Shown piece after piece: positions 1 to 43,631 of a stretch of DNA of 43,631 nt. Below the pieces are notes generated by a model. It saw nothing but the letters and a program-made list of their open reading frames with translations, ran no database searches and had not been told where the DNA came from. Position 1 is the first letter of the stretch; each line of letters opens with the position of its first letter. The stretch is from Desulfohalobiaceae bacterium (lineage in GTDB: Bacteria; Desulfobacterota; Desulfovibrionia; Desulfovibrionales; Desulfothermaceae), in assembly GCA_021737615.1 (NCBI GenBank), contig JAIPDR010000006.1, positions 1 to 43,631 of the forward strand, given 5' to 3'. The translations under genes were made by a program, and so were the position numbers.

Positions 1-2
1 CC

Positions 3-3000
3 CCGGCTCCTGCTGAGAAACTGCTGCTCACCGGCCGGGATATTATGGACCTGGGGGAGGAAGCCGAACTCCTGGTGGGGGGCAAGAATTACAACACCGC
101 CCGGATCAGCCAGATTGAAGGGATCAAGTCCCCGCAGTTCAGGGCCATCTCTTCGGCCGCCTTCCATTTCTTTCTGGATGAGGCCCGGGTGGACGGCGAC
201 CTGATCCAGAAGACGGTGGACAAGGAGTATGAAAAGACCAACTGGAGCGGAGCCGAGGCCAACGCCGACCCTGATTTTTTAAAGAACCTCGTCCGCAGAC
301 TCGGTCGCTTTCTCCAGGACAAACAACAGTCGGCTCATGCGGGCAGCCGGGTTTCCCTGAGAGAGTTCATCAAGCTGACTGTATCCGGGTTTGCCGACAC
401 CCGGGAAGGTATCGACCGGTTGCGCAAACGCTCGGTCCTGGTCCAGACGGCCATCATGTCCGTGCCCTTGCCGGACAAAGTCCGGGAGGTGGCGGCCGAG
501 GCCTACAGGTCAATCTGCCGTGAAGCCGGGATGGATCAGGTCCAGGTTGCTGTCCGCTCTTCCGCAGCCGGCGAAGACAGCCGGAAAAAAGCCTTTGCCG
601 GCCTGCAGGACACCTACCTGAACATCACCAGTGCAGAGGATTGCGTGCTGGCCTATCAGTGGGATTGCGCCTCTGCCTATAACCTGCGTTCCATGACCTA
701 CCGCAGGGAAGCGATCCGCGATGCTTCGGCCAAGGCAAAACAGACCGGGGATACAGACCCGGTTGAAGAAGCAAAAAGGGAGTGGGGGATAGAAAACACG
801 TCCCTTTCGGTCTGCATCATGCGCATGATTGATCCGGTGGTTTCCGGCACCGCCTTTAGCGCGGATACCGCCACCGGCTGCCGGGGCCGGGGGGACAACG
901 ACCTGGTCTCCATGGATTCGAGCTACGGGCTTGGAGAAGCAGTTGTTTCCGGCCTGGTGACCCCGGACAAATGCTATTGCTTTCAGCGGGATGACGGTCA
1001 GGAGGTGGTCATCCGCCAGATGGGGGTCAAGGACAAGGAAATCGTCTATGATCCGGACAAAGGCGGCACCCGGGTGGTCTCCGTGCCCGAGGAAAAACAG
1101 TACCGCTGGTCTTTGTCCATGGATCAGGCCGGGGAGGTGGCCCGGGGGGTCCGGGCCATCAGCCGGGCCTATTCCGGCATCATCATGGACACGGAATTCT
1201 GCATCGATCAGTGGGGCGACCTCTGGTTTGTCCAGGCCCGGCCCGAGACCAGGTGGAACGCGGATTTCGAACAGCATCCCCAGACCATCTTCATGCGCAG
1301 GCAGGAGCTCGATCCCGAATACATGGATCGGGCCGAGGTCATTTTAAAGGGCAACGGCGCCTCCAGAGGCGCCGGCAGCGGCAGGATCAAATTCCTGCGC
1401 TCCGCCCTGGAGCTGAACAAGATCGAAAAAGGGGATATCCTGGCCGCGGAACGGACTGATCCGGACATGGTCCCGGGGATGCGCATCGCATCGGCCATCC
1501 TGGCCAGCGCCGGCGGAGACACCAGCCACGCCGCGATCACTTCACGGGAGCTCGGCATCCCCTCGGTCATCGGGATCAACAAGACGGAAGTCTTACGGGC
1601 CTTGGACGGTCAGGAGGCCACGGTGGACGGCTCCAGCGGAATGGTCTACCGGGGCATACGCCCCTTGATCGATATCGGCGGCGAGATCGACGTGGGCCGG
1701 CTGCCCTTGACCAGGACCAAAGTGGGACTGATTCTGGCCGACGTGGGCCAGGCCATGTTTCTGTCCAGGCTCAGGCAGTCCCCTGACTTTGAAATCGGAC
1801 TGCTGCGGGCCGAATTCATGCTCGGAAACATAGGCGTCCACCCCCTGGCTCTGCATGCCTATGACCAGGGCACCCTTTCCCGGGCCATCAGGGAGAAGCT
1901 GATGGAACTGGAAAACGAACTGACCAAGAAAATCAGGGAGCAGCTTGCCTTCGGAATCCTGACCTTCGATCTGAACCTGCGCAAGTACGTCGGGATCATT
2001 TCCGGACTGGACAGCGAGATCGAACACCTCCAGGAAGAAGCCAGAGTCCGGGACAAAAAGGAAGCCCAGAGTCTGAAAAAGAGGATCCTGGAGCTGGAGC
2101 GCAGGCTGGACGGACTTCTGGAAAAAGCCACGCAGCGCCTGGACGTCTTGAAGACCTCCACTGATCTCGGCGAACACATCGCCCAGGTCATGGGCTTTAA
2201 GGACCTCCTGGTCCAGCTCAATGACCTGGACCCTGAAGAACGGCAGAAACGGCATGAAATCGAGGACCAGATCGCCATCCTGAAGGAACGCTCCATTGAG
2301 CATCCCGAAGTCCGCCAGGTCCTGGAACGAATCCACAAGCTTCGCCATGACGTGTCCCAGAAGATCGGCCTCAACCAGACCATGGACGAGGTCAGGCAGC
2401 TCCCGGAAAAGATTCGGCAGATCTTCCGGCAAAAAGGATACCGCAGCGGCCGGGAACTCTACATCCAGTCCCTGGCCCAGGGACTGGCCCTCTTTGCCAT
2501 GGCTTTCTCCGGACGGGAGGTCATTTACAGAACAACCGACTTCAAAAGCAATGAATACCGCAACCTCGTGGGCGGGATGCTCTTTGAAACCTTTGAGGAC
2601 AATCCCATGCTGGGATATCGAGGCGTATCCCGCAACCTGCACGACTGGGAAATAAGGGCCTTCAAGCTGGCCCGGAACAGCCTCGGGGGCAGGAACCTGC
2701 ACCTTATGCTTCCCTTTGTCCGCACCCTGGAGGAGGCCAGGAGCATGAAGCGCCACCTCTCTGAGGTCCACAACCTGCGCAGCCATGAAGACGGCCTGAA
2801 GATCATCCAGATGTCCGAAATCCCGAGCAATGGGATCCTGGCCAAGGAGTTCATCAGGGAATTCGACGGTTTTTCCATAGGATCCAACGACATGACCCAG
2901 CTGGTCCTGGGAACGGATCGGGACAATCCCAGATTGCAGAAGGTGTATGACGAAGAAGACCCGGCCGTGGTCTGGGCGATCCTGGTAACCATCTTCACCG

Positions 3001-3548
3001 GCCAGAAGCAGGGGAAAAAGGTGGGCTTTTGCGGCCAGGGCGTCTCCAACAGCAAAATCATCCGGGGGCTGGTCTGCATTGCCGGCATTGTTTCCGCTTC
3101 CGTTGTCCCGGACAGCTATGCCCAGACCAAACAGGACATCCATGAACTGGAGCAGGAAAAGATCCCGGTCTCCAAACTCGGTTCCTGGCTCAAGGAGCAG
3201 CATCTGCGGCGGCTGATTGACAACATGGAAAATAACCACTACGGACATATCCTGAAGCAGGGATCCTCCCCAAAAGCCCTGCATGAATGGTATACCGGAG
3301 AAATAAGCAGGCTGCACTCCCAGATCAAGGCCAGTGCCGGCACCCCCAGGGAGGACTTCTACCGGCAGGAACTGGAGATGTTCAGGACCGGTTTCCACAA
3401 GTCCGTGATTTATGCCAACTGGGACTGGGAGACAACCATCCGGGACGCCCTGCATCAGGCCGGATTTTCCGGCTTCGAAGAACAGGCCGGGGCCTTGAAG
3501 AGACAAAGGGAACATCTTGAAGCAGAAAACGTCCTCCCCGGCTCCTGA
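3..3548 (+). CDS. PEP synthase / pyruvate phosphate dikinase-like protein (5' end outside window)
   Basis: Member of the PEP-synthase/PPDK superfamily, whose enzymes interconvert pyruvate and phosphoenolpyruvate through a phosphohistidine. The frame is open to the left edge, so the true start is probably upstream; the first ATG inside is at 45 and residues are numbered from it. Order: ATP-grasp domain (about 1-400; [17 protein letters not shown] near 170, FVQARPE near 395); mobile phosphohistidine domain with [18 protein letters not shown] (His495); C-terminal TIM barrel with [26 protein letters not shown] and the catalytic-type CGQG (Cys996). Unusually, a charged, coiled-coil-rich segment (about 615-790) interrupts the barrel, and about 150 unassigned residues follow it, making at least 1167 residues against roughly 800-900 for ordinary PEP synthases. 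All key catalytic motifs survive, so it is probably active, but the substrate is not certain. It overlaps pcm by 32 nt. Confidence 0.85.
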
Positions 3549-4203
3549 CCTGAAAGTGCTGCGCAGGCTCATGGTGGAAAGCCTGCGGCCCAAAGGGATC
3601 GAGGATCGGGCCGTTCTGCAGGCCATGGGCAAGGTCAAGAGGCATCTTTTTGTGGATGAAGCCCTGCAACCCCAGGCTTACTCCGACAACGCCCTGCCCA
3701 TCGGCTATGGCCAGACCATTTCCAAGCCCTCCAGAGTGGCCGGGATGACGGTAGCCCTGCAGGTCGGGCCGGGTATGCGCGTCCTGGAGATCGGCACCGG
3801 TTCCGGATACCAGGCCGCGGTTCTGGCGGAAATGGGCGCCCGGGTCTTCACGGTAGAACGGATCAAGCCCCTGTACTTAAGCGCCCTTGAGCGGATGGTC
3901 CGCCTCAGGTATTTCCAGGTCAAGGTCAAGTTGAGCGACGGCACCATGGGCTGGCCGGAAAAAGGGCCTTTCGATCGGATCCTGGTCACCGCAGGTGGAC
4001 CGGATATCCCTGCCCCTCTCCTTAATCAGCTTGATGAGTCAGGGATCATGATCATCCCGGTGGGCCGAAAAAAAAGGGAGCAGGGTCTGACCAGAATCCG
4101 CAAACAGGAGGGCAAATGGTACAGACAGAACCTGGGCCGGGCCAGCTTCGTCGATCTAGTGGGCAGCCACGGCTGGAAAACTGAACAGCCCAAGACCGGT
4201 TAA
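3517..4203 (+). CDS. pcm: Protein-L-isoaspartate O-methyltransferase
   Basis: SAM-dependent methyltransferase that methylates isoaspartyl residues in aged proteins and starts their repair in the cytoplasm. The 228-residue product has the usual family length. It carries the SAM-binding motif [13 protein letters not shown] (about 89-101), the family signature [10 protein letters not shown] before it, and FDRILVTAG after it. The chosen start is TTG at 3517, preceded by AAAGGGAA at suitable spacing; it lies inside the end of the upstream PEP-synthase-like gene, implying translational coupling. An ATG at 3571 would also fit but has no convincing ribosome-binding site and would remove part of the N-terminal helix. 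Function is secure from motifs; the start is less so. Confidence 0.9.
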
Positions 4204-4232
4204 GCCGCCAATTTCAAAGAAACAAGCGATCC

Positions 4233-4802
4233 ATGCCCCAAACGCCTGCATATCTATTTGAAATTTTATTGTTTGTTTTTCTGTTCTTGCCCCCGTCCGC
4301 GATCCCGGCAGAAACAATTTACTACTTTGAAGACGAAAACGGCGTCCTCCATTTCACCGACATGCCAGATGCCGACCACTATCGGCCGTTCTTGACTTTT
4401 GATCCGGATCACAATACAGACCGGGAACAGATCCTGAGGCTGATCCGCAAGTACAGTCGCCAGCACGGTCTGGACCCGAAACTGGTCCAGGCCGTGCTGG
4501 CGGTGGAATCGAACTACGATCCGCAGGCCAGGTCGGCAAAAGGCGCCGAGGGCCTCATGCAGATCATGCCCGCCACTCAGGATGAACTAGGACTTTTGGA
4601 CCCCTATGATTCAGCCCAGAATATCGAGGCCGGGGTCCGCTACTTGAAACAGATGCTCGACAGCCACCAGAGCCTTGAACTGGCCCTGGCCGCGTACAAT
4701 GCCGGCCCCGGAAAAGTTGAACAATACCAGGGGGTCCCCCCCTTTCCTGAAACCAGGCGATATATCGAAAAAGTGCTCCGCCTCTACAACCGCAGTCAAT
4801 AA
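4233..4802 (+). CDS. Secreted lytic transglycosylase (SLT family) with DUF4124-like N-terminus
   Basis: Periplasmic murein lytic transglycosylase of the Slt70/MltC-like fold, which cleaves the glycan strands of peptidoglycan. The N-terminus is a signal peptide (hydrophobic core LLFVFLFLPP, likely cleavage after IPA). A short segment with YYFEDENGVLHFTDMPD follows, the DUF4124 pattern often fused to these enzymes. The catalytic domain spans about 75-185, with AVESNYDP (Glu92 is the presumed acid/base), GLMQIMPAT and ALAAYNAGPGKV. The protein is 189 residues, a compact single-domain member. It starts 29 nt after pcm and ends 14 nt before pgsA, so it probably belongs to the same transcript. The exact substrate class cannot be assigned. 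Confidence 0.9.
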   Translation: MPQTPAYLFEILLFVFLFLPPSAIPAETIYYFEDENGVLHFTDMPDADHYRPFLTFDPDHNTDREQILRLIRKYSRQHGLDPKLVQAVLAVESNYDPQARSAKGAEGLMQIMPATQDELGLLDPYDSAQNIEAGVRYLKQMLDSHQSLELALAAYNAGPGKVEQYQGVPPFPETRRYIEKVLRLYNRSQ

Positions 4803-4816
4803 GGTTTGGAAGCTCC

Positions 4817-5377
4817 ATGTTCAACATTGCCAACAATCTGACTCTGGCCCGTATTCTGGCAATCCCGGTTCTGGTCCTGCTCATGTATTACCCAACCAAG
4901 CTGACTTCTCTTTTGGCCATGCTCTTTTTCATACTGGCCTCGTTGACCGATCTCTTTGACGGCTTTCTGGCCAGGAAGTACAACATCGTCACCAGTCTCG
5001 GAAAATTCCTGGATCCCCTGGCCGACAAGCTCCTGGTCATATCCGCCTTGATCATGCTGGTTCACTCCGGTTGGCTCCAGGCCTGGATCGTGATCATCAT
5101 CGTCGGCCGGGAGACGATGGTCACCGGTTTACGGGCCATAGCCGCGGAAAGGGGCCAGGTCATATCCGCGGACAAGTATGGAAAATTGAAAACCATCCTT
5201 CAGGTAGTGGCCATTTGTCCGTTGATCCTGCACTACACATGGTGGGGCTTTGACCCCAACCCCATCGGCAACTTCCTGATACTGATCGCCCTGATCCTGA
5301 CCGTCTTTTCCGGCGGAAACTATATGTACAGATTTTTTTCCCAGGTCAGCCCTGCCTCGGGCAGTGCTGACAAGTAA
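4817..5377 (+). CDS. pgsA: CDP-diacylglycerol--glycerol-3-phosphate 3-phosphatidyltransferase
   Basis: Inner-membrane enzyme of phosphatidylglycerol synthesis, transferring the phosphatidyl group of CDP-diacylglycerol to glycerol 3-phosphate. The 186-residue protein has several hydrophobic segments and the complete CDP-alcohol phosphotransferase signature (DG, AR, G, D, D at about 53-78, read as DGFLAR, then GKFLDPLADK), which binds the metal and CDP. The conserved NNLTLARI of the PgsA subgroup is at the N-terminus. The last ten residues (VSPASGSADK) are encoded by a GC-rich palindrome at 5345-5371 that also occurs at 28532-28558 in non-coding DNA, so the C-terminus may have been reshaped by a repeat insertion. 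No gene follows for about 330 bp. Confidence 0.93.
   Translation: MFNIANNLTLARILAIPVLVLLMYYPTKLTSLLAMLFFILASLTDLFDGFLARKYNIVTSLGKFLDPLADKLLVISALIMLVHSGWLQAWIVIIIVGRETMVTGLRAIAAERGQVISADKYGKLKTILQVVAICPLILHYTWWGFDPNPIGNFLILIALILTVFSGGNYMYRFFSQVSPASGSADK
5345..5371. repeat. 27-bp palindromic repeat overlapping the end of pgsA (copy 1)
   Basis: Two nested stems: GTCAGC (5345-5350) with GCTGAC (5366-5371), and CTGCC with GGCAG around a TCG loop. 24 of 27 bases match the segment at 28532-28558. The copy reads through the final codons of pgsA and stops just before its TAA. It looks like a short dispersed REP-type palindrome; it could also act as a weak transcription terminator, although no U-run follows. 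Confidence 0.6.
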
Positions 5378-5526
5378 CGTTATTTCAGAGTCCTTTCCAA
5401 ATGGGCAGTCAAGCCCATATTTGAAAAGACGGTACGAGGTCTGTATTAGTGACTTATTCTTGAATCGCTGTCATAAAAAACAAGAAAATGTTTTGCTCCA
5501 AAGTATTTACAGTCCTTGTCGTATAA
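5378..5526. other. Non-coding gap after pgsA (left part)
   Basis: AT-richer than its flanks, with no supported gene. A small bulged hairpin is visible (CAAATGGGC with GCCCATATTTG at about 5399-5424). The rest of the 330-bp gap up to pilT is occupied by the heptamer element at 5527-5648 and a short pilT leader. Confidence 0.5.
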
Positions 5527-5648
5527 GGTTCACGGTTCCAGGTTCACGGTTCACGGTTTGAAGAGGAAGAAGTTAAGAAAAAAACTGGATAGGGCAGAGG
5601 GCTTTTTCTTTTTCTTAACCGTGAACGGTGAACCGTGAACCTGGAACC
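5527..5648. repeat. Inverted element with arms of 7-bp iterated units (GGTTCAC type)
   Basis: The left arm is five head-to-tail heptamers from 5527: GGTTCAC, GGTTCCA, GGTTCAC, GGTTCAC, GGTTTGA. The right arm (5614-5648) is the same array inverted: CTTAACC, GTGAACG, GTGAACC, GTGAACC, TGGAACC. Inside the arms a second perfect inverted repeat is present, GTTAAGAAAAA at 5572 with TTTTTCTTAAC ending at 5619, around a short centre. The whole can fold as one long hairpin. No ORF or transposase is present. Architecturally it is the twin of the element at 28378-28845, built from a different heptamer. Confidence 0.8.
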
Positions 5649-5707
5649 TTTCGGGAAGATCCTTGTGGGACAAACTGAAGATTTACGGCTAAACCAATGG
5701 AGTGGGC

Positions 5708-6790
5708 ATGGCCCAGATTGACGCTTTTTTTAAGATGATGCATGACTTAGGTGCTTCCGATCTTCACCTGAGCTCCGGTTCCCAGCCCGTAATCCGTCTG
5801 CACGGCGATATGCAGCGGGTCAAATACAAGAGCCTGGATAGCGACGACCTGAAGAAACTGCTCTTCGAAATCACTCCGGCCATGAAGGCCAAGGAGTTCG
5901 AGGAAACCGGGGATGTCGACTTCTCCTATGAAGTCCCCGGCCTGGCCAGGTACAGGGTCAACTTCTTTCAGCAACGCCGGGGCGTGGGCGCGGTCTTTCG
6001 CGAGATTCCCCAAAAGATCCTGACCATCGATGACCTTGGCCTGCCCCCGATTTTAAAGAACCTGGCCGCCCTGCCCAAGGGGCTCGTGCTGGTCACCGGG
6101 CCGACCGGCAGCGGGAAATCAACGACCCTGGCCGCGATGATCGATTTTGCCAACAAAAACCGCAAGGATCACATCCTGACCATAGAAGATCCCATCGAAT
6201 TCGTGCATGAACCGTCCAGCTGTCTGATCAATCAAAGGGAAGTCGGGCGGGACACCAAGAGCTTCAAGGCCGCCCTGCGGGGGGCCCTGCGCGAAGATCC
6301 GGATATCATCCTGGTGGGCGAGATGAGGGACCTGGAAACCATAGAGCTTGCTTTGGAGGCAGCAGAGACCGGACACCTGGTCTTTGGCACCCTGCACACT
6401 ATTTCCGCTTCCAAGACCATCGACCGGATCATAGAGGTCTTTCCGGGACAGCTGCAGGGCCAGATCCGCTCCGGGCTGGCCGATTCCCTGCGGGGGATAG
6501 TGGCCCAGAACCTCTTCAAAAGGATCGACAAGGCCGGGAGGATAGCTGCCCTGGAGATTTTGATCGCCACTCCGGCGGTTCGCAACCTGATCCGGGAAAA
6601 CAAGGTCTTTCAAATCAATTCGGTCATTGAAACAGGCCGCAAATACGGGATGCAGTCCGTGGACGACGCCATCATGAAACTACTGACCGCGGACATCATC
6701 GATTCTGAAGAGGCCTACAACAAAGCCGTCAACAAATCAAAATTCAGAGAATTCCTGGCAGAACCGCCTCAGGATTTCACAGAGGTCTAA
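5708..6790 (+). CDS. pilT: Type IV pilus retraction ATPase PilT
   Basis: Hexameric ATPase that powers pilus retraction and twitching motility at the inner membrane. 360 residues. It shows an N-terminal PAS-like region with GASDLHLSSGSQPVIR, Walker A GPTGSGKST (131-139), the Asp box TIEDPIEFVH, Walker B ILVGEMRDLETI and the His box GHLVFGTLHT. The C-terminal AIRNLIREGK-type helix of PilT is seen as PAVRNLIRENK. ATG 5708 is preferred over a GTG two codons upstream because GGAG (5699-5702) sits 5 nt before it and overlaps the GTG. It is followed 72 nt later by a paralogue, as in pilT-pilU pairs. No pilin or assembly genes are in the window. Confidence 0.92.
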   Translation: MAQIDAFFKMMHDLGASDLHLSSGSQPVIRLHGDMQRVKYKSLDSDDLKKLLFEITPAMKAKEFEETGDVDFSYEVPGLARYRVNFFQQRRGVGAVFREIPQKILTIDDLGLPPILKNLAALPKGLVLVTGPTGSGKSTTLAAMIDFANKNRKDHILTIEDPIEFVHEPSSCLINQREVGRDTKSFKAALRGALREDPDIILVGEMRDLETIELALEAAETGHLVFGTLHTISASKTIDRIIEVFPGQLQGQIRSGLADSLRGIVAQNLFKRIDKAGRIAALEILIATPAVRNLIRENKVFQINSVIETGRKYGMQSVDDAIMKLLTADIIDSEEAYNKAVNKSKFREFLAEPPQDFTEV

Positions 6791-6862
6791 AAACGGACAG
6801 GGTTACTGCATTGACCGCTTTCGAAAGAATAAAACCTCAATTTCCAACTTCGTAACTAGATT

Positions 6863-8032
6863 ATGCTCCTGCGTTCTCAACTCGACCATCTGATCGGACA
6901 GATACTCCAGCAGCTCCCCGACCTCTCGGACATCATCCTGACCGTGGGCAAACCGGTCCAGGCAGAGGTACACGGAGTGCTGCAGGATGTCGTCCCCGAC
7001 CCCGACCCCGGACCCCTGGTTCCCTGGCACTTGGAATCCATGGCCGTCTGCATGCTCGCGGGGAATATGCGGCTTTACCTGGACCTGGTCCAAAGCGGAT
7101 CCTGCGACCTCTCCTATGAAGTCAGGGGACAGGGCCGCTTCCGGGTCAATATCTTTCAGCAGGGGGGCTCCCTGGCCATGGTCCTGCGCAAGCTGTCCAT
7201 GCAGGTCCCCACCCTGGAAGGCCTCGGGATGCCGGGAGTATTTTGGAACATGTCCCGGGAAAAATTCGGGCTGATCCTGGTCACCGGAGCCACCGGCAGC
7301 GGCAAGTCCACCTCTCTGGCCGCCCTGGTGGACCAGATCAATGCCGGCAGCAGCAAGCACATCCTGACCTTGGAAGACCCGGTCGAGTTCGTGCATGCCC
7401 ACAAGAAAGGAACCGTCAACCAACGCGAATTCGGGGTGGATTTCGACAGCTTCGCATCAGGCTTGCGGGCTGCCCTGCGGCAGGCCCCGAAGGTCATCCT
7501 GGTTGGGGAGATACGGGACAAGGAGACCATCAGCACCGCCCTCGAGGCTGCCGAGACCGGGCACCTGGTCCTGGGCACGCTGCACACGGGCGATACGGCT
7601 CAAACCATCAACCGGATCATCGGCATGTTTGAACTCGGCGAGGAGCGTCTCGTTCGGGGCCGGCTGGCGGAAAGCCTGAAATATATCGTTTCCCAGAGAC
7701 TCATGCCAAGCTTGAAAGGCGGCAGAGTGGCAGCCTTCGAAGTCCTGGTCAACAATATCCGCATCCGGGAGCTGATTCAAAACGGAGAGGATGAGGAAAA
7801 AACCTTTGCCGGAATCCTTGAGTCCGGAGCCAATGCCGGGATGATCCATTTCGACCAATATCTGGCCGATCTCTTCGAAAAGGGGATTGTTTCCGAAGAA
7901 ATCGCCATGCTCAACGGATCGGACAAATCGAATCTAGGGCAGATGATCGACAGGATCAAGTCCAAACGGGGGGAAAAGGTCACGGACATCGAAGGGCTGG
8001 AGCTTGATACGGAGTACGATCAGGCCAGGTAA
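6863..8032 (+). CDS. PilT/PilU-family ATPase (second retraction motor)
   Basis: Second GspE/PilT-superfamily ATPase, 389 residues. It carries Walker A GATGSGKST (142-150), Asp box TLEDPVEFVH, Walker B VILVGEIRDKETI and His box GHLVLGTLHT, with an N-terminal domain that is clearly diverged from PilT (LSDIILTVGKPVQAEVHG). It is more divergent than its neighbour and has a longer charged C-terminal tail, as PilU proteins do, so a PilU-like accessory role in high-force retraction is likely. The name is left open because other PilT paralogues exist in delta-type bacteria. It starts with ATG 6863, with no strong ribosome-binding site in front. Confidence 0.85.
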   Translation: MLLRSQLDHLIGQILQQLPDLSDIILTVGKPVQAEVHGVLQDVVPDPDPGPLVPWHLESMAVCMLAGNMRLYLDLVQSGSCDLSYEVRGQGRFRVNIFQQGGSLAMVLRKLSMQVPTLEGLGMPGVFWNMSREKFGLILVTGATGSGKSTSLAALVDQINAGSSKHILTLEDPVEFVHAHKKGTVNQREFGVDFDSFASGLRAALRQAPKVILVGEIRDKETISTALEAAETGHLVLGTLHTGDTAQTINRIIGMFELGEERLVRGRLAESLKYIVSQRLMPSLKGGRVAAFEVLVNNIRIRELIQNGEDEEKTFAGILESGANAGMIHFDQYLADLFEKGIVSEEIAMLNGSDKSNLGQMIDRIKSKRGEKVTDIEGLELDTEYDQAR

Positions 8033-8099
8033 TGCCTGGATTTGATTTTTAACTTTTTCTACAATCCGAAACGGATCGGTATACCTGCCTGGAGTCTTT

Positions 8100-8729
8100 A
8101 TGATGCAAATATCATGTCAAGAATGCAGCAAGAGCTTCAACCTGCCCCGGCACAAGATTCCGGATACAGGGATTTTCCGTTTCAGCTGTCCGGCCTGCGG
8201 GGCCAAAAACAGGATCGATGCGAACAAAGAACCCGATGGCCGGACCGCGGCCCCTGAGCAGACTGCAGCCCAGACTCCGGAAAAAAATATCGAACCTGAA
8301 CAGTTTCCACCCGGTTCCAAGGTGGCCTTACTCTATGTCCTGGATCCCGGCTGGTTCGAAGAGGCCAAAGGCTACCTGACGGCACAGGGCTTTCATCTCA
8401 GCCTTGCCCAGTCCCCTGAGGAAGGGGCCCAAAAACTGAGGCTGAACCGGTATCAACTGGTGTTGCTTGAAGAGGGTTACCAAACCGAGGTTCTTCTCCG
8501 GGAAATTTCCCTGTGGCCGGGGCGATACCGGCGAGAAGTCAACTGCCTCCTTCTCGGTGACAGCAGGGAATCATTCGATGCCTATACCGGTTTTCTGCAG
8601 GGGGTCAACACCTATCTGTCCAAGAAGGACAAAGACCGGGCCGAACAGATCCTTGATCAGGCCCGGGACGATTTCGCCAGGTACCTTAAACCCTGGCATG
8701 CAGCCGCAGATCATGAAACCGGAGCCTGA
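8100..8729 (+). CDS. Zinc-ribbon protein with degenerate receiver-like domain
   Basis: 209-residue protein of unassigned function. Residues 1-40 form a zinc ribbon of the type found at the start of many delta-proteobacterial regulators (CQEC at 6-9, then FNLPRHKIPDTG and CPAC). After a Gln/Pro/Ala-rich linker, residues about 75-195 read like a CheY-type receiver (KVALLYVLDPGWFEEAKGYL, then YQLVLLEEGY), but the phosphoacceptor Asp position carries Glu, so it is probably not phosphorylated. The position directly after two pilus motor ATPases suggests a role in regulating motility, by context only. Two ATGs stand in tandem at 8100 and 8103. It could equally be an adaptor unrelated to pili. Confidence 0.75.
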   Translation: MMQISCQECSKSFNLPRHKIPDTGIFRFSCPACGAKNRIDANKEPDGRTAAPEQTAAQTPEKNIEPEQFPPGSKVALLYVLDPGWFEEAKGYLTAQGFHLSLAQSPEEGAQKLRLNRYQLVLLEEGYQTEVLLREISLWPGRYRREVNCLLLGDSRESFDAYTGFLQGVNTYLSKKDKDRAEQILDQARDDFARYLKPWHAAADHETGA

Positions 8730-8885
8730 ATATGATCCTTTGACCTTATCGCATTTCAGGCTGTTCGTCTAAAAAAACCGCTGGAGGCTGAACCGTATGC
8801 TCCCGGGAAGACGAAATCGCGACCACAATACTACTTGGAAGCAGCCGGCAGCAAGGGATGGACCAGCTAGCTTAAAGCTCATCTT

Positions 8886-9200
8886 ATGACGCACGAGCGT
8901 ATAAAAAAAGTGTTTCTTACCGCCCTCCTGGTTCTGAACCTTGGTCTGGCCCTGCATCTGATCTGGGGAGAGAACGGGGTGCTGGACTACCGGGAGCACA
9001 AGGCCATCAGGAACCAGCTGCTGCAACGTTTGCAGCGACTCAGAGAAGAGAATCTCGATCTGAGCCACCGGATCCGACTCCTGAAAACGAACAAGGATTA
9101 CCAGGAGCTCATTGTGAGACAGGAACTTCACTACCTTGGCCAGGACGAAATCCTCTATATCCTCAATCCAAGGATGAGCCCCGGGGGAAAGGCTAAGTGA
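8886..9200 (+). CDS. FtsB/DivIC-family septum formation initiator
   Basis: Small bitopic membrane protein of 104 residues. A short cytoplasmic N-terminus is followed by one transmembrane helix (FLTALLVLNLGLALHLIW, about 10-27) and a periplasmic coiled coil (LLQRLQRLREENLDLSHRIRL, about 50-70). It then has the conserved globular tail DYQELIVRQELHYLGQDEILYIL, which matches FtsB/DivIC (family pattern: an ExxAR or ExxxR helix followed by a G-x-x-E-x-x-Y/F segment). FtsB acts in the FtsQLB divisome complex. It overlaps or abuts the next gene. The start is ATG 8886; an in-frame upstream start was not convincing. The symbol is left blank because FtsB and FtsL-like proteins are hard to separate by eye. 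Confidence 0.8.
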   Translation: MTHERIKKVFLTALLVLNLGLALHLIWGENGVLDYREHKAIRNQLLQRLQRLREENLDLSHRIRLLKTNKDYQELIVRQELHYLGQDEILYILNPRMSPGGKAK

Positions 9201-9244
9201 TAAAGCCGAGCGGAAAACAGGACGGCACGGCCGCAGGAGAACCT

Positions 9245-10141
9245 ATGCAGGACAAAATCCACTGGTATGAAGAAGTCATTTCTCAGGATCCCGGTTCGAA
9301 TCTTTTTTTCCCTCTGGCCCGTTTGTACTCTGAAAACAATGAGCCGGAGAAGGCCATCAAGACCCTTGGCAATGGTTTGCAGAAACACCCCTGGCACCTC
9401 GAAGCCAAACTGCTTTTGATCGATATCCTGTCCCGATCCGGCCGCCTGGAAGAAGCCGGACAATCCACCCGGGAAGTCACTTCGGTTCTTCAAAAACATC
9501 CCCTGTTGTGGGAGAACTGGGCGCATCGGCTGGAGAGCGAAGGCAGCCGGGAGGCGGCCCTGGCCGTCCGCTTCCTTGGGCTCTTGTTTTCAGGTTACCA
9601 ACCCGATTGGATGGAAATCGTCGACCAGGGCCTGAAAAGCCTTTTTCCGGCCTCCGAGACCGCCGGAAAGGTCCCGACCGGCGGCCTTCCGGACCCCCGG
9701 GATGATCTGCTTCTGACAGGCCCTCTCCTGAGTCCGGACTCTGAACCGGCGTCTGCCAGGGAACAGGAGGCTGAACCTTTGCCCGTCGAACCGGGACCGC
9801 CGGAAAAAGCAGCGGACACCAGAGCCGGAGAAGAGGGCCCGGGCCCGGAACCCCCGGCATCCGAGGCTGAAACCTACCAGACCAGGACCATGGCCGAGAT
9901 ACTCTCAGAACAGGGGGATTATGATGAATCTATCCGAATCTACAGGAACCTGTTGCAGAAAGCAGTCGACGATAAAGAGCGCCTGGAACTAGAGGCCAGC
10001 CTGGACAGAATCCAAAAACTCCGTGAAACCCGCGAGGCTGCGACATCGGAGTCTGATCCAGCCCCAAAAACAAAGCCGGGCAAGGCCGATCTCATCCAGG
10101 AACTGGAAAGACTTGCTTCCAGACTGGATCGGATCGAGTAA
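9245..10141 (+). CDS. Tetratricopeptide-repeat protein
   Basis: 298-residue TPR protein of unknown specific role. N-terminal repeats cover about 15-90 (LFFPLARLYSENNEPEKAIKTL, then KLLLIDILSRSGRLEEA). A Pro/Glu/Ala-rich low-complexity linker (about 150-215) follows, then one clear C-terminal repeat (MAEILSEQGDYDESIRIYRNLL) and a coiled-coil tail. No signal peptide or membrane segment is visible. The chosen start is ATG 9245 because AGGAGA lies 5 nt upstream; an in-frame GTG at 9197 overlaps the end of the FtsB-like gene and has no good ribosome-binding site. It probably scaffolds a complex, perhaps with the neighbouring envelope or division proteins, which is inference from position only. Confidence 0.8.
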   Translation: MQDKIHWYEEVISQDPGSNLFFPLARLYSENNEPEKAIKTLGNGLQKHPWHLEAKLLLIDILSRSGRLEEAGQSTREVTSVLQKHPLLWENWAHRLESEGSREAALAVRFLGLLFSGYQPDWMEIVDQGLKSLFPASETAGKVPTGGLPDPRDDLLLTGPLLSPDSEPASAREQEAEPLPVEPGPPEKAADTRAGEEGPGPEPPASEAETYQTRTMAEILSEQGDYDESIRIYRNLLQKAVDDKERLELEASLDRIQKLRETREAATSESDPAPKTKPGKADLIQELERLASRLDRIE

Positions 10142-10217
10142 GCCAGCCCCCCTGCCTGATGCCGGGCCCGGCTGAGCATAACCTTTTCAGATGGACAACA
10201 ATAACGGAGAGAAAGCA

Positions 10218-10955
10218 TTGCCCAAAAAAATTTTCGGATGCCTGCTGCTGGGCCTGCTCCTGGCTGCCTGCAATCCCCTTGAAACCACCAAAAAAATATA
10301 TCGTGGCCGGGCCTTTCCGGCCAAGGTTGATTTTGAACAGGGAACCGGGCTAAAAGAAAAAGAACAGAAATTGGCCCAGGCCCTTTCCGGAACCGACGAA
10401 AAAATCGAAAGGCTCCGGCTGGCCCTTGAAAGACAGGGGAGCCCCCCGTCTTTGCAATGGATGCAGGGCACGGTCAGGTCCATGCCCTGGCTGAACGGTC
10501 TGCGGGTCCTCGACTCCCAGGGCCGGGAGATGAGACGCTACCCCGAGACCCAGGTCAAGCAACTGGATCTGCAGGATATTCATGAGGAGATTTCAAACTC
10601 GGATTCAAGGCAAATGCGGCTGCTGTCCCTGGAAACCCCCTTCGGCCGCGAGGTCTGTCTGGTCAAGCCTTTTTTTTATCAGGAAAGCCACCAGGGATTG
10701 CTTCTGGCCCATTTCGATTTCCGGACTCTGCTTCCAGCCGGCCCTCAGTCAAACGAAGTTATGGTTTTTTTCCCGGGAAAACCCCTCTGGTCCGGAAATT
10801 ATGGCCGCATTGCCCGGGAATTGAGCCTGCAGGACTGGAACAGCCTCCTGGCAAAAAACATCCATGGCCAGATAACCATAGAAAAGAAGACCTTCTACTG
10901 GCTGGTCAGGTACGTCGGTATTGACCCTCTTGTCTATGCCGTGGCCATAGAGTAA
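10218..10955 (+). CDS. Lipoprotein of unknown function, possibly a Cache/PAS-like sensor domain
   Basis: I do not recognise the family. The N-terminus is a lipoprotein signal peptide with lipobox LLAAC. A coiled-coil stretch (LKEKEQKLAQALSGTDEKIERL) is followed by about 150 residues whose pattern (GLRVLDSQGREMRRYPE, then VCLVKPFFYQESHQGLLLAHFDF) recalls extracytoplasmic Cache/PAS sensor domains. That comparison is weak. TTG 10218 is preferred because GGAGAG lies at good spacing and it gives a compact signal peptide; an ATG at 10191 adds nine hydrophilic residues and lacks a ribosome-binding site. It would sit in the periplasm anchored to a membrane. Confidence 0.75.
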   Translation: MPKKIFGCLLLGLLLAACNPLETTKKIYRGRAFPAKVDFEQGTGLKEKEQKLAQALSGTDEKIERLRLALERQGSPPSLQWMQGTVRSMPWLNGLRVLDSQGREMRRYPETQVKQLDLQDIHEEISNSDSRQMRLLSLETPFGREVCLVKPFFYQESHQGLLLAHFDFRTLLPAGPQSNEVMVFFPGKPLWSGNYGRIARELSLQDWNSLLAKNIHGQITIEKKTFYWLVRYVGIDPLVYAVAIE

Positions 10956-10959
10956 ACTT

Positions 10960-10981
10960 CAGGTTAAACGGTTTTAACCTG
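10960..10981 (+). promoter_or_regulatory. Perfect 9-bp inverted repeat just upstream of fbp
   Basis: CAGGTTAAA (10960-10968) and TTTAACCTG (10973-10981) flank a CGGT loop. The repeat lies between the stop of the lipoprotein gene and the strong AAAGGAGG of fbp. It could be a regulator's operator, an mRNA hairpin next to the ribosome-binding site, or the end signal of the upstream gene. No U-run follows. Confidence 0.5.
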
Positions 10982-10997
10982 GAAAAGGAGGTATGCA

Positions 10998-12005
10998 ATG
11001 CGACAGATTTCAGTCACCGAACACCTGCAGTTGCACCAGAAAAACGCTCCGGGGGCTACAGGCAGGTTCACCAGCCTGTTCAACGAACTGATCCTGTCCG
11101 CCAAGGTCATTAATCGGGAGGTGAACAAGGCAGGATTGGTCGATATCCTTGGCGACACCGGGAATAGGAACGTCCAGGACGAAGAGGTCCAGAAACTCGA
11201 TGAATACGCAAACAAGATCCTGATCCACCGCATGCAGCGCTGCGGCGTCCTGTGCGCCATGAGTTCCGAAGAACAGGCCGACCTGATCCAAATCCCCAGG
11301 AATTTCCCCAAGGGAGATTACTTTCTGGTCTTCGATCCCTTGGACGGCTCAAGCAATATCGACGCCAATGTCAGCATCGGCACCATCTTCTCGATCTACC
11401 GCCGAAGACACGGCAGCGGAGACCGAGTCGAGCTGCACGATGTGCTGCAGAAAGGCAGCCAGCAGGTGGCAGCCGGATATTTCCTGTACGGATCCTCCAC
11501 AGTCTTGATTTTCACCACAGGCGACGGTGTCCACGGCTTCACCCTGGATCCCAGCGTCGGTGAATTCCTCCTGTCCCATCCCAATATACAGATTCCTGAA
11601 CAGGGGAGAATCTATTCCGTGAATGAAGCCTACTGGCACTACTGGGACCGGAAGACCCAGGACTCGGTTTCTGTTTTCAAAGACCCAAATAGTGAACTGG
11701 GACGGCTTTACAGCCTGAGATACATCGGCTCCCTGGTCTCTGATTTTCACCGCAATCTCCTGTACGGCGGCATTTTTATGTACCCGGCCGATTTCCGGGA
11801 CCCCAAAAAACCTCACGGGAAACTCCGCCTCTTGTGCGAAGCAGCCCCCCTGGCCATGCTGGTCCAGCAGGCCGGCGGGATGGCTACGGACGGCCTGAAC
11901 CCCATTCTGGATATCGAGCCCCAGTCGCTCCACCAGCGGACGCCCCTGTTTATCGGGTCCAAGAGGGATGTCCTGAAGGTTCAGGACGTCTTTGCCACGG
12001 AGTGA
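10998..12005 (+). CDS. fbp: Class I fructose-1,6-bisphosphatase
   Basis: Gluconeogenic enzyme hydrolysing fructose 1,6-bisphosphate to fructose 6-phosphate. 335 residues, the normal length for class I FBPase. Diagnostic motifs are the metal-binding [20 protein letters not shown] and the upstream SSEEQ, which supplies metal ligands; the sugar-binding [10 protein letters not shown] segment and the AGGMATDG motif follow. The start ATG has an ideal ribosome-binding site (AAAGGAGG). Together with a PEP-synthase-like gene 7 kb upstream, it indicates gluconeogenic capacity, although the two are not in one operon. tsaD begins 10 nt after its stop. Confidence 0.96.
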
Positions 12006-12015
12006 ACGGACAGCG

Positions 12016-13098
12016 ATGCTCTGCCTCGGCATTGAAACCACCTGCGACGAATCAGCCCTGGCCCTGCTGAAAGACGGCCGTCTGCTGGCGGAAGAACTGG
12101 CCTCGCAGACAGATATGCATGCCCTGTTCGGGGGGGTGGTACCGGAGCTGGCTTCCAGGGAGCATCTCAGAATTCTCACACCTCTTTTGGATCGTCTCTT
12201 TGCCAAATGCGGCCGCGCCCCCGCAGATCTCGACTGCATTGCCGTTGCCCGGGGTCCCGGGCTGCTCGGGAGCATCCTCGTCGGGATGGGCCTGGCCAAG
12301 GGGCTGGCCCTGGGCACAGGGGCGACCCTGGTCGGAGTGGACCATCTCCGGGCCCATCTCCTGGCCCCGGGACTGGAGCAGCAAATCCCCTACCCGGCCC
12401 TCGGCCTGCTCATTACTGGAGGGCACACCAGGATTTACCTGATCCGCTCCCCGCTGGAATTCGTACTCCTAGGCCGGACCCTGGACGATGCAGTGGGCGA
12501 AGCATTCGACAAGACAGCCAAGCTCTTGAATCTTCCCTATCCGGGGGGGACACATATCGACGCCCTGGCCGCCTCGGCAGAACCGGAAACGGCCCTGTTT
12601 CCCTGTCCCTATCTGGACAACGACAACCTGGACTTCAGCTTCAGCGGTCTGAAAACCGCTGTGGCCCAGTTTGTGCACAACCATCCTCTGTTGAAGCTCG
12701 ATCGGCTCGAACCGGAGCCGGACCATGAACGGATCGTGGCTGAAAACAAAGACCTGGCCCGAGTCTGTGCCTCCCTGAACTGGAGTATCGCCCGGACCCT
12801 GTATCAAAAAGTAAAACGCGGCCTGGGGAAACACCAAGGGGTCCGCTCCCTGCTGGTTGCCGGAGGCGTGGCTGCAAACACCATGATCAGAACATCCCTT
12901 CAGGATCTTGCCCGGGACCATGGTCTCCCCCTGATCCTGCCCAGACCTGAACTGTGCACCGACAACGCAGCCATGATCGCCAATTACGGCTTTATTCTGA
13001 TCTCTTCCGGGTATCGCCACGGGCTGGACTTCGATGCCGTTCCCAGGGGAAGGGCCGTACCCTTTGACTACTTGCGGTCTGATGATCATTCTTCTTGA
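12016..13098 (+). CDS. tsaD: tRNA N6-adenosine threonylcarbamoyltransferase
   Basis: Transfers the threonylcarbamoyl group from TC-AMP to A37 of tRNAs decoding ANN codons, in complex with TsaB and TsaE. 360 residues of the ASKHA fold. Visible motifs are MLCLGIETTCDES at the start, the metal-binding pair HLRAH, GGVVPELASREH, VARGPGLLGSILVGM, and the C-terminal VAGGVAANTMIR and CTDNAAMIA. ATG 12016 is preferred since the family begins a few residues before GIETSCDE; an in-frame TTG at 11992 overlaps fbp and adds eight residues. Its TGA stop lies inside the -35 box of the trxA promoter. tsaB and tsaE are not in the window. Confidence 0.95.
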   Translation: MLCLGIETTCDESALALLKDGRLLAEELASQTDMHALFGGVVPELASREHLRILTPLLDRLFAKCGRAPADLDCIAVARGPGLLGSILVGMGLAKGLALGTGATLVGVDHLRAHLLAPGLEQQIPYPALGLLITGGHTRIYLIRSPLEFVLLGRTLDDAVGEAFDKTAKLLNLPYPGGTHIDALAASAEPETALFPCPYLDNDNLDFSFSGLKTAVAQFVHNHPLLKLDRLEPEPDHERIVAENKDLARVCASLNWSIARTLYQKVKRGLGKHQGVRSLLVAGGVAANTMIRTSLQDLARDHGLPLILPRPELCTDNAAMIANYGFILISSGYRHGLDFDAVPRGRAVPFDYLRSDDHSS

Positions 13099-13125
13099 CA
13101 AGCATCGACCGGGCTCTTATATAAT
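13095..13125 (+). promoter_or_regulatory. Sigma-70-type promoter for trxA
   Basis: A perfect TTGACA (13095-13100) is followed by TATATA (13118-13123, 17-nt spacer) or TATAAT (13120-13125, 19-nt spacer). It lies about 40 nt upstream of the trxA start. The -35 box overlaps the tsaD stop codon, so trxA can be transcribed independently of fbp-tsaD. Confidence 0.75.
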
Positions 13126-13165
13126 CAAGTCTCAGACATCCTCATATGCAACAAGGAGTTTTGTT

Positions 13166-13489
13166 ATGCCAACCCAAATCACCGACAACCAGTTTGAAAG
13201 CGAGGCCCTGAAAAGCGAAATCCCGGTTCTGGTAGACTTTTGGGCACCCTGGTGCGGTCCCTGCAAGGCCATTGCCCCGGTCCTGGAGGAGATCGCCAAA
13301 GAATTCGAAGGAAAAATTAAAATAATGAAGATCAACGTAGATGAAAACCCGGCCACACCGAGTAAATACGGGATACGGGCCATCCCTACCCTGATCCTCT
13401 TCAAAGACGGAGAAGTGGCAGGACAGGTCACCGGAGCCGTCTCCAAGAGCAACCTCAAAGAGATGGTTACAGAAAAGGGGCTTTCCTGA
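13166..13489 (+). CDS. trxA: Thioredoxin
   Basis: Cytoplasmic thiol-disulfide oxidoreductase of 107 residues, the standard length. It has the active site WAPWCGPCK, the buried DFW of the fold, and the cis-proline loop IRAIPTLILFKDG. ATG 13166 is chosen because AAGGAG lies upstream and a thioredoxin does not need the longer open frame that extends back to 13034. It has its own promoter and is closed by a strong terminator, so it is probably monocistronic. No thioredoxin reductase gene is adjacent, unlike the trxA-trxB pairs seen in some relatives. Confidence 0.97.
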   Translation: MPTQITDNQFESEALKSEIPVLVDFWAPWCGPCKAIAPVLEEIAKEFEGKIKIMKINVDENPATPSKYGIRAIPTLILFKDGEVAGQVTGAVSKSNLKEMVTEKGLS

Positions 13490-13591
13490 GAGCAGACGCC
13501 CAAATCAGGCTTGAGAGATCGACGAAGCTGAAATCTCTACTTTCTCACTGCCACCTGGGACCGGCTTCAGAGAAGAAGTCTATCCTGAAAC

Positions 13592-13632
13592 ACGGTCCTC
13601 GTTACCGGATGATCGAGGACCGTCCTTTTTTT
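13592..13632 (+). terminator. Intrinsic terminator after trxA
   Basis: A perfect 10-bp stem ACGGTCCTCG / CGAGGACCGT (13592-13601 with 13614-13623) has a 12-nt loop and is followed by a run of seven T residues. This is a classic Rho-independent terminator about 100 nt after the trxA stop. Confidence 0.9.
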
Positions 13633-13707
13633 GTCCAATCCGAGGCCGCTTTGAGATCAGGGGCGGGAGCGGTTTTTTTTGCACACCGTAAAGGCAAGAG
13701 CTGAAAA

Positions 13708-14436
13708 ATGAATACCCTCAGGTTCGTTATTGTGATCTGCCTGCTTGGCTTTGCTCCGGCTGGTTGCGGGGCCATCGATTCCTTCTTCATGCCGGCCCTT
13801 CACGGTTCTGCCCAGGACCAGATAATGGCCGGCAATGAAGCCATGCAGGCCAAGGAGTACGGAAAGGCAATCAAGTACTACAAAGCCTTGAAAGAATCCT
13901 ATCCCTTCAGCGACTACATGGAACTGGCTGAAATGGGATTGGCCGACGCCTATTTCTTTGACCAGCGATACGTCGCGGCTGAAGAGGCCTACAAGGAATT
14001 CGAATCCCTGCACCCGGGACACAAGCACATTGGATACGTCCTCCTGCAGATAGGGGTCAGCAACCTCAGGCAGTTCAAATCCATTGATCTGCCTATGGAC
14101 TATATCCTTGAAGCCAAGGAGTATTTTCAACGGGTCCGGGAACTGTTTTCGGAATCACCCTATGCCGCCAAGGCCGAAGAGTATCTGCGAAGATGCAACC
14201 GCATCCAGGGAGAACATGAAATCTTTGTGGCTGATTTCTACCAGCGCAGGGAAAAATACCTCTCGGCCTGGAAGCGGTACGAGTATGTCAAAGAGCACTA
14301 TTCAGAATTTGCCGACCTCCAGGAATACGTTTCCAGGCAGTCCCGGGCCGCTTATCTGAAATACCAGAAGAAGCGCTCAGAGCAGGAATATATCCAGCAG
14401 CAGGGGAGCTGGAAGCAATGGTTTGAATGGTTGTAA
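13708..14436 (+). CDS. bamD: Outer membrane assembly lipoprotein BamD
   Basis: Component of the BAM complex that inserts beta-barrel proteins into the outer membrane. 242 residues with a lipoprotein signal peptide (hydrophobic core then APAGC). TPR-like repeats follow: AMQAKEYGKAIKYYKALKESYP, then ADAYFFDQRYVAAEEAYKEF, and the family sequence HPGHKHIGYVLLQIGVSN. The later YPxSxYxxxA-type segment (SESPYAAKAEEYL) is also typical of BamD. A Gln/Trp-rich tail ends the protein. The gene stands after the trxA terminator and 18 nt before the next gene. The assignment is strong because motif order and length match; a general TPR lipoprotein is the only alternative. Confidence 0.87.
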   Translation: MNTLRFVIVICLLGFAPAGCGAIDSFFMPALHGSAQDQIMAGNEAMQAKEYGKAIKYYKALKESYPFSDYMELAEMGLADAYFFDQRYVAAEEAYKEFESLHPGHKHIGYVLLQIGVSNLRQFKSIDLPMDYILEAKEYFQRVRELFSESPYAAKAEEYLRRCNRIQGEHEIFVADFYQRREKYLSAWKRYEYVKEHYSEFADLQEYVSRQSRAAYLKYQKKRSEQEYIQQQGSWKQWFEWL

Positions 14437-14454
14437 TCCCGGAGCGCCCTGTAC

Positions 14455-15366
14455 ATGCCAGCAACTCTTTTGCCGGATTGGATCTACCGCTACCTTGTCC
14501 CGGATTCGCAGTTTGAAGCTGCGTTCGCTGCTGTTTCCCTGCAGCAGAAATCCAGACTGAAAAAGTTGATCGCCGCGCTTCATTGCTGGTACGGGCAGAC
14601 CCGCGTTTTTGCCTCTTTTGCGCAAACCGATTACAGACAGGGTCTGCAGGCCGGGTCTAGCCAAAAACCCAGGGACTGGGCCCTGATCAGGCTGGATCGG
14701 GACGCGGCCTCGCCAGCCCTTGTTTTGGCCACGGTCCTGCCCCTGGTCCTGGCCGGGGTCAGGGAGGTTATCGTCTGCAAGGACCGGGCGGATACGCCCT
14801 TTCCCGCCGCATTGCTGGCTGCCCTGGAACTCAGTGGCTTGGAAACCGTTCTCGAATGTCCCCGGTCGGCAGCAGAAAACCTCCTGGGAGAGTTGTCGGC
14901 AGCCTCCTCTTCAGGGGCTGTTGTCTCCCTGTCCGAAACCGGCCGGGAAAGGACGGGGCAGGATCTCAGAATCCGGTCTAGCGGGAAAATCCCTGAGTAC
15001 GCCCTGACCGGTCCGGCCAGCGGGGGACTCTGGATCGATGATCCCGGGCAGTGGGATTTTGAAAGCCTGCGCTTCGCCCACCCGAATCTGAATATCACCG
15101 CCTGGTCGGAAAGGATCCAGAGCCTTCCCGTCCCCTGGCCGCAAAAACAGGGAACCATTTTCGATCTGAGGCAGGCGGAGTACGACGTCCTCTTTCTACC
15201 GGAAGAGAGGTTCGACCCCGCCGCCGCATGGGCCCCGGTCAGCCTGGGTCCCGGGCAGGAGGGCTCCTATGTCTGGCCGGATTTCAGCCTGGAGATCTGT
15301 TATTCGAATCGCGTCACCTGGAAGGACCTGGCTGAAGAGGTTCGCTTTGCATCGGAGTCAAGATGA
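14455..15366 (+). CDS. Conserved-looking protein of unknown function, coupled to EF-G gene
   Basis: I do not recognise this 303-residue protein. It has no signal peptide or membrane helix; the N-terminal third is helical and basic. A stretch at about 85-105 ([22 protein letters not shown]) loosely resembles the Rossmann-like region of histidinol dehydrogenase (pattern: Ala-rich, then AGV and V-I-V), but none of that enzyme's catalytic residues can be located, so I do not assign it. The C-terminus ends in ESR* and its stop overlaps the EF-G start by 4 nt (ATGA at 15363-15366), indicating coupled expression with the translation factor. Codon use is like its neighbours. Confidence 0.7.
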
Positions 15367-17423
15367 CCGCCAAGAAAAAAACGGAAAACTATCTGCACAA
15401 GATACGAAATATCGGGATCATAGCCCATATTGACGCCGGCAAGACCACCCTGACCGAACGGATCCTCTTTTACAGCAAAAAGATCCATCGCCTGGGGGAA
15501 GTGCACGACGGCACCGCCACCATGGATTTTATGCCGGAGGAGCAGGAACGGGGCATTACCATTGGTTCGGCCTGTACCACCTGCCACTGGCTGGGCAGGC
15601 AGGTCAACATCATAGACACACCGGGCCACGTTGACTTCACCATTGAAGTGGAGCGGGCCTTACGTGTTCTGGATGGGGCCGTGGGTGTTTTTTGCGGAGT
15701 CGGCGGAGTTGAACCCCAGAGCGAAACGGTCTGGCGGCAGTCTGAACACTATCACGTCCCCAAGCTGGCCTTTGTGAACAAGATGGACAGGGTGGGGGCC
15801 GATTTTTTCGGGGTGGTCAGGGAGATCAAGGACAAGCTCGGAGCCAACCCACTGGTCATGCAGCTTCCTTGGGGGCAGGGGCAGGATTTTTCCGGAATCA
15901 TCGACCTCCTCGGGTTCACCTATTTGACCTTCGACCCCAAGACCAGCGGCGCCGAGGTTCAGGAGTTTGAACTCACTCCCGAACAAAGCAGCGAAGCCCG
16001 GAAGTGGCGGGAAAAGCTCATCGAAAATCTGGCCGATTTCGATGAAACCTTGCTCGAACAGTATCTGGCCGGAGAGGAAATAGACTCGGAAACCCTGATC
16101 CCGATTATCAGACGATCGGTCATCAATTTTCAGACCGTCCCGGTTTTTTTGGGGTCGGCCCTGAAAAACATCGGAGTCCAGCCTCTGTTGAACTCCATCT
16201 GCGATTTTTTGCCCTCGCCGCTTGAAGTCAGCCGGGTCCAGGGTCTGGAAGCGGGCACCACAAAGGTCAAAACCTTTCCGGTAGCTCCCGACTCCCCGCT
16301 CTCGGCCCTGGTCTTTAAAATTACCATGGAGGCGGGCAGGCTCCTGTGTCTGATGCGGATCTACTCGGGACGGATCCGGGCCGGAGAAAGCATCTACAAT
16401 GCCACCCAGGGCAGAGAGCACAGGGCGGCCAGACTCTTCACCCTCCACGCCGGGCACAAGGAACGCCTCCACGAGGCCCGGGCAGGAGAAATCGTGGCTG
16501 TGGCCGGGCTCAAAGAGGCCCGCACCGGCGATACCTACTGCCAGCAGGACCAGAAGATCATTCTCGAACAGATCAGTGAGTATAAGCCGGTCATCTCCCT
16601 GGCCCTGGAACCCAGAAACGCGCCTGAAGAAGAAAAGCTTCTGGACGGACTGGAGAAGATGCTCAAGGAAGACCCCACCCTTTCCCTGAAACGGGATGAA
16701 GACACCGAACAGATCATCCTCTCCGGCATGGGCGAGCTGCATCTGGAGGTGATTCTGGAGCGCCTGCGCAGGGAGTACAAGGTCGATCTGCGCTCCGGCA
16801 AACCCCAGGTTGTCTACCGGGAAACCATCGGCTCATCCGCCCGGGCGGAAGACGAGTTCTTCCGAGAGCTTGGCGAGGAACTGCATTACGGCCAGGTCAG
16901 CCTCAAACTCGAGCCCATCAAGAGAAGCCAGGAGTGCCAGATCGTCTTTGAGCTGGACCGGGCCCGGTTTCCCAAAAGCTGGGCTGAAAGCGTCTATCAG
17001 GCTGTTGAGGACGGGCTGCAGAGCGGGGTGCTCAAGGGATTTCCCGTCCAGGGAGTCAGAGTCGGGATTCTGGATCTGAAACGTTCTCCGGATCATTCCA
17101 GCGCCATCGGCTATCACATGGCGGCCGGAGGAGCCCTGAAGAAGGGATTGCTCCAGGCGGGCCCCCTGCTCATGGAACCTATCATGCGGGTGGACATCGT
17201 GGTCCCTGAAGCCTTTGTCGGGGATGCCATCTCGCTTTTGGGCAGCAAAGGAGGCAAGGTGGCCAACATGTACGAACGGGGCGGGGGCAAGGTCATCCAG
17301 GCCCTGTGCCCTCTGCGCCATCTTTTCGGTTTCTCTACGGAATTGCGGTCCTCGACCCAGGGCCGCGGCAATTTCATCATGAAATTTGACCGCTTTGATG
17401 TCCTTGAACCCAATGCCCAGTAG
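15363..17423 (+). CDS. Elongation factor G (probably a secondary EF-G paralogue)
   Basis: Translational GTPase catalysing ribosomal translocation or recycling. 686 residues. G-motifs are AHIDAGKTT (G1), RGITIGSA (G2), DTPGHVDF (G3), NKMD (G4) and GSALK (G5), followed by EF-G domains II-V. The gene is not beside rpsL, rpsG or tuf, where the housekeeping fusA normally lies. The switch region reads [26 protein letters not shown] rather than the usual MDWMEQE form. Together these suggest an additional EF-G (EF-G2/spdEFG type), so I give no symbol. It overlaps the preceding unknown gene by 4 nt. Exclusive recycling or translocation function cannot be read from the sequence. Confidence 0.88.
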
Positions 17424-17477
17424 ATAATCCGGCTTGAGCCGCCGGGCCTTTGCTCCGAAGGCTCGGGACCGGATATC
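17423..17477 (+). terminator. Hairpin at the fusA-type gene end
   Basis: The outer stem is GATAATCCGG with CCGGATATC (one bulge) and the inner stem is CCGGGCCTT with AAGGCTCGG around a 7-nt loop. It begins at the last base of the TAG stop of the EF-G gene and ends just upstream of the otsA ribosome-binding region. No U-run follows, so it may act as an mRNA 3'-end stabiliser or weak terminator. It shares its closing sequence with the hairpin after rpoD. Confidence 0.55.
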
Positions 17478-17486
17478 AGGTGAAGT

Positions 17487-18974
17487 ATGCCTCAAAAAAA
17501 TGAACGCTTCCTGGTGGCCTCCAACAGACTGCCCATCGTTCTGGAACGGATAAACGAGAAATGGGAAGCCAGGCCGGGTTCCGGAGGTCTGGTCACCGCC
17601 CTGACTCCCTTGATGAAACAGAATCATGGAACCTGGGTCGGCTGGCCCGGGGTCACCGGAGAAGAGGACCTGAAGAGCCCGCTGCAGGACTTTGCCTCGG
17701 AACAGGGATACTCCCTGCACCCGGTTTCTTTGAGTGACGAGGACCTGCAAGGCTACTACTACGGGTTTGCCAACGAAGTACTCTGGCCTCTGCTCCATGG
17801 ATTCCACACCAAATGCAACTTCGAACCCGGCTACTGGGAGCGGTATCAGGCGGTCAACGACAGATTCGCCCAGGAGCTCCTGGCCATCTCCAGCAAAAAC
17901 GATTTCATCTGGGTCCACGATTATCATCTGATGCTGGTCGCCAGCGGCATCAAGATAGGGTTTGGTCAGCGAAACTGCTGCTATTTTCACCACATCCCCT
18001 TCCCGGGTCCGGACATTTTCCTGAAGCTCCCCTGGCGCCGGGAGATATTGAGCGCGCTGCTGGATTTCAGCCTCCTCGGCTTTCAAACCAACGAGGACGT
18101 GGCCAACTTCATCCGTTGCCTGGAAGCTGTTTTCTCCGATACCAAGCAACGCTTCAGCCAGGGCCTGCATGAGATCAGATGCGGCTCCAGGACCACCAGG
18201 GCCGGGGCCTTTCCTATCAGCATCGACTTCGATTCCTTTGCCCATTTGGCGGCAAGTAATGAAGTTTCCCAAACAACCGCCAAGCTGAAGAGGCTCCACG
18301 CCGACCAGCAGGTGATCCTGGGCATCGACCGCCTGGACTACACCAAGGGGATTCCGGAGCGTCTGGAGGCTTTGCGCTACGCCCTTCTTCACTTCCCCGA
18401 CCTGCGCGGCAACCTCTCCCTGATCCAGGTCCTGGTCCCCAGCCGGCAAGAAGTCCCTGAGTACCAGAACCTCAAAGAGCGCATCCAGGGCCTTATCGGA
18501 GAAATCAACGGCCAGTTCACCGAACCGGGCTGGATTCCCATCCATTATCTGTATCGCAGCCTGTCCCGGGAAGAGCTGGTTTCTTTTTATCTGGCCGCGG
18601 ACATCGCTCTGCTCACCCCGCTTTGGGACGGCATGAACCTGGTGGCCAAAGAATACTGCGCCTGCAACTACCACGAGGACAATGTCCTGATTTTAAGCGA
18701 GTTTGCCGGGGCCGCCTCCCAGATGTACCAGGACGCCCTGCTGGTAAACCCGCACAACGTGGTCAATGTGGCCCAGGTGATCCGCCGGGCCTACTATATG
18801 CACAAATCCGAGCGGGCCGAACGTATGAAGCGTCTCCGGGAATCCGTCCGCAAAAACGATATCTATTTTTGGCTAAGGACTTACCTGGAGGCCGCCTTTG
18901 AAGGCAAATCCCGGATCGGCAGCAGCCGGCGATCCTATTTCTATCTTGCGGAAAGATGCAGTGAGGCCTCCTAA
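17487..18974 (+). CDS. otsA: Trehalose-6-phosphate synthase (UDP-forming), GT20
   Basis: Glycosyltransferase of family GT20 forming trehalose 6-phosphate from UDP-glucose and glucose 6-phosphate; trehalose is a compatible solute. 495 residues, slightly longer than the E. coli enzyme. Recognisable residues and motifs are ASNRLPIV near the N-terminus, GLVTAL, the WVHDYHLML loop, HIPFPGPDIF, the phosphate-binding RLDYTKGIPERL (Arg and Lys), and DGMNLVAKEY in the nucleotide-sugar site. No otsB phosphatase domain is fused and none is adjacent, so the phosphatase must be encoded elsewhere or replaced. The last 14 nt overlap rsmA. Confidence 0.94.
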   Translation: MPQKNERFLVASNRLPIVLERINEKWEARPGSGGLVTALTPLMKQNHGTWVGWPGVTGEEDLKSPLQDFASEQGYSLHPVSLSDEDLQGYYYGFANEVLWPLLHGFHTKCNFEPGYWERYQAVNDRFAQELLAISSKNDFIWVHDYHLMLVASGIKIGFGQRNCCYFHHIPFPGPDIFLKLPWRREILSALLDFSLLGFQTNEDVANFIRCLEAVFSDTKQRFSQGLHEIRCGSRTTRAGAFPISIDFDSFAHLAASNEVSQTTAKLKRLHADQQVILGIDRLDYTKGIPERLEALRYALLHFPDLRGNLSLIQVLVPSRQEVPEYQNLKERIQGLIGEINGQFTEPGWIPIHYLYRSLSREELVSFYLAADIALLTPLWDGMNLVAKEYCACNYHEDNVLILSEFAGAASQMYQDALLVNPHNVVNVAQVIRRAYYMHKSERAERMKRLRESVRKNDIYFWLRTYLEAAFEGKSRIGSSRRSYFYLAERCSEAS

Positions 18975-19728
18975 AAAAAGTCTTGGGCAAAACTTCTTGA
19001 CCGATCCGAACACCGCCCGCAAGATCGCTTCCTGCCTTTCTGCCGGGCCGGGGCAGAAAGTTCTGGAGATAGGACCGGGGTACGGGTCTTTGACCACGCA
19101 TCTCATGAAGCAGACCGCCCGGCTGTTTGTCCTGGAAAAAGACCCGCACCTGGCCTGGCTGCTCAAATCCGCCTACAGCTCCCTGAACGTCATTTGCGGC
19201 GACGGGCTGCTCTTTGACTGGACAAGGCTCAGGGGGGACGGGTATTGGAAGATCATCGGCAACCTGCCCTACAACATAGCTTCCCCTCTGATCTGGAATC
19301 TGCTGGCCCGGACCGGCCACTGCTCGAGGATGGTCTTTATGGTCCAGAAAGAAGTGGCCCAGCGGATCAGGGCCGAACCTGGAAGCCGCGATTACGGGGC
19401 CATTTCCGTCTGGGTCCAGAACTTTGCCCGGGTGAGCCTGGAGTTTTTTGTCGGTACCAGGGTCTTTCACCCCCGGCCAAGGGTCGACTCCGCGGTGATC
19501 TCCCTGACTCCCTTTCACCCGGAAAAAAGGCCGAAAGAGGTCGAAAAGCTGGCCCAACTCCTGCGGCTTTGCTTTCAAAAACGCAGAAAACAGATGTCCA
19601 CCATACTGCGGCCCCACTGGTCGGGCTCCCTGGAAAAATGGTTTGAAAAACAACACCTTACACCGAAGGTTCGTCCTGAAAGCCTCTCCCCCGGGCAATT
19701 CAGGGCGCTTTCCAGGATCATTTTTTAG
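18961..19728 (+). CDS. rsmA: 16S rRNA dimethyladenosine transferase RsmA (KsgA)
   Basis: Dimethylates the two adjacent adenosines in helix 45 of 16S rRNA late in small-subunit assembly. 255 residues from GTG 18961. Motifs are KSLGQNFLTDP at the start, SAM-binding VLEIGPGYGSLT, catalytic NLPYNIASP, and the C-terminal FHPRPRVDSAVI and RRKQMSTIL. The GTG start is chosen because the family begins about five residues before KSLGQNF; a TTG at 18898 would add 21 residues deep inside otsA. It overlaps otsA by 14 nt. Transcription seems to run on toward hup because no terminator is evident. Confidence 0.93.
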   Translation: MRPPKKSLGQNFLTDPNTARKIASCLSAGPGQKVLEIGPGYGSLTTHLMKQTARLFVLEKDPHLAWLLKSAYSSLNVICGDGLLFDWTRLRGDGYWKIIGNLPYNIASPLIWNLLARTGHCSRMVFMVQKEVAQRIRAEPGSRDYGAISVWVQNFARVSLEFFVGTRVFHPRPRVDSAVISLTPFHPEKRPKEVEKLAQLLRLCFQKRRKQMSTILRPHWSGSLEKWFEKQHLTPKVRPESLSPGQFRALSRIIF

Positions 19729-19757
19729 GCCTATTTGCAATTTTTTTCCCAAAACCC

Positions 19758-19785
19758 TTGACAAATGGCCGTTTCCAAGTTTAAT
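19758..19785 (+). promoter_or_regulatory. Probable sigma-70 promoter upstream of hup
   Basis: TTGACA (19758-19763) and TTTAAT (19780-19785) are separated by 16 nt, 30 nt after rsmA. If used, it gives an approximately 300-nt leader ahead of hup that contains the concentric palindrome at 19846-19988. No closer promoter for hup was found by eye. Confidence 0.6.
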
Positions 19786-19845
19786 GAAAATCATCTAGCA
19801 AACATGCCCTCGCTAACCAAGGGTCAACTCGGTTGGGGTTAACCA

Positions 19846-19988
19846 GTGTCTGAACGAAAACGGTGATTGGACGTAAACTTGTCCAGATACGAGGAACAAT
19901 AAATTTTGAAACCGCAGTGTATTCCAATACATGATGATTTCAAAATTTTGCAGTGACGAAGTAGATGGGCGAGTTTTCGACCAAGCAC
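19846..19988 (+). repeat. 143-bp concentric palindrome / candidate structured RNA in the hup leader
   Basis: Three stems are nested around one centre. Outer: CGAAAAC (19855-19861) with GTTTTCG (19973-19979), extended by GTGT (19846-19849) with GCAC (19985-19988). Middle: TTGTCCA (19879-19885) with TGGGCGA (19966-19972), then a tandem G-A/A-G mismatch, then TAC with GTA. Inner: a perfect 11-bp pair, AAATTTTGAAA (19901-19911) with TTTCAAAATTT (19938-19948), and a small apical pair TGTATT/AATACA. No ORF is present. It may be an RNA element, or a dispersed palindromic (MITE-like) insertion. The remaining bases of the gap from 19729 to 20097 hold the promoter and the hup ribosome-binding site. Confidence 0.65.
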
Positions 19989-20097
19989 TAACTAGGTGTT
20001 ACCCCGGGGCTTCAACCCGGCAGCGGTATTTGGGTTTGTTTGGCCAAGCCTTTCACATTGACCGTTCTGTTTCATCAACCAAAAGGAGGAAGGAAGT

Positions 20098-20370
20098 ATG
20101 ACCAAAGCCAATCTGATCAACAAGATCGCGGACAAGACAAACCTGACCAAAGCAGATTCTGAAAGGGCCTTGAACGCCTGCCTGGAATCCGTCCAGGACA
20201 TCCTGGTTAAAGAGGGCAAGCTGACCCTGACCGGGTTCGGCACCTTTGCCGTTGACCAGCGCCAGGAACGCAAGGGCCGCAACCCCCAAACCGGAGCCCC
20301 GATCACCATCCCCGCCGCCAAGGTCGTCAAGTTTCGTCCTGGAAAAGTCCTCAAAGATTCAATAAAATAG
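20098..20370 (+). CDS. hup: Nucleoid protein HU
   Basis: Histone-like DNA-binding protein of the HU/IHF family, 90 residues, the usual length. It shows the N-terminal helices (MTKANLINKIADKT), the family core LTLTGFGTFAV, then the basic beta arm RKGRNPQTGAPITIPAAKVVKFRPGK, which bends DNA. It has HU-like arm residues rather than features that would identify an IHF subunit. The start has a very strong ribosome-binding site (AAAGGAGG). The gene stands behind a long structured leader and just before a small membrane protein. Confidence 0.95.
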   Translation: MTKANLINKIADKTNLTKADSERALNACLESVQDILVKEGKLTLTGFGTFAVDQRQERKGRNPQTGAPITIPAAKVVKFRPGKVLKDSIK

Positions 20371-20390
20371 GTTAGAATAGGATTAGACTT

Positions 20391-20561
20391 ATGATCCCTG
20401 GAGAAACCGTCCAAAGCATGCTACCCCAGGACCTCCCCTGGTGGAGGCCCGATTATGCGATTTTTTTTGGAGTGCTGTACGCGGTCCTTCTTGTGATTGG
20501 ATCAGGACTCGGCCTTGTTCTCCTCAACACCATTCTGCAGATGTTCAGCAAAGACCAATGA
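20391..20561 (+). CDS. Small single-pass membrane protein, 56 residues
   Basis: Unrecognised short gene starting at ATG 20391. The product begins MIPGETVQSMLPQDLPWWRP. One long hydrophobic helix (about 24-48, including FFGVLYAVLLVIGSGLGLVL) follows, and it ends MFSKDQ. The reading frame fits exactly between hup and a terminator, and its composition is that of a real membrane protein rather than a random frame. The ribosome-binding site is weak. It could be co-transcribed with hup. Function unknown; small membrane proteins of this kind often modulate a larger partner, which is speculation here. Confidence 0.6.
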   Translation: MIPGETVQSMLPQDLPWWRPDYAIFFGVLYAVLLVIGSGLGLVLLNTILQMFSKDQ

Positions 20562-20608
20562 TCGAACTGTAAGGCATTGACAATCAGCAAAAAATCTCCT
20601 AAAATATT

Positions 20609-20641
20609 GGGCTGGGAATATACCCCGGCCCTTTATTTTTT
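20609..20641 (+). terminator. Intrinsic terminator after hup and the small membrane gene
   Basis: GGGCTGGG (20609-20616) pairs with CCCGGCCC (20624-20631) with one G-U pair and a 7-nt loop, followed by TTTATTTTTT. It separates the hup unit from the rpsU promoter, whose -35 box begins two bases later. Confidence 0.85.
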
Positions 20642-20642
20642 C

Positions 20643-20671
20643 TTGCATTACTATCTCATTTTGGTTATACT
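20643..20671 (+). promoter_or_regulatory. Probable promoter of the rpsU-mutS2-dnaG-rpoD operon
   Basis: TTGCAT (20643-20648), a 17-nt spacer and TATACT (20666-20671) are visible, directly after the hup terminator. Transcription would begin near 20678 and give a leader of about 185 nt. Confidence 0.65.
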
Positions 20672-20707
20672 TAAAAGTTCTCTGTCGAACATAAGATCCT
20701 GTCAGCC

Positions 20708-20824
20708 AAGCTGCTCCTGGTCTCTGCGGCCGGCCTCGGGCGGAGGCAGACCAAACAGCTTCGAGAAACGGTATCTACCCGGCAGAGAAAGGTCCTGCGG
20801 CAACCCTTTGCAGGCAGTTGCCGC
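20708..20824 (+). promoter_or_regulatory. Structured 5' leader of rpsU (two hairpins)
   Basis: Hairpin 1: AAGCTG (20708-20713) with CAGCTT (20756-20761), then TGGTCT (20718-20723) with AGACCA (20748-20753), then GCCTC with GAGGC (20733-20747). Hairpin 2: a perfect 8-bp pair, GCGGCAAC (20797-20804) with GTTGCCGC (20817-20824). Both lie between the putative promoter and the rpsU ribosome-binding site, so a ribosomal-protein autoregulatory leader is possible. No known leader class is recognised. Confidence 0.5.
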
Positions 20825-20862
20825 GAAGACCGCAAAATGACTCATAAAGGGGGTGAGAGCGC

Positions 20863-21066
20863 ATGCCAGGTATCATTGTCGGTGATAACGACAACTTTGA
20901 TTTTGCCCTGCGCAAGTTCAAAAAGCAGTGCGAAAAATCAGGCATCTTGTCAGAGCTTAAAAAGCGGCAGCATTACGAGAAGCCAAGCATACAAAAAAAG
21001 AAAAAAGAAGCTGCGGCCAGAAAACGGTTGATGAAAAAATTCCGCAAGTCACGCTGGACAGAATAA
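20863..21066 (+). CDS. rpsU: Small ribosomal subunit protein bS21
   Basis: Ribosomal protein bS21 of 67 residues. It begins [20 protein letters not shown] and ends with the typical Lys/Arg-rich tail ([16 protein letters not shown]). The ribosome-binding site GGGGGTGAG is strong. It is the first gene of the macromolecular-synthesis operon that continues with mutS2, dnaG and rpoD. A two-hairpin leader precedes it. Confidence 0.94.
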
Positions 21067-21219
21067 CGCTCCCTCCACCTAGTGATTTAGAAACAGACTG
21101 AAATGCCGGTTTCGGATCTCGTCCGGAACCGGCGCTTGAATAAAGCCGGAAGTTTCGCCCATGGAAGCCCGGTCTGTGACCTGCCCGCCCTGTTTTGCCC
21201 ATTCGGTCGAAAGAGTTTT

Positions 21220-23541
21220 ATGGAATCAAGAACCTACCGGTTATTAGATTTTTTCCGCGTCAAAGAACATCTTGGCGGCCTAGCCCTGTCCGTACCCGGG
21301 GAAAAGGCCTGCCTCGCACTGCAGCCTTACCAGGACCCTTTTGGCCTCCGGAGCCAAACCGAACTTCTGCATCAGGCCCTGGACTGCTCGCGGGAGATCC
21401 GAGACAGCATTTCCCCTTTTCCAGAACTCGAGGGGGTGCTTGGCCGCCTTGATGCGGGTAAGTTCATCGAAGAAGATGGGTTTTGGGCCCTGCAGGTCGT
21501 CTTGCAGCAGGCCCTGCAGGTCAATAAGGTCCTGATCTCCCTTGATCCGGTTCGGTCCGCGAGACTCGTTTCTTTTTTTGCAAAGCAGAAGTGGCCGGAA
21601 AGGACTATTCAGGGCCTGAAAAGATGCTTGAGCCCGGAGGGCGGGATAAAAGACGAAAGCAGTCCCGAACTGCTCTCGATTCGCCGGGAGCTGCGCCGGA
21701 TACAATCCCAGTGCACCAAACGTATTGATGCCTATCTTTTCCAGATCAGCGGAGCCCAGTATCTGCAGGACAACTATCTGACCATTTCCGCGGACAGGTA
21801 TGTCCTGGCGGTCAAAACCAACTTCAAGGGCAAGATCCAGGGCATTGTCCATGATTACTCCCAGACCGGGGAAACCTGTTACGTGGAGCCGCTGTCCCTG
21901 GTGGAGCTGAACAACAGGCTCCAGGAGATCAAACAGGAAGAGCGCCAGGCCCGTTATCAGGTCCTGGTCTACCTGACCTCCCTGATCAATCAGGAACGGG
22001 AGACGGTTCAGTCCACCTATGACCGGATGATTGAACTCGATGTCCTGCAGGCAAAATTATCCATGGCCCATGAATTCGAGGGGAGAGACCTGCAGCCCGG
22101 CGGGCGGGAAGTCCGTCTGCTCAAGGCCAGGCACCCCCTGCTCTTCTGGGAGTCCAAGGATACCCGCCCCCTGGATATCGAATTCAACCCCGGGCAACAG
22201 GGTCTCATCATAAGCGGCGGCAATTCCGGCGGCAAGACCGTGGCCCTGAAGACCCTCGGCTTAATAGGGCTCATGGCCTTATCCGCGCTTCCGGTTCCGA
22301 TTGAAGAGGGAAGCAGTCTTCCGTTCTGGAAGGAGATTCATCCTTTTTTCGGGGACGAACAGAGTCTGGACGAGAATTTGAGCACCTTCACCGCCCAGAT
22401 AGAACACCTGCAGGCTGCCTGGCCCGGACTGGGCCCAGACTCCCTGGTCCTGCTGGATGAATTCGGAGCCGGGACAGACCCCAGCCAGGGAGCGGCCCTG
22501 GCCCAGGCGGTCCTGGACCACCTCCTGGAAAAAGGGGCCTGGTTCATGGCCGCGACTCACTTTCCGGCCTTAAAGGTGTACGGGCTCGGGAACCCAAAAG
22601 TTCGGGCCGCCTGCGTTTTGTTCGATCCCGGGACCAGACACCCCTTGTACACCATCGCCTATGACCAGGTCGGACAGAGCCAGGCCCTGGACGTGGCCAG
22701 GGAACAGGGCCTGCCCGGAGAAATCATCAAACAGGCGGAAGAATACCTCCTCTTGGACGGAGAAAATTCCGAACGTCTCATCAACCGGCTCAACCAGCTC
22801 GCAGTGGAGCGGGAAAAGGAAATGGCCGAGCTTTTGGCCTCAAAACGGCAGCTGGCCCTGGAACAGCAGGAGTGGCGGGACAAAAAGAAAAAGGAACTGC
22901 AGGCGCTGATAAAGGAGAGCGAAAGTGCAGCCCGGACCATTCTCAAAGAATGGCGGGAGCAAAGGACCGGCCGCAAGCAGGCCTTGAGGGAGCTGGACCG
23001 GCTCAAAAAGGAACTGCGGCGGGAAATACCCGCCCGGGAAGATCGAGCCAACGGAGCCGCCGGGGATTGGTCCAGGCTGGACGTCGGAAGTCCGGTCACC
23101 TATCAGCCCTGGCAAAAAAGCGGGAGCATTGAGGAAAAGGACGAAAAAAAACAACGGCTGAAGGTAAACCTCGGCGGAATCAGTATCTGGGCCTCTCCAG
23201 AGGAGCTTTGTGCCGTTGAAAAAAATCAGGGTCCTATTGGCGGCACCTACTATCAGCACGGACAGGAAGCCTCGGGTTATTCCCTGGATTTGCGGGGCCA
23301 AAGGGCTGAGGAAGCAGAGGCCAATGTGAACCGTTTTCTTGATCAAGCCGTTTTGCAGGGCAGAAACGAATTTGAAATCATCCACGGCAAAGGTACCGGA
23401 GTCCTCAAGCAGGTTGTCCGGGAGGTCCTGAAAAGGCACAAGCTGGTGACCTCTTTTTTCCCGGCCCCGGAGAACAGAGGCGGGGATGGCGCGACCCTCG
23501 TCCATCTGGATTCAACATTTGACGATAGTTCAAGGAGTTGA
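21220..23541 (+). CDS. mutS2: MutS2-family ATPase with Smr endonuclease domain
   Basis: MutS homologue that lacks the mismatch-recognition domain; family members suppress recombination and/or rescue collided ribosomes. 773 residues from ATG 21220, the normal size. It starts with the core lever region, then shows the ABC ATPase with Walker A GGNSGGKTVALKTLGL, Walker B LVLLDEFGAGTDPSQGAAL and the TH motif in AATHFPALK. A long coiled coil (about 525-640) and the C-terminal Smr domain follow (SLDLRGQRAEEAEANV, then IIHGKGTGVLK). An upstream in-frame ATG (21103) would add 39 residues without family similarity. Its insertion between rpsU and dnaG modifies the classic rpsU-dnaG-rpoD order. Confidence 0.94.
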   Translation: MESRTYRLLDFFRVKEHLGGLALSVPGEKACLALQPYQDPFGLRSQTELLHQALDCSREIRDSISPFPELEGVLGRLDAGKFIEEDGFWALQVVLQQALQVNKVLISLDPVRSARLVSFFAKQKWPERTIQGLKRCLSPEGGIKDESSPELLSIRRELRRIQSQCTKRIDAYLFQISGAQYLQDNYLTISADRYVLAVKTNFKGKIQGIVHDYSQTGETCYVEPLSLVELNNRLQEIKQEERQARYQVLVYLTSLINQERETVQSTYDRMIELDVLQAKLSMAHEFEGRDLQPGGREVRLLKARHPLLFWESKDTRPLDIEFNPGQQGLIISGGNSGGKTVALKTLGLIGLMALSALPVPIEEGSSLPFWKEIHPFFGDEQSLDENLSTFTAQIEHLQAAWPGLGPDSLVLLDEFGAGTDPSQGAALAQAVLDHLLEKGAWFMAATHFPALKVYGLGNPKVRAACVLFDPGTRHPLYTIAYDQVGQSQALDVAREQGLPGEIIKQAEEYLLLDGENSERLINRLNQLAVEREKEMAELLASKRQLALEQQEWRDKKKKELQALIKESESAARTILKEWREQRTGRKQALRELDRLKKELRREIPAREDRANGAAGDWSRLDVGSPVTYQPWQKSGSIEEKDEKKQRLKVNLGGISIWASPEELCAVEKNQGPIGGTYYQHGQEASGYSLDLRGQRAEEAEANVNRFLDQAVLQGRNEFEIIHGKGTGVLKQVVREVLKRHKLVTSFFPAPENRGGDGATLVHLDSTFDDSSRS

Positions 23542-23588
23542 TTGTTTGAAAGCCTGTTCCTTGAAACCTCGTGGGTGCTTTAAACAAA

Positions 23589-25292
23589 ATGCCTCGAATT
23601 TCTCCTGAAAAAATACAGGAAATCAAATCCCGGCTGGACCCGGTGGCTATTGTCCAGCGCTACATCGAACTGAAGCCGTCCGGCGAACGGTGGTCCGGGG
23701 TCTGTCCCTTTCACCAGGAGACCAAGCCCTCGTTCAGCCTCAATGCTGCATCCGGGCTGTTTTACTGTTTTGGATGTCAAGCCTCGGGCGACATCATCGA
23801 TTTTTATTGCCAAATCAATGGCCTGGAGTTTATGCAGGGCGTTCTGGAACTGGCTGCGGAAGCCAGGGTGGAGATAGAAGGGGGCAGCGGCGATTTTTCC
23901 GCGGACCGGCTCCGCAAATCCTATTTTCAGATGCATGAACTGGCCCAGTCCTTTTTCACGGCGCAGCTGACGGCCAAGGAAGGGGCTTTGGCCCGGGAGT
24001 ACCTCCAAAATCGCAATATCAGCCGGGAGACTCGGGAGATGTTCGGCCTGGGCTGGAGTCCTGCCGGCTGGCAGCTTCTCAAGAACCACCTGCTTGAGCA
24101 CGGCTACAAGCCCGAGAGCGGGGTCCGGGCCGGCTTGCTCTCGAAAAACAACCGGGGCAGGACATACGATCGCTTTCGTTCCAGGATCACCTTTCCCATC
24201 CGGGACTTAAGCGGCAGAGTCGTGGCCTACGGGGGGAGGATCGTCGGCGAAGGCGAGCCGAAATACTTAAACAGCAGTGAATCACCGATCTTTAAAAAAG
24301 GGGAATTGCTCTACGGCCTCTTTGAGGCCCGCAAACATATCACCCAGTCGAAAACAGCGATTCTGACCGAAGGTTATGCCGACGTGCTTGCCCTTTTCCA
24401 GCACAAGTTTGTAAACGCCTGCGGTGTCCTGGGAACCGCTCTGACCAGAACGCAGGTCCGCCGCTTGTCCGGGCTGTGCCAGGAAGTGCTGCTGATCTTC
24501 GACGGCGACCGGGCCGGCAGACAGGCCGCCCTGCGCAGCGCTGAAATGATCCTGACCTTTGGGCTCAAGGTCCGGGTGGTTCAACTCCCTGATGGCGAGG
24601 ACGTAGACAGTTTTCTGCAGAAATTTGGGACAAAGGGGCTGGCTGTTCTCCTGGAAAAATCCCCCGAAGGTCTTGCCTTTTGCCTGGGGATGATTACCCA
24701 TAATAACTCACCGAGACAAACCATGTCCTGGGCCATTGGTTTGCTCAAGAACCTGCAGGACCCGTCCCTGCTGGCCTATTACCTGCCCCGCCTGGCAGGC
24801 GGCCTCGGAATCACCGAACCGGAGCTCAGGGCGGCCCTGAAATGGTCCGGCTCTGCAAAGAAGGAGTGGGCCGAGCCCGCCGCTTTCAAGCACCTGGGTA
24901 CGGGCCAGCTGGAGAGAGAGCTGCTGCGTTTTGCGATTCATTGTCCGGAGTACAGAAAAGAGCTCGGCAAACACGACCTGGGGCAGGTCCTGCAGACAGA
25001 ACGCGGCAAAAATCTCTGGACCAAACTGAAAGACTATGGTCATGAGGCCATCCTCCCCCATCTGGACGAGGGGGAAAAACGTTTTTTTATTCAAAGCCAG
25101 ATGGAATGGACCCGACCGGCCGACCCCGCGGTCCTCTGGGAAGAAGTCCGGGATTTCCTTCACCGCCGGCAGGAGCAAAACACTCGGAGATCGCTCAAGG
25201 CAGCACTCGATAAAGCACAGCAAGAAGGAAACGAGACCGAAGTCACCAGACTCTTTCAAGAATATAATAAGCTTATTACGAGGGAACCATGA
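23589..25292 (+). CDS. dnaG: DNA primase
   Basis: Synthesises RNA primers for replication. 567 residues. The N-terminal CHC2 zinc domain reads [12 protein letters not shown] and then [11 protein letters not shown]. The catalytic Toprim core includes YGGRI, the acidic [10 protein letters not shown] (Glu), and [13 protein letters not shown]. The C-terminal helicase-interaction part is weakly conserved, as usual. ATG 23589 gives the family start (M-P-x-I-x-x-E-x-I-x-x-I); a GTG six codons earlier is possible. It overlaps rpoD by 4 nt (ATGA), so the two are translationally coupled. Confidence 0.95.
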
Positions 25293-27058
25293 GCACGATT
25301 AAAGACTTTCAACAAATCCAGGCGCTCATAGCCAAAGGCAAGAAAAAGGGCTACCTGACCTTTGAGGAGCTCAACGAGGCTTTACCGGCCGAAGTCAACG
25401 AGCCGGAACAGATAGAAGAGATTATCTCTATTTTCCAGCAGCTGGAAATAACCATCGTCGATGAAAGCAACAAGGACAAGGTTGGGATCTACCACAAGGT
25501 GATCGAACCGGGAGCGCCTGAAGAGTCCCTCAAGCCTGAAGCCCATCAGGAAAATGAAACTCAGGACCTCTCCAGAAGCTCCGACCCGGTGCGCATGTAT
25601 CTCCATGAAATGGGCCTGGTCCCCCTTCTGGACCGCGAAGGGGAGGTGGTCATCGCCAAAAAGATCGAGGCCGGAGAACTGGAAGTCCTGCATTCCATGG
25701 TCGAGGTCCCGGTGGCCATAGAGTATTTGATCGGGGTCGGGGAAGAACTGAAAAAAGGAAACGTCAAACTAAAGGACGTGGTCAAAACCATTGAGGAAGA
25801 CGATCCCACGGAAGAGGAAATGAACCAGCGGGAACGGGTCATCAGCCTCCTGGAAGAAATCAAGCAGGTCTACCGGAAAAAACAGTCGATCTACGCCAAG
25901 CTGAACGAGACAGCCACCCTGGAAAGACGGGTCCGGGGCATCCAGGACAGGATACTTGAATACAAGCAGGAGCTGGTGGATCGGCTTTTGGCCATCAAGC
26001 CGGAAAAGCAGCTTTTAGACGAGATAGTTGAAAACATAAACGACTATGTCCGCCAGATGAACAACTGCCGGAGGGACTATTCGGCCTACCTCCTCTCCGT
26101 GGGTAAAACCCAGGCTGAAATCGACGAGCTGTTCAGCAGCCTGGACAAAAGGAAGGTCAGCCCGGTGGAATTGGCCGACTCCATGGGTATGACCGTGGAA
26201 GAGCTCTTTTCCTTCAAGGAGATGCTCCTCGGCAAGCGGGAAATCCTGCAGCGGCTCGCGGAGAACTGCTGCCACGACGTGGGTGAACTGGAAGAAATCA
26301 TGTGGCGGATGGACAATGGCAACATGATGGCCTTAAGGGCCAAGCAGGAACTCATCAGGGCCAACCTGCGCCTGGTGGTCAGCATCGCCAAGAAGTACAC
26401 CAACCGGGGACTGCAGTTTTTGGACCTGATCCAGGAAGGCAACATCGGATTGATGAAGGCGGTGGACAAATTCGAATACCAGCGGGGCTATAAATTCTCC
26501 ACCTATGCCACCTGGTGGATCAGACAGGCCATTACCAGGGCCATTGCCGATCAGGCCAGGACCATCAGGATCCCGGTGCACATGATCGAAACCATCAACA
26601 AGCTGGTCCGGACCTCCAGATACCTGGTCCAGGAACTCGGCCGGGACCCCTTGCCCGAAGAAATCGCCGAACGGATGGACTACCCCCTGGAAAAAGTCAA
26701 AAAGGTCATGCGCATCGCCAAGGAGCCGATTTCTCTGGAGACCCCTATCGGTGACGAGGAAGACTCGAATCTCGGGGATTTCATTGAGGACAAGAGGGCC
26801 CTGGCCCCGGCCGACGAGGTGGAGCACACCAAGCTCGGGGATCAGATCCAGGAGCTATTAGGCGAGCTGACCTCCAGAGAGGAGCAGGTCCTGCGCAAGC
26901 GTTTCGGTCTCGGGGAGAAATCGGATCACACCCTGGAAGAGGTGGGCAAGCTCTTCAATGTCACCAGGGAACGCATCAGACAGATCGAGGCCAAGGCCCT
27001 GCGCAAGCTCAAACACCCTTCCAGGAGCCAGATCCTGCGTTCCTACTATGAAGGCTGA
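25289..27058 (+). CDS. rpoD: RNA polymerase primary sigma factor RpoD
   Basis: Housekeeping sigma-70 factor of 589 residues. It has region 1.1 at the N-terminus and region 1.2 ([21 protein letters not shown]). A non-conserved insert lies between 1.2 and 2.1, and region 2 carries the -10 recognition segment ([37 protein letters not shown]). Region 3 follows, and region 4.2 carries the helix-turn-helix ([24 protein letters not shown]). It is the last gene of the rpsU operon. Its TGA stop is built into the left arm of a 24-bp hairpin shared with the convergent gene. Confidence 0.97.
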
Positions 27059-27108
27059 TATCCGGCCCCGGCCTGCGGTTAGATCCGCAGGCCCGGGCCG
27101 GATATCAG
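27055..27108. terminator. 24-bp bidirectional hairpin between rpoD and the convergent deaminase gene
   Basis: The arms 27055-27078 and 27085-27108 pair over 24 bp with one mismatch around a 6-nt loop. The TGA of rpoD (27056-27058) and the TGA of the minus-strand gene (27105-27107) sit at mirror positions inside the arms. No long U-run is present on either side. It probably ends or stabilises both convergent transcripts. Confidence 0.85.
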
Positions 27109-28364
27109 TTCTTGAGTCCGTTCAATTTTCGGGCCCGCTCCCCGGCCTGGGCCAGAATCTCCTCTTCCTTGTCCACGACCTGGTCGCTCATCAGGATTTT
27201 TCCGTCACAGATGGTGGTCTGCACGCAGTCTCCATTGGCTGCATAGACCAGATTGGAGATCAGGTTGTGGTTCGGAGTGAGTCTGTGATGCCCCAAATCC
27301 ACCAGGATACAGTCCGCCAGATAGCCTTCCCTGATCCGGCCCGCTTCAAGGCCGAATATCTCCGCCCCGCTCAAGGTGGCCGCGGCAAAGATTTCAGCGG
27401 CCGGCATCAGGGTCGGATCGCCTGATCTGTCCTTGGCTGCCAGGGAGGCGAATTTCATTTCCTCCAGCATATCCAGATTGTTGTTGGAAGAACAGCCGTC
27501 CGTTCCCAGGCCTATCGCCACCCCCTTCCGCCGCAGCCGGGCATAAGGAAACCCCCCGGAACAGAGCTTCATATTGGAGACAGGGTTATGGATGACCTTG
27601 ACCCTTTTTTCGGCCAGAAGCTCAATCTCCTGTTCATTGAGCCACAGACAGTGACAGGCCACGAGATTGGGCCCGAGCAGGCCTAAATCGTCCAGGTATT
27701 CAACCGGGCGCTTCCCGAGTTGTTTTTCCAGTTCACGGACCTCCTTTTCAGTCTCTGACAGGTGGATATGGATCAAGAGATCCTGTTCAAGGGCAAAATC
27801 CCTGATCCTGCGAAGGGAATCAGCGCTGACCGCATACACCGAATGCGGCCCGAGCAGGAAGCTGATCCGCTTGGAATACTCCCGGCTGGCCGCAAACAGC
27901 TCCCGGCACTCCTGCCAGTGCCTTTCAGCTGTCCCGGGATCGCCAAAGTCGATGAACACCGAGGACAGCCCTGCCCGGAGGCCCATTTCCTCCACCGCTC
28001 TGGCCGTGCCGGTCCAGTGCCAGTACATGTCGTTGAAAAACGTGGTCCCGGACTTGATCATCTCCAGACAGGCCAGTCTTGTACCGGCGTAGACATCCTC
28101 TTCCGTGAGCCTGGCCTCCAGGGGCCAGATGTAGCGCGTCAGCCAGGTGTGCAGCTCCATGTCGTCGGCATAACCGCGCAGCAGGCTCATGGCGGCGTGG
28201 GTATGGCCGTTGACAAAGGAGGGCAGGATGGCCTTGCCTCTGCCGTCAAGGACCTTTTCAGCCTCAATATCCAGGTCCGGTCCGATCCTCTCGAACCGGT
28301 TCCCCCGGATAAAGACGTCCGTGACCTCATCGTCCAGGCGGACATTGCGAATGAGTATGCTCAT
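27105..28364 (-). CDS. Amidohydrolase of the SAH/MTA deaminase family
   Basis: Metal-dependent deaminase of the COG0402 amidohydrolase class, 419 residues. Metal ligands are visible as NGHTHAAM, HIHLSE, ACHCLW and GTDGCSSNNNLDM, in the order expected for the TIM-barrel site, and a small beta-sandwich is formed by both termini (MSILIRNVRL and ILVDLG). Close families are S-adenosylhomocysteine/methylthioadenosine deaminase and 5'-deoxyadenosine deaminase, which salvage by-products of SAM metabolism; related chlorohydrolases cannot be excluded, so no symbol is given. It is convergent to rpoD. Its start (ATG at 28364 on the minus strand) lies 14 bp from the heptamer element. Confidence 0.88.
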   Translation of the reverse strand: MSILIRNVRLDDEVTDVFIRGNRFERIGPDLDIEAEKVLDGRGKAILPSFVNGHTHAAMSLLRGYADDMELHTWLTRYIWPLEARLTEEDVYAGTRLACLEMIKSGTTFFNDMYWHWTGTARAVEEMGLRAGLSSVFIDFGDPGTAERHWQECRELFAASREYSKRISFLLGPHSVYAVSADSLRRIRDFALEQDLLIHIHLSETEKEVRELEKQLGKRPVEYLDDLGLLGPNLVACHCLWLNEQEIELLAEKRVKVIHNPVSNMKLCSGGFPYARLRRKGVAIGLGTDGCSSNNNLDMLEEMKFASLAAKDRSGDPTLMPAAEIFAAATLSGAEIFGLEAGRIREGYLADCILVDLGHHRLTPNHNLISNLVYAANGDCVQTTICDGKILMSDQVVDKEEEILAQAGERARKLNGLKN

Positions 28365-28531
28365 TTGGAAGAGAGTAATTGTTAATGGTCAATTGTTAAT
28401 TGTTAATTGTTAATAAAAGAACTGGTACTCGTAAACTATTACGAAAATCAACAACAACGATTGCTTTGGCGTCAAAATTGGACATCTACCAGGTTTCAGA
28501 TTGCGGATAACATGCAAAATTATGTTTAAAT

Positions 28532-28558
28532 GTCAGCCCTGCCTCTGGCAGTCATGAC
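28532..28558. repeat. 27-bp palindromic repeat (copy 2)
   Basis: 24 of 27 bases match the palindrome that ends pgsA (5345-5371). The CTGCC-TCT-GGCAG inner stem is kept, and the outer stem is weakened by two mismatches. It lies in non-coding DNA inside the ATTGTTA-type element. Confidence 0.6.
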
Positions 28559-28695
28559 ATATAATTAATTAATTTATATGAGAATATTTAGCCAGGATTA
28601 TTATAAAATTGGGTTGAAGTCCACAATTGCCAGTTTGATCGAGGCAGAAACTTCGAAAAAATGACGATGGAGTTTTCCACGAGCTATTCTTGATC

Positions 28696-28729
28696 TGTCA
28701 TTCTGAGCGAGTCCGCGAGCGAAGAATCC
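28696..28729. repeat. GTCATTCTGAGCG-type dispersed repeat segment
   Basis: A GC-richer 34-bp segment (TGTCATTCTGAGCGAG, then a CGAGCGAAGAATC tail) sits in an AT-rich setting. I recall very similar sequences as interspersed intergenic repeats in many bacterial genomes. Only one copy is visible here, so the call rests on recognition, not on a repeat count in this window. Confidence 0.4.
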
Positions 28730-28848
28730 CTTTTCTTCAGCAGGCCTGCTTTTTTTGAAAACAAATGAAGTTTCATACCAGAAGTTGGCAAAGAACTCTG
28801 TAATTAATCATTAACCATTAACAATTAACAATTAGCAATTAGCATCCC

Positions 28849-30954
28849 TTACAGCCGCTCCCGATCAAAGCACACCCGGTCCTGGTACTCGGCCTGTTTT
28901 CCTTTATTCCACCTCTTCACCGGCCGGTAATAGCCTACCACCCGGGTATAGACCTCTGCTTCCTGGTTGCAGTGGGGACAGCTGAAATGCTCCCCGGGCA
29001 GGTAACCGTGGTCCTTGCAGATGGAAAAGGTCGGGGTAATGGACAGATAGGGCAGTTTGGTCCGGCTCAGCGCCTTGGTGATAAAGGTCTGCAGGGCCTT
29101 GATATCGGCCATGGCTTCGCCGAGATAGGTATGAAAGACCGTCCCCCCGGTATACAGGGGCTGGAGTTCGTTTTGATGCTCCAGGGCGGCGAAGACATCG
29201 TCCGTGGCCCCGACCGGCAGGGTCGTGGAGTTGGTATAATAGGGGGTCTCGGTCCCTGAAGTCTGAATGTCGGAATAGAGCTGCTTATCGATCTTGGCCA
29301 GCCGGTAGCTCGTGCCCTCTGCCGGAGTTGCTTCCAGATTGTACAGGTTTCCGGTCTCTTCCTGAAACCTGGAGGTCACCTGCCGGAGAAGCTCCAGGGT
29401 CCTTTGCATCAGCCTGATCCCGGCCGGGGACTCAATGCCCTTGCCCAGCAGGTTGAGGCAGGCCTCGTGACCGCCCAGGAGCCCGATGGTGCTGAAATGC
29501 CCTTTCAGTCCATTTTTCAGATAGCGCCTGGAAAAGGGGTACATGCCGAGCTCCATGTTGTCCGTGACCCATTTGCGCTTGAACTCCAGGGAGTCCTTGG
29601 CCAGGGAGGCATATTCCGTGACCAGATCCAGGAAGTCCTCCTCATCCTGGGCCAGATAGCCCAGCTTGGCCAGGTTCAAAGTGACCACCCCGATGGACCC
29701 GGTCAGGTCCCCTGCTCCGAAGAGGCCGCCGGTGCGCTTCCTGAGTTCCCGGATATCCATCTGCAAGCGGCAGCACATGGAGCGCACGTCTTCCGGCTTG
29801 AGATCGGAGTTGATAAAATTCTGAAAATAGGGGACCCCGTATTTCGCGGTCAACTGCAAAAGGAGCTCCCCCACTCTGGAATCCCAGGGAAAATCCCGGC
29901 CCACATTGTAGGTCGGGATGGGAAAGCTGAAGATCCGTCCGTGGTAATCCCCTTCCAGCATGACTTCCAAAAAGGCCTGGTTGATCATCTCCATTTCCGG
30001 CTGATACTCTTTATAGGTCCGATCCTGAAGCCGGCCGCCGAGGATCACCCCCTCCTTGGCGATGTGCTTGGGGGGCACCAGGTCGAAGGTCAGATTGGTG
30101 AACGGGCTCTGTCCTCCCCAGCGGGAAGTGGTATTTAAGTTGTAGACAAATTTCTGCACCGCCTGCTTGACTTTTGCATAGGCCAGGCCGTCCTCGCGCA
30201 CAAACGGGGCCAGATAGGTATCCACATTGTTGAAGGCCTGGGCCCCGGCCCACTCGTTTTGCAGGGTCCCCAGGAAATTGACCATCTGTCCGAAGGCAGA
30301 GTCCAGATGCCTGGCCGGTCCGGAGGAACAGCGGCCCTCGAGGTTGAAGCCTTCCAGGAGAAGATCCCGGAGTGACCAGCCGGCGCAGTACCCGGCCAGC
30401 CCGAAAGAGAGGTCATGGATGTGAAAATAGCCGTGCTCATGGGCCTGGCGGACTTCCTCAGGATATTTCTCCAGGGAATACCGGGCCTGGACCGAACCCG
30501 AGAGATGGAGCATCAACCCCTGGAACGAATGGGCCATATTGGCATTCTCCGCCACCCTCCAGTCTTCTTTGTTGACATAATTGTCGATTATCTGGCTGAT
30601 ATTCAAGAAGGCCTCTTTCTGACTTCGCAGCTGCCGCCGTTGTTCCCGGTAGAGGATATAGCGCTTGGCCACATGGAATAGTCTGCTCTCCATGAGCACC
30701 TGCTCCACAAAGTCCTGGACCTGCTCCTGTTCCGGGATCCTGGTCCCGGTCAGCTTTTTCTCGACTTTAAAGGCCAGTCTCTTGGCCAGAAGCGGATCCT
30801 TGACCCCCTTGGCCTGCAGGGCCTTCAAAATGGCCTGGGCGATAGGCTCCACAGACCAGGTCTCCAAACGGCCGTCCCGCTTTCTGATCTGTTCCGGTTT
30901 CTGGGCATCTTGCTTTGACCTGCCGAGGCGGTCGTCAAACTGTTCTACAAACAT
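28849..30954 (-). CDS. nrdD: Anaerobic ribonucleoside-triphosphate reductase (class III)
   Basis: Glycyl-radical enzyme reducing ribonucleotides to deoxyribonucleotides without oxygen. 701 residues. It has an N-terminal ATP-cone (RKRDGRLETWSVEPIAQAI, about 24-110), then the catalytic barrel. The C-terminal zinc region reads CKDHGYLPGEHFSCPHC and the radical loop reads RVVGYYRPV (Gly674 by count). The start is ATG 30954 because AGGAGG lies just before it; a TTG at 30972 would place that site inside the gene. nrdG is 23 nt upstream of that TTG, so the two form an operon. Its presence shows that the organism makes DNA precursors anaerobically. Confidence 0.95.
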   Translation of the reverse strand: MFVEQFDDRLGRSKQDAQKPEQIRKRDGRLETWSVEPIAQAILKALQAKGVKDPLLAKRLAFKVEKKLTGTRIPEQEQVQDFVEQVLMESRLFHVAKRYILYREQRRQLRSQKEAFLNISQIIDNYVNKEDWRVAENANMAHSFQGLMLHLSGSVQARYSLEKYPEEVRQAHEHGYFHIHDLSFGLAGYCAGWSLRDLLLEGFNLEGRCSSGPARHLDSAFGQMVNFLGTLQNEWAGAQAFNNVDTYLAPFVREDGLAYAKVKQAVQKFVYNLNTTSRWGGQSPFTNLTFDLVPPKHIAKEGVILGGRLQDRTYKEYQPEMEMINQAFLEVMLEGDYHGRIFSFPIPTYNVGRDFPWDSRVGELLLQLTAKYGVPYFQNFINSDLKPEDVRSMCCRLQMDIRELRKRTGGLFGAGDLTGSIGVVTLNLAKLGYLAQDEEDFLDLVTEYASLAKDSLEFKRKWVTDNMELGMYPFSRRYLKNGLKGHFSTIGLLGGHEACLNLLGKGIESPAGIRLMQRTLELLRQVTSRFQEETGNLYNLEATPAEGTSYRLAKIDKQLYSDIQTSGTETPYYTNSTTLPVGATDDVFAALEHQNELQPLYTGGTVFHTYLGEAMADIKALQTFITKALSRTKLPYLSITPTFSICKDHGYLPGEHFSCPHCNQEAEVYTRVVGYYRPVKRWNKGKQAEYQDRVCFDRERL

Positions 30955-30977
30955 CCGCTCCCTCCTTTGCAAAATAC

Positions 30978-31601
30978 TTACGATCTGGGCACATAGTCCT
31001 GGAGGACGAGGTCATGGCTTGCCGGGAGACAGGACCTGGCAAGCTCGATATCCTCCCTGGTCAGGGCCGGCACCTTGGTGCAGCGAAAGGAGACCCTGGA
31101 GCCGAACTCCACTGCCGTCTCGAAGACCGAGGCGAAAGCCGACTCCGCCTGCCTGGAGGAACATCGCCCCCCGGTCAGCTCCGGATACTTCGCAAAGGGG
31201 CCTTTGAGATCCACGGCCACTTGCAAAACCAGGTCCGCGGCCAGCAAATCGTGCAGAATCCGGGGTCTCAGACCGTTGCTGTCCACTTTCAGCGGCAGGC
31301 CTCTTTCCTTGATGGCTGCACAGACATCCTTAAGCCCCGGTATCCCGGCCGGCTCGCCACCGCTGATGACGACCCCGTCCAACCAGTTCCGCCGGGATCG
31401 CAGGTAGGCAAGGATCGCTTTCCTGGAAATCAGGGGCAGGGTCTCGGGATTGACGGCCAGGTGCCAGTTATGGCAGGTCGGGCAGCGCAGATTGCAGGTG
31501 CCGAAGAAGAGGACCAGGCTCACCTTTTCCGGCCAATCGCAGAGGCTCACCGGCTGAAAACCGCGAACATAGGACCAGGGATCGTTTGCATCGAGCTGCA
31601 T
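30978..31601 (-). CDS. nrdG: Anaerobic ribonucleotide reductase activating protein (radical SAM)
   Basis: Radical SAM activase that installs the glycyl radical on NrdD. 207 residues. The cluster motif is CNLRCPTCHN (CxxxCxxC), followed by the SAM-binding GGEP (VVISGGEPAG) and later strands of a small partial barrel (LKVDSNG, VAVDLKGP). It precedes nrdD with a short gap, the reverse of the order in enterobacteria but common elsewhere. The N-terminus (QPVSLCDWPEKVSLVLFF) is the family pattern G-x-x-x-x-S-L-x-D-x-P-G. No regulatory NrdR boxes could be confirmed upstream. Confidence 0.93.
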   Translation of the reverse strand: MQLDANDPWSYVRGFQPVSLCDWPEKVSLVLFFGTCNLRCPTCHNWHLAVNPETLPLISRKAILAYLRSRRNWLDGVVISGGEPAGIPGLKDVCAAIKERGLPLKVDSNGLRPRILHDLLAADLVLQVAVDLKGPFAKYPELTGGRCSSRQAESAFASVFETAVEFGSRVSFRCTKVPALTREDIELARSCLPASHDLVLQDYVPRS

Positions 31602-31753
31602 CCTATCTCAATCTCCCTATCGCTGCGATTCCGGGCGGTACCGGGAATGAACACGTGTAAAAATAACAGAATAGCATGGCCTCTGCAATACCGCTTGAAG
31701 GGCTTTGACCTCTGCGTTCTTCCACTATGCCTCTAAAATAACTGTTTATATAT

Positions 31754-31801
31754 TATCAAACTTGCCCCTTCGATCCCTGTGGACCGGAGGCAAATTTGAT
31801 A
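31754..31801 (-). terminator. Hairpin directly after the DUF362 gene
   Basis: TATCAAACTTGCC (31754-31766) pairs with GGCAAATTTGATA (31789-31801) at 12 of 13 positions, with further pairing inside. It starts one base after the TGA of the minus-strand DUF362 gene (31802-31804). The following bases are A/T-rich rather than a clean U-run. Confidence 0.6.
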
Positions 31802-32908
31802 TCAGACCGGAATGAGACGATACTCCCGGCTGCCGAGGCCCAGTTTCCGGGCGTACTCGAAACAATAGGCAGCCTCGGCCGAGGGGTGCAGGGCGGCGAA
31901 CTTGTCCGCGCCGGGCTGCCAGCCTGCGGGCAGGACCGAGGCCTGCCCCGGGGCGAGGTTTACCAGATCAAGGCTGGCCTGGTCCAGGGCCACCGGATCC
32001 AGTGAGGCCAGGACTCCCAGATCGGGACAAAAGGGGCCATTGCTGCCTCCTGAACAATCACAGCCCGAGGTGATGTGCAGCAGATAGTTGAGATGCAGGA
32101 CCGGCCTGGTGAATGCAGAGAGAACCGCCCCGGCATATTCCACCATCCGTTCCATGAAAACCGGTAATTCCACCTCAAAATCCACTCCCAGGGCCCCCTG
32201 CCTGCAGGCCAGCAAACAGGCCGCGCAGCCGGTGCAGCTAGCCCGGTCCAGGTTTACCTTCCCTTCTTCATCCAGCCACAGGGACCCGCCCCCGCAGACC
32301 TCTATGCAATCCCCGCAACTCCTGCATTTTGCCGGGTCTAGCCTGGGCCCCAGGCCGCAGTGCTGTTGCATCTTCCCTTTCCTGGTGGCGCAGCCCATGC
32401 CCATATTCTTCAGGGCACCGGCAAACCCGGTCAGATCATGGCCGGTCACATGGCTGATGTTGACCAGGGAATCGGCATCCAGGATATCTCCGGCCAGGTA
32501 GCAATGCTCGAAGTGTCGTCCCGGACCTTTGACCGAGACCTCATGGTTGCTCTTCAATCCGTCGGCAATGACTACCGGCGCCCCGAGAAGAAGCGGATCG
32601 AAGCCATGCTCTGCAGCCTGCAGAGCGTGGGAGACAGTCTCCCCGCGTTGTCCGATATACAGGGTGTTGGTGTCGGTCAGAAAAGGCTTGGCCCCGGCTT
32701 TGCGGAAAAAATCGACCACCGGCTTGAGCAGCCGCGGCCCGATAAATCCGGAGGATCCCTTTTCTCCGAAATGGACCTTCAGGGCCACCAGATCCCCTGG
32801 CTGCAGAAACGAGGCATACCTGGAATCCTTCAGCAACCTGCGCAGCCGTCTGTCATAGGGCACCCTGCGGGAGGAACTCAAATTCCAGAAATAGACACTC
32901 GCAGCCAT
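31802..32908 (-). CDS. DUF362 family [4Fe-4S] protein
   Basis: 368-residue protein with the DUF362 N-terminal domain (VALKVHFGEKGSSGFIGPRL, then FLTDTNTLY) and two ferredoxin-type cluster motifs, CRSCGDCIEVC and CTGCAACLLACRQG (about 195-240). A C-terminal DUF362 segment follows (HITSGCDCSGGSNG, DPVALDQASLDL). Proteins of this family are frequent in anaerobes. Their reaction is not established, though an electron-transfer or metal-dependent role is usual. No signal peptide. It stands alone between nrdG and larE, all on the minus strand, but gaps of about 200 nt on both sides argue against one operon. Confidence 0.88.
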   Translation of the reverse strand: MAASVYFWNLSSSRRVPYDRRLRRLLKDSRYASFLQPGDLVALKVHFGEKGSSGFIGPRLLKPVVDFFRKAGAKPFLTDTNTLYIGQRGETVSHALQAAEHGFDPLLLGAPVVIADGLKSNHEVSVKGPGRHFEHCYLAGDILDADSLVNISHVTGHDLTGFAGALKNMGMGCATRKGKMQQHCGLGPRLDPAKCRSCGDCIEVCGGGSLWLDEEGKVNLDRASCTGCAACLLACRQGALGVDFEVELPVFMERMVEYAGAVLSAFTRPVLHLNYLLHITSGCDCSGGSNGPFCPDLGVLASLDPVALDQASLDLVNLAPGQASVLPAGWQPGADKFAALHPSAEAAYCFEYARKLGLGSREYRLIPV

Positions 32909-33102
32909 GACAAGTTTCCCCCGTCTCGCTTAAAGCTGTTGACTTTCATTCAATACAAGCACGGTACGCAGGTCTGAATTTCGTTGTAAACCCGGCCTTA
33001 AAAAACGCTCAGCGCAAATATCAGGGCAGCGCCGGGCGGTCCTTCTTTGCTCACTTTAGGGCCTTGTCCCGGTTCTCGGGAAAATAGAGCCAAGCGACTC
33101 GA

Positions 33103-33915
33103 CTAATCAAAAAAGCCGCTGATCTTCTCCGTGATCACGACCTCGAAAGGACTCAGGCGATTATGCTCCATGACCCGCCTGATCCCCGATTCAAATCCCC
33201 GGGCCAGACTCTCCTCTGCAGGGATCAGCTGGAGCAGGATCCTGGCCCGGCCTAGAACCCGAATCCGAAACGCAGTCAATCCCAGCCCGACAAGCTCATC
33301 TTCTGCCCGGCCCACCTGTTGCAGCTCCTTCTTCTCAGGCCTATATCCATAGGCAAACCTGGTCAGCAGGCAGGGCCTGGAAGGCTGGTCCGGGCAATCC
33401 AGCCCGATCCGTCCGGCCTGTTGCCGGATGGCCTGCTTGGTAAACCCGGCCTCGGCCAGAGGGCTGAAAATCCCAAGCTCTGCCAAGGCCTTGAGCCCCG
33501 GGCGGTATGCATCCCGGTCCGAGAGGTGACTGCCCTCCACGACCCGGGGCCGGTCCAGCTTCCGGCCATGCTCCAGAGCCCTGGAAAATAGGTCCCGCTT
33601 ACAAAAATAACAGCGCTGCCGGTCGTTGTGCAGGACATCTTTCTCCTTGAGTGGGTCGACCGGCAACAGATCGAACCCGATTCCGCTTTTTTCCAGAAAG
33701 TCAAGCGCCTGCTCTTTTTCCCGCCGGGTCATCCGGGGACCGTCAAAGAACACGGCTCTGAAATCGAGGCCGAAGCGAACAATAAGGGCTGTCAGGAACC
33801 GGCTGTCCACGCCGCCGGAAACAGCCACCAGGCCGGGTTGCAGCCCTGTCAGCAGCCCCTTGATCCTGCGCATCTCTGGATCTGTCCCCAGGCCTTCTTT
33901 CATTCGTCCCATCAT
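33103..33915 (-). CDS. larE: LarE-type ATP-dependent sulfur transferase
   Basis: PP-loop ATPase that adenylates and thiolates the nickel-pincer precursor of lactate racemase. 270 residues. The PP-loop SGGVDS (33-38) and the family core (YRPGLKALAELGIFSPLAEAG, then CLLTRFAYGYRPEKKEL) are clear. Cys182, in PCLLTRFAYG, is the position of the sacrificial cysteine of Lactobacillus plantarum LarE. Cys102 and Cys105 (CYFC) add a CxxC pair, as in the LarE forms that hold a [4Fe-4S] cluster and use sulfide catalytically. larA, larB and larC are not nearby, so the physiological acceptor is not shown by context. ATG 33915 follows a GGAAAG site. Confidence 0.88.
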   Translation of the reverse strand: MMGRMKEGLGTDPEMRRIKGLLTGLQPGLVAVSGGVDSRFLTALIVRFGLDFRAVFFDGPRMTRREKEQALDFLEKSGIGFDLLPVDPLKEKDVLHNDRQRCYFCKRDLFSRALEHGRKLDRPRVVEGSHLSDRDAYRPGLKALAELGIFSPLAEAGFTKQAIRQQAGRIGLDCPDQPSRPCLLTRFAYGYRPEKKELQQVGRAEDELVGLGLTAFRIRVLGRARILLQLIPAEESLARGFESGIRRVMEHNRLSPFEVVITEKISGFFD

Positions 33916-34066
33916 CCATTCTTTCCGTTTTTTAAGCCGTAAACGCGCTTTGTTTCAAAATCCACCGGGCCGGACTTGCCAAAAATCCATTCAAACAGTA
34001 TACAATTACCAGGTCCGGACGACCATGCTTTTAGGAGTGTAAAGAAAGAACCTGACTTTGACAATC

Positions 34067-35209
34067 ATGAGAACCATGCCGAATCTGGATGCCGACGTCA
34101 TTATCGTGGGCAGTGGTCCCGGAGGCTGCAGCGCGGCCCATTTCCTGACAAAGAATGGCTGCAGGGTCCTGATCCTGGAACAGAAAAGGCTGCCCAGATA
34201 CAAAACCTGCGCCGGAGGAGTGCCCGATGCCGGGCTGGCCCTCTTCCCTTTTTCCTTTGACCGGGTCATCGAACAGAAGATCCACCGCTTCTCCTGCGTC
34301 TGCGGCCGGGAGACCGTGACCATGGACGTCCCGGACAGGACACTGTCCATGGTCATGCGGGACAGATTCGACCAGTACCTCCTGGAACGTTCCAGGGCGG
34401 AGGTGGCGGAGGAGACCCGGATCACCGGCCTGAGCCAGGACGAACACAAGGTGGTGGCCACTGCATCAGACGGCAGGACATTCAGGGCCAGATACCTCAT
34501 CGGGGCGGACGGTCCCAACTCCAGGGTTGCCGGTGTCCTGGGTCTGAGGCCGGACAGGCGGGTACACATCGCCCTGGAAGCGGAAGCAACCGTGCCCGGG
34601 GACATCTTACGATCTTTTCAGGGACGCATTCTGGCCGGTTTCGACGTCCTGCCCGCAGGCTACTACTGGATCTTTCCCAAGTCGGATCACCTGTCCGTGG
34701 GCATCGGCTCTCTCCGTCCCGGAAAATACAATCTTAGGCAAAAACTGCAGGACCGGATGTCCAGCTTCGGCATCGATCTCTCCAAGTCCCGGACCAGGGC
34801 CTACCCCCTACCTGTTTTCTCCAGACTCGAAAAAGTACATTCAGGCAGGGTCCTGCTTGTGGGTGATGCCGCCGGCCTGGTGGACCCCTATACCGGGGAG
34901 GGCATCAGACATGCCATGTTCAGCGGCATGACCGCCGCAGAGACCATCCTGGCCGGGAGGATCCAGAATTACACCAGGAGAATACAGGATGAGATCGCCA
35001 GGGATCTGCTCTGGGCCAAACGCCTGGCCGGGTTTTTCTATGCCAGACAACACTTTTCCTTTCACTACCTGATCCGCAACCGCTGTATCTTTCAGACCAT
35101 GCTCAAGACCATCACCAATCAGAAAAGCTATAAAAGAGCCATCCTCAGCTGGCCGCTCTACCTGTTCCACCTGTTCAACAGGCAGCCCTTCGATCTGAAT
35201 AATCCATGA
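34067..35209 (+). CDS. Geranylgeranyl reductase family flavoprotein
   Basis: FAD-dependent oxidoreductase of the geranylgeranyl reductase/p-hydroxybenzoate-hydroxylase group, 380 residues. The N-terminal Rossmann motif reads DADVIIVGSGPGGCSAA and then EQKRLPRYKTCAGGVP. The second FAD motif is GADGPNSRV, and the third is LLVGDAAGLVDPYTGEGI. The members reduce isoprenoid double bonds (menaquinone or lipid side chains) or act on other substrates, which the sequence alone does not tell. The start among TTG 34058, ATG 34067 and ATG 34076 is uncertain. It overlaps the rRNA methyltransferase gene by 4 nt (ATGA). Confidence 0.87.
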   Translation: MRTMPNLDADVIIVGSGPGGCSAAHFLTKNGCRVLILEQKRLPRYKTCAGGVPDAGLALFPFSFDRVIEQKIHRFSCVCGRETVTMDVPDRTLSMVMRDRFDQYLLERSRAEVAEETRITGLSQDEHKVVATASDGRTFRARYLIGADGPNSRVAGVLGLRPDRRVHIALEAEATVPGDILRSFQGRILAGFDVLPAGYYWIFPKSDHLSVGIGSLRPGKYNLRQKLQDRMSSFGIDLSKSRTRAYPLPVFSRLEKVHSGRVLLVGDAAGLVDPYTGEGIRHAMFSGMTAAETILAGRIQNYTRRIQDEIARDLLWAKRLAGFFYARQHFSFHYLIRNRCIFQTMLKTITNQKSYKRAILSWPLYLFHLFNRQPFDLNNP

Positions 35210-36477
35210 CCGCTTCTCATCCAGCCCCGGGACGCACCTTCCGCCTGTGCTGTCTGTCCAAGGAGACTCACCTCGTGGAATCCATGCTGCTGGCTGAAGG
35301 CTACCGCTTCAGCCCTCTGGATTTCTATGGCCCGGCCCGGGTTCTTACCCGGGAACCCAGGCCTCTGGGCGGATCACTGGCAGCTTCCTTCGGCCTGATC
35401 TATATCCAGGACCGCTCCTCCATGCTCCCCCCCCTGGCCCTGGAAGCGGATTTCGGGGAGACCGTGCTTGACATGTGCGCCAGCCCCGGCGGCAAAACAG
35501 GGATCCTGTCCCGGATGACGGGCAGAAAAGGGCTTGTCCTGGCCAACGAACCACCAGGCAAACGTCTGTCCACCCTCAGGCGGAATCTGCTCGTCAACAA
35601 TTTGATGAATGTCGTCAGCAGCGGCTATCATGGGGAAAGATTCCCCGAGACCCCGCAGGCCTTCTCCCGCATCCTCCTGGACGTCCCCTGCAGCGGCTGG
35701 GGCACTGCCGAAAAGAACCCCCGGGTGACCACCATCTGGAGAGCAGAGAAGCTCGGCCCTTTGTTGGGTCTCCAGCAGAGACTCCTCAGCAAATGCGCCG
35801 GCCTTCTGGCCCCGGGAGGCAGGCTTCTCTACTCCACATGCACCACGAACATCGCTGAAAACGAGGATCAGGTCCTCTGGGCTGAATCGCAACTGGGCTT
35901 GAAACAGGCTGAATTGAAGCCTTTTCCGGGTTTTGCTGCTGAAGGTCCCCTTAGAGCCGGGGCGGCAAAATGTATGCGCATCCAGGGAGGGGCCTCGAAG
36001 GGGCAGTCCTTTTTCCTGGCCGCCCTGCACAGGACCGGCCGGGAAGAGGCGCAAGGCCGGGCCGCCGCAGCTGCCTCACCGCGGTCTTCCAGCCCGGAAA
36101 ATCCCTTCGCCCATCGGGTCTGCTTCTCTCGTCTCCCGGAGGGCGGGGTCCGGGAGGTCAAGCGCTGTCTTGAATTTGTACCGGAGGCCGCCCTCAGGGA
36201 GCTGCCGGAGGAGATCAAATGGCAGGGGTTCTACCTGGGCAAAAAAAGGGGGACCTCCCTTGTCTCGGCCCGGGCCAGGCTGCTTTTGCCCCCCAGAGGA
36301 CAGGGTCCGGAGCTGGTCCTGGAGAATGTGGAACAACTGAGACAGCTGCTGTCCGGTCAAAGCTTTCGCACCCCCGGAGCACCCAAGCAGCGATTCCTCG
36401 GCCTCTACTACCGGGAGCTGCCCCTGGGATGGCTGAGCGTCAAGGGATCGAGGTGCTTCTGGAGCGACCGCACCTGA
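35206..36477 (+). CDS. RsmB/RsmF-type rRNA (cytosine-C5) methyltransferase
   Basis: SAM-dependent RNA m5C methyltransferase of the NOL1/NOP2/Sun family, 423 residues. Motifs are MCASPGGKTG (SAM binding), DVPCSGWGT (catalytic Pro-Cys) and STCTTNIAENEDQV (second Cys). The C-terminus (about 300-423) resembles the RsmF-type PUA-like extension, with VCFSRLPEGG and YYRELPLGWLSVKG. It lacks the NusB-like N-terminal domain of RsmB, so an RsmF-like enzyme is favoured, though the target cytosine cannot be fixed. It is translationally coupled to the flavoprotein gene. Direct repeats and a hairpin follow its stop. Confidence 0.85.
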   Translation: MTASHPAPGRTFRLCCLSKETHLVESMLLAEGYRFSPLDFYGPARVLTREPRPLGGSLAASFGLIYIQDRSSMLPPLALEADFGETVLDMCASPGGKTGILSRMTGRKGLVLANEPPGKRLSTLRRNLLVNNLMNVVSSGYHGERFPETPQAFSRILLDVPCSGWGTAEKNPRVTTIWRAEKLGPLLGLQQRLLSKCAGLLAPGGRLLYSTCTTNIAENEDQVLWAESQLGLKQAELKPFPGFAAEGPLRAGAAKCMRIQGGASKGQSFFLAALHRTGREEAQGRAAAAASPRSSSPENPFAHRVCFSRLPEGGVREVKRCLEFVPEAALRELPEEIKWQGFYLGKKRGTSLVSARARLLLPPRGQGPELVLENVEQLRQLLSGQSFRTPGAPKQRFLGLYYRELPLGWLSVKGSRCFWSDRT

Positions 36478-36530
36478 ATCCAGATTTCCTCAATCCAGAT
36501 TTCCTCAGGGAAATCTGGATATAAATATTT
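36477..36530 (+). terminator. Tandem arm and hairpin after the rRNA methyltransferase gene
   Basis: A 15-bp sequence (AATCCAGATTTCCTC) is repeated in tandem at 36477-36491 and 36492-36506. The second copy pairs with GGAAATCTGGAT (36509-36520) to form a perfect 12-bp stem with a TCAG loop, followed by an A/T-rich tail. The first copy starts on the last base of the stop codon and could pair alternatively with the same right arm. Confidence 0.7.
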
Positions 36531-36627
36531 TAGTCTTCAGTAAGAGCAAGATCTTACGGTATCAAGGTGAGCTGGATCAGTCTGCGGTACACCGTCCATT
36601 GACTCCTGGTCAGCAGAGCTGCAGGCT

Positions 36628-38448
36628 TCAGCCGTCCCTCTGCCGGTTCAGCTCTTCCACCTTGTGGTTGTAAAACCCGATCACCTCTCTTCTTCTGAGC
36701 ATCCCCAGCAATCGGCCGGGATCGTCTTCAGCCACCACCGGGAGGCTGTCGATATTCTTGCGGGTGAACTTGTTCATCACGGTGTGCAGGTCCTCGCTCA
36801 GGGTGGTGCTGATGATGTTGTTACCGGCAATGTCTTTGACCAGGACCAGGGCCTCCACTTCAGGGGTAAAAAGAACGCTGCGGAAATCGTTGAGGGAGAA
36901 GATGCCCGAGAGTCTGCCCTGATCATTGACCACCGGAAAGTAGTGTTGATCGGTCTGGGTGTAAAAATCCTTGAACTCGGAGAAGGTCATGGGTTCAGGG
37001 ATGGTATGGACCTGCCGTATGGATTCTTCGAGGTCCCGGACCCGGTACGATTCCAGGATGTTGACGAAAAATTCCCCGGCATGGGCTGCAGAGGCCGCCC
37101 TGTTCTTGACCTGCTCCTTGTAGATGGTGAAGCGTTGGGAGAAAAAATAGCAGAGCATGCAGACCAGAAGGCTCGGCAGAAGCAGGTGATAGGAACCGGT
37201 CATCTCGCTGACGAAAATGATGGTGGAGATCGGGGTGTTGGAGACCGCGGTGAAGAACCCGGCCATACCCACGATGACCATGGCCCCCGGGGAGATAAGG
37301 CCGGGCCAGAGGGCTTCGAAGGCCTTGCCCACGGCTCCGCCAAAGGCCCCGCCGATGACCACCGAAGGCCCGAAGACCCCGCCGCTGCCTCCGGAGCTGA
37401 TGCTGAAGGATGTGGTCAGGATCTTGCCGAAGGCTACCCCCAACAGGAGCAGCAGGCCGAGCTCGTTGTAGATGCCCTGCTGGACCACCCCGTAGCCGAA
37501 GGCCAGGGTCTGCGGCAGGAAGAAGCCGATCACCCCTGTGCACAGCCCCCCGATGGCCGGCTTGAGGTGCCGGGGGGCCTTGACCCTCTCGAAAACCGTA
37601 TGCACGCCGTAGAAGGTCTTGACATAGAGATAGCCGCCTCCGACCAGGACAAAGGCCAGAACGACATACGGCCCTAGTTCCACAGGGTTGGTGAAGGTAA
37701 AATCCGGGGCGGAGAACAGGGCCCCCCAGCCGAAGGTCAGGCAGAAGACGCAGTAGGCCACCACCGAAGCGATCCCGGTGGGGATCAGGACTTCGGCCTC
37801 GAACTCCGGGTCCTTGTACAGGACCTCGGCCGCAAACAGGGCCCCGGCCAGCGGGGCACGGAAGATGCTGCCGACGCCGGCCCCCACCCCCGCGGCCATC
37901 ATGATCCGGCGTTCCCGGTCGGTCAGGTTGAGCTTCGTGGCCAGAAAAGAGCCGAATCCGGCCCCGATCTGGGCAATGGGCCCCTCCCGTCCGCCGGAGC
38001 CGCCTGAAGTCAGGGTCACGGCCGAGGCGATGGTCTTGATGATCGGGACCCGGCCCCGGATAAAGCCGCCTTTGTTATGGTAGGCGTCAATGGCGGCATC
38101 GGTTCCGTGCCCTTCTGCCTCCGGGGCAAAGGTATAGACCAGCCAGCCGCTGACGATGCCTCCCAGGGCGGGCAGGAAGAGCAGAATCCAGCGGTTGAAG
38201 ACCGTGCTCGTATGTTCGAAGAGTTCGGGTTCACCGGCCGGGGCGTGGGGCCGGTACCCGGCCAGGGCATCCAGGAGGTAGTGTGTGCCCAGGTTGCACA
38301 GGAGTTGAAAAAGGATGGATCCAAGACCGGCGATGATGCCGATCAGGACGAAAGTAAAGAGCCATTTGCCGGTCGCGCTCAGCTGCTGGCTGCAGCAAAC
38401 CCTTTTCAAAAATGAAAGGCCGGACTCGGTCCGTGCTTGCGTGTCCAT
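36628..38448 (-). CDS. CLC-family chloride channel/antiporter with C-terminal CBS pair
   Basis: Voltage-gated-type CLC membrane protein of 606 residues. About ten hydrophobic segments fill positions 30-440, and two CBS domains (about 455-600, with PVVNDQGRLSGIFSLNDF and PVVAEDDPGRLLGML) make up the tail. Selectivity motifs are GSGGREGPIAQIGAG, with the gating glutamate in GREGP, and GGVFGPSVVIGGAFGG. The canonical first motif GSGIP is replaced by GHGTDAAIDAYH, so the anion preference is not secure. LFAAEVLYKDPEFEAE holds the glutamate expected on the proton path. It is transcribed separately from ribF or after it. CBS domains suggest adenine-nucleotide control. Confidence 0.88.
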   Translation of the reverse strand: MDTQARTESGLSFLKRVCCSQQLSATGKWLFTFVLIGIIAGLGSILFQLLCNLGTHYLLDALAGYRPHAPAGEPELFEHTSTVFNRWILLFLPALGGIVSGWLVYTFAPEAEGHGTDAAIDAYHNKGGFIRGRVPIIKTIASAVTLTSGGSGGREGPIAQIGAGFGSFLATKLNLTDRERRIMMAAGVGAGVGSIFRAPLAGALFAAEVLYKDPEFEAEVLIPTGIASVVAYCVFCLTFGWGALFSAPDFTFTNPVELGPYVVLAFVLVGGGYLYVKTFYGVHTVFERVKAPRHLKPAIGGLCTGVIGFFLPQTLAFGYGVVQQGIYNELGLLLLLGVAFGKILTTSFSISSGGSGGVFGPSVVIGGAFGGAVGKAFEALWPGLISPGAMVIVGMAGFFTAVSNTPISTIIFVSEMTGSYHLLLPSLLVCMLCYFFSQRFTIYKEQVKNRAASAAHAGEFFVNILESYRVRDLEESIRQVHTIPEPMTFSEFKDFYTQTDQHYFPVVNDQGRLSGIFSLNDFRSVLFTPEVEALVLVKDIAGNNIISTTLSEDLHTVMNKFTRKNIDSLPVVAEDDPGRLLGMLRRREVIGFYNHKVEELNRQRDG

Positions 38449-38459
38449 AACAGGGATCT

Positions 38460-38482
38460 CTGATTCAAGTGGTCTGAATCAG
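38460..38482 (-). promoter_or_regulatory. Inverted repeat before the CLC gene
   Basis: CTGATTC (38460-38466) and GAATCAG (38476-38482) flank a 9-nt spacer, 11 bp upstream of the start codon on the minus strand. No clear ribosome-binding site is seen there. It could be an operator or a hairpin next to the translation start. Confidence 0.4.
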
Positions 38483-38510
38483 GATATAAAGCTCGCTCCT
38501 TGTGTCGGTC

Positions 38511-38556
38511 ATCCGCTTTGAGCCGTCAGGCCTTGTCCTGACGGCTCAAAGCGGAT
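38511..38556. terminator. Perfect 20-bp hairpin between ribF and the CLC gene
   Basis: Arms 38511-38530 and 38537-38556 are perfect complements around CCTTGT. The hairpin lies about 45 bp after the ribF stop in the direction of transcription and 60 bp before the CLC start. On the minus strand no U-run follows the stem, while the plus-strand flank is T/A-rich. It probably ends the ribF transcript. Confidence 0.7.
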
Positions 38557-38600
38557 ATTATTATATTTATTTTTGAACCAATGAGGCCTGTACTGCTCAA

Positions 38601-39566
38601 TCAATTGTTCTTTTCTTCTTGCTCGGGAATGGCCAGGTCCGGATCCTTGAGGATCTCCCGGGCCGTGGCTATATCCGCATTGATCTGGGCCAGGAGTTCC
38701 TCGACCCCGGAGAATTTCTTCTCGTCCCGGAGTCTTTTCACGAAATGGACCTTCAGGGTCTGTCCGTAGAGGTCCTGGTCGAAATCGAAGATGTGCACCT
38801 CCACGGAGAGCTCGTGGTGGTTGAAGGTCGGGTTGTAGCCGACATTGGCCACTCCGGGCAGGACCTGCTTCTTTCTCTCGGCCCAGACAGCATAGACACC
38901 GGGCTTGGGGAAAAGTTCATCCACGAGCCTCAAGTTGGCCGTGGGCACTCCCAGGATAGGGCCACCCCGTCTCTGCCCCTGGACCACCTCTCCGGTTACC
39001 TGATAAAAGCGTCCGAGCAGGGGCCTGGCTTCCAGGACCCGGCCCTCCTGAATCAATTTCCGAATCCGGGTTGAACTGACCACTGCGCCCTCCTTTAGGA
39101 CCGGATCGATCCGGTGGACCTGGAAACCAAACTCTTGGCCGAGGCTTTGCAGCAGTTCGAAATTGCCCCGGCCGCCCTTGCCAAAGACATAGTCATGGCC
39201 AATGACCAGGTCCTTCATGCGCAGTCCCTGCACCAGAAACTGTTTGACGAATTCCTCCGGGGCGAGCTCGGCCGTTTTTTTGGTGAAGTTCAGACAGAGC
39301 ACGAAATCAAGACCCTGCCTGGCCAAAAGCTCGAGCTTCTGCTTCTTCAAGGTGATAAACGGCGGGGTCTGGCCGAGTATGACCCGCAAGGGATGGGGAT
39401 CAAAGGTGATGACCACACTGGGTAAATTTGCCTGCAGCCCTTTTTCCCTGGTTCTCTGTAGCAGGGTCTGATGCCCGAGGTGGACTCCGTCGAAATTGCC
39501 GATGGTCACGCAGGAACCGTTTTCAAGGAGTGGAGTGAGTTCGTGTACCGTTTCAAAAATGTTCAT
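38601..39566 (-). CDS. ribF: Bifunctional riboflavin kinase / FMN adenylyltransferase
   Basis: Makes FMN from riboflavin and FAD from FMN. 321 residues. The N-terminal nucleotidyltransferase half holds VTIGNFDGVHLGHQ and VVITFDPHP, plus VIGHDYVFGKGGRG and SSTRIRKLI. The C-terminal kinase half holds GRFYQVTGEVVQGQRRG, PTANL, and YNPTFNHHELSVEVHIFDFD. Both active halves look intact. The start ATG has GGAAGGAA in front. The 214-bp gap to the tRNAs contains the tRNA promoter and, for the ribF leader, only a short GCAACC/GGTTGC stem; no FMN riboswitch pattern was recognised. Confidence 0.95.
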   Translation of the reverse strand: MNIFETVHELTPLLENGSCVTIGNFDGVHLGHQTLLQRTREKGLQANLPSVVITFDPHPLRVILGQTPPFITLKKQKLELLARQGLDFVLCLNFTKKTAELAPEEFVKQFLVQGLRMKDLVIGHDYVFGKGGRGNFELLQSLGQEFGFQVHRIDPVLKEGAVVSSTRIRKLIQEGRVLEARPLLGRFYQVTGEVVQGQRRGGPILGVPTANLRLVDELFPKPGVYAVWAERKKQVLPGVANVGYNPTFNHHELSVEVHIFDFDQDLYGQTLKVHFVKRLRDEKKFSGVEELLAQINADIATAREILKDPDLAIPEQEEKNN

Positions 39567-39741
39567 TTCCTTCCCATCTGCAGACAGATTTACCGGAGCA
39601 ACCTCCCCGGGTTGCCTTTGTGCTACCTCAAATGGACTCGCTCCGCAAGGATGAAATGTCTGCCCGCCTGTTTGGGCAAAAGGCCTTCAGCATCTCTCAA
39701 CACTCTAGAAAAATGGTAATAATTTTTTTGCCAAAAAATTC

Positions 39742-39770
39742 TTGTCAAGAAAGCAAATATCGTCTATAAA
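39742..39770 (+). promoter_or_regulatory. Promoter of the tRNA-Leu/tRNA-Phe pair
   Basis: TTGTCA (39742-39747), a 17-nt spacer and TATAAA (39765-39770) are seen in an A/T-rich setting, 10 bp before the tRNA-Leu 5' end. Confidence 0.75.
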
Positions 39771-39780
39771 ATTTTTCTTT

Positions 39781-39867
39781 GCCGAAGTGGTGGAACTGGT
39801 AGACACGCTAGGTTCAGGGTCTAGTGGGCAGTAGCCCGTGGGAGTTCGAATCTCCCCTTCGGCACCA
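39781..39867 (+). tRNA. tRNA-Leu (anticodon CAG)
   Basis: Class II tRNA with a long variable arm. The acceptor stem is GCCGAAG with CTTCGGC, discriminator A, and an encoded CCA at 39865-39867. The anticodon stem-loop is CTAGG-TTCAGGG-TCTAG with anticodon CAG. The T arm has GTTCGAATC. It is transcribed together with the tRNA-Phe gene 58 bp downstream. Confidence 0.95.
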
Positions 39868-39925
39868 TTTATATCAGAAACAGGTCTTGCAAATTCCGGT
39901 TTTCTGATTTAAATGCTGGCCTCCA

Positions 39926-40001
39926 GCCGAGGTAGCTCAGTCGGTAGAGCAGGGGACTGAAAATCCCCGTGTCGGCAGTTCAATTCTGTCCCTCGGCACC
40001 A
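39926..40001 (+). tRNA. tRNA-Phe (anticodon GAA)
   Basis: 76-nt tRNA including an encoded CCA. The acceptor stem is GCCGAGG with CCTCGGC. The D arm contains GCTCAGTCGGTAGAGC. The anticodon stem-loop is GGGGA-CTGAAAA-TCCCC, giving GAA. The T loop is TTCAATT. It is the last tRNA before the region with the DUF499 gene and a plausible integration point. Confidence 0.95.
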
Positions 40002-40009
40002 GAAAAAAC

Positions 40010-40046
40010 AAAGGCTTACGGCAACAGTCGTAAGCCTTTTTCTTTT
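40010..40046 (+). terminator. Intrinsic terminator of the tRNA operon
   Basis: AAGGCTTACG (40011-40020) and CGTAAGCCTT (40029-40038) form a perfect 10-bp stem with an 8-nt loop. A T-rich run follows. Confidence 0.9.
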
Positions 40047-40636
40047 TAAGGGCTATTTTGAATCACGTCTGGGGTCAGGTTTTATTTTTTGAGCCAAACT
40101 CGGCCCCTTCACAACAGATTGAAATATCTGCTTTTCTGTATCTCGCACATCGCCTCACGTCCGGGCCGCCCATTGGCATGCGTTCTGGACAGGTTCTCGG
40201 TCCAATCCAGAGAATCGCCGCAGTGTCGTGAAGTGGCTGCCTCCTGTTCCTGTGGGGTTCGGATGGGAGGAAGTCGAGAGAGAGGTGGTCTTGACTGACT
40301 GAATGTATTTTCCAATTCCGTGGAGTGAGGGGATATGAGTGACAATCAGATCTACTCTCGATTCCCCAAAGGATGAAAATCGAGTTCTCTCTGTTCAATT
40401 CAATTTAAATCTGGAGATACCTCTTTCGAGGCCTTGCCTAACACAGGCTTTGATGATACGGCTATCTCAATGTTTTTATTACAATATGATAAGAATCAGC
40501 TTGTCTGAATCCCGATCTGCTTATCAGTACAAATTGAAAACCTCTCAAAGGGCAAGCCACCCCCTGACTTCCAGAGCGTACGCAATTTCAGGCTCAAAAT
40601 TCAAGTAAGTCGTATATAAAGCCTCAGGAGACATCC
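40047..40636. other. Degenerate region between the tRNAs and the DUF499 gene
   Basis: 590 bp with only short open frames that look like chance. At about 40070-40080 a GGGGTCAGGT motif is present, which I associate with ends of REP-associated (Y1/RAYT-type) transposase units. The minus strand from 40345 to 40110 gives short, frameshifted fragments that could be decayed from such a gene (not proven). The right half is more AT-rich. An AGGAG at 40626-40630 belongs to the next gene. Confidence 0.35.
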
Positions 40637-43631
40637 ATGCCGCCCCTGCCCACCATCTTTGACATCTGCACCCCACGTGAAGATGTGATCCAAGGCGCGA
40701 TCACCGAGTCGGACTTTGCCGCTGACCTGGCTCAGGTCCTGCGGAAAGACGCTCCGGAGGAATACACAAACCCGGTTCGATTCTTTGCCAACACCCATCC
40801 CACCCGGGGTCTGAAAGACCTGCTCCTGAACGTCTGCCGGCGCCTCAATTCCAGCAGCGACCAGATTGCCTCAATTTTCCGCCTGGATACCAATTACGGA
40901 GGCGGAAAGACCCATGCTCTGATCGCTCTGACCCATGCCGTCCAGGGCATGCAGGACGTGCCCAATGCCGGGGAATTCATTGCCTCCAAAGACATGATCC
41001 GGGACAGGGTTCGCATTGCGGCCTTTGACGGAGAAAATGCCGATCCCACAAACGGGCGGCTTCTCGGCGACGGCATCCGGGCCTACACCCCATGGGGGGA
41101 AATCGCCTATGCTCTCAATGGAATTGAGGGCTATGAGCTCATCCGCAGAAGCGACCTGGAAGGCGCCGCCCCTGGTTCAGAGACCATCAGGGAGCTCTTT
41201 GGAGGCGACCCCACGCTGATCCTTCTGGATGAACTCTCGGTCTACCTGCGCAAGCTCAAGGCCAGGCATCGAGAACGGGTTGGAGGCCAGTTGACCGCCT
41301 TTTTGACCTCTTTGTTCAAGGCGGTTGAATCGACACCCAATGCAGCTCTGGTCTATACCCTGGCCATTGGCAAAGGCGGGGTGGCCACGGACGCCTACAC
41401 CGAGGAAAACCAGTTCATCGCGGACAAGATGGAAGAGGCGGAAAGCGTTTCCGCCCGCAAAGCCACCCTGCTTGATCCCACTGAAGAGGACGAGACGGTC
41501 AAGATTTTGCAGCGACGGCTCTTTACTTCCATTGACGAGACAAAGGCCAAGGCCGTTATCGAGGCCTATCGCCGGATGTGGTCAAACCAGAAGGAGCACC
41601 TGCCCGGCACTGAAGCCCATGCCGGCGTGCTGGAGAGCTTTGAGAGGGGCTATCCCCTGCATCCTGAACTTATCGATATCCTCAAGGAAAAGACCTCCAC
41701 CCTTGGTAACTTTCAACGGGTTCGGGGCATGCTCCGACTTTTGGCCAGGACCGTGGCCAGGCTCTGGGCGCAGAAGCCATCCGAGGCCTCTGCCATCCAC
41801 CTGCATCATGTTGATCTTTGCCATGAGCCCATCCGGCAGGAAATCGTGACCAAGCTGGGGCAGCAGGCCTTTGTCCCGGCTCTGCGGGCCGACATTGCCG
41901 CTGTGGAACGCGACCAGCCGTCCCTGGCCCAGGAACTGGACAAGCAGTTCTACGCCGGACTGCCGCCATACGGCTCCTATGTGGCCCGGACTATCTTCTT
42001 CCATACCCTGGCCTTTAACGAGAGCCTCAAGGGGGCCGGCCGGGATCAGATCCGTTTTGCCATTCTGTCTCCTGGAACCGACATCAGTTTTATTGACGAC
42101 GCGATCAGACGTTTTGTCCAGGCCTCGGCCTACCTTGACGATCGTCCCAATGCCCCGCTTCGCTTTCTGACCGAGGCCAATCTGACCCAGATGGTCAGAC
42201 GCCAGGAAAAACAGGTTGACCCAGGCGAAGCCAGGGCCCAGCTCAACGATCGGATCAAGAGTATCTTCGGCGGGCAGACCCTGAATCTGATCCCGTTTCC
42301 GAGCATGTCCAACGAGATTCCGGATGATGCCGGCGAAAACATGCCCGTCCTGGCCCTCATCAATTACGACGCGGCTGAGGTCAGCGGCGAGCGGATCAGG
42401 CTCCCGGATTTGATCAAGCGCTTGTACCGGGAAAAGGGGGCCAGTGGTGACCTGCGCATGAACCGCAATACCCTGGCCTTTGTGGTGGTGGATGCCCAGC
42501 GCAAGGACGAAATGCGCAGAAAAATGACCCGACGTCTGGCCCTGGGGATGCTCAGGGACCCGCAGCGGCAACAGGAGCTGGCTGAATACCAGCAGGACCG
42601 TCTCAAGGAATGGTACCAGCGCTCAGAGCAGGAACTGGCCCTGTCCATCCAGCAGGCCTACCGGCACATCTTTTATCCGACCCGAAACAGAGTTGAAGGG
42701 GCGGACGTGGATCTCGGCCACACGGTCATCGAAGTCCAAAGCGCCTCAGACGCTCCAGGCAACGGGCAAAAGCAGGTGGTCAGGGTCCTGCGGGACATCA
42801 ACAAGCTCCGGCTTCCTGAAGATACTCCGGATTCTCCCATTTATATTCGGGACCGAACCCCTCTCAAGAAGGGATACATCTCCACGGCTGCCTTGCGTAA
42901 TGAATTTCGGCGCGATCCGTCTCTGCCGATTCTGGTGGGCCATGATGTCTTCATCAAAGGCATCAGGCAGGGAATCGAACAAGGCGAATTTGTCTACACA
43001 AGCGGCGATCTCCTCTGGGGCAAAGGCGATCCCTGGGCAGACATCAAGATCGATGAACAGTCCTTTGTATTCACCACAGCCTACGCCAGAGAAAACGAGA
43101 TCTGGCCGCGGCCGGCACCCGAAGCAAGTCCTCAGCCTGAACCGGAAGCTTCAGACCAGCCGGGCTCTGAACCTGAACCTCCAGGTCCCGGGGTTCATGA
43201 ACCTGAACCAGAGCCCCCGCCGCAGGAGCATGTTTTTCACGAAGAAGGCGTACTCAAGGAGGCCCTGACCAAAATCTGGGAACGGCTCAGAACCAGGAAC
43301 TATGAAACTGTTGTCTCTCTGACCCTGAAGATCTACGATGCCGGTGACGGGTTCAAGCTCCTGGGCCTGGTGGGCGCCATCCCCAAGGCGGACAAGCAGG
43401 TGAATATCCAGGGAGAATATGAGACCGCCGAGGGCAGTGAGCTGAGCATCGAGTTCAAGGGGAAGGTTCCTGACGCCCAGCCGGTCAAGGACTTCCTCGA
43501 TCCCCAACTCCGGGCGGCAGAAGAAAAGGACGTGACCATCACCTTTGACCTCAACTTCAATCCAGGCCTGCCCATGCAGGGGGACGAACCGGAAAAAATG
43601 ACCCAGCGCTTGACCAGGTTCGGCACCGGGG
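40637..43631 (+). CDS. DUF499-family P-loop ATPase, 3' end outside window (defence-associated)
   Basis: Partial gene of at least 998 codons running off the right edge without a stop. ATG 40637 has AGGAG six bases upstream. The P-loop is unusual and characteristic of DUF499/COG1483: YGGGKTHAL, with GGGKTH at 88-93, and Walker B LILLDELS with Asp198 and Glu199. A helical ATPase module follows to about 400. The C-terminal part contains HIFYPTRNRV, a short winged-helix-like stretch (KGYISTAALRNEFRRDP), a Pro/Glu linker (about 830-860) and a final beta-rich region. Family members are encoded with DUF1156-type DNA methylases and other nucleases or helicases in defence islands. The exact system cannot be read because the following genes are not in the window. 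Confidence 0.85.
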   Translation, partial: MPPLPTIFDICTPREDVIQGAITESDFAADLAQVLRKDAPEEYTNPVRFFANTHPTRGLKDLLLNVCRRLNSSSDQIASIFRLDTNYGGGKTHALIALTHAVQGMQDVPNAGEFIASKDMIRDRVRIAAFDGENADPTNGRLLGDGIRAYTPWGEIAYALNGIEGYELIRRSDLEGAAPGSETIRELFGGDPTLILLDELSVYLRKLKARHRERVGGQLTAFLTSLFKAVESTPNAALVYTLAIGKGGVATDAYTEENQFIADKMEEAESVSARKATLLDPTEEDETVKILQRRLFTSIDETKAKAVIEAYRRMWSNQKEHLPGTEAHAGVLESFERGYPLHPELIDILKEKTSTLGNFQRVRGMLRLLARTVARLWAQKPSEASAIHLHHVDLCHEPIRQEIVTKLGQQAFVPALRADIAAVERDQPSLAQELDKQFYAGLPPYGSYVARTIFFHTLAFNESLKGAGRDQIRFAILSPGTDISFIDDAIRRFVQASAYLDDRPNAPLRFLTEANLTQMVRRQEKQVDPGEARAQLNDRIKSIFGGQTLNLIPFPSMSNEIPDDAGENMPVLALINYDAAEVSGERIRLPDLIKRLYREKGASGDLRMNRNTLAFVVVDAQRKDEMRRKMTRRLALGMLRDPQRQQELAEYQQDRLKEWYQRSEQELALSIQQAYRHIFYPTRNRVEGADVDLGHTVIEVQSASDAPGNGQKQVVRVLRDINKLRLPEDTPDSPIYIRDRTPLKKGYISTAALRNEFRRDPSLPILVGHDVFIKGIRQGIEQGEFVYTSGDLLWGKGDPWADIKIDEQSFVFTTAYARENEIWPRPAPEASPQPEPEASDQPGSEPEPPGPGVHEPEPEPPPQEHVFHEEGVLKEALTKIWERLRTRNYETVVSLTLKIYDAGDGFKLLGLVGAIPKADKQVNIQGEYETAEGSELSIEFKGKVPDAQPVKDFLDPQLRAAEEKDVTITFDLNFNPGLPMQGDEPEKMTQRLTRFGTG

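Follow-up and report, generated by a model that had tools for sequence, protein, structure and literature searches.

The 143-bp palindrome in the leader of hup, a gene of the HU/IHF family, in the genome of a Desulfohalobiaceae bacterium is, taken as a whole, probably a non-autonomous copy of a MITE-type element, the effect of which on hup is incidental and the fold of which is kept through propagation. In kind this is ordinary, a MITE in a leader; unusual is its core, which is conserved in structure and occurs across the phylum. The window, i.e., the whole stretch of DNA analysed, comprises 43,631 nucleotides, and the following parts of the copy and its surroundings are distinguished in it:

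19840..19845, unstranded: left target-site duplication TAACCA, equal to the right copy at 5 of 6 positions
19846..19861, plus strand: left terminal repeat GTGTCTGAACGAAAAC, exact match here
19863..19878, plus strand: inner second copy of the terminal motif (GTGATTGGACGTAAAC, 17-nt register), with 2 mismatches to the motif
19881..19972, plus strand: phylum-wide conserved hairpin core (about 93 nt), scored by model R2, among the source sequences of which is this copy itself, at 88.4 bits (E 1.6e-25)
19891..19899, plus strand: outer internal loop, 5' side, GAGGAACAA
19950..19961, plus strand: outer internal loop, 3' side, GCAGTGACGAAG, tandem G.A/A.G against GGAA
19901..19911, plus strand: 11-bp inner stem, 5' arm, pairing with 19938-19948 and covarying between families
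19938..19948, plus strand: 11-bp inner stem, 3' arm
19912..19936, plus strand: inner loop CCGCAG / TGATG and apical hairpin GTGTAT-TCCA-ATACAT, as folded
19973..19988, minus strand: right terminal repeat, GTGCTTGGTCGAAAAC on this strand
19989..19994, unstranded: right target-site duplication TAACTA (6-bp duplication, consensus TARYTA)
19758..19785, plus strand: hup promoter TTGACA-16-TTTAAT, context outside the element, conserved in genome G001 and, with changes, in G002
20098..20370, plus strand: hup, of the HU/IHF family, as downstream context; HU-beta fits best with 95 bits, short of its cut-off of 157

The sequence-only reading had described a 143-bp palindrome of nested stems at 19846-19988. 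It is found at these positions, but the continuous palindrome comprises the last 126 nt (19863-19988). The 17 nt before it (19846-19862) take no part in the pairing and represent a tandem repeat of the terminal motif, the inner copy of which pairs with the right end. That such nesting exceeds chance was borne out by folding, since the plus strand of 19846-19988 as RNA gives -44.2 kcal/mol (z -4.71), whereas shuffled sequences average -27.7 (sd 3.5) and none of 200 reached the native value. The minus strand as RNA has a weaker fold (-31.9, z -2.49); as single-stranded DNA the region gives -22.8 (z -3.83). The 11-bp perfect inner stem and the tandem G.A/A.G mismatch were also recognised correctly, the latter in the GGAA/TGAC step. 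In the inner loop, the family consensus is TGAGG, and the window copy, with TGATG, has lost one conserved G. Elsewhere in the window, positions 5525-5650 contain GGTTCACGGTTC-like units arranged as an inverted repeat, the arms of which measure 34 nt, are 85% complementary and lie 58 nt apart, and positions 27055-27108 a GC-rich 24-bp inverted repeat (96% complementary, 6-nt loop), perhaps a terminator.

The host genome, a draft of 280 contigs (3.84 Mb, 89.9% complete), contains at least 40 good copies of the element with 89-100% identity (40 of 91 candidates were scored, all 40 good). A pattern of 24 bases from the 3' half of the element, with up to 3 mismatches, matches 62 times (27 + 35), and its backward control not once. 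The same pattern gave 28 matches in G001, 13 in G002, 19 in G003, 27 in G005 and 16 in G007, and none in G004, G006, G008, G009 and G010; G001 and G002 are metagenome assemblies of Desulfohalobiaceae of the same genus. By BLAST, the element was found in 7 of 61 genomes, namely, 6 of 11 of its own family, including the host, and, weakly, a Desulfonatronovibrio (G050). Both the earlier suggestion of a dispersed palindromic element and the impression of similar elements in related genomes are thus confirmed, the first by these copies and the 6-bp target duplication, the second by the BLAST matches within the family and by core models across the phylum. No match to the element was found among plasmids and phages, or in viral contigs searched with one exact pattern. 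Unpaired terminal repeats in the host genome proved to be further full copies or truncated ones. Tandem arrangements of a full copy with a partial one next to it occur at L116 (G003) and L130 (G005). L139, L140 and L141 (G005) form a family of 169-bp variants that share the ends of the element but differ in part of the interior; in this family, 5-6 of the 6 duplication positions agree.

For comparison of flanks, 118 BLAST places in six genomes were taken; 21 of them, in which both ends were not reached, were dropped, leaving 97 near-full copies, and one more lacked full flanks, so that 96 were compared for duplication. Agreement between the left and the right flank extends over exactly six positions (79, 76, 75, 82, 78 and 75 of the 96 copies); at sixteen positions compared beyond the duplication, 16-44 of 96 agree. 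In 40 of the 96, the 6-bp duplication is perfect. TARYTA is the consensus of the target, in many cases with a C before it and a G after it. The same ends with duplications were found in four copies from three other families of the phylum: L238 (TATTTA/TATTTA), L241 (TATTTA/TATTTG), L247 (TATTTA/TATTTA) and L250 (TAGATA/TAGATA). Accordingly, the element has the following features of a MITE: it is short, non-coding and present in many copies, with terminal inverted repeats and a target duplication of fixed length. Near-identical flanks were found for L028/L098, L014/L104 and L029/L100 in G000/G001 and for L115/L107 in G003/G007; since such flanks occur in two species, activity of the element is old as well as recent.

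Upstream of the element is the gene ksgA, and downstream the HU/IHF-family gene. The promoter-like pair proposed earlier is present, with TTGACA at 19758-19763 and TTTAAT at 19780-19785, 16 nt apart, and since it is conserved in two genomes of the same genus, the element probably lies within the hup transcript. In G001, the HU protein of which is 97.8% identical, the hup promoter region is conserved and the leader is without the element; G002 likewise lacks it in the leader and has retained the promoter in somewhat altered form. BLAST with joined flanks aligns through the hup site, although the G001 empty site is not base-perfect, also being without about 36 nt to the right of the element; among the fetched loci there is no other clean empty site. 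We read the hup-leader element as a lineage-specific insertion, loss in the relatives being less likely. The hup leader of G001 has one small hairpin (ACCAGGGATTCAACCTGGT), and both flanks of the window copy, at 19815-19839 and 20000-20026, look like it, which gives the impression that this leader hairpin was duplicated around the insertion.

Orientation of the 45 host copies toward neighbouring genes shows no preference: 13 are co-directional with both neighbours, 12 opposed to both, 8 lie between convergent and 7 between divergent genes, and 5 could not be assigned. These data bear on the earlier proposal of a regulatory RNA of the hup leader, in the form of a cis-acting riboswitch, thermosensor or autoregulatory leader of hup mRNA. 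Its location in a probably transcribed leader downstream of a conserved promoter, its placement in the best-folding strand and the conservation of the fold at family level would suit such a function. Against it are the G001 and G002 leaders without the element, at least 61 other matches elsewhere in the host genome, random orientation, the loss of a conserved loop base in the window copy itself and the decay of copies regardless of the fold, described below. A search against Rfam 15 at the gathering score gave only tRNAs for the window, and no relevant match at relaxed thresholds. We therefore consider a regulatory RNA of hup very improbable, and the proposal was not upheld.

Structure of the element is conserved far beyond the family. 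An exact pattern of both sides of the outer loop matched 17 stretches in the genome collection, including two from 'Proteobacteria bacterium KR46' and one from Desulfonatronovibrio, which have unrelated stems and other ends (GGCTGTTCAAAA-like) but the same fold. Covariance model R1, built from eight sequences, found the core in 37 of 395 sampled genomes of the phylum at E<=0.001, and model R2, built from the R1 hits, in 166 of 395 at E<=1e-5, with a best E<=1e-10 in 129 (counted by eye), although second-round models such as R2 can gather look-alikes. Ten candidates were scored per genome in the phylum searches, so copy numbers from them are lower bounds; KR46 has 34 matches to the core at E<=0.01. 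A 50-kb E. coli stretch gave one match of 24.2 bits, so weak hits to the core may be ordinary hairpins. The core loops keep tandem G.A/A.G mismatches of the GGAA/TGAC type and the CCGcAG/TGAGG type.

The core is found between at least the following types of ends: GTGYCTGAACGAAAAC, AGGGTGTCTTGAAAAAT, CAGGCTGTCTTGAAAAAT, GGAGACCTTTGCATAA, GGGGCTGTTCAAAAA, CAGGCTGCTCAGAAAG and TTCGTGCTCAGAAA, as read from the arms of the hits, with duplications checked for the GTGYCTGAACGAAAAC type; because several resemble one another, they may be diverged forms of fewer types. Genes beside the copies in other genomes, judged by eye, include no recurrent partner. In G227, a terminator-like hairpin stands on either side of core copies L202-L207, identical on the two sides but different from locus to locus, and flipped in L206; this looks like duplication of a whole target hairpin. 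Core copies L177, L183 and L214 (G019, G023) adjoin rRNA operons, with 5S and 23S found next door, and their multiplicity there may therefore reflect operon copies, not transposition.

In an alignment of 46 distinct rows, 92.7% of cells pair, two-sided changes occur in 25 of 29 pairs, and the covariation score is 0.610, against 0.213 +/- 0.011 for shuffled alignments and 0.08-0.11 for slid structures. A second set of 21 rows (20 further genomes and the E. coli match) scored 0.528 against 0.190 for shuffled rows. Both values are inflated because these alignments were fitted to the structure; in an eight-row MAFFT alignment that was not so fitted, double changes are present in 9 of the 29 pairs. 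Compensatory changes, proposed earlier as a check, are thus present between element families across the phylum, but not in orthologous hup leaders.

Single copies within the host genome behave differently. Among the 45 host copies, singleton variants per site amount to 0.53 in stems (92 sites), 0.50 in loops (34 sites) and 0.53 in the left 17 nt. Uncompensated singletons within pairs comprise 8 G.U, 14 A.C and 22 other mismatches, and all single changes from the consensus give 31 transitions of Watson-Crick pairs to G.U and 32 to A.C. The fold is accordingly unguarded at individual sites and guarded between families over a long time. Neutral drift of single copies together with conservation of the fold at family level makes selection on spreading the simplest reading, in which propagation, not a function for the host wherever a copy lies, would be what preserves the fold. 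Recent drift with old constraint could also be explained by a few unsampled master copies being functional.

The same data bear on a role of the copies as intergenic structures kept by the host, such as mRNA stabilisers, terminators or protein-binding hairpins. Within predicted genes, called by codon usage of open reading frames, which is a heuristic, lie none of the 45 host copies and one of all 97, and many copies abut stop codons, which would suit this role; copies are also located beside the terminator-like hairpins of G227 and the rRNA operons of G019 and G023. Adjacency to stop codons is, however, explained by the TAA or TAG contained in the TARYTA target, and random orientation and single-copy mutations that ignore the structure do not fit a host function, which makes this explanation unlikely.

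Polarity of the fold was assessed from the types of mismatches. The model-fitted alignment contains 118 G.U (85 when one conserved G.U position is left out) against 19 A.C. This strong strand asymmetry is tempered by symmetric scoring without a loop filter, in which G.U and A.C are nearly equal (69:66 in the inner and 103:93 in the outer part), and by the moderate bias among mismatches with Watson-Crick neighbours, where the ratio is 29:13, and 21:8 in the outer arms outside the model (38 sequences in both counts). There is accordingly moderate support for folding of the plus strand, which fits RNA and single-stranded DNA alike.

A plain MITE, the arms of which are subterminal transposase-binding sites on double-stranded DNA and the fold of which is a by-product of inverted symmetry, is a real though lesser possibility. 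The ends and duplications are typical of a DNA transposon, and symmetry of G.U and A.C both among recent changes and in the unfiltered count agrees with it. Several points nevertheless argue against a mere by-product: a consistent difference between the two sides of each loop (GGAA and TGAC in one, CCGCAG and TGAGG in the other), a centre that stays conserved from family to family, stems that change freely with pairing kept, and the moderate strand bias under the Watson-Crick-neighbour filter.

The transposase that could serve such an element was searched for by several models. PF01609 matched 8 times, in 4 of 11 family genomes and not in the host draft genome, and none of the 8 matches has a terminal repeat nearby, with up to 2 mismatches allowed. 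ISNCY_2 transposases were included since ISDol1 produces a 6-7 bp duplication; none was found in the host draft genome. IS1634, which produces a 5-6 bp duplication, has matches in 4 of 19 genomes and none in the host draft genome. No transposase carrying the element's ends was found among matches to PF01609, NF033594 and NF033559, and facing ends 0.5-4 kb apart in the fetched loci gave nothing convincing. As the host genome is a draft, absence of a transposase from it carries little weight. In G002, some 0.5 kb separates an IS1634-type transposase gene (L227, 1399-3114) from half a copy of the element (3600-3672); this neighbourhood was judged coincidental because no more than half of the element is present.

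Under the preferred reading, a MITE-type copy with a fold kept through propagation, a putative transposase acting in trans would recognise the GTGYYTGRACGAAAAC ends and insert the element at palindromic TARYTA targets with duplication of 6 bp. In this lineage, the window copy would have inserted downstream of the hup promoter and ahead of the start codon, with a probably incidental effect on hup, namely, a longer leader with a stable hairpin. Only folding copies would spread; less surely, one particular strand would fold, as RNA or single-stranded DNA, and its two conserved G.A-rich internal loops would be recognised. Movement of a REP-type element by a RAYT (Y1/HUH) transposase via single-stranded DNA would likewise account for a hairpin that is dispersed between genes and keeps certain unpaired bases, a feature shared with the CGTC- and GTAG-tagged REPs (PMC3733652). 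Those REPs, of which the GTAG type is associated with a RAYT gene, are palindromes of 20-40 bp with a tag at one end, while the present element has 143 bp, terminal repeats and 6-bp target duplications; it does not fall under their definition as a 20-40 bp hairpin with a terminal tag, and a REP-type origin is accordingly improbable.

Among known systems, bacterial MITEs such as MITEAba12 and Chunjie of Geobacter uraniireducens are alike, in the parts of the publications available, in being small and non-coding, with terminal inverted repeats, a target duplication and many intergenic copies (PMC6382973, PMC10969869). In the available part of its description, MITEAba12 has ends common to a resident insertion sequence, 9-bp duplications and weak predicted structure (PMC6382973); the hup-leader element, in contrast, has 6-bp duplications and a covarying hairpin inside, and the search for a partner found none. 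Chunjie was compared by its partial description, not by sequence. The accessible text on the Bacillus cereus group presents bcr1-bcr3 as MITE-like and often transcribed in UTRs, and attributes a conserved secondary structure to bcr10 and bcr18 (PMC3446304). By this description, bcr1-bcr18 belong to one species group, whereas here mobility and a covarying core are joined and occur phylum-wide. MITEs of 'Ca. Thiomargarita nelsonii' form hairpins and are present in very many copies, with a parent element not identified; they differ in their ends and duplications (TATAG; 10 bp) and belong to another phylum, and the available part of that paper describes no conserved core (PMC4853749). No description of the present family was found in the literature on Desulfo-type MITEs and structured repeats, in which subscription journals were covered in small part.

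Structured RNAs of the IS200/IS605 type provide a further analogy: in them, a conserved folded strand is tied to the spread of a mobile element. The present family differs in having no Rfam match, no recurrent neighbour gene by eye and a target duplication, and the likeness is one of analogy only. Tentatively, the elements may constitute a phylum-wide class of selfish elements that spreads via a folded RNA or single-stranded DNA of one polarity, with the two tandem-G.A loops recruiting a protein. If the folded-strand reading is true, the parallel to IS200/IS605 would lie in a structured RNA serving the element, here in elements with target duplications, and the folded core would be a module for different ends, perhaps working with several transposases or with some unknown protein partner.

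MITEs are generally expected to need only their ends, and their middles should drift. Here the middle is conserved by compensatory changes in many genera and between several kinds of ends, while single copies in one genome decay freely. Anyone looking for regulatory RNAs in these bacteria could be misled by this large family of covarying structures, which Rfam lacks. Should movement depend on the fold, small transposons would spread by way of a step so far unrecognised, in which RNA or single-stranded DNA is recognised.

Follow-up and report, generated by a model that had tools for sequence, protein, structure and literature searches.

The operon that opens at the right end of the window, the whole 43,631-nucleotide stretch that was analyzed, is by its gene content a DUF499-centred BREX-related (BR/Hma-like) system that fits none of the three published types. 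With a probability of roughly three in four, we read it as a restriction-modification-like anti-phage system of the DUF499-centred BREX-related class that forms a separate lineage marked by the small protein DUF7680, whose core would scan and cut unmarked DNA and whose internal slot would hold exchangeable modules. Such a system cannot be called entirely new, since DUF499/DUF1156/helicase operons already appear in the literature under the names Hma (PMC8565338) and BREX-Related (PMC12839542). The original prediction of an undescribed variant thus holds in part: the DUF7680-marked lineage appears to be the new element, whereas the kind of system is already known.

The first gene of the operon encodes a DUF499 (HmaC/BrxC-like) AAA+ ATPase at 40637–43631 on the plus strand, and its reading frame is open up to the contig end, which cuts off the 3′ end and leaves 998 amino acids within the window. 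The window is the entire contig C153 of an assembly of 280 contigs (3.84 Mb, about 90% complete). Contig C194 begins with exactly the 139 bases that end C153, and this sequence had no further copy in the assembly. Across this overlap, the frame ran on for 12 residues, giving a protein of 1010 amino acids in all, with a stop 38 bases into the next contig (L003:177) and a 4-base overlap with the start of the DUF7680 gene. In the related genome G128, a single contig carries both the ATPase and the DUF7680 gene, again overlapping by 4 bases, and the proteins are 79 to 81% identical. On the strength of the exact unique overlap, the continuing frame, and this synteny, rather than of reads, C194 (locus L003, 8701 bp) was taken as the continuation; an overlap search of the assembly found no contig extending C194 further. 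The GGGKTH motif was located at ATPase residues 88–93 and was present in 58/61 relatives, and an ILLDEL motif (Walker B) was seen in the translation. The protein matched DUF499 in Pfam (4.5e-40) and, in PADLOC, HmaC as the best profile (4.3e-93, 311 bits) and DUF499 (1.4e-34), and it reached 179 bits against the NCBIfam profile DUF499_antiphage, whose cut-off is 1200. These results confirm the proposed P-loop ATPase as an intact DUF499 AAA+ protein, and its family assignment was upheld by Pfam and PADLOC.

The operon runs in the order DUF499 ATPase, DUF7680, two DUF488 genes, DUF1156 N6-adenine methylase, and HKD/PLD-SNF2 helicase, all on the plus strand. The DUF7680 gene (L003 174–665; Pfam 7.9e-46) is followed by the DUF488 genes (L003 1222–1812 and 1809–2264), a pair that corresponds to the PADLOC candidates PDC-M45B and PDC-M45C. 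The methylase (L003 2276–5215) carries DPTAGGG and DPPY motifs, and its best PADLOC profile was HmaB (226 bits). The SNF2 helicase with an N-terminal HKD/PLD nuclease begins at L003 5622 and is still open at 8701, with 1026 of about 1067 amino acids present; since its 3′ end (about 40 amino acids) lies beyond the contig, the end of the operon was not seen. Its nuclease region is recognizable from an HKD-like motif at residue 144, a single motif, and a PLDc_2 match of 26.1 bits, just under the Pfam cut-off of 27. The presence of a DUF1156 methylase and a PLD (HKD)-SNF2 helicase on the next contig agrees with the partners that had been forecast from the ATPase alone. DUF3780, one of the domains that had been suggested for the search, failed to appear: the small gene is DUF7680, and neither DUF3780 nor PglZ was found in the source genome at its estimated completeness. 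A 134-amino acid reverse ORF at L003:655–1059 was without a Pfam match. The motifs GGGKTH, DPTAGGG, DPPY, DEVGLGKT, DEAH, and H.K...GS.N all occur in the proteins of this operon and are kept by nearly all relatives. The copy in the source genome might be a decaying, non-functional remnant, as an AT-rich foreign insert, a 556-bp non-coding gap within the operon, and the fragmented assembly could suggest; however, the core reading frames are all open and the catalytic motifs are intact, which makes decay very improbable.

Upstream of the operon, the two tRNA genes were the only Rfam families detected around it. tRNA-Leu (CAG; 39781–39867, plus strand) is a flanking chromosomal gene, and tRNA-Phe (GAA; 39926–40001, plus strand), separated from it by only 58 bp, is the probable insertion point of an island. 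The ATPase starts 635 bp past tRNA-Phe, and the intervening leader region (40002–40636, GC 0.457) contained no ORF longer than 107 amino acids and no Rfam match. Two tRNAs followed by about 590 bp of degenerate DNA had been described here; the tRNAs are real, but the stretch measures 635 bp, and the label "degenerate" is not supported because no remnant gene was recognized in it. DNA similarity to the same-genus genome G211 stopped at about 40042, right after a terminator-like repeat behind tRNA-Phe. In G128, which belongs to the same family, the same tRNA-Phe opens a 27-kb segment with a PglZ gene (L248 3479 to L249 11998, contig C17), and a repeat of the tRNA-Phe 3′ end, about 48 bp long, closes the segment. 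By eye, genes of this segment resembled those of BREX Type-1 (BrxB, BrxC, PglX, and BrxL) together with a tyrosine integrase. In G211, two genes that by eye looked like an AbiEi/AbiEii toxin-antitoxin pair (L250 608–2421) lie between tRNA-Leu and tRNA-Phe. The insertions in both genomes at the tRNA-Phe/tRNA-Leu site indicate a recurrent insertion point in the family, and the window may plausibly have an island there as well. The proposal that the operon sits on a tRNA-Phe-anchored island is accordingly kept as plausible: the integrase-like gene and the repeat at the same tRNA-Phe in G128 speak for it indirectly, whereas the source assembly, in which the far end of the island is not assembled, yielded no further att copy of this tRNA.

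DUF7680 exceeded the Pfam cut-off in 13/297 genomes of the class. When about 85,000 species genomes were scanned with two peptide patterns, 175 DUF7680 relatives were confirmed, a number that is therefore a lower bound. Of these, 80 were kept; they came from 13 named phyla, chiefly Pseudomonadota, Acidobacteriota, and Cyanobacteriota. The ATPase lay directly upstream of DUF7680 in 76/77 testable loci, and the methylase followed downstream on the same strand in 60 loci, with the HKD helicase next where assembled. More distant versions of DUF7680 (142–223 amino acids) were found elsewhere in the source phylum; Nostoc, Rhodococcus, and haloarchaea carry such versions on plasmids, for which public annotation calls the small gene a "hypothetical protein". 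Some loci departed from this pattern. In L107 and L116, the ATPase-DUF7680 pair is preceded by the methylase and helicase genes, which are encoded on the other strand, and in L019 (3971–5577), DUF7680 is followed by a Fic-like gene and no upstream ATPase ORF was recognized, possibly a decayed system. The HKD helicase gene of G128 overlaps at its end with a gene for a reverse transcriptase (RVT_1, 3e-12; L020 12474–13862). No literature naming DUF7680 was found, and likewise none for PDC-M45. The DUF7680-marked lineage thus appears to be widespread, without a separate description that we could find.

The gap between the DUF7680 and methylase genes differed greatly among these loci. In 60 DUF7680 loci, it was at most 60 bp in 18, longer than 250 bp in 40, and longer than 1 kb in 37, with a maximum of 9.6 kb, whereas in DUF3780 systems the same slot was at most 60 bp in 21/26 and longer than 250 bp in 5/26 (Fisher p 6e-5 for slot filling, a guide only, as the sequences are related). 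One intact DUF7680 operon whose slot is empty comes from the cultured Bradyrhizobium mercantei (L113). The slot contained genes for Fic (L020), Schlafen AlbA_2 (L021 and L082), ParE toxin (L023), IrrE/HTH (L024 and L067), PIN (L045), and SocA/Panacea antitoxin (L037) proteins and for TPR/STAND-like ATPases; 8–9 PtuA-like ATPases and 3 GmrSD proteins were counted among 116 slot proteins. The DUF488 pair that occupies the slot in the source genome has about 36% GC in an operon of 58% GC (GC 0.35–0.37 and GC3 about 0.29, against 0.55–0.59 and 0.60–0.75 in the core genes), and DNA similarity to the Fic-carrying relatives ends at the DUF7680 stop codon. Judged by composition and alignment, the pair looks like a recent cargo exchange. 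DUF488 relatives were also found away from DUF499 (L252, L254, L256, and L257) and were paired in 3/6 loci looked at, suggesting that the pair is probably an independent module. At L254, the gene adjoining the DUF488 relative weakly matches a dual-OB domain. Between the methylase and helicase lies a second gap, used less often, which exceeded 250 bp in 14/42 loci; no conserved non-coding element was supported in it, and the gaps of relatives did not align. By eye, this second gap appeared to contain a HicAB-like pair in G128 (L020 8757–9282) and a ParE/antitoxin-like pair in G219 (L022 8480–10036), and in a Type-2 system, two genes between DUF3780 and the methylase resembled those for a PIN toxin and an antitoxin (L182 2140–2914).

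We propose, at somewhat better than even odds, that the slot genes act as backups triggered when the core fails. They may instead be hitch-hikers, insertions that the operon simply tolerates and that are functionally unconnected with the core, and this is a serious contender: the slot is empty in 18/60 loci, its contents are highly diverse, and the DUF488 pair also occurs apart from any DUF499 gene. However, toxin, abortive-infection, and defence families are abundant in the slot, and the insertions cluster between DUF7680 and the methylase, while the ATPase and DUF7680 genes are rarely separated (unsplit in 76/77 loci). A backup role would have a parallel in EcoprrI, in which PrrC is a guard toxin embedded in a restriction locus. 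DUF7680 loci resemble PrrC/EcoprrI-type loci in that independent toxin-like genes are lodged between core restriction genes; they differ in their core machinery, and a guard function for the DUF7680 slot genes is only proposed.

DUF7680, a family to which Pfam assigns no function, was compared with DUF3780, for which PMC12839542 describes four strands and five helices, found no homologue, and proposes a role as a reader module. AlphaFold2 models were built from separate alignments of 48 DUF7680 sequences (mean pLDDT 88) and 26 DUF3780 sequences (mean pLDDT 86), and both comprised nine elements in identical order. The DUF7680 model has strands at 19–28, 31–39, and 51–57, a helix at 58–74, a strand at 87–92, and helices at 94–107, 113–125, 128–140, and 144–156; the DUF3780 model has strands at 20–25, 33–38, and 51–57, a helix at 59–79, a strand at 90–95, and helices at 96–109, 114–126, 129–143, and 152–161. 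Profile-profile comparison gave a weak, colinear match over about 100 columns around an EE..WL motif (p 0.0017 to 0.0035, and 0.018 to 0.057 under other alignment choices). The full DUF7680 set scored against DUF3780 above 59 overlapping control comparisons, and one intermediate sequence gave p 6e-4. The predicted models and profiles together make it quite likely that DUF7680 and DUF3780 share ancestry. With the DUF7680 model as query, Foldseek returned nothing at E ≤ 0.001 from viral or PDB structures, and the fold therefore gives no hint of DUF7680 function.

The operon probably serves in defence, a reading for which we counted a gene order that is conserved across many phyla and recurs on plasmids of bacteria and archaea, the intact motifs, and the related published systems, whose defence role has been reported (PMC12839542). 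In the proposed mechanism, the DUF1156 N6-adenine methylase, which has a DPPY motif, would label the DNA of the host, and the DUF499 ATPase, an ORC/Cdc6-like AAA+ scaffold, would assemble a scanning complex with DUF7680 on unmarked DNA. DUF7680, which takes the place of DUF3780 in the operon, may be a small adaptor or reader with the DUF3780 fold. Translocation along unmarked DNA and its cleavage would fall to the SNF2 motor and the HKD nuclease at its N terminus. The slot would serve as an exchange site for independent toxin-antitoxin, abortive-infection, and defence modules, which might act as backups when the core is inhibited. We infer self/non-self discrimination by methylation, complex formation, and defence activity from domain content and conserved motifs. 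This analysis gives genomic context to a Pfam family that lacks a functional annotation, proposes a relative for DUF3780, which had none in a 2026 survey (PMC12839542), and points to a widespread lineage missed by NCBIfam cut-offs. It also marks the DUF7680/methylase gap as a place to seek new toxins and defence genes.

With regard to classification, PMC12839542 (Rakesh and Krishnan) distinguishes three DUF499-centred BR types. Type-1 BR, which is Hma, has a helicase without an N-terminal HKD (TUDOR instead) and usually with a C-terminal PD-(D/E)XK nuclease; Type-2 BR has a helicase with an N-terminal HKD and a standalone DUF3780 in 98%; and Type-3 BR has PglZ plus iSTAND. Neither DUF7680 nor DUF488 is mentioned in the main text of that paper. 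The window operon combines a DUF499 ATPase, a DUF1156 N6-methylase, and an SNF2 helicase in one locus and so belongs to the BR class. In an unrooted ATPase tree, 22 DUF7680 rows formed one branch (SH-aLRT 83), the Hma-type rows formed their own branch (99, with one long row unplaced), and the DUF3780 rows formed a third (100). The unrooted methylase tree agreed (96, 99, and 100), with one cyanobacterial plasmid row unplaced. Grouping of the ATPase with Type-1/Hma ATPases was rejected, as the branches are separate (83 versus 99), and grouping with DUF3780-linked ATPases was likewise not seen in the tree. The architecture is thus common with Type-2, as gene order and HKD are shared, but the grouping of ATPase and methylase is not, as the trees are separate. 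Because both trees are unrooted and were built without Type-3 BR and BrxC, a fourth lineage is something we infer from them and not something they prove. We therefore offer only tentatively, at rather less than even odds, the wider view that DUF7680 systems may be a fourth, ancient DUF499-centred lineage of bacteria and archaea, with a small subunit homologous to DUF3780, an "HKD helicase plus small subunit" plan common to two lineages, and a core that would act as a guarded platform, its internal slot reloaded with abortive or defence modules, here the DUF488 pair.

Among the known systems, Type-3 BREX (BrxC, BrxXI/PglXI, BrxHII, and PglZ) has, by the account in PMC12839542, ATPase, methylase, and helicase classes related to those of the operon, but it differs in having PglZ. 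Type-3 BR/BREX membership was rejected because PglZ was absent from the source genome, which is about 90% complete, and no Type-3 locus was present among the sampled genomes.

Type-1 BR (PMC8565338, PMC12839542) shares the DUF499 ATPase, the DUF1156 N6-methylase, and the SNF2 helicase with the operon described here. That the operon is a plain, already catalogued Type-1 BR/Hma system with incidental extra genes could be argued from the best PADLOC profiles, HmaC for the ATPase and HmaB for the methylase, and from both proteins being closer to Hma-type than to DUF3780-type proteins. This is improbable, however, because Hma-type loci of the source phylum have the reverse order (helicase-methylase-ATPase), 0/8 Hma helicases had the HKD-like motif, which all DUF7680 and DUF3780 helicases examined contained, and DUF7680, missing from Hma, is present throughout a lineage with its own branch in both trees.

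Type-2 BR (PMC12839542; NCBIfam NF042962–NF042964) is alike in the N-terminal HKD on its SNF2 helicase, in a small subunit between ATPase and methylase with the same predicted element order, and in gene order, which in the source phylum is ATPase-small gene-methylase-helicase for both DUF3780 and DUF7680 loci. These identities would also be expected if the operon were a Type-2 BR sub-branch in which DUF3780 had diverged past recognition into DUF7680. We consider such a sub-branch unlikely, as DUF3780 systems have ATPases and methylases on a distant branch of their own, the three NCBIfam Type-2 equivalogs scored far under their cut-offs (179/1200, 219/1000, and 368/1100 bits), and DUF3780 itself is reported in nearly all Type-2 systems. 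The separate-lineage reading is thus preferred, and the two kinds of system differ in their small subunit, in the branches of their ATPases and methylases, and in the slot behind the small gene, which is filled in 5/26 Type-2 loci compared with 40/60 DUF7680 loci.
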